From: Gammaproteobacteria bacterium
GTDB lineage: Bacteria; Pseudomonadota; Gammaproteobacteria; Steroidobacterales; Steroidobacteraceae
Direction: 5' to 3'
NCBI GenBank assembly: GCA_027315105.1
Contig: DAHUYP010000089.1
Coordinates: forward strand, 46,890 to 110,889
Length of the DNA stretch: 64,000 bases
The notes under the pieces are model-generated. The model did no database searches. It saw only the letters and a program-made list of their open reading frames with translations, and was not told the DNA's origin. Position 1 is the stretch's first letter; the number at the start of each line of letters is the position of its first letter. The position numbers and the translations under genes were made by a program. Below, in pieces: positions 1-64,000 of the stretch.

Positions 1-2
1 GC

Positions 3-77
3 CCGTTCGTCATGAACACGCGGCAGCAGATCGAGCAGGCGGTGGAAGACTATCGCAGCGGGCGCCTGACGGCCTAG
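3..77 (+). CDS. Pirin family protein, C-terminal end only (truncated by window start)
   Basis: Frame 3 reads PFVMNTRQQIEQAVEDYRSGRLTA*, the typical pirin C-terminus. Confidence 0.7.
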   Translation, partial: PFVMNTRQQIEQAVEDYRSGRLTA

Positions 78-95
78 CGCCGCGCCGCGAGCCGC

Positions 96-968
96 TCAGC
101 TCGCCGGCGTCTCGAGCACGCGCAGCAGGCCTTCCTGCGCCGTGCTCGCGACCAGACGGCCGTCGCGCGTGAACACCGCGCCGCGCGAAAAGCCGCGCGA
201 TCCCGAGGCGCTGGGACTGTCGATCGCGTACAGGAACCATTCATCCACGCGCAGCGGCCAGTGAAACCACATCGCGTGGTCGATGCTCGCCAGTATCAGC
301 TTGCCGCTCAGGAACAGCAGCGCGTGCGGCAGGGTCGCGGTATTGAGCAGATGGAAGTCGGAGACGTAGGCGAGCAGGCTACGGTGCAGCGCGTCGTCGT
401 CCGGCACGCGGTCGACCGCTCGGATCCAGATGTGCTGCCGTGGCGGCGCCTTGTGCGGATGCGCCAGATCCAGCGGCTCGATCATGCGAAATTCGAACGG
501 CCGCGCGCGCGCCCAGAACTGGCGCATCTTCTCGGGCAGCGCCTCGAGCGTCGCGCGCGGCGGCACCGCCGAATCCGGCAGGCTCTCCGGCGGCGGCACG
601 TCCGGCATCACGATCTGGTGTTCGACGCCCGGCTGCGGCACCTGGAATGAGGCCGACATGTGAAAGATCTGCGCGCCGTGCTGGATCGCGGTGACGCGCC
701 GCGTGCTGAAACTGTGGCCGTCGCGGCTGCGATCGACGAAGTAGACGATCGGCGCATTGAAATCGCCGCGCTGCAGGAAGTAGGCATGCAGCGAATGCGA
801 CGTGCGGCTCGGCTCCACGGTCGCGCAGGCGGCCCGCAGCGCCTGCCCCAGCACCTGGCCGCCGAACACCTGCGGGCTGCCGATGTCGTGGCTCGCGCCG
901 CGGAATATGTTGACTTCGAGTCGCTCGAGCTCGAGCAGTGCCAGCAGCTCGGCGAGCCGCGCGTCCAT
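96..968 (-). CDS. tesB: Acyl-CoA thioesterase II
   Basis: ORF 290 aa with TesB-like FRGASHDIGSPQVFGGQVLGQAL and double hot-dog layout. Confidence 0.9.
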   Translation of the reverse strand: MDARLAELLALLELERLEVNIFRGASHDIGSPQVFGGQVLGQALRAACATVEPSRTSHSLHAYFLQRGDFNAPIVYFVDRSRDGHSFSTRRVTAIQHGAQIFHMSASFQVPQPGVEHQIVMPDVPPPESLPDSAVPPRATLEALPEKMRQFWARARPFEFRMIEPLDLAHPHKAPPRQHIWIRAVDRVPDDDALHRSLLAYVSDFHLLNTATLPHALLFLSGKLILASIDHAMWFHWPLRVDEWFLYAIDSPSASGSRGFSRGAVFTRDGRLVASTAQEGLLRVLETPAS

Positions 969-2005
969 CAGGCGGTCGCGACGCCCAGGCGCTTTTGCAT
1001 CGCGGGACTGGTGGTGGTGTATTGCAGGAACTGCTTCTTGGCCGGATACAGATGGTGCTGGATCGCGAACGCGGCCAGCGCCGCCTCGTGAAAGCCCGAC
1101 AGGATCAGCTTCTTCTTGCCTGGATAGGTGTTGATGTCACCGACGGCGAACACGCCGGGAATATTCGATTCGAACCTCTCGGTGTCGACCTTGATCGCGC
1201 GCTTGTCGAGCTCCAGGCCCCAATCGGCGATCGGTCCGAGCTTCGGCGCCAGGCCGAAGAACACCAGCAGGTGCTCGGCGTCGAGCAGCTGCAACGTGCC
1301 GTCGGCGCCCTTCACCTGCACGCCCTTGAGCTCGCCGGCATCGCTATGCACGCCGTGCGCGAGTCCCTCGAACAGGCGCAAGCGGCCGGCAGCGACCAGC
1401 TCGCGCATGCGCTGCACCGAGGCCGGGGCGCCGCGAAACTCGCTGCGACGGTGCACCAGCGCGATGCTCGCCGCCTTGGGCGCAAACTCCAGGGTCCAGT
1501 CCAGAGCCGAGTCGCCGCCGCCGAAGATGACCAGCTTGCGGCCGTGGAAATCGGCCGCATTCTTGACGCGATAGTGGATCCGAGAGCCCTCGAGGCGCTC
1601 GGCGCCCTCGACCCCCAGACGCCGCGGCTGGAACGAACCGACGCCGGCCGCGATCACGACCGCGCCGGCGTCGAATACCGTGCCGGCGGCGGTCGCGACC
1701 CGGAAACGGCCGTCGGCGCGCCGCTCGAGCGCCAGCGCCTCCTCGCCGAGATGCATTCCGGCCCCGAAGGGCTTGATCTGCTGCAGCAGGCGGTCCACCA
1801 GTTCCTGCGCGCCGCACACCGGCAGCGCCGGGATATCGTAGATCGGCTTGTCCGGATACAGCTCCGTGCACTGTCCGCCGGCCTGCTTGAGCGAATCGAC
1901 CACGTGCGCCTTGATGCCCAGCAGTCCGAGCTCGAACACCTGGAATAGGCCGGCCGGACCGGCGCCGATGATGACCACTTCGGTGGTGATGCTGTTGTCG
2001 CTCAA
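968..2005 (-). CDS. Ferredoxin--NADP reductase, thioredoxin-reductase-like type
   Basis: VVIIGAGPAGL FAD motif and VIFGGGDSALDW NADP motif; likely TTG start (LSDNSITTEVV) inside the longer ORF 968..2143. Confidence 0.85.
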   Translation of the reverse strand: MSDNSITTEVVIIGAGPAGLFQVFELGLLGIKAHVVDSLKQAGGQCTELYPDKPIYDIPALPVCGAQELVDRLLQQIKPFGAGMHLGEEALALERRADGRFRVATAAGTVFDAGAVVIAAGVGSFQPRRLGVEGAERLEGSRIHYRVKNAADFHGRKLVIFGGGDSALDWTLEFAPKAASIALVHRRSEFRGAPASVQRMRELVAAGRLRLFEGLAHGVHSDAGELKGVQVKGADGTLQLLDAEHLLVFFGLAPKLGPIADWGLELDKRAIKVDTERFESNIPGVFAVGDINTYPGKKKLILSGFHEAALAAFAIQHHLYPAKKQFLQYTTTSPAMQKRLGVATA

Positions 2006-2132
2006 GGGGATTCGCTCCACGGCCTGTCGAGGCCGCGGGATTCTAGCGATGCGGCGCTCCCCGGGGCAAACGAAACCTGCTTCTTGCACCATGCCATTGC
2101 GCATATAGTTGCGCAAAGTGGAGGACTCCGCC

Positions 2133-3434
2133 ATGGGCAGCAATTCCGATCTGCAGCGCCGCCGGGCGGCCGCCGTGCCGCGCGGGTTGAGCCATTCGCT
2201 CGGCGTCTACGCGCAGCGCGCGCAGAATGCCGAGCTCTGGGACGTCGAGGGCCGGCGGTACATCGATTTCGCCAGCGGCATCGCCGTGCTCAACACCGGT
2301 CACCTGCACCCGCGCGTGGTCGCAGCGGTGCAGCAGCAGCTGCAGCAGTTCTCGCACGCCTGCTTCCAGGTCACGCCCTACGAGAGCTATGTCGCGCTGG
2401 CCGAGCGGCTCAATGCGGTGGCGCCGGGACCGACGCCGAAGAAGACGATTCTGTTCTCCACCGGCGCCGAGGCGGTGGAGAATGCGCTCAAGATCGCCCG
2501 CCATCACACGCGCCGCTCGGCCGTGATTGCGTTCGCCGGCGGCTTTCACGGCCGCACGCTCGCCGCCATGACGCTCACGGGCAAGGTGCAGCCCTACAAG
2601 GCCGGCTTCGGCCCGCTGCTGCCGGACGTGTTTCATGCCCCGTTTCCGATGGCCTACCACGGCATCACGCCCCAGCACAGCCTCGCGGCGATCGAGCAGC
2701 TGTTCAAGGCCGAGGTCGATCCGGCGCGCGTGGCCGCCGTCATCATCGAGCCGGTGCTCGGTGAGGGCGGATTCTACGCCGCGCCGCCGGAATTCCTGCG
2801 CAGCCTGCGCGCGCTGTGCGACGGCCACGGCATTCTATTGATCGCCGACGAGGTCCAGTCCGGCTTCGCGCGCACCGGGCGCATGTTCGCGTTCGAGCAC
2901 GCGGCAGTCGAGCCGGACCTGATGACCGTGGCCAAGAGCATCGCCGGCGGGCTGCCGCTCGCGGCCGTGATCGGCAAGGCCGAGATCATGGACTCCCCGC
3001 CTCCGGGCGGCTTGGGCGGCACCTATGCCGGCTCGCCGCTGGCCTGCGCCGCCGGACTCGCGGTGCTGGATGTGATCAGGGAAGAGCGCCTGATCGAGCG
3101 CGCGCAGCAGTTGGGGGCGGCGCTGCTGTCGCGCCTGAAGACCCTGCAGGTCGAATACGGCGCGATCGGCGAGGTGCGCGGGCTCGGCTCGATGGTCGCC
3201 ATCGAGCTGGTGAAGAATCGGCGCGCCGATCAGCCCGATGCCGAGCTCACGCGCGCGCTGGTGCAGGCGGCTGCGCGGCACGGCCTGATCATCCTGGCGT
3301 GCGGCGTGTACGGCAACGTGATTCGCTTCCTGGCACCGCTGACGATCACCGACGCGCTGCTCGCGGAAGGTCTCGATTGCCTGGAGGCTGCGCTCGCAGA
3401 GGTTGCGCACGCGGCGGTGGCTGCCGCCGGCTGA
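2133..3434 (+). CDS. gabT: 4-aminobutyrate aminotransferase family (class III PLP aminotransferase)
   Basis: ILFSTGAEAVENALKIAR, IIEPVLGEGG, LLIADEVQSGFARTG motifs. Confidence 0.85.
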   Translation: MGSNSDLQRRRAAAVPRGLSHSLGVYAQRAQNAELWDVEGRRYIDFASGIAVLNTGHLHPRVVAAVQQQLQQFSHACFQVTPYESYVALAERLNAVAPGPTPKKTILFSTGAEAVENALKIARHHTRRSAVIAFAGGFHGRTLAAMTLTGKVQPYKAGFGPLLPDVFHAPFPMAYHGITPQHSLAAIEQLFKAEVDPARVAAVIIEPVLGEGGFYAAPPEFLRSLRALCDGHGILLIADEVQSGFARTGRMFAFEHAAVEPDLMTVAKSIAGGLPLAAVIGKAEIMDSPPPGGLGGTYAGSPLACAAGLAVLDVIREERLIERAQQLGAALLSRLKTLQVEYGAIGEVRGLGSMVAIELVKNRRADQPDAELTRALVQAAARHGLIILACGVYGNVIRFLAPLTITDALLAEGLDCLEAALAEVAHAAVAAAG

Positions 3435-3473
3435 GCGAACGCGCCGGCCCGGTGCGCCGATCAGCCGCGCCGT

Positions 3474-3773
3474 TCAGGCGCGGCCGGCGTTGGCGTCGGT
3501 CGGCGCGTGGAAGTATTCGCTCTCGGCGGCCAGCTGATCGATCAGCCGCTTGAGTTCCGTCATGCGCGCCTCGGCGGTGCTGATCGGCACGCAATCCTCG
3601 CAGCGCGGATCGCCGCAGGGCTGACGCGAGTAGAGCCAGTATTGAATCGCGCCGGCCAGCAGGCCGTCGGCAATGTCCCAGAGATCGGCTTCCTTGTCCT
3701 TCCCGGCCAGTCGATTGCCGAGATCGACGGCTTTGGAGAAGGCGGAGTCGAAAGTGTCGGCGGCTTCGTCCAT
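3474..3773 (-). CDS. Conserved hypothetical protein, small, C/D-rich (CGDPRCEDC)
   Basis: ORF with start MDEAADTFDSAF; compact intergenic placement. Confidence 0.55.
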   Translation of the reverse strand: MDEAADTFDSAFSKAVDLGNRLAGKDKEADLWDIADGLLAGAIQYWLYSRQPCGDPRCEDCVPISTAEARMTELKRLIDQLAAESEYFHAPTDANAGRA

Positions 3774-3813
3774 AAGTCGGCTATTGTAGCGCGTCCGCCT
3801 GCCGGCTCGCATG

Positions 3814-5663
3814 TCAACGATAGCCGCGCGCCTGCAGGGCAAACAGCTGTGCATAGTGTCCCGCCAGCTCCATGAGCTGTTCGTGGCTGCCCTTTTCGAC
3901 GATCCGGCCGCGCTCGAGCACCACGATCTGGTCGGCCATGCGTACCGTGGAGAAGCGGTGCGAGATGAGGATCGTGATGCGATCGCGCCCTAGGGCGCGG
4001 AAGTGCTCGAACACCTCCGCCTCGGCGCGCGCATCCATGGCGGCGGTGGGCTCATCGAGCACCAGGATGTCCGCGTCGCGGCGCATGAACGCCCGCGCCA
4101 GCGCGATCTTCTGCCACTGGCCGCCCGAGAGCTCCTGGCCGTACTGGAACCACTTGCCGAGCTGGGTCTGGTAGCCCTGCGGCAGCTGTTCGATGAAATC
4201 GGCCGCCCGGCCCTTGTGCGCTGCGTCCCGCCAGCGCCGCTCATCCTCGAAGTGGCGTTCGTCGCCCGCGCCGACGTTCTCCCCGACCAGCATCTGGTAA
4301 CGCGTGAAATCCTGGAAGATCACACCGATGCGCGCGCGCAGCACGTCCTCGCTCCATTCCGCGAGCGGCAGGCCGTCGAGCAGGATGCGGCCGCGATCGG
4401 GGCTGTAGAGCCGCGTCAGCAGCTTGATCAGCGTGGTCTTGCCGGAACCGTTCTCACCCACCAGCGCGAGGCTGCCGCCGGGCGGCAGCTGCAGATCGAT
4501 GTCGACCAGCGCCGGCTCGCTCGCGCCAGGATAAGTAAAACACACGTGCTCGAAGCGCACGCCATCGGCCGGCGCCGGGCCGCGCAGCGCGCTGCCCGAG
4601 CGCGGCGCGACCGGCGTCTCGAGATACTCGTACAGCGTCGATAGGTAGAGATTGTCCTCGTACATGCCGCCGACCGACGACAGCATGGCGCTCACGGCCG
4701 CCTGCCCCTGCCGGAACAGCAGCAGATACATGGTCATCTGCCCGAGCGTGATCGCGCCGCGTATCGTCGTCAGCGCGATCCAGGCGTAGGCCGAATACAA
4801 CGTTGCGGTCGCCACCAGGCTCAGGCCGAAGCCCCAGCTGTCGCGTCGGATCGACAACGCCCGGTCCTCGCGGTACAGGCGCGTGAATATGTCGCGGTAA
4901 CGCTGCAGCAGCCGCCTGCCGAGCCCGAACAGCTTGACCTCCTTGGCGTGATCCTCGCGTGCCAGCACGGTCTCGAGGTAGATCTGCATGCGCGTCTCGG
5001 GCGAGCGCCAGCGGAACAGCCGAAAGGCGTCGCCCGAGAACTTGGTCTCCGCGATGAACGCCGGCAGGCCTGCGAGCAGCAGCAGCAGCACGGTCCACGG
5101 CGAGAAGCGCACCAGCAGCGCGGCATAGCTCAGCAGCGAGATCGCGTTCTGCGACAGGCCGAAGGTACGCATCACCAGGCTGAGCGGCCGGCTCGAGGCC
5201 TCGCGGCGCGCGCGCGTGAGCTTGTCGTAGAACTCGGAGTCCTCGAACTGCTGCAGCTCGAGCGTGAGCGCCTTCTCCAGGATCATCACGTTCACGCGCT
5301 GGCCGAGCTGCGCGCGCAGCAATGCCTGGCAGAACGACAGGCCGCGCTGCGCGCCGGCCAGCGCGGCCACGAGCACGCCTTCCAGCAGCACCAGCCGCAG
5401 CACGCGCGCGGCATCGTGGCCGGCCGCATTGTGCGCCGCGACCACGGCATCGACGATCTGCGCCCCGACCCAGGCGATCGCGGCCGGCATCAGGCCGGCG
5501 CACAGCGTCAGCACGGTCAGGGCGCCGAGCAGCGGCCGATTCGTGTCCCACACCAGCTCGAGCGCGCGCCGGCTGTAGCGAAATACGCCGAAGAAGCCGC
5601 GCAGCGTCGCGCCGTCCGGGCTGGTCGCGCGCGCGGCACTGCCCGGCCGCGCTGCATGCGGGT

Positions 5664-5667
<4 letters not shown>
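3814..5667 (-). CDS. ABC transporter, fused permease/ATP-binding protein
   Basis: Walker [25 protein letters not shown] signature, [13 protein letters not shown]; start ATG overlaps metH stop (ATGA). Confidence 0.88.
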
Positions 5668-9379
<3,712 letters not shown>

Positions 9380-9401
<22 letters not shown>

Positions 9402-10318
9402 GCCGGCTGTTCGGATTGCGGCGCACGCACGCCGAGCGCGTGGCAGATCGCGTAGGTCAACTCGGCGCGATTGAGCGTATAGAAATGGAATTCACCGACG
9501 CCTTCGCGCGCCAGCGCCTCGACCTGGCCGATCGCGAACGCGGCCGCGATCAGGCGCCGCGTTTCCGCGTCCTGATCGAGTCCGTCGAAACGGTCGCGCA
9601 GCCAGTCCGGCACCTTCGTGCCGCAGCGCTCCGCAAAGCGCAGCATCTGCGGAAAGCGCGTGATCGGCAGGATACCGGGCACCAGGTGGGCGCTGATGCC
9701 GGCCGCGGCGCAGCGGTCGCGAAAGCGCAGGAATACGTCGGTATCGAAGAAGAACTGCGTGATCGCACGCTCCGCGCCGGCATCGAGCTTGGCGCGCAGA
9801 TTCGCCAGGTCGAAGGCCGCACTCGGGGCTTCCGGGTGAACCTCCGGATAGGCGGCCACCGACACCTCGAAATCCGCGACGCTCTTGAGCCCGCGCACCA
9901 GGTCCACGGCGTAGGCAAATCCGCCCGGATAGGGCTGGTAGCGGCCGCTGCCGAGCGGCGGATCGCCGCGCAATGCGACGATGTGGCGGATCCCGGCGTC
10001 CCAGTAGCCGCGCGCAATTTCCAGGATCTGCTCGCGATCCGTACCGACGCAGGTCAGGTGCGGTGCCGGCGTGAGCGTGGTCTCCTGCAGCACCCGCATC
10101 ACGACCTTGTGCGTGCGCTCGCGCGTCGAGCCGTCCGCCCCGTAGGTTACCGACACGAAGCGCGGTCGCAGCGGCGCGAGTCGCTGCAGCGACTGCCACA
10201 GCGTCTGCTCCATCTTCTCGTCGGCGGGCGGGAAGAACTCGAACGACACCCGCACGGGTTGCGCAAGCCGGCCCAGACCGTTACCGATGCGATCGGCCAG
10301 AAGAGCAGAGGAACTCAT
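9380..10318 (-). CDS. metF: 5,10-methylenetetrahydrofolate reductase
   Basis: [14 protein letters not shown] and [17 protein letters not shown] motifs; overlaps metH. Confidence 0.95.
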
Positions 10319-11319
10319 GCGGGACCTGCGAGCTCGGGCGCATGGCCGGCCGGTGCGGGTGGCGCCGGCCGGGTGCCGGATCGCTGCACATCGGCGCCCG
10401 GGTCGCGCTGATCATCGGCCCGATAGCCATGCGCGGCCAGGGCGATGATGAAATGGCCGCCGGTCACGTCGCAGGGCCGCAGCCGCACGACGCTCATGCC
10501 GGCGAGCGCCAGCCAGCGTCGCAGCTGCGCGAGCGGATTGCCGGGCGCGCGCGCCTCGATCTGGTCGAAATCCTCCACCACGACGAGTCGGCCCGCCGCT
10601 CGCAGCGTACGCGCGGCCTCCGCGATCGCGGCTGCCGGGCGCTCGGCCGAAGCCAGGACCCGGTCGATGGTCACCGTGTCGAAGCAGGCGCCGTCATAGG
10701 GAAGGCCGTACATGTCACCGCGGCGAAACTCGCAGTGCGCCAGGCCGGCACCGTGGATGCGGGTGCGCGCCAGGCGCAGCGCCGGCGCGGAAATGTCCAC
10801 GCCCACGGCATGCGATGCGCGCGGACCGAGCAGCGCGAGCATGTGGCCCGAGCCGGTGCCGATATCCAGCAGCTCGCCGATGCTCGCGGGCCCCAGCTCC
10901 TCGGCCAGCACGCCGGCCAACTCATCGGGTAGCGCGGACGGCGAGGCCGGCGTGCCGGCGGTCGCGGCCGAGACCGCCGTGGCGGCGGCGCGCGCGCGCT
11001 CCCGGATGACCTGAGCCGCTCGGTCACGGTCGTGCTTGACGGCCGGGGCATCGGGATCGGCCATCGACAGCAACTGGCGCAGCCACTGCAGGTAGCGCCC
11101 CGCGGTCGGGGCGCGGTAATAGACGCATTGCTGCTCCCGAAACCGATCCAGGAACCCGGCTTCGGTCAGCAGGCGCAGATGGCGTGAAATCCTGGGCTGG
11201 CTCTGGCCGAGCACCGAGCAGAGCTCGCCGACCGTGAACTCGCCGTGGCTCAGCAGCAGCAGCAGGCGCAGCCGCGTGGGCTCGGCGGCACTCTTGAGCG
11301 CCCGCACCACCTCCCCCAT
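10315..11319 (-). CDS. sahR: ArsR-family regulator fused to SAM-dependent methyltransferase domain (SahR-like)
   Basis: N-terminal ArsR wHTH (AAEPTRLRLLLLLSHGEFTVGELCSVLGQSQPRISRHLRLL), C-terminal LLDIGTGSGHMLALLG MTase; first gene of metF-metH; ATG at 11319 preferred because an operator-like palindrome overlaps the upstream ATG. Confidence 0.75.
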   Translation of the reverse strand: MGEVVRALKSAAEPTRLRLLLLLSHGEFTVGELCSVLGQSQPRISRHLRLLTEAGFLDRFREQQCVYYRAPTAGRYLQWLRQLLSMADPDAPAVKHDRDRAAQVIRERARAAATAVSAATAGTPASPSALPDELAGVLAEELGPASIGELLDIGTGSGHMLALLGPRASHAVGVDISAPALRLARTRIHGAGLAHCEFRRGDMYGLPYDGACFDTVTIDRVLASAERPAAAIAEAARTLRAAGRLVVVEDFDQIEARAPGNPLAQLRRWLALAGMSVVRLRPCDVTGGHFIIALAAHGYRADDQRDPGADVQRSGTRPAPPAPAGHAPELAGPA

Positions 11320-11348
11320 ATCCTCGCAAGCGACTGAACCCTTAAACA

Positions 11349-11366
11349 TATAAAGAAATCTTTATA
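11349..11366. promoter_or_regulatory. Palindromic operator TATAAAGA-AA-TCTTTATA, likely SahR site
   Basis: 8-bp perfect arms flanking AA, about 30 bp upstream of the preferred start of the ArsR-MTase gene. Confidence 0.7.
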
Positions 11367-11453
11367 ATCCTAGAAAGAGTCTAACAGGGAAACCGCCCTT
11401 CTGCTACCCTCGGCGCCCCTTTTCGGCCCGTGCCCCGAACCAACCCGACCACC

Positions 11454-13277
11454 ATGCAGCGCCCCATCCGGAACATCGCCATCATCGCCCACGTCGATCA
11501 TGGCAAGACCACGCTGGTCGATTGCCTGCTCAAGCAATCCGGCACCTTTGCCGCGCACGAGAAGATGGGCGAGCGGATCATGGATTCGAACGACATCGAA
11601 CGCGAACGCGGCATCACCATCCTGGCGAAGAACTGCGCCATCGAGTACGGCGGCACCCGCATCAACATCGTCGACACCCCGGGTCACGCCGATTTCGGCG
11701 GCGAAGTCGAGCGCGTCCTGTCGATGGTCGATGGCGTGTTGCTGCTGGTGGACGCGGTCGAAGGTCCGATGCCGCAGACCCGCTTCGTGACGCGCAAGGC
11801 GTTGGCGCTCGGCCTCAAGGCCATCGTCGTGGTCAACAAGATCGACCGCCCCGGCGCGCGCCCCGGCTGGGTCATCGACCAGACCTTCGAGCTGTTCGAC
11901 AAGCTCGGCGCCACCGATGCGCAGCTCGATTTCCCGGTGATCTACGCCTCGGCGCTGCAGGGTTGGTCCAGCACCGACATGACGCGCCGCGAACCGGACA
12001 TGTCGGCGTTGTTCGAGGCGATCCTGCAGCACGTGCCGCCGCCGCCGACCGAGGTCGACGCGCCGCTGCAGCTGCAGATCTCGACGCTGGACTACAATTC
12101 CTACGTCGGCCGCATCGGCATCGGCCGCATCCGCCGCGGCACGCTGCGGGCCGGCCGCAACGTCGCGTTGCGCTACGGCGAGCAGGACCGCGGCAGCGCC
12201 AGGATCGCCCAGGTGCTGACATTCACCGGTCTGCAGCGTACCGCGGTCGAGGAAGCCGCCGCCGGCGACATCGTTGCCGTCACGGGCATCGAGGACGTCA
12301 ACATCGGCCTCACGATCTGCGACCCGGAGCACGCCGAGGGGTTGCCGCCGATCAAGGTCGACGAGCCGACGCTGGCCATGAACTTCCAGGTCAACACCTC
12401 GCCGCTGGCCGGCCGCGAGGGCAAGTTCGTCACCAGCCGCCAGATTCGGGAGCGTCTGTATCGCGAGCTGCAGAGCAACGTCGCGCTGCGCGTCGAGGAT
12501 ACCGCCGACGCCGACGTCTTCCGCGTCCTCGGTCGCGGTGAGCTGCACCTGACGATCCTGATCGAGAACATGCGCCGCGAAGGCTACGAGCTCGCGGTCG
12601 GCAAGCCGCAAGTGCTCAAGAAGATCGTCGACGGACAGGTGCTCGAGCCGTTCGAGGCGCTGACCGTCGATATCGACGAGGCCCACCAGGGCGGCGTCAT
12701 GGAAGCGCTCGGCCAGCGGCGCGCCGAATTGACCGACATGGCGATCGACGGCAACGGCCGCGCGCGCCTCGAGTATCGCGTGCCGGCCCGCGGCCTGATC
12801 GGCTTTCAGGGCGAGTTCATGACCCTGACGCGCGGCACCGGACTGATCAGTCACATCTTCGATGGCTTCGCCGCCGTGAAGGGCGAGATCCCGGATCGCC
12901 ACAACGGCGTGCTGATCAGCAACGAGGACGGCGAGGCCGTCGCCTACGCGCTGTTCGCGCTACAGGAGCGCGGCCGGCTGTTCGTGAGCCCCGGCGAGAA
13001 GCTCTACGAGGGCATGATCATCGGCGTCCACAGCCGCGAGAACGACTTGGTCGTCAACCCGATCAAGACCAAGAAGCTGACCAATATCCGCGCCGCCGGC
13101 AAGGACGAGGCGATCCTGCTGACACCGCCGATCCCGCTGACGCTCGAGTACGCGGTCGAGTTCATAGCCGAGGACGAGCTGGTCGAGGTCACGCCGCAGA
13201 GCATCCGCTTGCGCAAGCGCCATCTGAAGGAGCACGAGCGCAAGCGCGCGGCCCGCGAGGAGACCGTGCCGGTCTGA
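11454..13277 (+). CDS. typA: Ribosome-associated GTPase TypA/BipA
   Basis: [30 protein letters not shown]; full-length translational GTPase. Confidence 0.95.
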
Positions 13278-13319
13278 ACCGCTGCGCGGCGCGCGGCGGG
13301 CGGCGGCGACAATGCGCAG

Positions 13320-13405
13320 TCTGGCCTGAGCCAGATCGAGCGCCTTCCGGAATGACTTCGGCCGGATCGCGGCGGAAGAAGACGTCGGCGTCGCGGGCGA
13401 CGCGC
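13320..13405 (-). pseudogene. Tn3-family transposase (TnpA) fragment, degenerate
   Basis: DVFFRRDPAEVIPEG then +1 shift to LDLAQARL; matches DVFFHRDPAEVVPEGLDLARARL at 17.8 kb on the opposite strand. Confidence 0.5.
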
Positions 13406-13429
13406 ACGACGACGATGAATTGGGGACGA

Positions 13430-14290
13430 CGGGGCAGTTTCTGACGAGCAGGACCGATCCGTCGAACGCCACCATCCAGTACGGGTACAACTTCGGGCTG
13501 GGTGTGCCATCGAGCATGACCGACCCGAATGGTCTCGTCACCTCCTCGCAATACGACAACTTTGCGCGCAAGACGCAGGAGACCAGACCCGACGGGACGT
13601 ACACGAACTGGAGCTACCAGGGGACGTTTGACGAAACGGAGAATAAAGTACGTTAAGCCTTGGGCATTCTGAGAGGTCTGAATCGTCCTTTCTCCACGCT
13701 ATCAGGACGTCGATGCGGCGGGCACCACGGCGGTGACCACGAGCTATGGGTACGACAGCGACGGCAATCGCACGGCGTCGATGCACCGCTGGCCCGCAAT
13801 ACCGCCAACGCCTACGATGCGCTCAACCGCGTGACCTCGATCGTGTACAAGAACAGCAGCGGCGTGGTCGATCAGATGCTGGTCTTCGGCTACGACGCCG
13901 GCACCAACGGCAAGGGTCGGCTCACCAGTGCCGGAGATGCCAATGTGACGCTGTCCTGGGCCTACGACAGCCATGGGCGCGTGGTTGGCAAGGAACAGAC
14001 CGTCGGGACGCTCGTGCGGTCGGTGGGCTATACCTACACGAATGCGGACCTGACGGCCCTGACGACACCCTCGGGTCAGGCGGTCACCTACACCTACAAC
14101 GGCAATCACCAGTTCACGGGCATCTCGGTCAACGGCACGCCGGTGCTCAGCAGCGTGACCTATGAGCCCTTCGGCGGCGCGAACGGCTGGACCTGGGGCA
14201 GCGGCGATACGGTGTCACGCAGCTACAACGCCGATGGCCTGATCAGCCAGATCGTGAGCGCCTCGGTCACGAACGGCTACAGCTTCACTT
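13430..14290 (+). pseudogene. RHS/YD-repeat protein remnants (frameshifted, at least two pieces)
   Basis: TIQYGYNFGLGVPSSMTDPNGLVTSSQYDNFARKTQ and ANAYDALNRVTSIVY...GRLTSAGDANVTLSWAYDSHGRVVGK...TYTYNGNHQFTGISVNGT YD repeats in separate ORFs. Confidence 0.75.
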
Positions 14291-14622
14291 GCTTGGCTCA
14301 CGATGCAAGGAGTGGCCGACCTTGCTGGATCAAGTGGGGACAGATCTCACTGTCCCCGGAATCGAGACAATGGCATCCTGGGCCGGCGACGTGCAGGTAG
14401 CATTGCAGGAGGCCCTGGATGCAAGCAACGCAGAATTTGAGGCCGCTTCAAAGTACTACGATAGCATCGCGCATTAGCCGGAGTTGGCAAGGACTTGTCA
14501 ACTTTACCGCTTTCTGATCGCTTTGATTCGATTCACCACGGTTGGCGGAGCAAGCTCCCGAGTGGAGTCTTCATCCCAAAGGTGGCGGAGAACTATATTG
14601 CGGAGTCGACCTGACACCCATT

Positions 14623-15516
14623 TTAGTCCCGTGCGGGATTAGAGTCCGCGGTTAACAAAGATACCTCTTCTCCCTCTCTCGCCAAACCTCTTCCGGCATA
14701 TTCCTCGGGCGTCAGATCGCCCAGTGAGCTGTGCGGTCGCTCGGTGTTGTATTCGATCCTCCAGGCCTCGATGGCTCCTCGTGCATGTGCCATGGTGATG
14801 AACCAGTGCTCGTTCAGGCATTCGTCGCGAAACTTGCCGTTAAAGGATTCGATGTACGCGTTCTCGTTGGGTTTGCCGGGGCGGATGAAGGACAGATGGA
14901 CGTTGCGCTGATACGCCCAGGCATCGAGTACCTGGCCTTCGAACTCTGGCCCATGGTCAACGGTGATCGATCGGGGCAGGCCCCGCGTGTCGGCCAGCCG
15001 CTCGAGCACGGCTTTGACTCGGGTGCCGGTGATCGAAGTGTCGACTTCGAGTGCCACACACTCACGCGTGCAGTCATCGACGATCGCCAGGCAGCGCAGT
15101 CGTCGACCATCGGCCAACCCGTCGGATACGAAGTCCATCGACCAGCTGCGATTGGCAGCCGTAGGCTTTGGCAACGCCTTGCGCTCAAAGGGTCCAATGC
15201 GTTTACGCTTGCGACGCCGCACCGCAAGGCCGGCTTCTCGGTACAGCCGGTAGGTTCGCTTGCGGTTGATCTGCCAGCCTTCGCGATGCAGTAACACGTG
15301 GATACGTCGGTAACCGTATCGACGCTTCACCGCGGCGATCTCCTCGATCCGAGTACGCACCGCACCGCACTCCGGTCGCCGGCTACGATAGCGGTACAAC
15401 GAGCGCGAGATATGCGCCAGCCCGCACGCGCGCGTCACACCGAAGTCCCGTTCCGTCATCAGCACGGTCACCGCTTCGCGCCTCGCCTGCGGGCTCACCA
15501 TCTTCGGCCTAGAAGA
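14623..15516 (-). CDS. IS3-family transposase OrfB (DDE integrase core)
   Basis: RSWSMDFVSDGL, ITVDHGPEFEGQ, YIESFNGKFRDECLNEHWF, HSSLGDLTPEEY; overlaps orfA at MVSPQARREAV. Confidence 0.88.
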   Translation of the reverse strand, partial: SSRPKMVSPQARREAVTVLMTERDFGVTRACGLAHISRSLYRYRSRRPECGAVRTRIEEIAAVKRRYGYRRIHVLLHREGWQINRKRTYRLYREAGLAVRRRKRKRIGPFERKALPKPTAANRSWSMDFVSDGLADGRRLRCLAIVDDCTRECVALEVDTSITGTRVKAVLERLADTRGLPRSITVDHGPEFEGQVLDAWAYQRNVHLSFIRPGKPNENAYIESFNGKFRDECLNEHWFITMAHARGAIEAWRIEYNTERPHSSLGDLTPEEYAGRGLAREGEEVSLLTADSNPARD

Positions 15517-15761
15517 TCCTTCAGAGCCGCCTTGTCCAGCTCCGCCTCTGCCAGCAGCCTCTTGAGCTTGCTGTTCTCCGCCTCGAGCTCCCTCAGGCGC
15601 CTCGCCTCCGACACTGTCATCCCGGCGTACTTCGCCTTCCAGTTGTAGAAGGTCGCCTCGGATACCCCGTGGCGCCGGCACAGCTCCTTCGTCTTGGCAC
15701 CGGCTTCGGATTCCTTCAGCACCGCAATGATCTGTTCTTCGGTGAACCTCTTGGATTTCAT
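15495..15761 (-). CDS. IS3-family transposase OrfA
   Basis: MKSKRFTEEQIIAVLKESEAGAKTKELCRRHGVSEATFYNWKAKYAGM. Confidence 0.9.
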   Translation of the reverse strand: MKSKRFTEEQIIAVLKESEAGAKTKELCRRHGVSEATFYNWKAKYAGMTVSEARRLRELEAENSKLKRLLAEAELDKAALKDLLGRRW

Positions 15762-15837
15762 CGTCTGCTCCTGGTGAAGCAGACTCTGCTCCCGTTCCGC
15801 ACTAAGCTCGGGTTTCAGGTCCGAAGGAGCAGTACCA

Positions 15838-16070
15838 ATGCGAAGACCGAGACGCAACCATTCGCCGGCATTCAGGGTGCGAGTTGCGCTGGAAGCTATG
15901 AAGGGCGAGAAGACCGTCACCGAGATCGCCAAGCAGTTTGACGTGCACTCGAACGAGGTGACCGCTTGGAAGAACGAGCCCCTGCAGCACGCTACCGAAG
16001 CGTTCGGTGGCACTGTGGCCGAGGGGCCCGCGGAGCGGGAGAAGATTCGCGACCTGCAGGCCAAGATAGC
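15838..16070 (+). pseudogene. Second IS3-family orfA fragment, fused in frame to unrelated sequence
   Basis: MRRPRRNHSPAFRVRVALEAMKGEKTVTEIAKQFDVHSNEVTAWKN, then loses similarity. Confidence 0.65.
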
Positions 16071-16372
16071 GCCTTTTACGGAAACGAGCCAGAGGGCCCT
16101 TGGCTGGCCATCCGCACAGGGCGCGAGCGCCATGGCTGGTTGGATGAATAGCTCAGGCATACCCCCTCAATCTCAACTGAGTGGGATGTTATCGAGTTGG
16201 GGCGGTGGTTTTCAGCTGGGGTATATGGGAGCCGGATTTGGCTTTTACGGAAATAGCTCGGGGACCTCAGAAAGTGGAGGCGTCTCGACAAGGGGCGCAT
16301 CGGTGTATGGCGGATACACCTGGGAGATACCCTCTTTAAGTCCGGTGCATTGGTGACATGAACGAGGTCACC

Positions 16373-16624
16373 ATGAAGAGGACCATCATGATCGTTGCAC
16401 TGTTAGCTTTATCAGCTATTTTCGCTTATCACGCGATCAGGGCTCGAGAGATAAGAGATCGTCAGTTGATGAATTTGGAGCGCTTCCATGGAAAGGATAG
16501 CCGCATTTTTCGATTCGGTAGTAAATTCCTGGGTGCTTCGTACGTCTTTAGCTTTCGGCTGGTAGGCTCTGTGGGAGCTCTCGTGTTGATGGCGTTGGCA
16601 ATTTATGTTGTGAATAATAATTGA
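16373..16624 (+). CDS. Small membrane protein, possible immunity protein or remnant
   Basis: MKRTIMIVALLALSAIFAYHAIRA...LVGSVGALVLMALAIYVVNNN; two predicted TM segments, low GC relative to window. Confidence 0.4.
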   Translation: MKRTIMIVALLALSAIFAYHAIRAREIRDRQLMNLERFHGKDSRIFRFGSKFLGASYVFSFRLVGSVGALVLMALAIYVVNNN

Positions 16625-17095
16625 TGCGATGTGCCCCGCCTTGAGTAGTGGTTGGGTTCAGAGTTCTCCGTGCATTGGCCTTGCCCCATTTCGTGAACGG
16701 TTCGGCGCTGGAGACTCGCCACGGGTCTTACTCGACCTTCGGCTTGCCGGGATCGTTGGCGGGCTCGCTGCAGCGTAAGGGATGACCATGCGGCAGCTGC
16801 GTCGGCCTGACATCGGCACGATTCAGAGAACAACCAGGACGCTGGGCTTGCCTCGCGGCTCATATAATGAAAACCTATTTTTTCATTATATAATAGGGCG
16901 CATGCAAAGCACCCTGCCGGCCGTGCACGCTGCGCGCCGGAAGGTGCATCGGATCGTGCGTCGGCCCGGTGGGCCAGAGCACCAGGCCGCCAGACGCGGT
17001 CACAATGCTGCGCCACGCCAGCAACGCCGCGTCAGCTGGCCGCCTCAGCTGCCCGCGTGATCTCCCGAGCCGGGTCGCATGTCGCGACCGATCGC

Positions 17096-17419
17096 CTACG
17101 CAGCCCGCGAGCCACTGGAATGTCCGCAACGGCGCAGCGCCGCCAGCTTCGGCAGCGCCTTCACGTCGCTGCCGATCTCGCTTTCGGCCACGCGTAGTTC
17201 GTAGAGCTTCTGCAGGTTCAACCAGAACTCGGGGCTGGTGCCGAAAAAATGCCCGAGCCGCAGCGCCGTGTCGCCGGTCACGGAGCGCCGTGCGTTCAGG
17301 ATTTGAGTGATCCGGTTGGTCGGCACCCGGATCTGGCGCGACAGTTCGGCCGCGCTCATGCCCAGCTCCTCGAGCTGCTCGGCCAGATGCTCCCCGGGAT
17401 GAATTGCTGTGCGTGCCAT
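17096..17419 (-). CDS. higA: HigA-family antitoxin (XRE)
   Basis: IHPGEHLAEQLEELGMSAAELSRQIRVPTNRITQILNARRSVTGDTALRLGHFFGTSPEFWLNLQKLYEL. Confidence 0.9.
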   Translation of the reverse strand: MARTAIHPGEHLAEQLEELGMSAAELSRQIRVPTNRITQILNARRSVTGDTALRLGHFFGTSPEFWLNLQKLYELRVAESEIGSDVKALPKLAALRRCGHSSGSRAA

Positions 17420-17425
17420 AAGCCC

Positions 17426-17710
17426 TCAGTGATAATCCACGATCTCGACGTTAACCAGTCCCTTCGATCCCTTGGGCCATTGGAAACAGATGCGCCAATG
17501 GTCATTGATGCGAATGCTGTACTGACCCTTGCGATCACCGTGCAGTGCCTCGAGGCGGTTCCCCGGCAGCGCGGCCATGCCGTGCAGCGAGCTGGCTGCA
17601 TCGAGCTGATCCAATCTCAATCTCGGCCCTGTGAGTGAAGCCCACGAAGGCTCTGACCTCCCGGCCAGCGGCGAAATCGCGCGTCCGCTTGTCGCGGTAG
17701 CTCGGAATCA
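17426..17710 (-). pseudogene. higB: HigB/RelE-family toxin, apparently frameshifted
   Basis: N-part MIPSYRDKRTRDFAAGREVRAFVGFTHRAE in one frame; RLRLDQLDAASSLHGMAALPGNRLEALHGDRKGQYSIRINDHWRICFQW...VDYH in another. Confidence 0.7.
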
Positions 17711-17794
17711 TCAGACCCGCAAGGCTGCCCGCCTGTACGCATGACGTCAAGCGTAATACGGAGCAACCGGGCGTGCAGTGGCGCCATTCGAGGT

Positions 17795-18424
17795 CTGCTC
17801 GGCCGCCGCGACGTCTTCTTCCACCGCGATCCGGCCGAAGTCGTTCCGGAGGGGCTCGATCTGGCTCGGGCCAGACTGTACCGGCAAATCGGCCGGGTTC
17901 AATTCCCCACCGTGCTGTTCGAGCTCGATGCCTGCGTGTACTTCAGTTGGCAACTGCTCGGTCGCGAGCCCATAGACGCGCAGGAACTGCTGGCCGTGTA
18001 CGCGGCGCTGCTCGCCGCCGGGCCCGATCTGGCCTCCCGCGGTATTGCGACCATGATGCGCGGCGTGCGCGAGAGCACCGTGCGTCGTTACATGCGGCTC
18101 TTCGAAGCCGAGCCCGCCCTGCGAGCGGCCAACGAGGCGCTGGTGAGGTTCGCCAGGACTCGCCCCATGGTCGAGTACTGGGACAGCGGTTATGCCGCCT
18201 CTTCGGATCTGATGAGTCTGGATGCCAGCACCTGGAAGCTGCAGGAGGTGATTGACCGACGCCAAAGGCCAGGACGCGCGGTTCCCTCCGACACTATCCT
18301 CGCACACGTCGCTCCAGTCGCCTTCTCGCAGATCAACTTCCGCGCCATCTACCGCTTCCCCATCGACCAATACCTCGACCAAATCCCGCCATCAGGTGGC
18401 CGGCGGGACGCCGTCAACGCGTGA
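17795..18424 (+). pseudogene. Tn3-family transposase (TnpA), internally deleted fragment
   Basis: IGRVQFPTVLFELDACVYFSWQLLGREPIDAQELLAVYAALLAAGPDLASRG...WDSGYAASSDLMSLDAS then QRPGRAVPSDTILAHVAPVAFSQINF. Confidence 0.65.
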
Positions 18425-18510
18425 CGCACTTATCCACAGGAAACCGCTCCCCTTTGGCTCGCTTCCGTAAATGGCCCGAAATGGCACCCAATAGCGGGAG
18501 CGACGTAAGT

Positions 18511-18957
18511 TCACGGTCCAAGCGGGCTCGCGTAGACTTTCTCTTGTTTGACTTCAGCCGATGGGTCGCGAGTCTTCACAATTCCTACCAGCTCATCAGC
18601 CAATGCTGCTGATACAGCGTTGGGCGGTCGGGCGCCCAACGGGCCATGGTGACGAACAAGCAAAGCCAATGTCTGTCCGTAAAGAGTGAGATCAACTTCG
18701 TCGTTATTTCCGGCTACGTCACGCAATGTCGCGTAGCAACTCGAGCCCGGCTGCCGCGTTCCTGGTGCGCTTGTAATCTTTAGAGCCGCCTTGGCGGCGA
18801 ACTCGCGCGCGAACTCCTCGCACGTCGTGGCTTGCGCCGGCATATTGAGGTGAATCTCGTACAACAGTTGCGGAAGTTCCTGCCGAAAGGCCGTACAGGC
18901 ATAGACTCCGCATGTTACGAGTGGCAAACATAGTGACCGCATGTGCCTGGATTTCAT
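18511..18957 (-). CDS. Hypothetical exported protein
   Basis: ORF of 148 aa with signal-like N-terminus; no recognised family. Confidence 0.3.
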   Translation of the reverse strand: MKSRHMRSLCLPLVTCGVYACTAFRQELPQLLYEIHLNMPAQATTCEEFAREFAAKAALKITSAPGTRQPGSSCYATLRDVAGNNDEVDLTLYGQTLALLVRHHGPLGARPPNAVSAALADELVGIVKTRDPSAEVKQEKVYASPLGP

Positions 18958-19355
18958 TCAATGCCCTTGTCCGAAGAATGGATTAGACAGACCAGGCGAA
19001 AGCGGGCCCAATACGACGTAGCCGATGCCAATGGGCCCAGACGAAGGCATGCCCTCGGGAACAGGTCCCCAATTGCCCTGCACCCGGTTCCGGCGTCGTT
19101 ATTGACACCGAATTGAGATTCGTCTTTAGGAACTGCGCGGTTCTTTACGGCTTCCCAGCCAATGCCACCCAGGGCATTGAACACCTGAACGATGGTACCA
19201 CCGCTCTCGATTGGGCTGCGCGGCGCCCGGTTTCGCCACCGGCGATCGAACCGATGGCGGACTGATGCGACCCCGTGACTGGGTCATGGAGGACTGTGGC
19301 ATGATCGTAGGCTGCTGGCAGCGGCCAGTGCGGTATTGAGTCGCAGCGATCCAGC

Positions 19356-20759
19356 ATGGCCAAGCCCGATCTGATCGTCGTCATCGCGTACATGGTCGGG
19401 ATCCTGGCGGCCGGGTTCTGGGGCCGCCGCAAGGCGACTACGCAGGAACAGTTCCTGGTCGCCGGCCGCTCGGTGGGCCCGTGGCTCTACTCCGGCACGC
19501 TCGCAGCGATCGTGCTGGGCGGCGCCTCCACCGTCGGCGGCGTCAAGCTCGGCTACCAGTACGGCATATCGGGCATGTGGTTCGTGTTCATGCTCGGTCT
19601 CGGCATCATCGTGCTGAGCGTCGTGTTCGTCGACCGGATCCTCGGACTCAAGCTGTACACGGTCCCCGAACTGCTCGAGCGCCGCTACAGCCCGGCGGCG
19701 CGCATCGCCGGCGGCGTCGTCATGGCCGCCTACGACCTGATGGTCAGCGTCACGGCGACGATTGCGGTCGGATCGGTGATGGAAGTGATCGTCGGCATTC
19801 CGCGCACTCCGGCGATCCTCATGAGCAGCGCCGTGATGGTGGCCTATTCCGTGCTCGGCGGCATGTGGTCCCTGACGCTGACCGACATCATTCAGTTCAT
19901 CATCAAGACCGTCGGTATCCTGTTCGTGCTGCTGCCGGCAGCGATCCTGCACGCCGGCGGCCTCGCGGCCATGCATGCACGGCTTCCCGGCGAATTCTTC
20001 TCGCTCACGCACATTGGCACGGGCAAGATCGTCTCGTTCTTCGTCCTGTACTTCTTCGGCATTATCATCGGCCAGGATGTCTGGCAGCGGGTATTCACCG
20101 CGCGCAGCGTCAAGGTCGCGCGCAACGGCGGCATCGGCGTCGGCTTCTACTGCCTGTGCTACGCACTGGCCGGCGCGCTGATCGGCACGGCCGGACGGGT
20201 ATTCCTGCCGCCGCTGGCACACAGCGATGCGGCCTTCGCGCAGATCGTCAACGCCGTGCTGCCGGCGGGCCTGCGCGGGCTGGTGCTTGCGGCCGCGCTC
20301 GCCGCCATCATGTCGACCGCCAGCGCGTGCCTGCTGGCCGCCTCCACGGTACTGCTGCAGGACGTGTACCTGCCGCTGCGCGCCTCCGCCAATGCGGGCT
20401 CGATTGCACAGAGCCGTGCCGTCACCTTGACGCTGGGCGTCATCATGACGGTGGTTGCATGCGTGATGCACGACGTGATCGCGGCCCTGACGGTGGCGTA
20501 CGATCTGCTGGTCGGCGGACTGCTGGTGGCGGTCGTCGGGGCGATGCTGTGGCGGCACGGCACCACCGCCGGCGCGCTGGCATCGATCGCGATCGGCAGC
20601 GCGCTGGTGATCGTGCTGCTGGCCGTGAACGGCCTGGATTCGGACCTGCCGATCTACGCCGGTCTCGGCGCCAGCCTCGTCGTCTACGTCGCCGTGAGCC
20701 TGAGCGGCCGCTCCCCCAAACCTGAACCGGCGCCGCTGCGGCCGGCCGGCAACGCCTGA
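19356..20759 (+). CDS. Sodium:solute symporter (SSS family)
   Basis: 467 aa, multiple TM helices, FLVAGRSVGPWLYSGTLAAIVLGGASTVGG. Confidence 0.9.
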   Translation: MAKPDLIVVIAYMVGILAAGFWGRRKATTQEQFLVAGRSVGPWLYSGTLAAIVLGGASTVGGVKLGYQYGISGMWFVFMLGLGIIVLSVVFVDRILGLKLYTVPELLERRYSPAARIAGGVVMAAYDLMVSVTATIAVGSVMEVIVGIPRTPAILMSSAVMVAYSVLGGMWSLTLTDIIQFIIKTVGILFVLLPAAILHAGGLAAMHARLPGEFFSLTHIGTGKIVSFFVLYFFGIIIGQDVWQRVFTARSVKVARNGGIGVGFYCLCYALAGALIGTAGRVFLPPLAHSDAAFAQIVNAVLPAGLRGLVLAAALAAIMSTASACLLAASTVLLQDVYLPLRASANAGSIAQSRAVTLTLGVIMTVVACVMHDVIAALTVAYDLLVGGLLVAVVGAMLWRHGTTAGALASIAIGSALVIVLLAVNGLDSDLPIYAGLGASLVVYVAVSLSGRSPKPEPAPLRPAGNA

Positions 20760-20772
20760 GGGCACGCCTCGC

Positions 20773-21774
20773 ATGAACGATAAGCCCTACCGCAGGCCGG
20801 ACATCGCCGGTGCCGGTGACTACGAGCCGATGAAGGAACCGCGCTACGCGGAAATCGCCACTTTCATGCGCGCGCCGCTCGCCGGCAGCCTCGAGAACGT
20901 CGATATCGGCCTGATCGGCGTGCCGACCGATCTCGGCGTGACCAACCGACCCGGAGCCCGGCACGGGCCGCGCGAGATACGCAACGCCTCGAGCCTGATG
21001 CGCTCGTTCAATCTCGCCCTGGGCATCAACCCGTACGAACTGTGCCGCATCGCCGACCTGGGCGACGTGCGCCTGCCGCATCGGTACGACCTGGAGAAGC
21101 AGGTCGAGGACATCGAGGCGTTCTATCGCAAGATCGTCGCGGCCGGCGTTCGGCCGGTCAGCGCCGGCGGCGACCATTCGATCACCTATCCCATCTTCAG
21201 GGCGCTGGCGGCCGACGCCCCCATCGGCATGGTGCACATCGATGCTCACACCGATACCTGGGGCGAATTCTACGGCTCGAAGTTCACGCACGGAGCGCCG
21301 TTCCGACTGGCCGTCGAGGCGGGATTGCTGGACCCGAAGCGCACCATCCAGATCGGAATTCGGGGTGGCCAGAATTTCATGGACGGTATCGAGTTCTCGC
21401 AGTCCCATGGCATGCGCGTGGTATTCATGGATGAATTCGCCGCCCTCGGCGTCGAGCGGGTCATCGAGGCGGCGCGCCGCGTCGTCGGCGACGGGCCGAC
21501 CTATATCTCGTTCGACGTGGACGGCCTCGATCCGGTCTATGCCCCTGGTACCGGCACGCCTGAAGTCGGCGGCATCACCACGCTGGAGGCACTGCGCCTG
21601 CTGCGCGGCCTGCGCGGCCTGAACCTCATCGGCGGCGACGTCGTCGAGGTGGCGCCGCCGTACGACCAGACCGGCAACACCGCGCTGGTCGGCGCCACCA
21701 TGATGTTCGAGATTCTGTGCCTGATCGCCGACCGGCATTTCGGCGCCGCGCGCCGCCCGCCGGCACCGCCCTAG
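20773..21774 (+). CDS. Agmatinase/guanidinobutyrase-type ureohydrolase
   Basis: SAGGDHSITYPIF, HIDAHTDTW, SFDVDGLDPVYAPGTGTPEVGG Mn-binding motifs. Confidence 0.9.
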   Translation: MNDKPYRRPDIAGAGDYEPMKEPRYAEIATFMRAPLAGSLENVDIGLIGVPTDLGVTNRPGARHGPREIRNASSLMRSFNLALGINPYELCRIADLGDVRLPHRYDLEKQVEDIEAFYRKIVAAGVRPVSAGGDHSITYPIFRALAADAPIGMVHIDAHTDTWGEFYGSKFTHGAPFRLAVEAGLLDPKRTIQIGIRGGQNFMDGIEFSQSHGMRVVFMDEFAALGVERVIEAARRVVGDGPTYISFDVDGLDPVYAPGTGTPEVGGITTLEALRLLRGLRGLNLIGGDVVEVAPPYDQTGNTALVGATMMFEILCLIADRHFGAARRPPAPP

Positions 21775-21781
21775 GTCGCGG

Positions 21782-22597
21782 CTAGCTCGTGCCGCCGGTT
21801 GCGCCCTGCGTCGCGGCCAGCGCACCGAGTTCCCCTTCGCGCGCCGTGATGCGCCAGCGGCGCCGGATGGCCCGGCCGTCGCTTGCACGATCCGCCGTGC
21901 TGACCGAATCACCGTCGATGCGCGGATCGACGACATCGCCGATGCGATACGGCAGGGTGGACGCGAGGATGCGCAACCCGTCCGCCGACACCGTGCCGGC
22001 CGAGATTTCGCAGTCCACCAACTGCTGCGAATGCAACAGCGTCGGTGCCTGCGAGACGCATTCGCCCAGGGTCCGGTGCGCGCTCGGGACCACGGCGCGA
22101 TCGCGCGCAAACATGAAGTCCCGGCCTACCCGCAGCAGCACGGCCGTGGTCGCGGCATCGATCGCGCGCAGCGCCAACGCACCGACCGGACGCGTGGCTC
22201 TGGACGCCTCGCGCCGCCAATGCTCGACGTAATCGCTGTCGCGCCCTCGTTCGACCAACACGTCGCCCTCCCACGCCAACGAGCCGGCGTCCGGATGACG
22301 CGCCTTGGGCTGGAAATCTATCGACCGCAGCCACTCGAAATGGGCGCCGTCGAAGCCGATGTGTCCCGCGAAGCCCTCCTGTCGCGCGAGCCAGAGGCAG
22401 TCGTCGATCGAGAGCCCGTCACGACAGCGCGCGTGCGCGACCCGGTCACCGTCCGCCGGCTGCCGAAGATCGATGAAGGCGCGTATCCCCTGGAGCCAGC
22501 GCACGCTGCTGCTGGTATCGCGCCGGCCCTCGGGCCATTCGATCAGCGAGCGCCGCCACAGTCCGCACAACTCTGCGGGATCCCGGAGCGCGGGCAT
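21782..22597 (-). CDS. Conserved hypothetical protein in operon with NCS1 permease
   Basis: Start MPALRDPAELCGLWRRSLIEWPEGRRD 6 nt after the permease stop. Confidence 0.6.
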   Translation of the reverse strand: MPALRDPAELCGLWRRSLIEWPEGRRDTSSSVRWLQGIRAFIDLRQPADGDRVAHARCRDGLSIDDCLWLARQEGFAGHIGFDGAHFEWLRSIDFQPKARHPDAGSLAWEGDVLVERGRDSDYVEHWRREASRATRPVGALALRAIDAATTAVLLRVGRDFMFARDRAVVPSAHRTLGECVSQAPTLLHSQQLVDCEISAGTVSADGLRILASTLPYRIGDVVDPRIDGDSVSTADRASDGRAIRRRWRITAREGELGALAATQGATGGTS

Positions 22598-22602
22598 CGA
22601 GG

Positions 22603-24057
22603 CTATGCGCCCAGCTGCCCTGCCGCCTCGATCCGACCGTCGCGGTACGAGTGCGAGCGCTTCGCGAGCCAGTAGTAGGCCGGCGAGGTGGCCGCGAGAC
22701 CGACGATCCAGGACAGGTCCACTCCCCCCAGCGTCTGCGCGATCGGGCCGGTATAGAGCGGCGAGGCAATGAACGGCAATTGCACCAGTATTCCGAACAC
22801 GTAGCACTCCACCGCGGCCACGTTGACGCGGCCGTAGATGCCGCCGTCCCGCCGGAAGAATGAGCCGATGTCGTAGCGCCCGTGACGCAGCAGATAGTAG
22901 TCGACCAGATTGATGGCGGTCCACGGCACCAGCACGTACAGCAGCAGCAGGATGAAATCGGTGTAATTGTCGAGGAACGAGTCCTTGCCGAGCAGCGCTC
23001 CCGCCAGCGACAGGCCGAACAGCAGCAGCGAGATGACGGTCCGCGCCGAGGCTCCGGGCGACCAGCGCGGAACCAGTGTCTGACCGAACGTCAGCGTTGA
23101 CAACGCGCCGCAATAGAGATTCATCGCATTGGCCGTGGCGACGCCGATCGAAAAGACGATCAGCACCAGCGGCGCCAGGCCCTGCGTGAGCGCCGCAAGG
23201 CCGGCGACCAGGCTGCTCTTGTCCGAGGCGAGGCCCACCGTCGCGCCCAGGATCATCGGCAGCAGCGAGCCGAGCGTGCAGCCCCAGTAGCTGGCCCAGA
23301 AGGCCGAGCGCACTCCGGTTTCGCGCGGCATGTAGCGCGAGTAGTCGGAGACGTACGGCGCGTAGGCGATCTGCCACAGCGCCGCCGCCGAGATCGTGCC
23401 CAGCAGCCCGGGTACGTTGAAGGAATTGCGGCCCAGGAAGTTGGCCGGCAGTCCATGTATCCAGACGATCCAGGCGAACGTCAGCAGCAACACGATGCCC
23501 GACACGTAGGTCATCACCCGCGCATAGGTGTGAATGAGGTCATGGCCGAAGATGGCTGCGATGAGACTGATCACACCCACGAGTGCGATGCCGGGCGCAT
23601 CGGACAGGCCCGGCGCCATGCTCGCCAGGGCCTCGCCGCCGAGCACCAGATTCGAGGCCAGGAACCCGACATACATGACGATCACGATCCCGACCACGAG
23701 CAGCGATCCGAACGAGCCGAATTGGCCGCGCGTCTGGATCATCTGCGGCACGCCGAGCGTCGGGCCCTGCGCGGCATGCAGCGCCATGAAGATCGCGCCG
23801 ACCATGTTGCCGAGGATCAGGCCCACGACCGCCCATCCGAACGGCAGCGCGAACACCGTCACCGCGAGCCCGCCCGTGACGATGGTCAGCAACATGAGGT
23901 TCGAGCCGAACCAGACGGTGAACAGATCCGTCGCCTTGCCGTGGCGCTGGTCGAGCGCGATCGGTTGGATCGTGCTGATTTCGAGGCGCGTCGCGTGTTC
24001 CCGGTTGCTCACGTCGGCTGGTCTCCAGAGTTGATCCGATAGCTCGGATGCTGACAC
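22603..24057 (-). CDS. NCS1-family nucleobase/cytosine-like permease
   Basis: 12-TM-like protein; ALWQIAYAPYVSDYSRYMPRETGVRSAFWASYWG; VPWTAINLVDYYLLRHGRYDI. Confidence 0.88.
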   Translation of the reverse strand: MSASELSDQLWRPADVSNREHATRLEISTIQPIALDQRHGKATDLFTVWFGSNLMLLTIVTGGLAVTVFALPFGWAVVGLILGNMVGAIFMALHAAQGPTLGVPQMIQTRGQFGSFGSLLVVGIVIVMYVGFLASNLVLGGEALASMAPGLSDAPGIALVGVISLIAAIFGHDLIHTYARVMTYVSGIVLLLTFAWIVWIHGLPANFLGRNSFNVPGLLGTISAAALWQIAYAPYVSDYSRYMPRETGVRSAFWASYWGCTLGSLLPMILGATVGLASDKSSLVAGLAALTQGLAPLVLIVFSIGVATANAMNLYCGALSTLTFGQTLVPRWSPGASARTVISLLLFGLSLAGALLGKDSFLDNYTDFILLLLYVLVPWTAINLVDYYLLRHGRYDIGSFFRRDGGIYGRVNVAAVECYVFGILVQLPFIASPLYTGPIAQTLGGVDLSWIVGLAATSPAYYWLAKRSHSYRDGRIEAAGQLGA

Positions 24058-24242
24058 GATGCCATCATGCCTGGCGGATCCGCTAGAGTATTCTTATGCG
24101 CGATTGTGCTTCCAAACAATGGGAGCGCGCGAGCCCGGCGCTGTCGTGCACGGCATTGGGGCATGCGCGAGTCGCGCGAATTCGATTTGCGCCATTGCAG
24201 TGCCGGCCGACAGTGCCCGCCGGCGAGGTCGTCATCTTCAAT

Positions 24243-25070
24243 ATGAAACTCGCTCTGTGGCAGACGGTTGGATTTCCGGGCGACGTTGCGGCCAACCTGG
24301 CCGCTCTGGAAGCCACGGCGCAGGCGGCATCGGCCGCCGGCGCAGCGTTGCTGCTGTGTCCGGAATGCTGGCTCTGCGGCTATCACATCGGCGCCGCGGT
24401 CACTGCTCTGGCGGAGCCGCACGATGGCGCCTCGGCACGGCGCATCGCCGAAATCGCGCGCCGCAGTCGGATCGCCATCGCCTACGGCTACGCCGAGCGC
24501 GACGGCGACACCGGCCGCATCCATAACGCTGCGCAGGTCATCGGCGCCGATGGCACGGTCCTGTCGCGCTATCGCAAGACCCACCTGTTCGGACCGGATG
24601 AGCGCGCCACCTACCAGCCGGGCAGCTGCTTCGAGCCGCCGTTCGAGTTCGGCGGTTTCAAGATCGGACTGCTGATCTGCTACGACGTCGAATTTCCCGA
24701 GGCGGTACGCAGCCTCGCGCTCATGCAGGCGGACCTGATCCTGATTCCAACCGCGCTCACCGCCGAGTATGGCGCCGTGCCGCAGTTCATCGTGCCGGCG
24801 CGCTCGGTCGAGAACCAGGTCTATATCGCCTACTGCAATCATGCCGGAGTGGAGAACGGCATGCGCTTCCTGGGCGGCTCTTGCCTGACCGGCTTGGACG
24901 GCAGGGCGCTGGCCGCCGCCGGCGCAGCCGACGCCCTGCTGGTGGCCGAGATCAGTCAACGCGAGCGGCGCGCGGCCGCCGGGACCTATCCCTATCGTTC
25001 GGATCGCAGGCCGCAGCTCTACGGCCTGCTGGCGACCGAAGTCGAGTGGCTTGCGCACGGCAGCGACTGA
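24243..25070 (+). CDS. Carbon-nitrogen hydrolase (nitrilase superfamily amidase)
   Basis: LLLCPECWLCGY (Glu), YRKTHLFGPDE (Lys), GLLICYDVEFPE (Cys) catalytic triad motifs. Confidence 0.92.
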   Translation: MKLALWQTVGFPGDVAANLAALEATAQAASAAGAALLLCPECWLCGYHIGAAVTALAEPHDGASARRIAEIARRSRIAIAYGYAERDGDTGRIHNAAQVIGADGTVLSRYRKTHLFGPDERATYQPGSCFEPPFEFGGFKIGLLICYDVEFPEAVRSLALMQADLILIPTALTAEYGAVPQFIVPARSVENQVYIAYCNHAGVENGMRFLGGSCLTGLDGRALAAAGAADALLVAEISQRERRAAAGTYPYRSDRRPQLYGLLATEVEWLAHGSD

Positions 25071-25258
25071 CGAGCGCGCTGCGGCGCGGCCGCGCACGGG
25101 CGCGCCGCCGCCGAAATCCTGACGTTCGGCATTAGGGCAGGCGCCGCAGCCTCTGCGCCTTGCCGGTGCACGGCCATACCGCCTGTTTGATGCCTGTGCC
25201 ACGCGCGCTCCGGCCGCGCGCTCCATAAGCTCAGGTTTTATATGGAGGATGCTTGAAT

Positions 25259-25278
25259 GCGCGCGCGCGCGCGCGCGC
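25259..25278. repeat. (GC)10 dinucleotide tract
   Basis: Read directly; uninterrupted GC x10 upstream of the riboswitch. Confidence 0.95.
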
Positions 25279-25310
25279 CGGCATGCGCCTTGCACTGGAC
25301 CCAGTCTGAA

Positions 25311-25416
25311 ATGTGCGTCTAGGGTTCCGGCCTGCTGCGCAGGCGTCTGGTCCGAGAGAGGCAGTCCAGGTTCGATGGGGGCCTGGATACACGGCGGGAC
25401 AAAAGCCCGGGAGATA
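25311..25416 (+). promoter_or_regulatory. Guanidine-I (ykkC) riboswitch aptamer
   Basis: TCTAGGGTTCCGGC...CTGGTCCGAGAGAGGC...ATACACGGCGGGACAAAAGCCCGGGAGAT matches the conserved ykkC core; internal hairpins CCTG-CAGG and TCCAGG-CCTGGA present. Confidence 0.93.
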
Positions 25417-25727
25417 CGGTTGCGGGGAGCTATCGCGTCCCCGGGACGATCTCCCGTGCAGGAGAACACCCCGGACGCAGCGTTGATATCTCCTCGCAGA
25501 TGACATGGCTGCGTCGTGCTGTTCGGGAGATCACGCGCTGTGGAGACAACAGGCTTCCTGTCTCGGTCAATCCGTCCGCTCTTTTCGCCCCTGCCGGGCG
25601 CCGCCGCATGCTGCCGCGGTGCCGGTCAGGTCGCGATCGATCCATAACTACAGATCCATAACTACCAACGGGTGTGCCCAACGTCGTACAGCTTCGCGAT
25701 CGTGCGAATTCATCAGAGGGATCATCA

Positions 25728-28349
25728 ATGACGTCACGTGTTCGCGCAAAAACGCCCCCGGCCATTGCAAGGAAGCGCCGAGTGCGTCCGGTTGAGAAAT
25801 TCACGACCGTCACGGCCGCGGTGCTCACTGCGCTGTACGGGACGCACGCCTACGCGGACAACACCGCGGGCACCGATGAGACCGGCACCGGCGCGAGCCT
25901 GGCCGAGGTCGTGGTCACGGCGAGCCGCCGCGAAGTCTCCGCCCAGGACCTGCCGATCAGCATCACCGCGGTGTCCGGCACCGATCTGGAGAAATCCGGA
26001 ATCCAGGACATCGCGGGTCTCGCGCATTCGATGGCCGGCGTCAACTTCACCGACAAGGGCCCGTTCGACGGCGTCAACGGCTCTACGCTGATCATCCGGG
26101 GTCTGAACAGCGAGGGCACCGCCGGCCAGCTCGCGCTCGCCTCGCCGGTCGTGCCGCCCGTGGCCACCTACGTCGACGATACGCCGCTGTTCTTCAACCT
26201 GCGGCTGCAGGACCTGGATCACGTCGAGGTCCTGCGCGGCCCGCAGGGCACGCTGTACGGCTCCGGTTCGCTCGGCGGCACCGTCCGCTTCGTCCAGAAC
26301 GCTCCCGATCCGTCCGCCTTCGATGCCAAGGCCGAGATCGGCATGAGCGACACCGCGCACACGCATGCGCCGAACGAGGACGTCAGCGGCATCCTCAACC
26401 TGCCGATCACCGATACCCTGGCGGTGCGCATGAACGCCGGCTGGAGCTACGACGCCGGCTTCATCAATCAGCCGAACCTGTACGTACTCGATTCCTCGGG
26501 CGCACCGGCATCCGCCCAGCCCGGCAACCTCTTCAGTCCGCCAGAGAAGTACGCCAAGGACGGCACCAACGCCTACGACTATCGCGATTTCCGTATCTCG
26601 GCGCTGTGGAAGCCCAACGAGGGCTTCCACGCGCAGCTGTCCTATTACTATCAGGGCGAAACGGCCAACGGCTTCCCGTACGCAGCGATCAATGGCGCCG
26701 CCTACAATCAGCCCATCAGCGCGTTTACGCAGGCGCCGGCGGCTGCAGGAGGCCCGTACTCCAATCCGGCGTTGCTGTCGCAACTCTACAACTCAGCGGT
26801 GCCCGCCGGCGTGGACTCGCTGTCGAACGCCGACAACAGCCTGGAAGGTGCCCACGACGAGGTCAACCTGGTGGCGTTGATGATGCAATACGACATGGGT
26901 TTCGCGACCCTGACCTCGGATACCTCGTGGGCGCACCACGTCAACCAGTCATACAGCGACCTCACCGCGCTGTACACCAACTTCTACTTCTTCCAGAGCC
27001 TCTACGGCCAGAATCCGCGCAGCTTCGTGCAGGGTCGCGATGCCTGGATCGACACGCCCTGGACGCAGGAGATTCGCCTGGTATCGAAGCCGGGTGGCGT
27101 CGTGGACTGGGTGGGCGGACTGTTCTACAAGAGCGAGACTTCCGCCATCCAGGAGCACGAGTTCTACCCCGGCTATCTCAACTTCTACAACGGCTGCGCG
27201 CCGGTCTACGGCCAGAGCGGCGGCAACGGCACCACCCCCTCGTACTGCGGCGTCGGCGAGACCGCCTACACGCCGGGTGTCAACACCTCTATCGACGGCA
27301 TCCCGATCGTCAAGGACCAGGCCTATATCGGCGACTTCGAGACCAAGTACACCGACCTGGCGGCATTCGGCGAGGTCACCGGGCATCTGACCGACGCGTG
27401 GAGCGTCACGGGCGGCACACGCATCTTCAGGCAGACGATATCGCAGTCGCAGCAGACCGGGCTGCTGTTCGATGCCGGACCGTACTTCGGCTCCGCGCCC
27501 CCGGTCGCCAACGCCTCGCTGAGCGATTCGTGGCGCAAGGTGCTGTGGAAGCTCAATACCGCCTATCAGCTCAACCCGACCAACCTGGTCTATGCCACCT
27601 GGTCGCAGGGATTTCGCCGCGGCGGCGTCAATGCTTTGCCGCCGAGCGAGCTCGGCGGAACCTATCAGACGCCGGCGGCGCTGACGACGCTGCAGCCGGA
27701 CACCGCCGACAACTACGAAGTCGGCGCCAAGGGAACGTTGCTGAATCGCTTTCGCTATTCCGTGGCCGCCTACGACATCCAGTGGCACAACATCCAGGAA
27801 GGCGTACAGTTGACGCCGCTGGTCCTGCCGGCATCGCTCAACATCGGCGAGGCCTTCAGCCGCGGCGTGGAAGCCGAACTGTACGCCGTGATCACGCGCC
27901 ATCTCGGAGCGCAGCTCGACTACACCTACGATCAGACCAAGCTGACGGCGCTCAATCCGCTGTTCGTGACGCCCAACGTGGCCGTGCCGCCGCCGCCGGT
28001 CGGCACGGCGCTGCCCGGAACGCCGAAGACCAGCGTCGCGCTCGGCCTGGAGTACGGCCACGTGGAGTTCGCCGGCGGCGAGCTGCGCTATGCGATCAAC
28101 GGTCACTACCAGAGCGCGGTGCTGCCGGCGCTGTCGACCACGGTGCCGACCACGGCCGGCTACGCGATGTTCGATACGCGGCTCAGTTTCTCGCGCGCGC
28201 ACTGGACCGAATCGCTGTACGTGGACAACCTGACCAACAACCTGGGCATCATGTCCTACTCGGATCCGGGCGTTTACGGCAATCGCTACCAGGCGATCGT
28301 CTCGCAGCCGCGCACGATCGGGTTCACCGTGGGGTATTCGTTCAAGTAG
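25728..28349 (+). CDS. TonB-dependent receptor
   Basis: Plug LAEVVVTASRREVSAQDLPISITAVSG; RLQDLDHVEVLRGPQGTLYGSGSLGGTVRFV; C-terminal aromatic GFTVGYSFK. Confidence 0.93.
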   Translation: MTSRVRAKTPPAIARKRRVRPVEKFTTVTAAVLTALYGTHAYADNTAGTDETGTGASLAEVVVTASRREVSAQDLPISITAVSGTDLEKSGIQDIAGLAHSMAGVNFTDKGPFDGVNGSTLIIRGLNSEGTAGQLALASPVVPPVATYVDDTPLFFNLRLQDLDHVEVLRGPQGTLYGSGSLGGTVRFVQNAPDPSAFDAKAEIGMSDTAHTHAPNEDVSGILNLPITDTLAVRMNAGWSYDAGFINQPNLYVLDSSGAPASAQPGNLFSPPEKYAKDGTNAYDYRDFRISALWKPNEGFHAQLSYYYQGETANGFPYAAINGAAYNQPISAFTQAPAAAGGPYSNPALLSQLYNSAVPAGVDSLSNADNSLEGAHDEVNLVALMMQYDMGFATLTSDTSWAHHVNQSYSDLTALYTNFYFFQSLYGQNPRSFVQGRDAWIDTPWTQEIRLVSKPGGVVDWVGGLFYKSETSAIQEHEFYPGYLNFYNGCAPVYGQSGGNGTTPSYCGVGETAYTPGVNTSIDGIPIVKDQAYIGDFETKYTDLAAFGEVTGHLTDAWSVTGGTRIFRQTISQSQQTGLLFDAGPYFGSAPPVANASLSDSWRKVLWKLNTAYQLNPTNLVYATWSQGFRRGGVNALPPSELGGTYQTPAALTTLQPDTADNYEVGAKGTLLNRFRYSVAAYDIQWHNIQEGVQLTPLVLPASLNIGEAFSRGVEAELYAVITRHLGAQLDYTYDQTKLTALNPLFVTPNVAVPPPPVGTALPGTPKTSVALGLEYGHVEFAGGELRYAINGHYQSAVLPALSTTVPTTAGYAMFDTRLSFSRAHWTESLYVDNLTNNLGIMSYSDPGVYGNRYQAIVSQPRTIGFTVGYSFK

Positions 28350-28377
28350 CCTTGAAGTCGGCGCAGCCGCGACGGAT

Positions 28378-29535
28378 ATGAACAGCGTACAGATCCTCGA
28401 ACGCCTGATCGGCTTTCCGACGGTCAGCCGCGACTCGAACCTGGCGCTGATCGAATACGTACGCGACTTTCTGTCGGCGCGCGGCGTGGATTCGAGGCTC
28501 TATCCGGACGCGAGCGGGCGCAAGGCCAATCTGTATGCCTGCGTCGGCCCGTCGGAGCGCGGCGGGATACTGCTGTCCGGGCACACCGACGTGGTACCGG
28601 TCGACGGCCAGCGATGGTCCTCCGATCCGTTTCGGCTGCAGGAGCGGGGCGCACGCCTGTTCGCGCGCGGCGCGGCGGACATGAAGGGCTTCCTGGCCTG
28701 TGCCCTCAGGGCCGCGGGCCTCGCGGCCGCGCGGCCGCTGCGCCTGCCGCTGCAGCTCGCCTTCTCGTACGACGAGGAGGTCGGCTGTCTCGGCGTGCGC
28801 TCCCTCATCGACGACATGTCGCGCTGGAGCCATCGGCCGGCGTTCTGCATCGTCGGCGAGCCGACCATGCTGCGCACCGCCGTGGGACACAAGGGCAAGA
28901 CCGCGCTCAGAGCGACCTGTCATGGCCGCGCGGCGCATTCCGCCGCTCCGGATCGCGGCGTGAACGCGATTCACATGGCGGGGGATCTGATCGGGCACAT
29001 CCGGCGCCGGCAGGCGGGCATTGCGCACGGCGGCGCGCGCGATCCGGCCTACGAGGTCCCGTACACGACGCTGCACGTCGGCGTGATTCACGGTGGCACG
29101 GTGCTGAACATCGTCCCGGCCCGCTGCGAGCTCGAATTCGAGATCCGCAACCTGCCGGCCGATGATCCGGCAGCGCTCGTGAGCGCCATCCGGGCGGACG
29201 CCGCCGCCGTCGCCCGCTCGATGCACGGCGACTGCGACGCCGGCGGCGACGACGTGCGCATCGACTTCGAGCTCGTCCACGAATATCCGGGTCTCGACAC
29301 GCCGTCGGACTCGCCGGTGGTGGAGCTGGCGGCCGCCCTGACCGGCAACCGGGAGCGCATCAAGGTGGGCTTCGGCACCGAGGGCGGGCTGTTCAGCGGC
29401 CGGCTCGGCATTGCGACCGTGGTCTGCGGCCCCGGCTCGATCGATCAGGCCCACAGGAGCGACGAGTTCGTGGCGCTCGATCAGCTGCAGCGCTGCGACG
29501 CGATGATGGATTCGCTGCTCGATCGGCTGGCTTGA
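28378..29535 (+). CDS. M20-family deacylase (ArgE/acetylornithine deacetylase-like)
   Basis: ILLSGHTDVVPVDGQRWSSDPF, ARGAADMKGFLACAL, SYDEEVGCLG. Confidence 0.9.
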   Translation: MNSVQILERLIGFPTVSRDSNLALIEYVRDFLSARGVDSRLYPDASGRKANLYACVGPSERGGILLSGHTDVVPVDGQRWSSDPFRLQERGARLFARGAADMKGFLACALRAAGLAAARPLRLPLQLAFSYDEEVGCLGVRSLIDDMSRWSHRPAFCIVGEPTMLRTAVGHKGKTALRATCHGRAAHSAAPDRGVNAIHMAGDLIGHIRRRQAGIAHGGARDPAYEVPYTTLHVGVIHGGTVLNIVPARCELEFEIRNLPADDPAALVSAIRADAAAVARSMHGDCDAGGDDVRIDFELVHEYPGLDTPSDSPVVELAAALTGNRERIKVGFGTEGGLFSGRLGIATVVCGPGSIDQAHRSDEFVALDQLQRCDAMMDSLLDRLA

Positions 29536-29614
29536 CGTTGCGGCACGGCGCACCGCCGCCGGCATCGATGCGGCCGGCACCGCCGCCATACCCAATGCAC
29601 CTGGAGCAATCCCC

Positions 29615-31159
29615 ATGATCCGAACCGGCCGGCAGTACCTCGATTCGATCCGCGATACGCGCGAGGTCTACATCAACGGCGAGCGCGTCAGGGACCTGGC
29701 GAAGCATCCGATGTTCAAGCCGCTGATCGACATCCGTGCCCGCATCTACGACCTGCAGCACGAGGCCGCGACGCGCGACATGCTCGCCTACCAGGACGGC
29801 GGCGAATGGCACGCCGTGGCGAACAAGCTGCCGCGGACGCAGGAAGACTGGTGGAACAAGCGTCGCGCGACCGACACGGTCCTGGAGGCCATCGGCGGCG
29901 TCGTGACGCGGGTCGGCGACGAGACCGTCGGCGAGATGTGGTCCCTGTTCGACGGACAGGACGTTCTGAACGAGGTTGATCCCCAGTTCTCCGCCAACAT
30001 CCGCCGCCACATCGGCGCGGTGCTGCACGCCGATCCGTTCCACGTCTCGGCCAACACCGATCCGAAGGGCGATCGCTCCAAGGCCCCGCAGGACCAGGAT
30101 CCGGACACGCTGCTGCACGTGATCAAGGAAACCGATGCCGGCATCGTGGTGCGCGGAGCGAAGTACGAGACCGCCGCCGCCTACGCCAACCAGGCCTTCA
30201 CCAAGCCCACCAACGCCAACTGGGGCAACCAGGCGCTCTCGGACTACGCGGTTGGATTCATCTGCGACTTATCCTCGCCGAACCTGAAATTCATCTGCCG
30301 CACCGGCTTCGCCGGGCGCGCCTGCGCGGCCGACTATCCGCTGGCCAACAGATTCGACGAAGTCGACGCGCTGGTCATCTTTGACGATGTGCTGATCCCC
30401 TGGGAGAACGTCCTGTTCTATCGGCACACCAGAGCGGCGTCCTTCATACGGGCCACGCTGCATCGATATTCCGCCTTCGCGTTCGTGCAGCGCAATCTGA
30501 AGCTGGCGGACATGATGATCGGTGCGGCGCTGTTCAACGTCAGGCAGACGGGGCTCGACCGACAGCAGGCGGTGCAGGAGAAGCTCGCGCAGCTGGCGGT
30601 GTACCGCGAGGGCATCAATGCCCATCTGACCGCGGCCGTCGCGCTGGCGGAGAGAAGTCCTGCCGGACTGCTGATGCCGAACCAATCGCTGTTGTATTCC
30701 GGGCGGGTCCTGGCCTGCTCGCAGCTGCACGAGATGATGCACGTCGCGCGCGAGCTGTGCGGCGGCCAGATCTGCATCACGCCGGACAAGGCCTCGTTCG
30801 AGGCTCCGGAGACCAAGCCGTGGCTGGACAAGTATTACTGCGTCAACGACAGCTGGGCGGCGGAGGACCGCCGCAAGCTGCTGGCGTTCGCGCGCGACCT
30901 GCTCAACTCCGACTATGCCGGCCATCGGCTGACGTTCCAGTTGTTCGCGCAGTCGCCGCCGTTCTTCCATCTCAATGCGGTCTACCGCAACTTCGACTGG
31001 GACGGGCCGCTCGATTTCGTACGCAAGGCCGCGGACCTGTCCGAGCGGGTGATGCCGGGCGGCGGCCGCGCAGCGGGCGATCGGGCCATCAGGCAGTGGT
31101 TCGAGTCGCAGCCCGGTGCCGCCGCGGCGCCGTCGACCACGGCCGGAGCCGCGGCGTGA
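29615..31159 (+). CDS. HpaB-family FAD-dependent monooxygenase (4-hydroxyphenylacetate 3-hydroxylase/PvcC-like)
   Basis: RTGRQYLDSIRDTREVYINGERV, DVLIPWENVLFYRH, HEMMHVARELCGGQICITP. Confidence 0.9.
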   Translation: MIRTGRQYLDSIRDTREVYINGERVRDLAKHPMFKPLIDIRARIYDLQHEAATRDMLAYQDGGEWHAVANKLPRTQEDWWNKRRATDTVLEAIGGVVTRVGDETVGEMWSLFDGQDVLNEVDPQFSANIRRHIGAVLHADPFHVSANTDPKGDRSKAPQDQDPDTLLHVIKETDAGIVVRGAKYETAAAYANQAFTKPTNANWGNQALSDYAVGFICDLSSPNLKFICRTGFAGRACAADYPLANRFDEVDALVIFDDVLIPWENVLFYRHTRAASFIRATLHRYSAFAFVQRNLKLADMMIGAALFNVRQTGLDRQQAVQEKLAQLAVYREGINAHLTAAVALAERSPAGLLMPNQSLLYSGRVLACSQLHEMMHVARELCGGQICITPDKASFEAPETKPWLDKYYCVNDSWAAEDRRKLLAFARDLLNSDYAGHRLTFQLFAQSPPFFHLNAVYRNFDWDGPLDFVRKAADLSERVMPGGGRAAGDRAIRQWFESQPGAAAAPSTTAGAAA

Positions 31160-31166
31160 GCCGCGC

Positions 31167-32357
31167 TTGAGCGCATCGAGTTCCAACCCGGCGGCGGCGC
31201 CCGACCCGGCGCTGCGACAGCAATTCCTGCTCGGCATGAGCCACGCGGCCTGCACCGTGAATGTCGTGACGACCGACGGCGCCGCGGGCCGGCATGGCGT
31301 CACGGTGTCGGCCATGGTCTCGGTCTCTGCCGATACGCCGCAGCCGACGCTGCTGGTCTGCATCCATCATCAGAGCCCGGTGGTGGCGGCGCTGCTCGAG
31401 AACGGCGTGTTCTGCGTCAACGTGCTGCGCGAGGACCAGGCGCACATCTCCGACCGCTTCGCCGGCCGCGACGGCGTTCGCGGTGCCGCGAAGTTCGATT
31501 GTGCGCGCTGGACGACACAGGTCACCGGCGCGCCGCGCGTGGTCGACTCACTGGTGGCGTTCGATTGCCGCGTCACGGCCAGCGAGCGGGTGGGCTCGCA
31601 CTTCGTCGTCTTCGGTTCGGTGCACGATATCTTCGTCGCCGGCGCGGGCGCGCCGCTGATCTATGCCAATCGCGCCTACGGTGTGCCGCAGCAGTTTCAT
31701 GCGCGCGCCGCCTGGGCCGACCGTCCCGCGCCGGCCGGCGGCTCGCTGGCACTCGGCTGCTTCCAGACCTTCGCACCCTACGTGGTGCCGGCACTGCTCG
31801 CGCGCCTCGCCCGGATGCATCCCGGCATGGCGCTCACGCTGCTCGAGGCCGACCAGGGCCGTCTGCTGGCCGGTCTTCGCAGCGGCGACCTGGACGTCGC
31901 GCTGCTCTATGATTTCGGGCTCGGCGCGGACATCGACCGGGAGCCGCTGGCCGAGCTCTCGCCCTATGTGCTGCTGCCGCAGGGACATGCGCTCGCGACG
32001 AGCGGCGCCATCGCGCTCGAAGCGCTGCTGCCCGAGCCGCTGATCCTGCTCGACCTCGAGCCGAGCCGGGATTACTTCCTGTCGCTGTTCCGCAATCGCG
32101 GCTTCGAGCCGCGTATCGGCCATCGCACCGGCTCGTTCGAGATGGTGCGCGGCCTGGTCGGGCATGGGCTCGGTTACAGCCTGCTGGCCACCAAGCCCGC
32201 CAACAGCATGTCCTATGACGGCCGCGCCCTCGTGACGCGGCCGCTGACGGCCGCGGCGCGCAACAGCCGCCTGGTGCTCGCGAATCTCGCGCGCCGGCCG
32301 ATGAGCGCGAATGCGCAGCTGTTCGCGGGCCATTGCCGCGCATTCTTCGCCGCCTGA
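31167..32357 (+). CDS. Flavin reductase domain fused to LysR-type substrate-binding (PBP2) domain
   Basis: N-part FLLGMSHAACTVNVVTTDGAAGRHGVTVSAMVSVS...ICIHHQSPVVAALLENGVFCVNVL; C-part GCFQTFAPYVVPALLARLARMHPGMALTLLEADQGRLLAGLRSGDLDVALLYD; single ORF, probable TTG start. Confidence 0.85.
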   Translation: MSASSSNPAAAPDPALRQQFLLGMSHAACTVNVVTTDGAAGRHGVTVSAMVSVSADTPQPTLLVCIHHQSPVVAALLENGVFCVNVLREDQAHISDRFAGRDGVRGAAKFDCARWTTQVTGAPRVVDSLVAFDCRVTASERVGSHFVVFGSVHDIFVAGAGAPLIYANRAYGVPQQFHARAAWADRPAPAGGSLALGCFQTFAPYVVPALLARLARMHPGMALTLLEADQGRLLAGLRSGDLDVALLYDFGLGADIDREPLAELSPYVLLPQGHALATSGAIALEALLPEPLILLDLEPSRDYFLSLFRNRGFEPRIGHRTGSFEMVRGLVGHGLGYSLLATKPANSMSYDGRALVTRPLTAAARNSRLVLANLARRPMSANAQLFAGHCRAFFAA

Positions 32358-32383
32358 CGAACCTCTGAGCATGGGAGTGACCG

Positions 32384-32800
32384 GTGCATACCCGCATACG
32401 CAAGTTCAATACGCGCGATACCTATCCGGAGCAGCAGCTCGACAACGATCTATGCCAGGCGGTCGTGGCCCGCGGCCGCACGGTGTTCGTTCGCGGCCAG
32501 GTCGGCCAGGATCTCGACACCGCGCTCAATGTCGGTGTGGGAGACCCCGCGGCGCAGGCCGAGCAGGCGATGAGGAACGTCCGGCAGCTGCTGCGCGAAG
32601 CCGGCGCTACGCTCGAGCACGTCTGCAAGATCACGATTTACCTGACGGATGCGCGATTTCGCGAACCCGTCTATCGGACCATCGGCCGCTGGTTGCAGGG
32701 CGTGCATCCGGTGTCGACCGGCATCGTCGTCGCCGGCCTGGCGCGCCCCGAGTGGCTCGTGGAAGTGGACGTCATCGCCATGATTCCGGATGAGGCCTGA
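32384..32800 (+). CDS. RidA/YjgF family protein
   Basis: FVRGQVGQDLDT...QAEQAMRNVRQLLREAGATLEHVCKITIYLTD...PEWLVEVDVIAMIP. Confidence 0.92.
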   Translation: MHTRIRKFNTRDTYPEQQLDNDLCQAVVARGRTVFVRGQVGQDLDTALNVGVGDPAAQAEQAMRNVRQLLREAGATLEHVCKITIYLTDARFREPVYRTIGRWLQGVHPVSTGIVVAGLARPEWLVEVDVIAMIPDEA

Positions 32801-32803
32801 GCG

Positions 32804-33478
32804 GTGACGTTCTCCATCGTCGCCCGCAGCGCGGATGCGCAATTGTTCGGCGTTGCGCTCGCCTCCTCGTCGCCGGCGGTCGCGGCCCGCTGCGCGCATG
32901 CCCGCGCCGGCGTCGGCGCGGTGGCGACCCAGAACGTCACCGATCCGTCCCTGGGGCCGCACATGCTGCAGGCGCTGCACCGCGGCGCCACGGCCCGTTC
33001 GGCGGTCGACGACAGCGTGCGCGCCACGCCCTTCGGCGCCTACCGGCAATTGCTGGCGGTCGGCCGGGAGCACCCGCCGGCCGTTCATTCAGGCGCCCAC
33101 TGCCTCGGCATCGTCGGTGCGGCCACCGGCACGCACGCCGCGGCCGCCGGCAACCTGCTGGCCGGGCCCGATGTCCCGCGGGCGATGCTCGGCGCTTTCG
33201 ATGCCGCCGGCGGGCATCTGGGCGAGCGCCTGCTGCAGGCGCTGCGCGCCGCCGTGGCGCACGGCGGCGAGGCCGGACCGATTCGTTCCGCGGGCCTGCT
33301 GATCGTGCGCGAGGTCTCCTGGCCGATCGTCGATCTGCGCGTCGATTGGACCGATGCGGATCCGGTGGCTGTGCTGGCGGCGATTTGGGATCGCTACGCA
33401 CCCCAGATCGACGACTACGTGCGCCGCGCAGTCGATCCGGTGCGCGCGCCGGGCTTCGGCGTGCCCGGCAATCCGTGA
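32804..33478 (+). CDS. DUF1028 family protein (Ntn-hydrolase-like)
   Basis: TFSIVARSADAQLFGVALASSSPAVAARCAHARAGVGAVATQNVTDP; GTG start. Confidence 0.88.
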   Translation: MTFSIVARSADAQLFGVALASSSPAVAARCAHARAGVGAVATQNVTDPSLGPHMLQALHRGATARSAVDDSVRATPFGAYRQLLAVGREHPPAVHSGAHCLGIVGAATGTHAAAAGNLLAGPDVPRAMLGAFDAAGGHLGERLLQALRAAVAHGGEAGPIRSAGLLIVREVSWPIVDLRVDWTDADPVAVLAAIWDRYAPQIDDYVRRAVDPVRAPGFGVPGNP

Positions 33479-33669
33479 GCGCTGCGCGCGCGGGCAGCAT
33501 CGAACGGCGCGCAGATCGGCCGCGGGCTGCGGGCCGCCCAGACGCAACGCAGCACGCGGCGCTGGGCGCACCGCATCGAATTCGGGGCTAACCTGCGTCC
33601 GCCGCTGTCCACCGATCGGCCGCTCATCCGTTCTAGCGGTATCTGTAATCCTCGAGCGAGGCGGACGAC

Positions 33670-34206
33670 ATGAAGAATCGGCATCGAATCCAATGGCTCA
33701 TGGCGGCGGTGGCCGCGACCGGGGTCGCGGGCGCCGTCATGGCGCAGACGGGCAGTGGCCCGGATACTGCGGCTTCCAATCCCGAGAACGTCGCTCCAGG
33801 CCCGGACGGCGCGACTCCCGGCGGCAACGCACCGATGCGGCATCACTGGCACCACCGGCACATGATGCTCTCCGCCGGCCTGCTGCGTGCATTCCACCAG
33901 ATGGACCTGAGTCCGCAGCAGCGCCAGAACGTCAAGAGCATCCTGGCCGCCGTCCGTCAGCAGGCGATGGCACAACGCCAGGCCGCCGGCGCGCCGGACT
34001 TCACGGTGTTGTCCAATCCCGGCGATCCGAACTACCCGGCGGCGCTGCAGGTCCTGCAGGCGCGGGTCGCGCAGCGCATCCAGCGGGCCAGTGAGACCGA
34101 GCTGCAGCTCTACAACGTGCTGACGCCGGAGCAGAAGGCGCAGCTGCCGCAGGTGTTGGCCGACATCAAGGCCAGGAAAGCGCAGCGCGCCGGCGGCCCG
34201 GCCTGA
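33670..34206 (+). CDS. Spy/CpxP-like periplasmic protein
   Basis: Signal peptide, HHWHHRHMM, DLSPQQRQNVKSIL, LTPEQKAQLPQVL (LTxxQ-like). Confidence 0.6.
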   Translation: MKNRHRIQWLMAAVAATGVAGAVMAQTGSGPDTAASNPENVAPGPDGATPGGNAPMRHHWHHRHMMLSAGLLRAFHQMDLSPQQRQNVKSILAAVRQQAMAQRQAAGAPDFTVLSNPGDPNYPAALQVLQARVAQRIQRASETELQLYNVLTPEQKAQLPQVLADIKARKAQRAGGPA

Positions 34207-34213
34207 CGCGCCC

Positions 34214-34290
34214 TGCTCGCCGTGCGGGCCGCCCCTGCAGGCCCGCGCGGCCCGGCAGATCCACGAACTGCCGCAGGCTGGCGGCCGGCG
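34214..34290 (-). repeat. Partial copy of the 3' end of the DUF4404 gene at 51117..51192
   Basis: Near-identical ~76 bp, encodes ASLRQFVDLPGRAGL in both. Confidence 0.85.
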
Positions 34291-34340
34291 TCTGTGCATG
34301 GCTGGTTCCTCCATGACCTTGGTCCCATGCCACATTGGGC

Positions 34341-35306
34341 TCACGCTGGAGGGGACTTCGAATACGCGGCGTAGAGCGCATCGAACGTCGTTGTCATCAC
34401 GCTCAACAGTGCACCGTCATCATTGGGCTGCAACGCCCTGGCGCCTGCCATGATCGATGCGACTCCTGGGGCTTCTGCCACGGGGATGCCACCCACGTCG
34501 AGGTAATGCACGAGCGCACCGAGACGCGCAAGTCCCGGATCGAGTTCGAGCCCGAAGCTCGCGAGCAGCACCTCGAACGTGACCCGGGTCCCCACGTGCG
34601 TGAATTCCGCGCCGTCGAAGTCGAACCCGATCGCAGAATTCGGACAGCCCTCGATGCGCTCGAGCCAGAGGAACTTCGCCTTCCGGTCAATGAAGCGGCG
34701 AATGAGCCACGCCGACGCGACACGATCGATCCACAGCCGCTCGCGAGTCGCCCAGGTGCGGCCCCGATATTCTCGCGCGCGGCGGCGCGTGATTTCCCGA
34801 TCCGAGGCGCCCGGTTCATCGGGCGCGAAACGTGCGTCGAGCAAGGTCTGCGCATCCTGCAAGGCTTCTTCCATCTGCTCGCGCGGTTTGCCTGGAAAGA
34901 AGTCCCTCCCGATGAGCGCCGAGACCTCGCGCCGCAGCGCCGCCAGCCGCTGCCGCGCCTCCGGCTCGGAGAGCTTTCCGAACTCCCGCTTGAAGGCGGT
35001 GAGCCGAGCGGCCGCCTTGGCGTAGTCGCCCGTTCGATCGAACAGCGCACGGAAACTCTCCCCCTGTGCCGGCGAATCGGCACGGACGTGCAAGAGGTGC
35101 GCCATGCCCCCGCCCGAATGGATCTCCCTGACCTGCTCCGAGAATGCGCGCCGCGCGGTGACCGAGTTCGGCAGGAGGTACACGCCGTCGCGCAGCAACT
35201 CGGCACCGGCCGCCTTGAGAGCACGCCACAGCCGCATGCGCAGTTTCGGCTTGTGGCCGGGCAGATTGGTGATCAGGAGAAGCCAGGTTGCGGACTCAGG
35301 TGGCAT
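34341..35306 (-). CDS. chrB: Chromate resistance protein ChrB
   Basis: WLLLITNLPGHKPKLRMRLWRALKAAGAELLRDGVYLLP...RLWIDRVASAWLIRRFIDRKAKFLW. Confidence 0.85.
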   Translation of the reverse strand: MPPESATWLLLITNLPGHKPKLRMRLWRALKAAGAELLRDGVYLLPNSVTARRAFSEQVREIHSGGGMAHLLHVRADSPAQGESFRALFDRTGDYAKAAARLTAFKREFGKLSEPEARQRLAALRREVSALIGRDFFPGKPREQMEEALQDAQTLLDARFAPDEPGASDREITRRRAREYRGRTWATRERLWIDRVASAWLIRRFIDRKAKFLWLERIEGCPNSAIGFDFDGAEFTHVGTRVTFEVLLASFGLELDPGLARLGALVHYLDVGGIPVAEAPGVASIMAGARALQPNDDGALLSVMTTTFDALYAAYSKSPPA

Positions 35307-35414
35307 GTCGCATATAATACGATAGCGTTATACCTATGACTCACCTTCTGCAGGCTGCCGCGAAGAGCGGTCTGGCGGCGGAAATCGGCTGTACTCGGGC
35401 CTGGTGACCCTCCC

Positions 35415-37070
35415 ATGCAACGCAAGATCTGGAACTGCACCGCTTTGGCCCTGCTGATGATCGGTGCGTTGACCGCCATCGGAGCTGCGATCTTGCTCGA
35501 GCGCGGATTCCGCGCCACCACCGAGCCTTCCCGGGTCGAACTCTTCGTCGCGCGGAGCTTGCGCAATCTAGCCATTCCAGCCCGCGAGCGAGCCGCGCAA
35601 AATCCGCTGGCCGCGAACGCCGAGAACCTGCAGGCTGGCCGTGAGGAGTTTCTCGCACGGTGTGCGGGTTGCCACGGGCCCGATGGCTCTGGCCTGACGC
35701 CCGTCGGCCGCAACCTCTATCCCCGCGTGCCGGATCTGCGCGCAAGCGTGACGCAGGGCCTGACGGACGGAGAGATCCGTTACTTCATCGAGAATGGCGT
35801 GCAGCTCACAGGCATGCCTGCGTGGGGAAACATCTACCGGCACTCGATCGACAGGAGCTGGAATCTCGTCCTGTTCATCCGCAGTTTGAGACATCCGGTC
35901 GGCCTGGAGGCCGCTGCCCTGACCGCGAGCCTCGACAGCGCACACTATGTCGGCTCGCACGCCTGCGAGAGATGCCATACCGGGATCTATCAGCGCTGGC
36001 AGGCGACGCCGATGGCCAACATCGTGCGCGATCCGCGTACGCACCCCGAGGCCATCATCGCGAAGCTCGATACGAATACGGTCAGCCCGTTCACACTGGA
36101 CCAAGTGGCCTTCGTTTATGGAAGCCTGTGGAAGCAGCGCTTCTTCACGAAGATCGGTGAGGACTACTACCCGCTGCCCGTCCAGTGGGAGATCGCGAAT
36201 CATCACTGGAGCAAGTATGCGGTGCCCGCCAGCGGCGCGGACTGGTGGGCGAAATTCTATCCGCCCGATAACCTGCATCGAGCGACAGGCCCGACCTGTG
36301 ATGGCTGCCACTCCGTCGGCTACGATATCCACACCAAGCAGGTCGCAGAGTGGAATGTGGGCTGCGAGCGCTGTCACGGCCCGGGCAGTACCCACGTGTC
36401 GGACCCACGGATCGGCAACATCTTCAACCCCGCACGCGCGGGTTACGTCGCCGCGAGCGACACGTGCATCCAGTGTCATTCGCAGGGGCGACCGTTGGCC
36501 GACCAGATCGAGGGCAAGTACTACGATTGGCCGGTGGGCTTTCGAGTGGGCATGAGGCTCCAGGACTTCTGGCAGCTCGAAGCGCACACCCTCGGGCAGA
36601 CCGACTTCTACTACTTCGCCGACGGTACGGCGCACAAGAACCGCATGCAGGGCAACGACTTCGTGCAAAGCGTCATGTACCGACGCGGCATCACCTGCTT
36701 CGACTGTCATGACGTGCACGGCACCGGCAATTATGCGCAGCTGCGCAAGCCCCCCGAGACGCTGTGCCTGGACTGCCACGGTCCGCTGTCAGCAAATGGT
36801 CCACGGACCGCGACGCTCGAGGAGCACACGCACCACAAGGCCGGCAGCCCCGGCAGCCAGTGCGTGGTCTGCCACATGCCGGCGATCGAGTCGGAAGGCG
36901 TTCCGAATAGCTTCGTGCACGCCCACACGTTCAGGTTCATTACCCCGGCCATGACCGTGCGCGACGGAATTCCAAATCCGTGTACCTCGTGTCACACCGA
37001 GAAGTCACCGACATGGGCCACCGATCGGCTGCGCCAATGGGCGGAGCGCTCGCCGTGGCGAGTCGAATAG
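35415..37070 (+). CDS. Multiheme c-type cytochrome, 9 CxxCH motifs
   Basis: CAGCH, CERCH, CDGCH, CERCH, CIQCH, CFDCH, CLDCH, CVVCH, CTSCH counted in the translation. Confidence 0.9.
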   Translation: MQRKIWNCTALALLMIGALTAIGAAILLERGFRATTEPSRVELFVARSLRNLAIPARERAAQNPLAANAENLQAGREEFLARCAGCHGPDGSGLTPVGRNLYPRVPDLRASVTQGLTDGEIRYFIENGVQLTGMPAWGNIYRHSIDRSWNLVLFIRSLRHPVGLEAAALTASLDSAHYVGSHACERCHTGIYQRWQATPMANIVRDPRTHPEAIIAKLDTNTVSPFTLDQVAFVYGSLWKQRFFTKIGEDYYPLPVQWEIANHHWSKYAVPASGADWWAKFYPPDNLHRATGPTCDGCHSVGYDIHTKQVAEWNVGCERCHGPGSTHVSDPRIGNIFNPARAGYVAASDTCIQCHSQGRPLADQIEGKYYDWPVGFRVGMRLQDFWQLEAHTLGQTDFYYFADGTAHKNRMQGNDFVQSVMYRRGITCFDCHDVHGTGNYAQLRKPPETLCLDCHGPLSANGPRTATLEEHTHHKAGSPGSQCVVCHMPAIESEGVPNSFVHAHTFRFITPAMTVRDGIPNPCTSCHTEKSPTWATDRLRQWAERSPWRVE

Positions 37071-37227
37071 TTCGATTCGCTCGACGAGGTGTGCGAACTC
37101 CTCGAGCGCCGTCTCTTATAGGGGTAAGTTTTGAAACATCATGCCGCTCCGTATAAATCAAAGATTTGTGTGTTTCATAAGTCGGTTTCGTAATTAATCA
37201 TCATTTCCACAGGGCAAGACTCCGGTT

Positions 37228-37560
37228 TTGACTCAAGAAGAAGCGCGCACGCTGCTGCATTCGATCGACGCGGCGTCCGTGATCGGACTTCAGGACCGGG
37301 CGCTCATGGCGATGGTGATCCACGCCTTCGGTCGGGTTGGAGCCGTCATCAATATGCGGGTCGAGGACTGCTACAGCCAGGGTCGGCGCGGTTGGGTGCG
37401 GCTACACGAGAAGGGAGGTAAGCAGCACGAGATGCCCTGCAATCACAATCTCGAGGCGTATTTCGACGCGAACATAGCGGCGACCGGTATTGGCGAGGAC
37501 CGCAAAGACTACCTGTTTCGCACCGTGCGTGGGCGCAGCGGCGCCCTGACTCCGGCTCCG
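37228..37560 (+). pseudogene. Tyrosine recombinase/integrase, catalytic-domain fragment
   Basis: LTQEEARTLLHSI...LQDRALMAMVIHAFGRVGAVINMRVEDCYSQGRRGWVRLHEKGGKQHEMPCNHNLE; lacks the C-terminal catalytic Tyr region. Confidence 0.75.
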
Positions 37561-37566
37561 CCGCGA

Positions 37567-38868
37567 TCATCGGCCCTGCATGCTGGCCATCAATGCGGCG
37601 ATCCTGATCGTCGCGAAGCTGGAAAAAGTGTCGGCGACCGCATAGGGCAGGATGATCTGGTCCTCGTGCCGCATCGCTCCGCACGTGTAGACGACGTTCG
37701 GCACATAGCCTTCCCGCTCGGAGGGTTCGGGCTTGATCAGCGGCTCGCGCGCGCTGGCGATAACCCGGGAAGGATTGCTCTTGTCGAGCAGCACCGCGCC
37801 GATCGAATATTTTCGCACCGGACCGACGCCGTGGGTCAGCAGCAGCCAGCCCTCGTCGATCTCGATCGGCGAGCCGCAGTTACCGATCTGCACGAACTCC
37901 CATGGGAATCGGGGCTTCAGGATGGCGACGCCCCCGTTCCATGAGTACAAGTCATCCGAATACAGCAGATACAGGTTCTCATTGTCCTGGCGGGCGATCA
38001 TGGCGTACCGGCCGTCGATGCGGCGGGGAAACAGGGCCATGCCCTTGTTGCTCGCGGCATCTCCCCGCAGCGGCGACATCCGGAACGACAGGAAGTCGCG
38101 GGTCTGGAGCAACTCCGACCTGATCGCCCGTCCACTGTACGCGGTGTACGTCGCGTAGTAGATCCTGTCGCCGTCGTCGTCGAATTCCACGAAGCGGGCG
38201 TCCTCGACGCCGTTGGATTGCAGATCGGTGACCGGGAAGATCACCCGCTCGCTGATGTCCTCGTCGGGCCCGAAGATCAGCTCGACCTCGTCCCCGTCCG
38301 GGCCGGATATCCGGCTTGTCACTTTCGGAATGGATGCCAGACGGGCGGTCGGATCGATGCTCACGCTGCCATCTGCCGCGATGCACCCGGAGCGAAACGT
38401 CAGCGAGGAGACATGTCCTTCCCCGACCGCCCGCAGGCTCAGGATGAAGCGTCGCCCACCCGCCGGCGCGCCGGATTGATCCAGATGCGCGACGATGCTC
38501 GGATTGAACAACGCCGCCGCTTCGAAGGAATACTCGTGCAGGAAGTAGGCGCCGACCAGCCGGCGCTGTTCCCGCGTGAAGCTCGCATGGGCCGTCAGCG
38601 CGTCTTCCATTTCATCGGCGCGCGCTTCGAATATCTGCAACAGATTGCGGTGGCGCCCCTGAAAATTCTCGAGCACCTCGGCCAGTTGGCTGGCGACGGT
38701 GGCGGCATCGAGGGCCAGGACCCGGTTGACGATATGGTTCGCCCGCGACTTGTCGGTGGCGTGGAGATCCCGCGGTTCGGTCGCCGGCTTGAATTGGCGC
38801 ACGACCACTCGGGCCGGATCCGGGCGCAGGTACAAGCCCTGCCGGTTCAGAAACGGAGCTGGTGACAA
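37567..38868 (-). CDS. Glycoside hydrolase family 130 (mannosyl-phosphorylase-like)
   Basis: FNPSIVAHLDQSG, GVEDARFVEFDDDGDRIYYATYTAYSG, NCGSPIEIDEGWLLLTHGVGPVRKYSIGAVLLD. Confidence 0.85.
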   Translation of the reverse strand: MSPAPFLNRQGLYLRPDPARVVVRQFKPATEPRDLHATDKSRANHIVNRVLALDAATVASQLAEVLENFQGRHRNLLQIFEARADEMEDALTAHASFTREQRRLVGAYFLHEYSFEAAALFNPSIVAHLDQSGAPAGGRRFILSLRAVGEGHVSSLTFRSGCIAADGSVSIDPTARLASIPKVTSRISGPDGDEVELIFGPDEDISERVIFPVTDLQSNGVEDARFVEFDDDGDRIYYATYTAYSGRAIRSELLQTRDFLSFRMSPLRGDAASNKGMALFPRRIDGRYAMIARQDNENLYLLYSDDLYSWNGGVAILKPRFPWEFVQIGNCGSPIEIDEGWLLLTHGVGPVRKYSIGAVLLDKSNPSRVIASAREPLIKPEPSEREGYVPNVVYTCGAMRHEDQIILPYAVADTFSSFATIRIAALMASMQGR

Positions 38869-38905
38869 GACGTCCTCGGCTTGACTGGGCGGAGTCTAAT
38901 GGGAT

Positions 38906-41191
38906 TCAGGCGCGCAAAGCGCGAAAGGGCGCGGGTTTCGTGCGCTGCTCGCTCACGCGGGCAAGCTCGCGCATCTCGGCGAGACCGAGGAGGTAGCAGA
39001 CCACGGACTCGCCGCCCTTGTTCTCATTCGCGCGGTCGGGATGCAGTCCGTCGCGACAGCTGCCCGATTCCGGGTCGATCAGCGGCGAGGACAGATCGTT
39101 GCGGCCGAGAAACCAGGCAAATGCCCGCTCGGCGTGCGTCTTCCACTCGAGATCACCGTCCACACGCCAGGCTGCCAGGCAGGCCGAGATCGCGGCGGCG
39201 GCTTCCAGGGGCTGCTGATCGAACGCCCGTGGCGGCTTGCGCTGCTCGCCGAAACTGTCGGAACCGACCGGCCGGAAGACGCCTGACTGCGCTGTCTGCA
39301 GTGCCATAAGCCAATGCAATGATCTCAAGCCGGCGGCGACGTATCCGGGCGCGCCGATGGCGATGCCCGTGGCGATCAGGGCCTGCGGCAGGCGCGCGTT
39401 GTCGTAGGCCAGCCCTTCCTCGAACCACACCCAATCCGGCGTCTCGATCGATGTCAGGATGGACATCAGCCGCTCGGCCAGCAGATGTCGCAGCTTCCGG
39501 GCCGTGGAATCCTCCGGGGCCGCAAGGCAATAGGCGTCCAGTCCGAGCAGCGTGAAGGCCCACGCTCGCGGCGAGCTGAAATGCTCCACGCTCGGCGCGG
39601 CCGCGGCGAACAGGGAGGCGGCCCATCGCCGGCGCGAGCGACTGGCATCGATGCGTGCGCATTGGCCCAACGCCCAGAGCACCCGTCCGTGACTGTCCTC
39701 GGAGCCCATGTCCTCGAGCCAGCGGCGATCGAAGCTCATGAAGTTGCGAAACCGCCGGTTGTCGGGATTCCACGCATTCTGAACGAAGGCCGCCAGGCGC
39801 GCCGTGAGGGCGTCGGGCAGGCGCTGCTCACCCGGGGCATTGAGGGCGCACGCCACCAGCAGCGCGCGCGCGTTGTCGTCGACGCAATAGCCGTGCGCGC
39901 GATCGGGCACCGATTGGACCGCGTGCTGGAACAGCCCGGTGTCGTCGCACATCGACAGAAAGTGGCCCAGTGGCATCGGCGGTGCGGTCGGGCCGTCGGG
40001 CAGGAGGATGCTTTCGCCCGGGCGCGCCAGCACCGTGAGCGGATGCCTGCGCCGGGCCTTCTCACAGGCGGCAAGGTAGCGCGCCCCGGTTCGCTCCCAG
40101 GTCATCGAGCGGCTGCTCGAGTAAGCGTGCTTTCGCATGGCCTGTCGCCGGGCATCGTCGGTGAGCAATCCCGAGACTTCGGTGCCGATGGACTTGGTGT
40201 CGCCAAACGGCACCAGGATGCCGCGCCCGTCCGCCAGCAGCTCGCGCGCGTGCCAATAGGGCGTTGACACGACCGCCTTGCCCAGCCCAAAACTGTAGGC
40301 CAAGGTGCCGGAGGTCATCTGCGCTTCATTCAGATAGGGCGTGACGTAGACGTCGCACATCGAGATGAAGTCGAGCAATGTCGCCTGGTCGACGAAGCGG
40401 TTGAGAAAAACGACGTGTTCCTCGACGCCGACGGCTCGCACGCGCGCCGTCAGACGGTCCCGGTAGGCCTCGCCTTCACGCCTGACGAGGTTGGGATGGG
40501 TCGCGCCGAGCACGACGTAGACCGCGTCGGGGCGACGCTGCAGGATCAACGGCATGGCATCGATCATGACTTCGATGCCCTTGTTGGGAGAGAGCAGACC
40601 GAACGTCAGAATGACGGCTTTGCGCTCGAAGCCGAGCCTGGCCTTCGCCGCATCGGGTTCGGCGAAAGCGGAGTCAGGAATCCCATGCGGGATGACCTCG
40701 ATCTTTTCCGCCGGCACGGCGTACACGGTGCGCAACAATTCCCGCCCCTTCTCGGCCATGACGATGACCTTCGACGAGACGTCGACGATGCCGTTCAGGA
40801 CGGCGCGCTGCGCCGGCCTGGGCTCGGCAAGCACCGTGTGCAGCGTCGTCACGAGCGGCATGGTCAGCCGCGAGAGCAGCGCCATGATGTGGCTGCCGGC
40901 CTCGCCGCCGAAGATGCCGAACTCATGCTGCAGACAGACGGCGTCGAACCGCCCCGCATTCAGGAACTCGGCGGCGGGCGCGTATTCTTCCAGCTTCTCG
41001 TCGTTGATTTGCAGGCGAACTGCGCTCGGATAGTCGTAGACATGACCATGGTCTGTCATCGCCACGATGGCGGCCTGCACGTCCGCGCGTGACCCGGCAA
41101 TGGCGTGTTGCAGATCGGTCGTGAAGGTGGCGATTCCGCAGCGGCGCGGAAGCGAATTGCCGATGAATGCCAGACGGCTGAGTGGGGTCAA
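38906..41191 (-). CDS. GT4-family glycosyltransferase with large C-terminal helical domain
   Basis: 761 aa; LTFGLLSPNKGIEVMIDAMP and YVTPYLNEAQMTSGTLAYSFGLGKAVVSTPYWHA. Confidence 0.88.
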   Translation of the reverse strand: MTPLSRLAFIGNSLPRRCGIATFTTDLQHAIAGSRADVQAAIVAMTDHGHVYDYPSAVRLQINDEKLEEYAPAAEFLNAGRFDAVCLQHEFGIFGGEAGSHIMALLSRLTMPLVTTLHTVLAEPRPAQRAVLNGIVDVSSKVIVMAEKGRELLRTVYAVPAEKIEVIPHGIPDSAFAEPDAAKARLGFERKAVILTFGLLSPNKGIEVMIDAMPLILQRRPDAVYVVLGATHPNLVRREGEAYRDRLTARVRAVGVEEHVVFLNRFVDQATLLDFISMCDVYVTPYLNEAQMTSGTLAYSFGLGKAVVSTPYWHARELLADGRGILVPFGDTKSIGTEVSGLLTDDARRQAMRKHAYSSSRSMTWERTGARYLAACEKARRRHPLTVLARPGESILLPDGPTAPPMPLGHFLSMCDDTGLFQHAVQSVPDRAHGYCVDDNARALLVACALNAPGEQRLPDALTARLAAFVQNAWNPDNRRFRNFMSFDRRWLEDMGSEDSHGRVLWALGQCARIDASRSRRRWAASLFAAAAPSVEHFSSPRAWAFTLLGLDAYCLAAPEDSTARKLRHLLAERLMSILTSIETPDWVWFEEGLAYDNARLPQALIATGIAIGAPGYVAAGLRSLHWLMALQTAQSGVFRPVGSDSFGEQRKPPRAFDQQPLEAAAAISACLAAWRVDGDLEWKTHAERAFAWFLGRNDLSSPLIDPESGSCRDGLHPDRANENKGGESVVCYLLGLAEMRELARVSEQRTKPAPFRALRA

Positions 41192-41504
41192 TGGCTTCTC
41201 CCTTGGGCGGGCCGACGAATGGGCCGTCGCACGGCGGGAACGGGATAGCCGCGAAACAGGGCGGATCGAAGAAAGGGCACTTGGCCCATGTACAGTCTAC
41301 CGCAGACGCGCACTCGCCTCGGTACGCAAACGCACGCAGGGGACTCGAACCCGGGTAAGTGCCGGAAAAGGATGGGAATTGGTGGCGGGAGAGAGGGATG
41401 GGTTTCCCCTCTTCTCGCCAACCCGTGAAAAGCTAGTTTTTCCGCGACTTGAACGATTTGAGTATGCGCCATGTGGAACATTCGTGTGTCCCACTCGCGC
41501 TTGT

Positions 41505-41580
41505 CACCTTCGATCAGAATCGGCGGTCACGTTCAAACGGAATCAGCGGTCAACTTAGTCCGGAATACGCACCTGCCGCT
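41505..41580. repeat. Possible IS terminal remnant (IS21-like multiple end repeats)
   Basis: CAGAATCGGCGGTCACGTTCAAACGGAATCAGCGGTCAAC: two imperfect direct repeats. Confidence 0.4.
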
Positions 41581-41746
41581 TTGATGCAAACGGCAGCCGC
41601 TCGTCTATCCTTTACTCAAGCGCCTTCAGCGGCAGAGTGCAGCAACCCGTGGGCCACATTGGGTCACAACGCTAAGCCGACGGCTATCCTGCCTTGCTTG
41701 GATTTTGGCACCTGACCACCAACGGAGCGCCGGCCGCGCCCTCGCG

Positions 41747-42019
41747 CTAGGCGATTGGTTTCAGCTCTCCGTAGAAGTCTCGAACGCAGCGATCGCAGAT
41801 GCCGGCATCACCGGCGGTGAACAGTTGCTGCACCGCATCGGGAGATCTGCCACAAAAGGAACATCGAAGTGCATCCTCCTGCTCCTTCATGTATCGCGCA
41901 GCATCTTGCTCGGTTATCTTTGCGTCGATCCACTTGCCCAATAGTCCTTTGTACTCACGGTCCGCACGCGCCTTGGCGTCCGCACGTCTGCGGCCGTGGC
42001 GAGCGCGACATCTCACCAA
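41747..42019 (-). CDS. Small protein with stand-alone ClpX-type C4 zinc finger
   Basis: LRCSFCGRSPDAVQQLFTAGDAGICDRCVRDF resembles the ClpX ZBD. Confidence 0.6.
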   Translation of the reverse strand: MVRCRARHGRRRADAKARADREYKGLLGKWIDAKITEQDAARYMKEQEDALRCSFCGRSPDAVQQLFTAGDAGICDRCVRDFYGELKPIA

Positions 42020-42105
42020 CGGACTCGATATCGATCGCTACGCGCGAATCTCATCCTGCTGCCGACTCCGGCTACCAGATTCCGCGGGCTTCGGACCGTC
42101 CCCGA

Positions 42106-42903
42106 TCAGAGGGCATAGTGGACCACCATGCGTGCGGTGCGTGGGCGTGCCGACCACTGCACGAATGCTTCGCACACCCGTTTTCCGGCGGCGCCGTCCG
42201 CGAGCTCAGCCGGCTGCTCTGCGAAGCGCGCCTGCTCGGTCTCCTGTCCCGGTATCGCGCGGCTGGCGCTCCAGGGTCCGGCCGCGTCGTCTGCGCGGAC
42301 GTACAGCTCGACGTCCGTGAGCTTGGCATCTGTCGGAATCGTCGCGCACAGCGTGACCGGAGAGGCATCCCGCTCCGAGCACGGGCCGGGCGAGGGCTGC
42401 GGCGACGGGTTGGCGGATGCAGGGGCGGACGCCGCTGCAGGGCTGGGCGACGCCGGCGTGCCGATGCCCGCCTGCAGCCTGCAGGGCGCCACGGTCGCAA
42501 GGACCGCGACTCCCTCGGCACCGATGCGCCGCAGAATCCCGGCTTCGATCTCCGCATGGACCGCCGCGCGCGACTGGCCGAGCTCGGCGTTGGTGCGACT
42601 CGCCTCGGCAAGCCGCTCACGCAGGTCCCGCTGCAACGCCTGCTGCGCGACCCGCTCGTACTCGTGCAGCCATTGGGCGACGGCGAATCCGCCGACGGCG
42701 GCGCCGCCGAGCATCGCGATCATCAGCATCGGCAGCAGGCGACTCTTGCGGCGGGATAGTGCGGAAGACTGGGTTCTCGCTGCGAATTCCTTCGCAAGCG
42801 AGGTGCGCAGCTGCACCAGCGACGTCAATACCGTCGCGCCGGCAGCAATGATGGCGGCGAGCAAACCGTCCGACATGGATGTCTCCGCCCCCAACGCTAC
42901 CAC
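42106..42903 (-). CDS. Hypothetical membrane-anchored protein
   Basis: Two TM stretches then coiled region and Pro/Ala-rich linker. Confidence 0.4.
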   Translation of the reverse strand: MVALGAETSMSDGLLAAIIAAGATVLTSLVQLRTSLAKEFAARTQSSALSRRKSRLLPMLMIAMLGGAAVGGFAVAQWLHEYERVAQQALQRDLRERLAEASRTNAELGQSRAAVHAEIEAGILRRIGAEGVAVLATVAPCRLQAGIGTPASPSPAAASAPASANPSPQPSPGPCSERDASPVTLCATIPTDAKLTDVELYVRADDAAGPWSASRAIPGQETEQARFAEQPAELADGAAGKRVCEAFVQWSARPRTARMVVHYAL

Positions 42904-43346
42904 GACGATGCGGCCGCGGACCGCGCAGCCGCGGCTGCGCTCGTGGTTTTGCGAAACCCGTCACACGGCAGGCAGGCCCGCTGTCTGCGTCCGGCGACGG
43001 CAGGCTGGGCATAAGCCGGCGGTTGCGCCACGGGGTGATCGCAACGATCCGTGGCGCCGGGCGCCCTGACCCCTCATTCCCTATCTGGCCGGATCCGCGA
43101 CCGACACGCTGGCGGGCGCGCTCGATCCCACCAGCCCGTGGCTGACCTCGATCTTCGCGACCGCGGCAAGCTTCGGCGGCGCCAGTTCGCTGCTATGGAT
43201 CGGCGGTGTGGCGGCGCGCCGACGGCTACCGCCGCCCGGACCCGGAAATATTCCGGTGCGGGATGCTCGCTGGCTGCTGCGAACGGGAATGCGCGGGGCT
43301 AATATCATGCGCAGCAGGCGCTCAACGTCCTTCCGGAGGGGGCTTC

Positions 43347-43634
43347 ATGGCCGCGTACGCATTGGTCAACGTTGACATCACGGATTCTGCCGGATTCGCG
43401 GAATATCGGAAATCGACTCCCGCGACGATTGCGGCGTTCGGCGGCCGCTTTCTCGCGCGGGGCGGCGCCACAGAAGTGCTGGAAGGCGACTGGACGCCCG
43501 ATCGCCTGGTCATCATCGAATTCCCCGATGTCGCCGCGATCAAGGCCTGGTATCACTCCCCCGAGTATCAGCGGCTCGTGGAGATACGCAAGCGAACGGC
43601 CATTTCGGATTTTGTCATCATTGATGGTGTCTAG
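43347..43634 (+). CDS. DUF1330 family protein
   Basis: MAAYALVNVDITDSAGFAEYRKSTPATIAAFGGRFLARGG...VIIEFPDVAAIKAWYHSPEYQ. Confidence 0.9.
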   Translation: MAAYALVNVDITDSAGFAEYRKSTPATIAAFGGRFLARGGATEVLEGDWTPDRLVIIEFPDVAAIKAWYHSPEYQRLVEIRKRTAISDFVIIDGV

Positions 43635-43639
43635 AGGGC

Positions 43640-43842
43640 GTTGCGCCCGATATGGGAGCTGCGGGTCGAAGAACGTCGGCCGCCAGCATCAGGCGCGAGA
43701 GAAAGTCCTCGGGCTCGAACACCACGTGCGTCGTGCCATCCCGGTACGGCGTCTTCAGCGCATCGCGAACCTCGCCCTGCGCAGTCAGCGACAGCCGCGC
43801 CGTCGCCACCGCCACCGCCGGCCGGCTTACACACCGGCACAA
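43640..43842 (-). pseudogene. IS91-family transposase C-terminal fragment
   Basis: ARLSLTAQGEVRDALKTPYRDGTTHVVFEPEDFLSRLM. Confidence 0.7.
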
Positions 43843-43913
43843 GCGCTCAATCTCGCCGCGCTCCTCGGCCTCGGCCGCAACCCCTGCGCGCAGCGAAAAG
43901 CCGTTCGCCTGCG

Positions 43914-44951
43914 CTACGGCTCGGGCCGCGGCGTCGAGCTGACGCTCGGGGGCAGAATCGGATAGGTGATGTTCGGCTGCTCGCCTGTGAGGCTCTCGAG
44001 GAAAGCGGTTATCGCGCCGATCTCATCCGGGGTCAATTGTGCGCCGAGCTGGCTCGTACCCATCACGGCCACGGCCTGCCGTAGATCCCAGGCCTTCCCG
44101 CTATGGAAGTAGGGAGCCGTCAGGGCGATGTTGCGCAGGGTCGGCACCTTGAAGACGTATTCATCGCCCGCGCTCCGGGTGATCATGAAGCGTCCCTTGT
44201 CATTCGGCGGCAGAATGGACGCATCCGGTCTCTCGACCACGCCGAAGGGCGCATACATGCCGCCGCCGACATTGATGCCGCTGTGGCAGGCCACGCATCC
44301 TCGGTCCATGAACAGCTTGAGTCCGGTCTTTTGAATTGCAGTCAGTGCATTGGCATCGCCCCGAAGAAACTTGTCGAACGGGGCGTTGGGTGTGATCAGG
44401 GTCGCCTCGAACACGGCGATCGCCTTCTGCGCATTCGCCAGCGTGACCGGATCCGTCTCCGACGGAAAAGCATTGTGGAAGGCCGTCACGTAGCCGGGAA
44501 TTGCCGCCAGCTGCTCCGCAACGTGCTCGGTCGGCGAGGCCATCTCTACCGGGTTGACCATCGGTCCCCCGGCCTGCGCCTCGAGGTCCTTTGCCCGGCC
44601 GTCCCAGAACTGCGCCGTGTTGAAGACCGCATTCAGCACCGTCGGTGCGTTGCGCCCACCGCGCTGCCAGCGATGACCGATGGATGTCTCCTGCGCGTCG
44701 ACACCGCCGAGCCCGACGTTGTGGCAGGAGTTGCAGCTGATGGAATGGCTCGCCGACAGCCGGGGATCGAAGTACAGCATCTTGCCGAGTGTCAGTTTTG
44801 CCGGCGTCGCGACGTTCCCGGGCAAGGCCGGTGCAGCGGATGGAATCGGCTTGAAACGGGCCTGTGCCGCGGTCATGAGCTCGTCCGCCGCGAAGGCGGA
44901 GCTGACAGCCGCCATCGCCGACAGCAGTACGACCATGTGTCTCGATTTCAT
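43914..44951 (-). CDS. Di-heme cytochrome c peroxidase
   Basis: CNSCH and CVACH hemes; [29 protein letters not shown]. Confidence 0.92.
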
Positions 44952-45114
44952 CGCAACCTCCTGGTCTGCACCGGCACTCTACGCGCGCAGCGCTCGCTGG
45001 CAATACGAGCTTTCCGCACGGCCCGGCCATCCGCGCCGCCCTCGCCACCGACCCTTGCCCGTACCCGACCCAAACCCGTATAAGATCCGGGCTCTCGCCC
45101 CGGAAGGAACTCGG

Positions 45115-45383
45115 ATGTCTGCGACGCTCGATCTCACGCAACAGCTCATCACGCGCGCCTCTGTAACGCCGTCGCGCGAGGGTTGCCAGGAACTGATGGC
45201 CGAGCGGCTGGCCCGCGCCGGCTTCGAGATCGAGCGGCTGCGCTACGGCAGCGTCGACAACTTCTGGGCGCGCCACGGACGCGGCGGCCCGGTGCTGTGC
45301 TTTGCCGGGCATACCGACGTGGTGCCCACCGGGCGGCGATGATCACCGCCGCCGAGGAATTCATCGCCGCGCATCCGGAGTGA
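45115..45383 (+). pseudogene. dapE: Truncated succinyl-diaminopimelate desuccinylase with internal deletion
   Basis: [38 protein letters not shown]...[12 protein letters not shown] then, after a frame break, [14 protein letters not shown]. Confidence 0.75.
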
Positions 45384-45657
45384 CACATGTTCACCGAGAT
45401 ACGCTTGAGTCACGGCATCATGAGCTCAAGAAGGACGAACTCAGTAGATTTGCGGATGAAACTCTGCAACTCTTGCAACGGGCAATTGGCTTCAATCCCG
45501 CGCCACCTCGGCGTGGTCCGGTTTCCGCTCGCTTCCCCAGGTAGCTCCGCGGAGCCGGGGCCATAGTTGCAGTCGTCCTACGGGCTATCAAGTGGAAGCA
45601 ATTACTCGGTAACAGATGCAGTCTTTGCAGCCCGATCTGGTCAGTAGGGAGCAAGTA

Positions 45658-46077
45658 ATGCCAAATCTGGAAAATAGATCGCAGTTGCTGGATTACCTGG
45701 GCGCCAAACAAAGAAATGTTGTTTGGAGTTGGTGCGCCGTGAACAATGAAGAAAAGAAAGTCTACTTCAGCGTATGGGTGGACAAAAAACGCAAACTGGA
45801 CGACAACAAATCCTACTACGTATTCCAAGAGCCTGGTTGGGGCATTGATGAGACCGGAACGGCGTCGCCAGCACGCAGGGACCACGACGAAAAACTCGCA
45901 CTAGTCTTTGACCAGGGCTATGAAGCTTACGGATATTTTATCGTTGCAGAAGATCCTACCGCGGAACCGAGAAAGATCGCAGAGACTCGAACGGGATTCG
46001 TGTTCTCGTTCGACCTCAGACGCCTGGCCACCGGAACGGTTCTAGGGCTCCCAAAGACGCGTATCAATATCCGGTGA
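45658..46077 (+). CDS. Hypothetical protein, low-GC insert
   Basis: MPNLENRSQLLDYLGAKQRNVVWSWCAVNNEEKKVYFSVWVDKK. Confidence 0.45.
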   Translation: MPNLENRSQLLDYLGAKQRNVVWSWCAVNNEEKKVYFSVWVDKKRKLDDNKSYYVFQEPGWGIDETGTASPARRDHDEKLALVFDQGYEAYGYFIVAEDPTAEPRKIAETRTGFVFSFDLRRLATGTVLGLPKTRINIR

Positions 46078-46229
46078 GAGAGAGCGACGTTCATTGTTGC
46101 GGCGGAATACCGGCAGCGGGGCATAGCGGTACTTGGCCAAGCGGCGGAAGATAAGGTGCACCCGGACGCCAGAGGAAGTACCAGAAGCCGACCAGCAGGA
46201 ATACATAGACGAGGATCCGACCCGGAATC

Positions 46230-46400
46230 GCCCTATCACGACCGGAACTTCGCCCGCTCGAAGACCGTAATCCTGTACTGCGCCTCGGGCGGCCGCGCCG
46301 CACTCGCAGGCGAGCCGCTCGAGGACTTCGCCTACGCCGCGCTATCCAACCTCGGGGACATCGCGGAGTGGGTGGACGCCGGCGGCACCGTCGGCCGGCC
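46230..46400 (+). pseudogene. Rhodanese-domain C-terminal fragment
   Basis: YHDRNFARSKTVILYCASGGRAALAGEPLEDFAYAALSNLGDIAEWVDAGG. Confidence 0.7.
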
Positions 46401-46444
46401 GATCGAGCGCGCCGTGGACCGCCCGCCGGTACACCGGCGATCGC

Positions 46445-47368
46445 TCACAGCTTGCCGCGCGCCTCGTGCAGCAGTTGCTTGAGCCGGGCGAACACCCCGG
46501 AATCGGTCGCGCCGCCACCGAGCCGCTGCTGAACCACGCTCATCTCCTGCTTGATGTCCTTGTACTCGCCATAGCCCAGGAGCTTGCCGACCTCGAGCTG
46601 GCGGCGCGCCTGATGCAGCAGTTCGAGCGCCTGCGCCCGATTCTTCGCCGCATCCGCCTTGACGAGCGCTTCGGCCTGCTGCACGTCGGCCTCGGCCTTG
46701 AGCGGCGGCAGTGGCACGATCCTCTCGGTCGTCACGATCGTCGTGAGCGTGTTGGCGAGCAGCTGCGCCGCCTGATCGGCCTGGCCGTTCTGAATCTGCG
46801 CGGTGGCCTGCTTGATGGCCGCCGGGTAGGTGTCCATCGGCAGCGATTCGGTGGTGATGCGGATCTCGCTGGTCAGGGGCTTGAGCAGCCGCTTGGCCTC
46901 CTGCACGTTGCCCTTGGACAGCTGCGACTTGGCGTCCGCGAGCACCTTGTCCACGCTCTTCGGCCCCGCTTCCAGATCGATCGTCTTCGATTCGACCGAG
47001 ATGGGCACCTGCTTGAGATGCGGATCGCGCGCGAGCACCACGTCGAGCTTGCCTGAGGCATCGGCGAGTGCACGGTAGGCGAGGTCCTTGTCGGTCTGCT
47101 CGAGTGCGACGATCGCGACCAGCATGTCCTCGTTGGCGCTCATCGCCTCGCGTACCAGGGCGCGGCGCTCGCGCACCAGCGACTCGGCGGCTTGTTGATT
47201 CACGCTGTTGCGCTCGGTGGCAGAGGTCGAGTCGGCGGGTGCCGCATCCGCCGTGTTCGAGCTCGGCGCGGCGGCCGGCACATCGGCCGCCCACGCAGCT
47301 CCCGTCGCGGCCACGAGCACGAGGCATGCAGACCAGATCATCGAGAAAGCCTTTCGATCGAGCGCCAT
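46445..47368 (-). CDS. YfdX family protein
   Basis: Signal peptide; NEDMLVAIVALEQTDKDLAYRALADASGKLDVVLARDP; repeated helical layout. Confidence 0.75.
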   Translation of the reverse strand: MALDRKAFSMIWSACLVLVAATGAAWAADVPAAAPSSNTADAAPADSTSATERNSVNQQAAESLVRERRALVREAMSANEDMLVAIVALEQTDKDLAYRALADASGKLDVVLARDPHLKQVPISVESKTIDLEAGPKSVDKVLADAKSQLSKGNVQEAKRLLKPLTSEIRITTESLPMDTYPAAIKQATAQIQNGQADQAAQLLANTLTTIVTTERIVPLPPLKAEADVQQAEALVKADAAKNRAQALELLHQARRQLEVGKLLGYGEYKDIKQEMSVVQQRLGGGATDSGVFARLKQLLHEARGKL

Positions 47369-47743
47369 GATGAGATTCCTGGGTAGTTGACGAGATGACG
47401 GTTCGCACCGTCGATGCCGCGAATTTTCCCGCTCCTGCATTAAGAGAGCATTAAAATCGGGCACAGGAAGGATAAATCACCTTTCCACGATGTGAATCCA
47501 ACCCAACGAAAATAGGCTTGGCATCGTGATCAGGCCGCCCGATGTACCCATACGAAATCACGGAGACCCATCGCCTTACCTGCGCAACTATGCGGTTGCG
47601 CGCATCAGCCCCGTGCGCTTCCACGAAGCCAAGAAGGGCGACACCAAGCCGCCGGTGCCGCCGCGCAGGAATAGAGCGCCGGCGGAAAATGAAGTTGCCC
47701 CGCTTTCGGGGACGCCTCAGAGTTCACTCTGGAAGGTCCGACA

Positions 47744-48060
47744 ATGCCGAAGTCAAAATGGGTGGACCGATATGCACCGGAGTTCGAACGGCAGATGCTC
47801 GAGCTGGTGCGAGCCGGCCGGCAACCGAAGCAACTGAGCACGAAGTTCGGCTGCTCGTACTGGTCGATCAAGAGCTGGGTGCGGCAGGCCGAGCGTGACG
47901 CTGGCCGCGGCCTGGTTCGCACAGGAGAGCGCGCCGAGAACGAAGCGCTCTACCGATTCGCGAAAGTGAACCAGGCCACCCACCGGGTACGGGTCATGTG
48001 CCGGCTGCTTGGCGGCTCTGCGAGTGGCTATTATGCGTGGCGCGATCGGCCGATCTGCCG
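47744..48060 (+). pseudogene. IS3-family transposase remnant with orfA and orfB ends fused by deletion
   Basis: MPKSKWVDRYAPEFERQMLELVRAGRQPKQLSTKFGCSYWSIKSWVRQAERDAGRG...VNQATHRVRVMCRLLGGSASGYYAWRDRP. Confidence 0.75.
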
Positions 48061-48071
48061 ACGTTCAACTC

Positions 48072-49592
48072 TTAAGCGCTCAATCGCCGGTGTCGGGCGC
48101 TGATGCTTGCCGCGGCCTCAACGTCCTCAATGGGGCGGTCTGTGGTCAGCCTCACCTGATTTCGTCCGGCACATTTGGCCTCATACAGCGCCCGGTCGGC
48201 GTCCTCGACCATCCGTGCCGCCGCGGCGCCGTCCGTGAGCGCCGCACTGGCAACGCCAATGGTGATCGTCACGACCCGCTCGGGACTACCCGCATTCTCT
48301 ATACGCAGGCTTTGCACCGTGGCACGAAGTCGTTCGGCCACAACCTGTGCGACGGCAGGAGGGCTGTCGCGCAGAAGGACGATGAACTCCTCGCCACCGT
48401 AGCGCGCCAGCACGTCATCCGGACGCCCCAGAGCGCGCTGCAGGGCTCGAGCGACCTCGCGCAGACAGCCGTCGCCCACCGGGTGACCATAGCGATCGTT
48501 CAAAAGCTTGAAATGGTCTATGTCAATCATCAGGATCGCCTGCGGACCGGTCCGGCGCTCATCGCGCCAGGCACGCGTGAGTGCCTCGGTGAAGAAGTGA
48601 CGATTGGACACGCCGGTCAATGCATCGGTCCAGGCGATGGCTTGCAGCGCCGATGCCTTTCGGCTCAGGGCTTCCCTATGCTCGATCTGATGCACCTGGA
48701 TCAAGGTGGTGCGCACACCGATTCCAAGCACGGCGATCAAGATACCTGCGCAACCCAGGGAATACTCCACTCGGATCAGGAACAATGAGGCCGCGAGTAA
48801 TGCAACCGCCAGCAAGACCGGGCTGCCGCTGCGTACTATGCGCAAGAGCGTCGGATTGACCGCACGCACCGGGGCAGTCGAGGGCTCGCGCAAGGCGAAG
48901 CTGCACAGCACGGCAAAGGCCAATGTAACGACACTCCCGTATTCTGGACCGAAGGCCGGATTGCCTGCGAAGCAATGGTCATTGATGAAGACAATGACGA
49001 AGTAGACCGACAGGTACACGGCGAGCGCGCGGAACAGATCGCGTTCGTCGCGATCCGCTGCGACATGCCAGCGCACCAGCGCCCCTGCCGCCAGGTAGAG
49101 ATTCTGGAAATCCAGGAGCCACACCAGGTAGGCCACGCCTGCTTCGCCGGGAGCCGAATGATCGTTGATCATGCTCCAGGTGTACTCGAAGTACGTGCAG
49201 CCCAGGGCGAGCGCTACCAGCGCATCGACCACGCGCAGCAGCTGCCGGTCATGCAAGCGCCAGTCGCTGGCCAGCAAGAACGTGGTGGGTACGACCGCCA
49301 GGTTGAAGGCGAGCATGCTGGAGCGGTACATCTCATATTGACGGTGTAGAACCATTTCCTGCCACAAATTGCCGAAGGCGCCGACCGCCCAGATCGTCAG
49401 GGACAATGAGAGGGCGTACCAACCGGAGCGAACAGAGGTTTCGTGCAGGCGTCCGCGCCACAGCGCAGCCACGGCCGCAAGCAGCGGCGCGCTCACCGTC
49501 AGGATGTAGGATGCCGGACCGGTGACCGCGGGCCCGAACAGGGTCAAAACAAGGACTTGCAGTAACAGAAAGCCTATAGGCAGGTACCGCGA
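48072..49592 (-). CDS. Membrane-bound diguanylate cyclase (GGDEF)
   Basis: Multi-TM N-terminus; MIDIDHFKLLNDRYGHPVGDGCL...LARYGGEEFIVLL. Confidence 0.9.
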   Translation of the reverse strand, partial: SRYLPIGFLLLQVLVLTLFGPAVTGPASYILTVSAPLLAAVAALWRGRLHETSVRSGWYALSLSLTIWAVGAFGNLWQEMVLHRQYEMYRSSMLAFNLAVVPTTFLLASDWRLHDRQLLRVVDALVALALGCTYFEYTWSMINDHSAPGEAGVAYLVWLLDFQNLYLAAGALVRWHVAADRDERDLFRALAVYLSVYFVIVFINDHCFAGNPAFGPEYGSVVTLAFAVLCSFALREPSTAPVRAVNPTLLRIVRSGSPVLLAVALLAASLFLIRVEYSLGCAGILIAVLGIGVRTTLIQVHQIEHREALSRKASALQAIAWTDALTGVSNRHFFTEALTRAWRDERRTGPQAILMIDIDHFKLLNDRYGHPVGDGCLREVARALQRALGRPDDVLARYGGEEFIVLLRDSPPAVAQVVAERLRATVQSLRIENAGSPERVVTITIGVASAALTDGAAAARMVEDADRALYEAKCAGRNQVRLTTDRPIEDVEAAASISARHRRLSA

Positions 49593-49639
49593 CATGAGGC
49601 TTCTGCTTGGCATCAGACGCGAATTTTACGGCTTACCTT

Positions 49640-50060
49640 AATCGGGAATTGGCGACGCAGGCCTCAGAAAGGAGCTTCTCCTGGCTGCTCGTGGCGCGGC
49701 AAAGGCGAACTGGTCGGCAGATTCGACGAGCGCAGCGCGGCGGGCGATCCGGGCACGCGGGCCGGAAGGGCCTTTGCGGATGCCTTGCATTTTGTGATCC
49801 ATGCAGGCAGAGAGGCCGACGCTCAGCGAGCGGATCGACAGCACCCCGGAGTTCTGTGTACTGCGACACGAACATCGCGTGCAGCGTGTCGAACATTGGC
49901 CCGTGACGTTCCAGTGGAAATGGTGGGTCGTGAGCTGCAGTGTGTGCGTATCGGCCAGCAGCTTCGCAAGACCGCCGGCGATTGCCGTACGGTGCGCGTC
50001 GCCGATTCCAATGTTGCTGGACGGTGCCCGTGCGCTGATGCGATCCATGCGACACCTCGC
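49640..50060 (-). pseudogene. Dps/ferritin-like protein, frameshifted
   Basis: [26 protein letters not shown] in one frame, [28 protein letters not shown] in another. Confidence 0.75.
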
Positions 50061-50297
50061 TCTGACCTGGCTACCGTAAGAATCTATCGATCCCTTGCGG
50101 CTGGGTCGATACGGGTTTGCGGAAGGATCCACGAGCATCCGGCCCATCGATCACGCATGGGGGTGGCCGCTGCTCGCTATCCAATATGCCAGAGCTGAGC
50201 CTGGCGATGCGCCAGCGGATTGTCCGTATGGACTCATGATGGTCCGCGATTCGATGATGCTGACAATACCTTATCGACTAGCGCGGAGCGTCGGATC

Positions 50298-50702
50298 ATG
50301 AGACACCTTGGCATTGCCTGCGTCGCGGTGGTTCTGGCTGGGGCCGCGTTGCCGGTCGCGGCTGCGCCGCCGTGCTCGATCCACCCGCCCAAAGGGGCGT
50401 CCGACGCCGAACTGCAGAACCTGGCGAAGATCTCGAAGTCGCAGGCGGAGCAGGCAGCTCAGTCGAGGCTAAAGCACCTCGGGAAGATCTCCACCGAGAG
50501 TGCAGAGCTCGAAGCCGAACACGGTTGCCTTATCTGGTCCTTCGACATGAAGGTGGAAGGGCAGTCCGGCGTGCGGGAGATCAATGTCGATGCGGGGAAC
50601 GGCAGAATACTCAACGTGCATCGTGAGAGCGCGGCGGCGGAGGCAGCGGAAGCGAAGAGTGAATCCGCGACCGTTGCGCCAGTGAATCCTCCAAAGCAGT
50701 AA
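50298..50702 (+). CDS. PepSY-domain periplasmic protein
   Basis: Signal peptide; SQAEQAAQSRLKHLGKISTESAELEAEHGCLIWSFDMKVEGQSGVREINVDAGNGRIL. Confidence 0.8.
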   Translation: MRHLGIACVAVVLAGAALPVAAAPPCSIHPPKGASDAELQNLAKISKSQAEQAAQSRLKHLGKISTESAELEAEHGCLIWSFDMKVEGQSGVREINVDAGNGRILNVHRESAAAEAAEAKSESATVAPVNPPKQ

Positions 50703-50719
50703 ATGGATGGCGGCCTTCG

Positions 50720-50940
50720 TGGCCGCCAGTCCTCCTCGCAGTCCGGCTCGAGGCCGAGGTAGCCGCTTTCGGCGTCCCGCACCAGGATGCCACGCCGCTC
50801 CAGGTACCTCCCTGAGCGCGTACCGATCCTCTCGACCAGCCCCTGCAGCTCGAGCGATGTCGGCGCCGCGGTGGGCACAAACTCCAGCCTCGCGCCTGCG
50901 CGCAGATACACCCCGTCGGGCATCAGGGGATCATGGCCAG
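50720..50940 (-). pseudogene. IS91-family transposase internal fragment
   Basis: LMPDGVYLRAGARLEFVPTAAPTSLELQGLVERIGTRSGRYLERRGILVRDAESGYLGLEPD. Confidence 0.65.
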
Positions 50941-51136
50941 GTGGTCTCGGTGAATCGCAAAGCAACTCGATACGCCACAGACCACCGATCGATCGGGGCT
51001 GATTGCGCGATCGAGTCCCGCAAGACACCGAGTGCTCGGTCCAAGCCACCCGTAACTCATTGATTTGTCTGGCCAGGACAGTTTCGAACCGCCGACCATC
51101 TGGTTCGAAGCTTCGCTGCTCGCTGTGCGGGCCGCC

Positions 51137-51427
51137 CTACAGGCCCGCGCGGCCCAGCAGATCCACGAACTGCCGCAGGCTGGCGGCCAGCGCCGGGTGC
51201 TCGGCTTCGAAGTCCACGGCCAGGGCTTCCAGGCGTGACAGCGACGCCGCCGCCGGCGGCGTGGGCGCGGCGGCCGCACCTTGCCGCAGCACGCGCTCGA
51301 TATCGTTCAGGACGTCGCGCAGCAGTTGCCGCGAGGCATCATCCACGCGCGGCGTCTGGGCCAGCTCGGCATGCAGCTGCCGCAGCGATTGCTGCAGGTG
51401 ATCTGGGGCCGGATCCGGATGCTTCAT
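51137..51427 (-). CDS. DUF4404 family protein
   Basis: LQQSLRQLHAELAQTPRVDDASRQLLRDVLNDIERVL...ALAASLRQFVDLLGRAGL. Confidence 0.8.
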   Translation of the reverse strand: MKHPDPAPDHLQQSLRQLHAELAQTPRVDDASRQLLRDVLNDIERVLRQGAAAAPTPPAAASLSRLEALAVDFEAEHPALAASLRQFVDLLGRAGL

Positions 51428-51540
51428 GGCTGCGCCCGCGGCGGCTTCGGAGTATGGAATCTTACGCGAACGGGCGAACGAGGGTAGTCTGCACCATCGA
51501 GCCGCGGCCCCCGCCGCGCCGCCGCGCCCGCCGCGCCGCC

Positions 51541-51861
51541 ATGAAAGCCAGACGTCCCCCGCCCCGGCACGGGCCGCATACGCTACTCGATCCGGGCGCC
51601 ATCGATGCGCTGTATGGTCTGGAGCCGGTGTTCGAGCCGTCGGCGTCGGCATCCGCACGCCCGGCCGGCGATGAGGCCACGCTGTTCACCAGCGTGCAGT
51701 GTCCGTATTGCGGCGAAGCGTTCGAAACGCTGGTGGATCTGTCGGCCGGGTCGAGCGTCTACATCGAGGACTGCCAGATCTGCTGCCAGCCGATCGAGCT
51801 CGCGGTCGACATCGACCTGAGCGGTGCATTGTCCGCGATGACCGCGCGCCGCACGGACTAG
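51541..51861 (+). CDS. CPXCG-motif cysteine-rich protein
   Basis: VQCPYCGEAFETLVDLSAGSSVYIEDCQICCQPIEL. Confidence 0.85.
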   Translation: MKARRPPPRHGPHTLLDPGAIDALYGLEPVFEPSASASARPAGDEATLFTSVQCPYCGEAFETLVDLSAGSSVYIEDCQICCQPIELAVDIDLSGALSAMTARRTD

Positions 51862-51902
51862 GCGCGGCGCATTCACCGCGCGCCCCGGCCGTGCGGCGCC
51901 GC

Positions 51903-52439
51903 TCAATCGTCCGCCAGCCCCTGCCCCGGAAACAGTTCCTCGGTGAAGCCGAATTGCCGCAGGTCCATGATGCGCATCGGATACAGAATGCCGTCCAGAT
52001 GGTCCACCTCGTGCTGCGCCACGCGGGCGTGAAAGCCGCTCACGCTGCGCTCGATCGACCGCCCCCGCTCATCGACGCCGCGGTAGCGCAACTGCGTGTA
52101 GCGCGGCACGAGGCCGCGCATGCCGGGCACCGACAGGCAGCCCTCCCAGTCCTGCTCGAGCTCCGTCCCAAGCGGCTCGAGCTCGGGATTGATCAGCACC
52201 GTGTACGGCACGATCTCCGCATCCGGATAGCGTGGATTGTGTGCACCGGTGCCGAAGATGACGACGCGCAGCGGCTCGCCGATCTGCGGCGCCGCCAGGC
52301 CCGCGCCGGACAGCGAGGTCATCGTGTCCAGCATGTCCGCCAGCAGCGCGCGCAGCTCGCCGCTGTCGAGCTCGCGCACCGGCTCGCTGACCTGCAGCAG
52401 CCGCGGATCACCCATGCGCAGTACCGGCCGGATGGCCAT
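51903..52439 (-). CDS. def: Peptide deformylase
   Basis: [36 protein letters not shown]. Confidence 0.95.
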
Positions 52440-52508
52440 CGCCGTCAGGCCTGGATGCGGTGGTGCCCGGTCACCATGCCATTCTAGCAGCTCTCGCGCC
52501 CGCCCCCG

Positions 52509-52994
52509 CTAGCGCGCCGCCTTGACGAAGGGGTGCACCTGCGGGATCAGCGCCGCCACCAGATGCATCTTCCCCGAGATCACGCCGCGTCGCGAGATCA
52601 ATTGGTCGGCGACCTCCTGCAGGATCCTGGCCGGGCCCTGCAGCAGGATGACTTCCATGGTCTGCTCATGCATCAGGTGCACGTGCAGCGAGCTGATGAC
52701 CTCATCGATGTAGCGGCTCTGCAGATCGGCCAGCTGCCGCTGCAGTCCCGCTACGCCATTGTCGTATACCAGCGTCACCGTGCCGACCATGATGTCGTCG
52801 CCGCGCTCGCGCTTATGCTCGATCAGGAACTGGTGCAGCATGTCGCTGATCGCCTGCGAACGGCTGATGCAGCCGCGCTCCGTGACCATGCGATCGAGTT
52901 CGCGCAGCAGCACGAACGGCAGCGACATGCTGATGCGGCTGACGGGACGATGCGGTTGACGCGGGCCGCCGTACATGCCTACTCCACGTTGCAT
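52509..52994 (-). CDS. NikR-family ribbon-helix-helix/ACT regulator lacking two canonical Ni ligands
   Basis: RISMSLPFVLLRELDRMVTERGCISRSQAISDMLHQFL; VGTVTLVYDNGVAG; SLHVHLMHEQTMEVILLQG. Confidence 0.88.
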   Translation of the reverse strand: MQRGVGMYGGPRQPHRPVSRISMSLPFVLLRELDRMVTERGCISRSQAISDMLHQFLIEHKRERGDDIMVGTVTLVYDNGVAGLQRQLADLQSRYIDEVISSLHVHLMHEQTMEVILLQGPARILQEVADQLISRRGVISGKMHLVAALIPQVHPFVKAAR

Positions 52995-53008
52995 GCCTAC
53001 TCCACGTT
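52973..53008. repeat. 18-bp tandem duplication spanning the ABC ATPase stop and the NikR-like start
   Basis: RCATGCCTACTCCACGTT x2 on the + strand. Confidence 0.95.
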
Positions 53009-53926
53009 GTCGGTGACGTTGGTCATGCGCGCCAGGATCGGGTAGTCCTCCTGCTCCTGTTCCTCTTCCGGTACCTGCTGCCCGAAATGAATGAGCTCCT
53101 CCAGCCGCGCCTTGGTGGTCAGGAACTCCGGGCTCACGAACTGCGCCACGCTGCGCGGCCGCGGCACCGGCACCTCGATCAGCTCCTGCACCTCGCCCGG
53201 GTGGGCCGAGAGCACCAGGATGCGATCGGCCAGGAAGATCGCCTCGTCCAGATCGTGGGTGATGAAGATGATGGTGATGTCGATCTTGCGCCAGATCTCG
53301 AGCAGATGGGCCTGCATGCGGCAGCGCGTCTGGGCGTCGAGCGCGCCGAAGGGCTCATCCATCAGCAGAATGCGCGGTTGATTCGCCAGTGCGCGCACGA
53401 TGGCCACGCGCTGCTTCATGCCGCCGGACAGCTGGTGCGGATAGGCGTCGGCGAACTTCTCCAGGCCGATCAGCTGCAGCCACTGCATCGATTCGCGCTC
53501 GGATTCGAGCTTGCCGTGACCGTTGACCTCGAGCCCGAACATCACGTTGTTCTTCACCGTCAGCCACGGAAACAGCGTGTATCCCTGAAACACCATGCCG
53601 CGATCGCTGCCCGGTCCGGTCACCGGCCGGCCTTGCAGCAGCACGTCGCCCGCGCTGTGTTCCTCGAGTCCCGCAAGAATGCGCGCCAGCGTCGACTTGC
53701 CGCAGCCCGAGGGTCCGACCACGCACAGGAACTCGCGCCGGTGGGTGCTGAAGTTGATGTCCTTCAGCGCCACCGTGGTCTTGCCCGGGGTCTCGAAATT
53801 CTTGTGCAGGTGGGAGACCGTGAGCATGACCTCGCGCGCCTTCAGGCTGTCGAAGCGCGTGCGCACCGCCGGGGACTGCTCGCGATACGACGGCAGCAGC
53901 GCTGCGGGGACGGCGATATCGTTCAT
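52997..53926 (-). CDS. ABC transporter ATP-binding protein (nitrate/sulfonate/taurine type)
   Basis: [54 protein letters not shown]. Confidence 0.93.
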
Positions 53927-53990
53927 GGGCGGCCTCGTGCCGGCGCCGGATCGAGCCGGTGATCCGGCGGTTGTGCGCGCCGCGGATGAT

Positions 53991-54959
53991 TCATGCGGTC
54001 TTGGCCAGCGAGCGGTCCCACGGGAACAGCCGCCGCCCGAGCAGTGCCAGCAGCATGTCGATACCCAGTCCGATGATGCCGATCATGGCGATCGCGGCGT
54101 AGACGTTGGCGAAATGCTGGTAGCGCGCCTGCTGCGTGATGAACCAGGTGATCCCCGAGGTGGTGCCGATCAATTCGGCGACGATCAGGTAGGTCCAGGC
54201 CCAGCCGAGCAGGATGCGCTGATCGCGGTACAGGTCCGGCAGGATGCCCGGGATCACCACGCGCGTGAGCAGCTGCCGGCTGCGGGTGCCGAGCGTCAAT
54301 GCCGCCTCGAGCAGCGCCGGGTCGAGCTTGCGCGTGGTGTTGGCAATGATCAGCACCTGCTGGAAGAACGTGCCGATGACGATGATCGCGATCTTCGGAC
54401 CGTCGTAGATGCCGAGAATGGCCACCGCCAGCGCGCCGAATGCCGGCGCCGGCAGGTAGCGGAAGAATTCGACGAACGGCTCGCTCAGCCGTGCGATCGC
54501 CGCATAGGCGCCGCACAAGATGCCGAGCGGCACTCCGAACACCGATGAGATGACGAACCCCCAGAAGATGATCTGGATGCTGTGCCAGAGACTCTGGTGC
54601 AGCCATTGGCCGTCCTTGGTCGGCGGCGGCGTCTTGAAGGAGGTGTAGAAGGCCTTGAGCACCTCGCCCGGCGAAGGCAGATAGATCGGATTGGCCGCCA
54701 CGCCCTTGGGCGGCGCCCGGCCCTCGTGCCGGGCGTCGGCCACTTCGCTTTCGAAGGCGGCGCGCTCCATGTGTGCGCCCACGTCGAGGTAGCTCACGGA
54801 GCCGGGGTCGGTGATCAGGACCTGTGGATGCCAGACCACCGGCACGTAGCTGACGATGCCCCACAGCGCCAGCGGCAGCACGAACGATGCTATGCCGATC
54901 ACGAACCGGGCGTGCGGCGACAGCGGACGCAGTATGCGCAGCCATCTCGGTTTGCTCAC
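53991..54959 (-). CDS. ABC transporter permease (nitrate/sulfonate/taurine type)
   Basis: [28 protein letters not shown]...[21 protein letters not shown]...[18 protein letters not shown]. Confidence 0.93.
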
Positions 54960-54973
54960 CGCCGGACCCGTGT

Positions 54974-55957
54974 TCAGGGCTGTGCCGCAGTCAGCGACGG
55001 GTCGATGTAGCTGTCGATCTTCTGCGGCTGCTTGTACACCGCGTTGCGGACGTTGAACGCATCCGCGTTCTGCGTCGAACCATAGATGGATCCCAGGTCG
55101 GGCGCCTTGCGGAACAATTTCTTCGCGTCCTCGACGCCGATCAGATGCGTGCCGGCCAGCAGCCGCTGGTACTGCGCCGGCGTGAGGCCCACGCGCGCGG
55201 ACATGATCTGCACCGCATCGGCCTGCGTCTTCGGATCGTTGATGTAGCGCACGATGCGGTCCCAGACGCCGATGAGCTTGAGGTAATCGGCGCGATGCGA
55301 GGCCAGGCTCGCGGGGTTCACGGACAGCACGTCGTAGATGAGGCCCGGTGCCTCGGCCGAGGTGAAGATCGGATGCGCTCCCGGCAGCGCCTTCATCGCC
55401 AGGCCCGCGTTCGGCTGCCAGGCGGCGATCGCATCGACCTGACCGGAGGCGAGCACCTGGGGCGTCTCGTTGGTCTTGACGTTCACCAGCGTCACATCGC
55501 TCGCCTTCAGGCCCGCCTGCCCGAGGGCGTCGAGCAGCAGCAGGTGGTCCACCAGGCCGACCTCGACGCCGATTTTCCTGCCCAGCAGATCCCTCATGCT
55601 CTTGATGCCGGGCCGGGCGACGATCATGTCATTGCCGCTGGAATAGTCGGTGATCAGGACGATGACGTTGCGCGCGCCGCCCGCTCCCATCACCAGCGCA
55701 TCGGTGTTGGTCACCAGGTCGGCGTCGATCTGGCCGGCGGCGTAGGCGTCCATCGAGGCCGAGTAGTCGAACCAATCGAACTTCATGTCGAGCCCAGCCT
55801 GCGTGAGCCAGCCCTTGTCGATCGCAATCTGCCACGCCACCCAGCCCGGCCAATCGCTGTAGCCGATCCGCAGTGGCGGCGAGGCCGCCCGCGCCGCCAC
55901 GGCGGCCTGGCCGGCCATCAGCACCAGCAATACGATCAGGGTTGCTCGTCGCATCAT
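54974..55957 (-). CDS. ABC transporter substrate-binding protein (NMT1/TauA-like)
   Basis: Signal peptide then LRIGYSDWPGWVAWQIAIDKGWLTQAGLDMKFDWFDYSASMDAYAAGQIDA. Confidence 0.9.
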   Translation of the reverse strand: MMRRATLIVLLVLMAGQAAVAARAASPPLRIGYSDWPGWVAWQIAIDKGWLTQAGLDMKFDWFDYSASMDAYAAGQIDADLVTNTDALVMGAGGARNVIVLITDYSSGNDMIVARPGIKSMRDLLGRKIGVEVGLVDHLLLLDALGQAGLKASDVTLVNVKTNETPQVLASGQVDAIAAWQPNAGLAMKALPGAHPIFTSAEAPGLIYDVLSVNPASLASHRADYLKLIGVWDRIVRYINDPKTQADAVQIMSARVGLTPAQYQRLLAGTHLIGVEDAKKLFRKAPDLGSIYGSTQNADAFNVRNAVYKQPQKIDSYIDPSLTAAQP

Positions 55958-55988
55958 TCTGATTCCTCGGTCGTCGGTCTGGCGTTGT

Positions 55989-56018
55989 GTTATTACGATT
56001 TCCGCATCCGGTAATACC
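55989..56018. promoter_or_regulatory. Spaced dyad GTTATTAC-N14-GTAATACC between divergent transporter and catabolic operons
   Basis: 7 of 8 positions symmetric; lies 32 bp upstream of the SBP start. Confidence 0.55.
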
Positions 56019-56223
56019 AAGCCTCTGCAAACGCTATGCCTCGCATTGGGCCCGTTCCCGCCGCTCCAATGACCGGCAGTCGCACTGCTTTGGTGCCAGG
56101 GCAGCCGCGGCACGATCCGCGATGGTGCGAGAGCCGGGCTTTACGGACTCGGCGGCTTGCACTAGCTTGCACACCTGACCGAAGCGATGCTTCGAGCGTT
56201 CAATTCCGACCCGGTCCACCCAC

Positions 56224-56961
56224 ATGACTAGCACTGCGCCGCGCCCTTCACCCCCGGATATCTGGTCCGAAACCCTCAAACCGGGCGAACATTGGTCGGG
56301 AATCCTGCGGCGCGGCACCACCTTGCGCATGACCGCGCTGGAGGAGCGCGCCAATGTCGCGGCGCTGATGTACAACTATGAATCACTGCTCGAACGCTAC
56401 AACATGGCCGACACGCTCAAGGCGCAGCACACCGCCTATCTGACCTCCGGCTGCGTCTGCTATTCGGACATGGGGCGCATCCTGTGTTCGATCACCGACG
56501 ACGGCTGCGGCTGGCACGATACGATCGGCGGGCTGTCGGACGCGGCGCTGGTGGCGGCGAAGTACGGCCCGTCCCGCTTTCAGGAACAGCGCAACGACTT
56601 CCACAAGAATGGCCGCGACAGCATGCTCAACGAGTTGGGCAAGTACGGCCTGGGCAAGCGCGATCTGATCGCGAACATCAACTTCTTCAGCCGTGTGACG
56701 GTCGATGAGGGCGGCGCGCTGCATTTCGATCCGGATAATTGCGATGCCGGCGACTACGTGGAATTGCGCTTCGAGATGCACACGCTGCTGGTACTCTCGA
56801 GCTGCCCGCATCCCCTCGATCCGGCGAACAGCTATCGGCCGCGCGCGGTTGCGCTGCGCGCCCGGGTCTCCGGGCCGGCCCCGGCGCACGACCCCTGCCG
56901 CCGGCGCTGCGATGAGAATGCGCGCGGCTTTCGCAATACGGAGATGATGTTCCTCGCATGA
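56224..56961 (+). CDS. DUF1989 urea carboxylase-associated protein (carboxyguanidine deiminase subunit family)
   Basis: LKPGEHWSGILRRGTTLRMTALEERANVAALMYNY...DGCGWHDTIGG...LIANINFFSRV. Confidence 0.88.
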   Translation: MTSTAPRPSPPDIWSETLKPGEHWSGILRRGTTLRMTALEERANVAALMYNYESLLERYNMADTLKAQHTAYLTSGCVCYSDMGRILCSITDDGCGWHDTIGGLSDAALVAAKYGPSRFQEQRNDFHKNGRDSMLNELGKYGLGKRDLIANINFFSRVTVDEGGALHFDPDNCDAGDYVELRFEMHTLLVLSSCPHPLDPANSYRPRAVALRARVSGPAPAHDPCRRRCDENARGFRNTEMMFLA

Positions 56962-57623
56962 GCGCCCCATCGCCGAACAGCCCTGCCGGCGCCGGCCCGC
57001 TCGATCCGCGGCGGGCGATCTACGACCAGATCGTGCCGGCGGGCGAGCCGTGGATGGGCAGCGTGCTGCGAGGGCAGAGCCTGCGGATCGTCGACCTCGA
57101 GGGCAACCAGGCGGTCGACACGTTGTTCTACAACGCGCACGACACCGAAGAGCGTTACAGCGCGGTCGATACCATCCGCGCCCAGGGCAACATCTACCTC
57201 GGCTGCGGCACCGAGCTGCGCTCGAACCTGGGCACGCCGATGCTGACGATCACCGAGGACACCTGCGGCCGTCACGATACCCTCGGCGGCGCCTGCTCGG
57301 CCGAGAGCAACACCGTGCGATACGCGCTCGAGAAGCGTCACATGCACAGCTGCCGTGACAACTTTCTGCTGGCCCTGGCGCGCCACGACCGGGGGCTCAC
57401 GAAGCGCGATCTGCCGAGCAACATCAACTTCTTCATGAACGTACCGGTGACGCCCGAGGGTGGCCTGCGTTTTGCAGACGGTATTTCGGCCGCAGGACGC
57501 CACGTGCAGTTGCGCGCGCAGATGGATGTGCTGGTGCTGATCTCCAACTGCCCGCAGCTCAACAACCCCTGCAACGCCTACAATCCGACACCGATACGGA
57601 TCTTGACCTGGGCGGCGGGCTGA
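56958..57623 (+). CDS. DUF1989 urea carboxylase-associated protein (second paralog)
   Basis: VPAGEPWMGSVLRGQSLRIVDLEGNQAVDTLFYNAHDTEERYSA...EDTCGRHDTLGGACSAESN. Confidence 0.9.
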   Translation: MSAPSPNSPAGAGPLDPRRAIYDQIVPAGEPWMGSVLRGQSLRIVDLEGNQAVDTLFYNAHDTEERYSAVDTIRAQGNIYLGCGTELRSNLGTPMLTITEDTCGRHDTLGGACSAESNTVRYALEKRHMHSCRDNFLLALARHDRGLTKRDLPSNINFFMNVPVTPEGGLRFADGISAAGRHVQLRAQMDVLVLISNCPQLNNPCNAYNPTPIRILTWAAG

Positions 57624-57702
57624 ACATCCCGTCGGACCGCGGGACGACCCGCGGCTCCTGATACCTTGCCGGGACGGCCCGGCGCGCGCCCGAGGATACG
57701 GG

Positions 57703-60700
57703 ATGTTCGACAGAGTCCTGATTGCCAATCGCGGCGCCATCGCCTGCCGCATCCAGCGCACGCTGCGACGCCTGCAGGTCGGCTCGGTGGCCGTGTATTC
57801 CGAGGCCGATCGCGGCAGCCTGCACGTGCGCGATGCCGACCAGGCGGTGCTGATCGGCGGCGCGCCGGCGGCCGACAGCTATCTACGCGGCGATCGCATC
57901 ATCGAGGCCGCGCTCGCCACCGGGGCACGAGCCGTGCACCCCGGCTATGGCTTCCTGAGCGAGAACGCGGCCTTCGCCGAGGACTGCGAGCGCGCCGGCA
58001 TCGCCTTCGTCGGCCCGACCCCGGCACAGATGCGCGACTTCGGCTTGAAGCACACCGCCCGCGCGCTCGCCGCCGCGAACGCCCTGCCGCTGCTGCCCGG
58101 CTCGGCACTGCTGCAGGATCTGCCGCACGCGCAGCGTGAAGCCCGGCGCATCGGCTATCCGGTGATGCTCAAGAGTACTGCCGGCGGCGGCGGCATCGGC
58201 ATGCAGCATTGCGCCGGCGACGGCGAGCTCAGCGCCGCCTTCGACAGCGTGCGCCGCCTGGCCGGCAGCAATTTCAGCGACAGCGGCGTGTTCCTGGAGA
58301 AATACGTCGCACACGCACGCCACATCGAGGTGCAGATCTTCGGCGACGGCCGCGGGCGCGTGATCGCGCTCGGGGAGCGCGATTGCTCGGTGCAGCGCCG
58401 CAACCAGAAGGTCATCGAGGAGACGCCGGCGCCCGGGCTGAGCGCCGCGCTGCGCACCCAGCTGTGCGAGGCGGCGGTGAGGCTCGGCAAGGCCGTCGGC
58501 TACCGCTCGGCCGGCACGGTCGAGTTCATCGTCGATGCCGATCGGCTGGACACGCAGGGTCACGGCGCGTTCTATTTCCTCGAGGTCAACACACGGCTGC
58601 AGGTCGAGCACGGTGTGACCGAAGCGGTGACCGGTGTGGACCTGGTCGCGTGGATGCTGCAAGTGGCCGCCGGCGAGCCGCCGGACCTGGATGCCTACCA
58701 TCACGCGCCGCGCGGAGTCGCCATGCAGGCGCGCCTCTATGCCGAGGATCCGGCGCGCTCGTTCCGCCCGTCGAGCGGCCTGCTGACCGAGGTGAGGCTG
58801 CCGGACACGCTGCGGGTCGATACCTGGATCGAGACCGGCAGCGAGGTGCCGGCGTTCTACGATCCGATGCTCGCCAAGCTGATCGCGCACGCGCCGAACC
58901 GGGAGGCGGCGATCGCCCGGCTCGATGATGCGCTCGGCGCGAGCGCGGTTCACGGCATCGAGACCAACCTGGACTATCTGCGCAGCATCCTGCGGCAGCC
59001 GCAATTCCGCGCCGGCGCCCACGACACGCGTTTCCTGGGGTCGCTCGCCTACACCTCGGACAGCGCCGAGGTGCTGCAGCCCGGCACGCACACCACCGTG
59101 CAGGACTGGCCGGGACGCCTGCAGTTCTGGGACGTCGGCGTACCGCCGTCGGGACCGATGGATCCCCTGGCCTTCCGTCTCGCGAACCGGCTGCTCGGCA
59201 ACAGCGAGGACTGCGCGGCGCTGGAGCTGACGGTGACCGGACCGACGCTCAAATTCGCGCGCCACGCCCTCATCGCTCTGACCGGTGCGCCGATGCGCGC
59301 GCGGCTCGACGGCCGCCGGATCGAATTCTGGCAAGCCGTCGCCGTGCGCCCCGGCAGCGTGCTCGAGCTCGGCGCCATCGAAGGCGGCGTCGGGCAGCGC
59401 AGCTATCTGGCCGTGCGCGGCGGCTTCGACGTACCGCGATACATGGGCAGCAGAGCCACCTTCACGCTCGGTCAGTTCGGCGGTCACGCCGGACGCGCGC
59501 TGCGCAATGGCGATGTGCTGCGCATCGCCGGACACCGCACCGACGACACCGCAGCGCTGCTCGATTCGCCGCCGCCGGGAGCCGCGCCCCTGCCGCAGGC
59601 GCTGCGTCCCTGCTACGGACATGATTGGAGCATTGCGGTGCTCTACGGTCCGCACGGCGCGCCCGATTTCTTCACCGAGCGCGACATCGATGCGCTGTTC
59701 GAAACGCCCTGGCAGGTGCATTACAACTCGAGCCGCACCGGCGTGCGCCTGATCGGCCCGAGGCCCGAATGGGCACGGCATGACGGCGGCGAGGCCGGGC
59801 TGCATCCGTCCAACATCCACGACAACGCCTATGCGATCGGCGCGATCGATTTCACCGGCGACATGCCGGTGATCCTCGGCCCCGACGGCCCGAGCCTCGG
59901 CGGCTTCGTCTGCCCGGCGACGATCGCGCTCGCCGATCTATGGAAGATCGGACAGTTGCGGCCGGGCGATCGCATCCGTTTTCATGCCATCGGCGCGGAG
60001 CAGGCGCGCGCACTGCTGCTGGCGCAGGATGCGCAGGTCCTGTCGCTGCGCGAATCCGCGGCGACCGAACACGCCTCGGCCGCGGCGCCGTCGGCCGCCA
60101 GCGCGCGGGCGCGGCAGGCCATCCTGGATCGGCGTCCTGCGACCAGCGCGCGGCCGGCGGTTTGTTACCGGCAATCGGGCGAAGACAACGTGCTGATCGA
60201 GTATGGCGAGCCGACCCTGGATCTCGCCTTGCGCTTCCGGGTCCAGGCATTGCTCGACGCGCTGCAGGCCGATCCGCTGCCCGGCGTCATCGATCTGACG
60301 CCGGGCGTGCGCTCGCTGCAGGTTCATTTCGACTGCCGGCGCACGAGCCGCAGCCGGATCATGCAGGCGCTGCAGCGGCTCGAGGACTCGCTGCCGCCCA
60401 TCGACGACATCGAGGTCGCGAGCCGCATCGTGCACCTGCCGCTGTCCTGGGACGATCCGGCCACGCGGCTGGCGATCGAGCGCTACATGCAGTCGGTACG
60501 CGCCGATGCGCCCTGGTGCCCGAGCAATATCGAGTTCATCCGCCGCATCAATGGCCTCGACTCGATCGACGCCGTGCGTCGCATCGTGTTCGAGGCCAGC
60601 TATCTGGTGATGGGCCTGGGCGATGTCTATCTGGGCGCGCCGGTGGCCACGCCCCTCGACCCTCGCCATCGCCTGGTGACCACGAAATACAACCCCGCCC

Positions 60701-61398
60701 GCACCTGGACGCCGGAGAACGCGGTCGGCATCGGCGGCGCCTACCTGTGCGTCTACGGCATGGAGGGCCCGGGGGGCTATCAATTCGTCGGCCGTACCGT
60801 GCAGATGTGGAACCGTTACCGCCAGACGGCCGAGTTTCGCGACGGCAAGCGCTGGCTATTGCGCTTCTTCGACCAGCTGCGCTTTTATCCGGTGACGGCC
60901 GATGAGCTGCTGCGGCTGCGCGCGGATTTTCCCTATGGCAAGACCAGCCTGCGCATCGAGCCGTGCGTGCTGCGGCTGCGCGAGTACCGGCAGTTTCTGG
61001 CCGTCAACGCCGCGTCGATCGCGGCCTTCAAGGCGCGCCAGCAGGCCGCGTTCGATGCCGAGCGCGAGCGCTGGCGCCGCATGGGCCGCGACGACGAGCG
61101 CGGGGACGATGCGGCTGCCGATGACGGCGCGCTCGCCGGCGTGACGGCCGATGCGGTTCCCGCGGACTGCATCGCGATCAGTTCACCGGTGACCGGCAGC
61201 GTCTGGCAGCTCAATACGCGCGTCGGTGCGCAGATCGAGGCCGACGCCCCGCTGATCGTGATAGAGGCCATGAAGATGGAAATAGCCGTACAGGCCGAGC
61301 AATCGGGCACAGTGGTGGAACTGCGATGCCGGCGCGGCCAGGCCGTGGCCGCCGGCGAGACGCTGTTGGTCTTGCGTCCCGGGAGCGTGTCGGCATGA
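57703..61398 (+). CDS. Biotin-dependent urea/guanidine carboxylase
   Basis: Biotin carboxylase domain (VLIANRGAIACRI, FLEVNTRLQVEHGVTE), KipI/KipA-like carboxyltransferase region, biotinyl motif IEAMKMEI. Confidence 0.93.
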   Translation: MFDRVLIANRGAIACRIQRTLRRLQVGSVAVYSEADRGSLHVRDADQAVLIGGAPAADSYLRGDRIIEAALATGARAVHPGYGFLSENAAFAEDCERAGIAFVGPTPAQMRDFGLKHTARALAAANALPLLPGSALLQDLPHAQREARRIGYPVMLKSTAGGGGIGMQHCAGDGELSAAFDSVRRLAGSNFSDSGVFLEKYVAHARHIEVQIFGDGRGRVIALGERDCSVQRRNQKVIEETPAPGLSAALRTQLCEAAVRLGKAVGYRSAGTVEFIVDADRLDTQGHGAFYFLEVNTRLQVEHGVTEAVTGVDLVAWMLQVAAGEPPDLDAYHHAPRGVAMQARLYAEDPARSFRPSSGLLTEVRLPDTLRVDTWIETGSEVPAFYDPMLAKLIAHAPNREAAIARLDDALGASAVHGIETNLDYLRSILRQPQFRAGAHDTRFLGSLAYTSDSAEVLQPGTHTTVQDWPGRLQFWDVGVPPSGPMDPLAFRLANRLLGNSEDCAALELTVTGPTLKFARHALIALTGAPMRARLDGRRIEFWQAVAVRPGSVLELGAIEGGVGQRSYLAVRGGFDVPRYMGSRATFTLGQFGGHAGRALRNGDVLRIAGHRTDDTAALLDSPPPGAAPLPQALRPCYGHDWSIAVLYGPHGAPDFFTERDIDALFETPWQVHYNSSRTGVRLIGPRPEWARHDGGEAGLHPSNIHDNAYAIGAIDFTGDMPVILGPDGPSLGGFVCPATIALADLWKIGQLRPGDRIRFHAIGAEQARALLLAQDAQVLSLRESAATEHASAAAPSAASARARQAILDRRPATSARPAVCYRQSGEDNVLIEYGEPTLDLALRFRVQALLDALQADPLPGVIDLTPGVRSLQVHFDCRRTSRSRIMQALQRLEDSLPPIDDIEVASRIVHLPLSWDDPATRLAIERYMQSVRADAPWCPSNIEFIRRINGLDSIDAVRRIVFEASYLVMGLGDVYLGAPVATPLDPRHRLVTTKYNPARTWTPENAVGIGGAYLCVYGMEGPGGYQFVGRTVQMWNRYRQTAEFRDGKRWLLRFFDQLRFYPVTADELLRLRADFPYGKTSLRIEPCVLRLREYRQFLAVNAASIAAFKARQQAAFDAERERWRRMGRDDERGDDAAADDGALAGVTADAVPADCIAISSPVTGSVWQLNTRVGAQIEADAPLIVIEAMKMEIAVQAEQSGTVVELRCRRGQAVAAGETLLVLRPGSVSA

Positions 61399-63218
61399 CG
61401 GACGCGGTGCGCAACGAGGATCCCGGTCTGGCCATCAGCGGGCTCGGCGATGCCTACCGCCGGCGGCGGACCACCCCGGTGGAGGTCGTCAGCGCGCTGT
61501 TGGAGCGCATTGCCGCCAGCACCGGGCGCGGCATCTGGGTCTCGCTGCTGCCACAGCAACGCGTGCTCGAGCAGGCCCGGGCGCTGGGCGCGCGCGATCC
61601 GGCCTCGCTGCCGCTGTACGGGATCCCGTTCGCGATCAAGGACAACATCGACCTTGCCGATGTGCCCACCACCGCCGGCTGTCCTGAATTTGCGTATACG
61701 CCCGCACAATCGGCCCATGTGGTCGCCCGGCTGATCGAGGCCGGCGCGATACCCATCGGCAAGACCAACCTGGATCAATTCGCCACCGGACTGGTCGGCA
61801 CGCGCTCGCCCTACGGCGTCTGCCGCAACAGCTTCGATCCCGAGTACATCAGCGGCGGCTCGAGCTCCGGCTCCGCGGTCGCGGTGGCCATGGGACTGGT
61901 GAGTTTCGCGCTCGGCACCGATACCGCCGGCAGCGGCCGCGTTCCGGCCGCGTTCAACAATCTGATCGGCTTGAAACCGACCTGCGGCCGGCTGAGCTCG
62001 CGCGGCGTGGTGCCGGCCTGCCGCACGCTCGACACCCTGTCGCTGTTCACGCTCGATGCCGAGGATGCGGCGCTCGTCTGCAGCGTCGCTGCCGGTTTCG
62101 ATGTGGTCGAACCCTATTCACGGCGCCCCGGGGAGCCGCGCCGCCTGCCCGGTTTCGCGCACGGCCCGTTCCGCTTCGGCGTGCCGCGGCCCGAGCAGCT
62201 CGAATTCTTCGGCAACGGGGAGTATCGCCGCCTGTTCGGGCTTTGCGCGCAGCGCCTCGAGCGGCTCGGAGGCCGGCGCGTGCCGGTCGATTTCGAGCCG
62301 TTCCTCGAGACGGCGCGGCTGCTGTACGAAGGACCGTGGCTCGCCGAGCGCTACCTCGTGGTCGAGCCGCTGCTGCGCCGCGCTCCCGAGGCCCTGCACC
62401 CGGTCACGCGCCAGGTCATCGAGCGCGGCGCCGCGCCGACCGCGGCCCAGGCGTTTGCGGCGCAGTACCGCCTGCAGTCCCTGCGCCGCACGACCGAGCT
62501 GGTCTGGGACGATATCGACCTGCTGCTCACGCCCACCGCGGGCACGATATTTCGCATCGCCGAAGTCGAGGCCGATCCGGTGCGCCTCAACACGCAACTC
62601 GGCTTCTATACCAACTTCATGAACCTGCTCGACCTGGCCGGCGTCGCGGTGCCGGCCGGGTTCACCAGCGCCGGTCTGCCGTTCGGCGTGACGCTGGCCG
62701 GCCCGGCGTGGAGCGACTACGAGTTGCTGCGGCTGGCGGCCCGGCTGCAGCGCTCGGAACCCGCGCGCCTGGGCGCGCTGCCGCGCCCGCTCGGCGCAGC
62801 GCCGGCCTTCGACTGGGCCGCATACTCGGGCGGCATCCGGCTCGCAGTCTGCGGCGCCCACCTGACGGGCCTGCCGCTCAATCATCAGCTCACCGACCGC
62901 GGAGCGGTGCTCGAGGAGCGCACCACGACCGCACCGAGCTATCGCTTCTATGCCCTGCCGGGTGCCCCTGTGCGGCGCCCGGGCCTGGTGCGCGTGGCGC
63001 AGGACGGCGCGGCGATCGAAGTCGAAATCTGGTCCGTGCCCAGTGCGTCGTTCGGCAGCTTCGTGGCCGGCATCCCCGCGCCGCTCGCGATCGGCAAGCT
63101 GGCCCTGGCCGACGGCCGCGAGGTGAGCGGCTTTCTGTGCGAGGCGCACGCCGTGGCCGGCGCCGAGGACATCACCGCGTTCGGCAGCTGGCGCGCCTAC
63201 CTGGCGCATCGTCGATAG
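61395..63218 (+). CDS. atzF: Allophanate hydrolase
   Basis: Amidase signature GGSSSGSAVAVAMGLVSFALGTDTAGSGRVPAAFNNLIGLKPTCG plus C-terminal AtzF domain; ATGA overlap with carboxylase. Confidence 0.92.
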   Translation: MTDAVRNEDPGLAISGLGDAYRRRRTTPVEVVSALLERIAASTGRGIWVSLLPQQRVLEQARALGARDPASLPLYGIPFAIKDNIDLADVPTTAGCPEFAYTPAQSAHVVARLIEAGAIPIGKTNLDQFATGLVGTRSPYGVCRNSFDPEYISGGSSSGSAVAVAMGLVSFALGTDTAGSGRVPAAFNNLIGLKPTCGRLSSRGVVPACRTLDTLSLFTLDAEDAALVCSVAAGFDVVEPYSRRPGEPRRLPGFAHGPFRFGVPRPEQLEFFGNGEYRRLFGLCAQRLERLGGRRVPVDFEPFLETARLLYEGPWLAERYLVVEPLLRRAPEALHPVTRQVIERGAAPTAAQAFAAQYRLQSLRRTTELVWDDIDLLLTPTAGTIFRIAEVEADPVRLNTQLGFYTNFMNLLDLAGVAVPAGFTSAGLPFGVTLAGPAWSDYELLRLAARLQRSEPARLGALPRPLGAAPAFDWAAYSGGIRLAVCGAHLTGLPLNHQLTDRGAVLEERTTTAPSYRFYALPGAPVRRPGLVRVAQDGAAIEVEIWSVPSASFGSFVAGIPAPLAIGKLALADGREVSGFLCEAHAVAGAEDITAFGSWRAYLAHRR

Positions 63219-63307
63219 CCGCGGCGCCGCGCGGCCGGGCGTACGCACGACCTGCCAGGCCAAGGTGGCACGCCATCGGCGCGCGCAGCTCGCAGCTCGC
63301 GCGCTAC

Positions 63308-64000
63308 TCAGTGTGCGTGCGGCGCGGCACCAACCTTGCTCTGCTGCGCCACCAGCCACTTCACCAGTTCGATGAGCTGGTTGTCACCGCCTGCAGAGGC
63401 CTCGGTCAGGCGGTATTTCCCATCCACGACGATGGTCGGGGTTTGATCCACCTGCAGCGCCTTGATCAGCTGATCGGCTTCCCGCATCTTCACGTCGACG
63501 CCGAATGAATTGGCGGCCGCCAGGAAGGCCTCCGGCTTCACGCCGGCGACGCGTGCATAGAATCTCGCCGCGTCCTCGATGTTCGGCGGCGGCTGCTTGA
63601 GCCGCCGTCCGCCCGCATCGACCACCGCCAGCTCGCCGCTCTTCCACACCGCGTCGAACATCGCATCATGCGTGCGCTGATCGATCCCCAGCTGCTTCGC
63701 GGCATAGTAGGCGCGCTGGAACATCGGCCAGTCTTCATCCGGCCGGAACGAGGCGGCCACGAAGTCGAGTTGCGCGTTGGCCGGCAGCACCTCCCGCAGC
63801 CGGTCGACCACCGGATAGAAGCGATTGCAGGCCGGGCAGGCGTACGAGAAGACCTCCGTGACCTCGACTTTGCCGGGCGCGAGCGCCGTCGGCTGCGCCG
63901 GTGTGATCAGGAAGTAGTTGGTACCCTGAATCCAGGCGGGAGCGGCACGCCCGGCCGGGGCCATGCCGAGCCGCAGCAGTAGCAGGGGCAGGAATCGCGT
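63308..64000 (-). CDS. Thiol:disulfide interchange protein DsbA-like (N-terminus probably beyond window)
   Basis: VEVTEVFSYACPACNRFYPVVDRL with CPAC active site; TPTIVVDGKYRL. Confidence 0.9.
   Translation of the reverse strand, partial: TRFLPLLLLRLGMAPAGRAAPAWIQGTNYFLITPAQPTALAPGKVEVTEVFSYACPACNRFYPVVDRLREVLPANAQLDFVAASFRPDEDWPMFQRAYYAAKQLGIDQRTHDAMFDAVWKSGELAVVDAGGRRLKQPPPNIEDAARFYARVAGVKPEAFLAAANSFGVDVKMREADQLIKALQVDQTPTIVVDGKYRLTEASAGGDNQLIELVKWLVAQQSKVGAAPHAH

Follow-up and report, generated by a model that had tools for sequence, protein, structure and literature searches.

Introduction

What does the effector domain of a LysR-type regulator do at the C-terminus of a flavin reductase? 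This question is raised by a single open reading frame (ORF) in the 64,000-nucleotide stretch of gammaproteobacterial DNA analyzed here (the window). When the reductase of a two-component monooxygenase runs without substrate, NAD(P)H is wasted and peroxide is formed. The substrate of a single-component FAD hydroxylase itself promotes reduction of the flavin, a control that two-component systems lose because their reductase does not see the substrate. The reductase C1 of Acinetobacter baumannii is a well-studied case of a substrate-sensing reductase and, with its MarR domain, is to our knowledge the sole ligand-gated flavin reductase. C1 is autoinhibited by this C-terminal MarR domain, and substrate enhances its flavin reduction at least 30-fold (PMC10816480).

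A single ORF joins two folded domains

The ORF occupies positions 31167-32357 of the plus strand, starts with TTG (an alternative in-frame GTG lies at 31116) and is uninterrupted along its whole length. Its N-terminal half matches Pfam Flavin_Reduct (PF01613; residues 24-172, positions 31236-31682 of the plus strand) with 113 bits against a cutoff of 27. Its C-terminal half matches LysR_substrate (PF03466; residues 190-393, positions 31734-32345 of the plus strand) with 130 bits against a cutoff of 28, and a linker of about residues 173-189 separates the two. The Pfam scan gave no HTH_1 match in the ORF, which thus lacks the N-terminal DNA-binding helix-turn-helix (HTH) domain that marks a LysR-type regulator. 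Scores against the NCBIfam equivalogs RutF (135 of 254.75 bits) and HpaC (109 of 205.95) stayed under both cutoffs. Stand-alone HpaC/RutF-type reductases (PF01613) have the catalytic domain in common with the fusion, to which a ligand-binding domain (LBD) of 200 residues is added.

AlphaFold2 returned two confident domains, with pLDDT below 50 at residues 168-183, and the linker is disordered by this model; how the domains pack was not confidently predicted (pTM 0.54). By Foldseek, the N-terminal half resembles CobR-type flavin reductases, and the matches of the C-terminal half are LysR effector domains, the best being that of the Pseudomonas regulator HinK (3fzv/6m5f). An earlier note on this DNA had described one ORF composed of a flavin reductase and a LysR effector domain with no HTH, directly behind an HpaB-type oxygenase gene. 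Pfam, AlphaFold2 and Foldseek bear out this architecture, and the gap to the oxygenase gene is 7 nt. The note had also named what would speak against it, namely a C-terminal half that is not PBP2-like in structure or a frameshift concealing two genes. Neither was found: the structural matches are LysR effector domains, the frame is intact, and the same single-ORF fusion recurs at 47 other loci.

The fusion is widespread and both halves are under selection

A survey with one genome per species gave 48 related loci. The fusion forms one intact ORF at 44 loci of species-representative genomes (L001-L044) and at three plasmid loci (L062, L065 and L066); L045 and L046 are split and L047 is truncated. 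It occurs in Alpha-, Beta- and Gammaproteobacteria, at 47 loci besides the window, and identity to the window protein ranges from 78% to 37%. The 44 intact genome loci and three plasmid loci rule out a frameshift or assembly artifact as the origin of the fusion. A search of the open-licence literature found no earlier description of a fusion between a flavin reductase and a LysR LBD.

The reductase domain is kept across the 48 fusions, among which the top residue has a mean frequency of 0.78 over the reductase, against 0.60 over the LBD and 0.40 over the linker. Conservation that is high in both domains and low between them is expected of two folded domains and a loose linker. Pairwise dN/dS of the LBD is 0.04-0.18, the highest value coming from the pair of the window and L001, indicating that the LBD is not decaying. 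Both the reductase half and the LBD half are under purifying selection. A vestigial LBD, which we also considered, is ruled out by the low dN/dS together with the conserved positions. The tree of the flavin reductase domain is weak, with long branches, and on its own is no evidence of a single origin.

As the interdomain arrangement was not predicted by AlphaFold2, the LBD could be a structural or docking module, serving dimerization or contact with the oxygenase and having no ligand-dependent role. We regard this as improbable. Conservation of P204, P208, S323, E325, R328, G334-G336 and D351-G352, together with a HinK signature described below, suggests that the binding pocket has been kept, and in other genomes the oxygenase works with stand-alone reductases.

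Several loci depart from the common form. In Paracoccus cavernae (L046:8003-9135) a frameshift, either a sequencing error or the mark of a pseudogene, splits the fusion. One Arenicellales chromosome carries two copies (L013 and L018), both distant from its HpaB-like gene. Plasmid pAA02 of Aminobacter aminovorans encodes a flavin reductase-LysR LBD fusion of 37% identity (L066:7989-9167). Its operon is a different one, which also codes for an acyl-CoA-dehydrogenase-like protein, a nitrilase, another flavin reductase and a protein resembling glutamine synthetase; it possibly represents another pathway with the same design.

The fused effector domain resembles that of HinK

When the fused LBD was compared with PDB sequences by phmmer, HinK came first (3fzv, 1.8e-47; 6m5f, 2.2e-47), followed by 2ql3 (3.5e-32) and, after a large fall, by OxyR as the next LysR protein (5.6e-13). 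The entry 6m5f, with 3fzv the top Foldseek match, carries the title HinK. Identity between the window LBD and HinK is 41%, and 41 of the 55 strongly conserved LBD positions are identical in HinK. In an LBD tree of moderate support and arbitrary root, the fused domains cluster together (92/84); they fall with HinK and are separate from the LysR proteins of most fusion clusters. Twelve positions, including P299, E325-M326-V327, G329, Y350 and D351, are common to fused LBDs and HinK and are not found in most other cluster LysRs. Fused LBDs share about 31% identity with cluster LysRs versus a mean of 38% with HinK. Both identity and tree thus leave the idea that the fused LBD is a recent copy of an adjacent LysR unsupported. 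Both sequence and fold mark the fused LBD as HinK-like, with HinK its closest relative among LysR LBDs. Conserved motifs and the fold are common to the fused LBD and HinK of P. aeruginosa (PA0218). HinK, however, is a DNA-binding regulator with an HTH, whereas in the fusion the effector domain follows a flavin reductase and has no HTH.

LysR proteins oligomerize via their effector domain, and 17 of 48 loci contain, besides the fusion, an ORF of LysR size that has a related LBD (the HTH was confirmed in the one scanned). Both facts count for a reading in which the main role of the fused LBD is that of a transcriptional partner or decoy, which forms oligomers with the cluster's HinK-like LysR and tunes transcription or links it to flavin redox state, without gating the reductase. 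We regard this reading as very improbable. Within the window genome, Burkholderia HinK has its best match in the fused LBD. A close HinK-like LysR that possesses an HTH was not found there, other LysRs reaching at best 28-30% over comparable length. Many other loci lack such a regulator too, and the fusion is still kept. That fused LBDs are nearer to HinK than to the cluster LysRs is a further point against a partnership of this kind.

In Pseudomonas, HinK is the regulator of hinFLHG and responds to imidazole-4-acetate (ImAA), which arises as an intermediate when histamine is degraded (PMC8231116). Because the LBD is HinK-like, HinK responds to ImAA and the operon is of the hin type (see below), ImAA becomes a candidate ligand of the fusion. 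The likeliest ligand of the fused LBD is ImAA or a close analogue, through which the LBD would gate flavin reduction, as suggested by its relatedness to HinK and by analogy to C1. An identity of 41% to HinK is insufficient to fix the ligand specificity. The affinity of HinK for ImAA, reported as 1.56 mM (PMC8231116), is weak, and this is a point against gating by ImAA.

The fusion lies in a hin-type cluster

In the window, a co-directional run on the plus strand comprises genes for a TonB-dependent receptor (25674-28349; orthologues in L001 and L002), a HinG-like deacylase of the ArgE/M20 family (28378-29535), an HpaB-like group D flavin monooxygenase (29615-31159; PF11794 and PF03241), the fusion, a HinL-like enamine deaminase of the RidA family (32384-32800) and a DUF1028 protein that is HinH-like by position (32804-33478). 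The fusion and RidA genes are 26 nt apart, and the RidA and DUF1028 genes 3 nt. Upstream lie genes for an NCS1-type permease, a candidate transporter of the pathway (22603-24057, minus strand), and for a carbon-nitrogen hydrolase of the nitrilase/amidase family, a possible accessory that is also near the cluster in L001 (24096-25070, plus strand). A simple scan, which carries little weight, detected no promoter-like site.

In P. putida, HinF is an FAD monooxygenase acting on ImAA (EC 1.14.13.5), HinL is an enamine deaminase, and HinH and HinG are amidases (PMC6467879). On plasmids of Arthrobacter, Leisingera, Klebsiella and Burkholderia there are clusters in which the genes are ordered NAD(P)/FAD-dependent oxidoreductase, RidA, DUF1028 and then ArgE-like or M20, with a LysR and a dodecin gene interposed in Leisingera. 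A LysR, an NCS1 permease, an aldehyde dehydrogenase, an aspartase and an amine oxidase are variously found near these clusters. The Burkholderia plasmid cluster (L071) has a LysR and an NCS1 permease together with ArgE, DUF1028, RidA and the NAD(P)/FAD oxidoreductase. As the LBD of this LysR shares 81% identity with that of HinK, we infer from context that the oxidoreductase is HinF.

Orthologues of the Burkholderia RidA, DUF1028, ArgE-like and NCS1 proteins are present in the window with identities of 65, 49, 51 and 48%, respectively, and the HinK-like LBD is a further link to hinFLHG. Where the Pseudomonas cluster has the single-component HinF, however, the window has the HpaB-like oxygenase and the fused reductase. 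No single-component monooxygenase of the HinF type was found in the window genome (a MAG that is 86.7% complete). The window operon is thus a hin-type cluster in which HinF is replaced by an HpaB-like oxygenase and a fused reductase. Aspartate ammonia-lyase genes adjoin four HpaB-type clusters (L014, L025, L057 and L062), as expected if the pathway product is aspartate. Elsewhere in the window genome there are homologues of aspartase (43%) and aldehyde dehydrogenase (51%).

The oxygenase partner and its substrate

The HpaB-like oxygenase, the proposed replacement for HinF as ImAA monooxygenase, scored 231 of 480 bits against the equivalog for 4-hydroxyphenylacetate 3-monooxygenase (HpaB), which is under the cutoff. 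Key residues of TtHpaB are R100, Y104 and H142 (PMC10816480). R100 is kept in the HpaB-like proteins, and E takes the place of Y104 and S that of H142 in all 44 aligned sequences (about 32 distinct loci). These replacements make p-hydroxyphenylacetate or another phenol an unlikely substrate.

The hin-type HpaBs (identity of at least 56%) stand clear of other HpaBs, which reach at most 37%. They are paired with a fusion in the window, Paracoccus and Sinorhizobium, and lie beside stand-alone reductases in Aminobacter, Rhizobium, Caballeronia, Halomonas and Bacillus, indicating that the LBD is an addition. In Parasedimentitalea and Pseudohalocynthiibacter no reductase is nearby, and an FAD oxidoreductase is also present. 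The earlier note had advised looking for the same fusion next to HpaB homologues elsewhere, and the search was productive. An HpaB-like partner was found at the fusion locus in 21 of 44 fusion genomes and elsewhere in the genome in nine more, 30 in all, versus 2 of 290 further genomes from the class to which the window belongs (Fisher p = 1e-29, a guide only as the two samples differ in taxonomy). Nine of the remaining fusion genomes have a HinF-like single-component enzyme of at least 62% identity.

An HpaB-like enzyme and a single-component HinF-like one coexist in several genomes, in two cases within one cluster (L061 and L063), so the HpaB substrate may be a related imidazole rather than ImAA. 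This coexistence counts for a rather unlikely alternative, in which the LBD does gate the reductase but senses something other than ImAA, be it a further intermediate, an imidazole acid that is methylated or otherwise related, or some other N-heterocycle. This alternative would also be consistent with the OYE-like oxidoreductases and Rieske oxygenases near some fusions, with the diverged fusion in the unrelated operon of L066 and with the weak binding of ImAA by HinK. Opposed to it are the set of RidA, DUF1028, ArgE, NCS1 and HinK-like components in common with HinF clusters, and the location of aspartase, the end-product enzyme of the ImAA route, beside several HpaB-type clusters.

Some Rhodobacteraceae have a Rieske oxygenase gene abutting the fusion, and HpaB was not found in their genomes, indicating that the oxygenase partner is not fixed. 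In some genomes a Rieske oxygenase may be supplied by the fused reductase, which may so serve more than one type of oxygenase. A gene for a Rieske oxygenase alpha subunit lies directly upstream of the fusion, abutting it or overlapping by a few bases, in L015, L016, L019, L021, L022, L029 and L035, several of which belong to genomes that lack the HpaB-like enzyme. In a Pseudolabrys MAG (L020:5417-9191) the fusion is near a divergent HpaB homologue, 26% identical to that of the window and not of the hin type.

A substrate-gated reductase as the favored reading

Binding of ImAA or a close analogue remains our favored reading, in which the fusion is an allosterically gated flavin reductase of a two-component monooxygenase whose HinK-derived LBD senses the oxygenase substrate; we regard this as moderately probable. 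The N-terminal domain would reduce free flavin with NAD(P)H, and the C-terminal domain, derived from a HinK-like LysR by removal of its HTH, would bind the oxygenase substrate, ImAA or a close analogue such as an N-methylated imidazole acid. Only with substrate present would the LBD release or activate flavin reduction. Reduced flavin would then pass to the adjacent HpaB-like oxygenase for hydroxylation of the imidazole ring, and the RidA, DUF1028 and ArgE-like enzymes would carry the product towards aspartate. In this scheme we infer the identity of the ligand, the gating and its direction, and the substrate of the oxygenase. The earlier note had suggested, from the MarR domain of C1, that the LBD gates the supply of reduced flavin by substrate; the HinK-like LBD, the response of HinK to ImAA and the hin-type operon lend this support, short of proof.

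Like the fusion, C1 (HpaC) of the A. baumannii p-hydroxyphenylacetate hydroxylase (PDB 5zyr, 5zc2) joins an N-terminal flavin reductase to a C-terminal effector domain of a transcription factor. Both have as partner the oxygenase of a two-component system, and the fusion gene adjoins its oxygenase gene. They differ in that C1 is biochemically characterized and senses a phenol through a MarR domain, whereas the fusion has a LysR effector domain of the HinK type and is partnered by an oxygenase lacking two phenol-site residues. The same logic as in C1, with a HinK-type domain instead of MarR, would be the simplest reading. By this analogy the design of a ligand-gated reductase is already known from C1, and the novel element would be a LysR effector domain on a flavin reductase.

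More tentatively, and as something a little short of probable, we propose that a flavin reductase once captured the pathway's transcriptional sensor domain, of HinK type and specific for ImAA, in a single event. The two-component imidazoleacetate monooxygenase replacing HinF would thereby have regained substrate-gated use of NAD(P)H, and the same metabolite would control both transcription and the flux through the enzyme, by way of homologous domains. If gating is true, the LBD restores a substrate control normally missing from two-component systems, and the fusion is a second, independent solution to the substrate-sensing reductase, with a different sensor fold and spread over many proteobacteria. 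It would also have a nameable ligand and predict the genes of a two-component ImAA monooxygenase. LysR effector domains would then be recruitable as enzyme regulators, which could be useful in the design of gated reductases.

Other features of the region and of related plasmids

The pyrrole-2-carboxylate and homarine pathways were considered as context for the cluster, and searches of the open-licence literature gave nothing relevant. An arginase-family (ureohydrolase) gene near the cluster (20773-21774, plus strand) could encode a formimino-hydrolase of the imidazole pathway or an unrelated agmatinase. Two transposase-like ORFs lie upstream of the cluster, one integrase-type by eye (14623-15681, minus strand) and one matching a Tn3 DDE domain (17741-18424, plus strand). 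An ORF rich in CxxCH motifs (35415-37070, plus strand) resembles a multihaem c-type cytochrome. DUF1028 matches occur in 105 Klebsiella plasmid records. One Klebsiella plasmid (L070) carries, near insertion sequences, a hin-like cluster with a HinK-like LysR (57% identical to that of Burkholderia), a GMC oxidoreductase and an aldehyde dehydrogenase.
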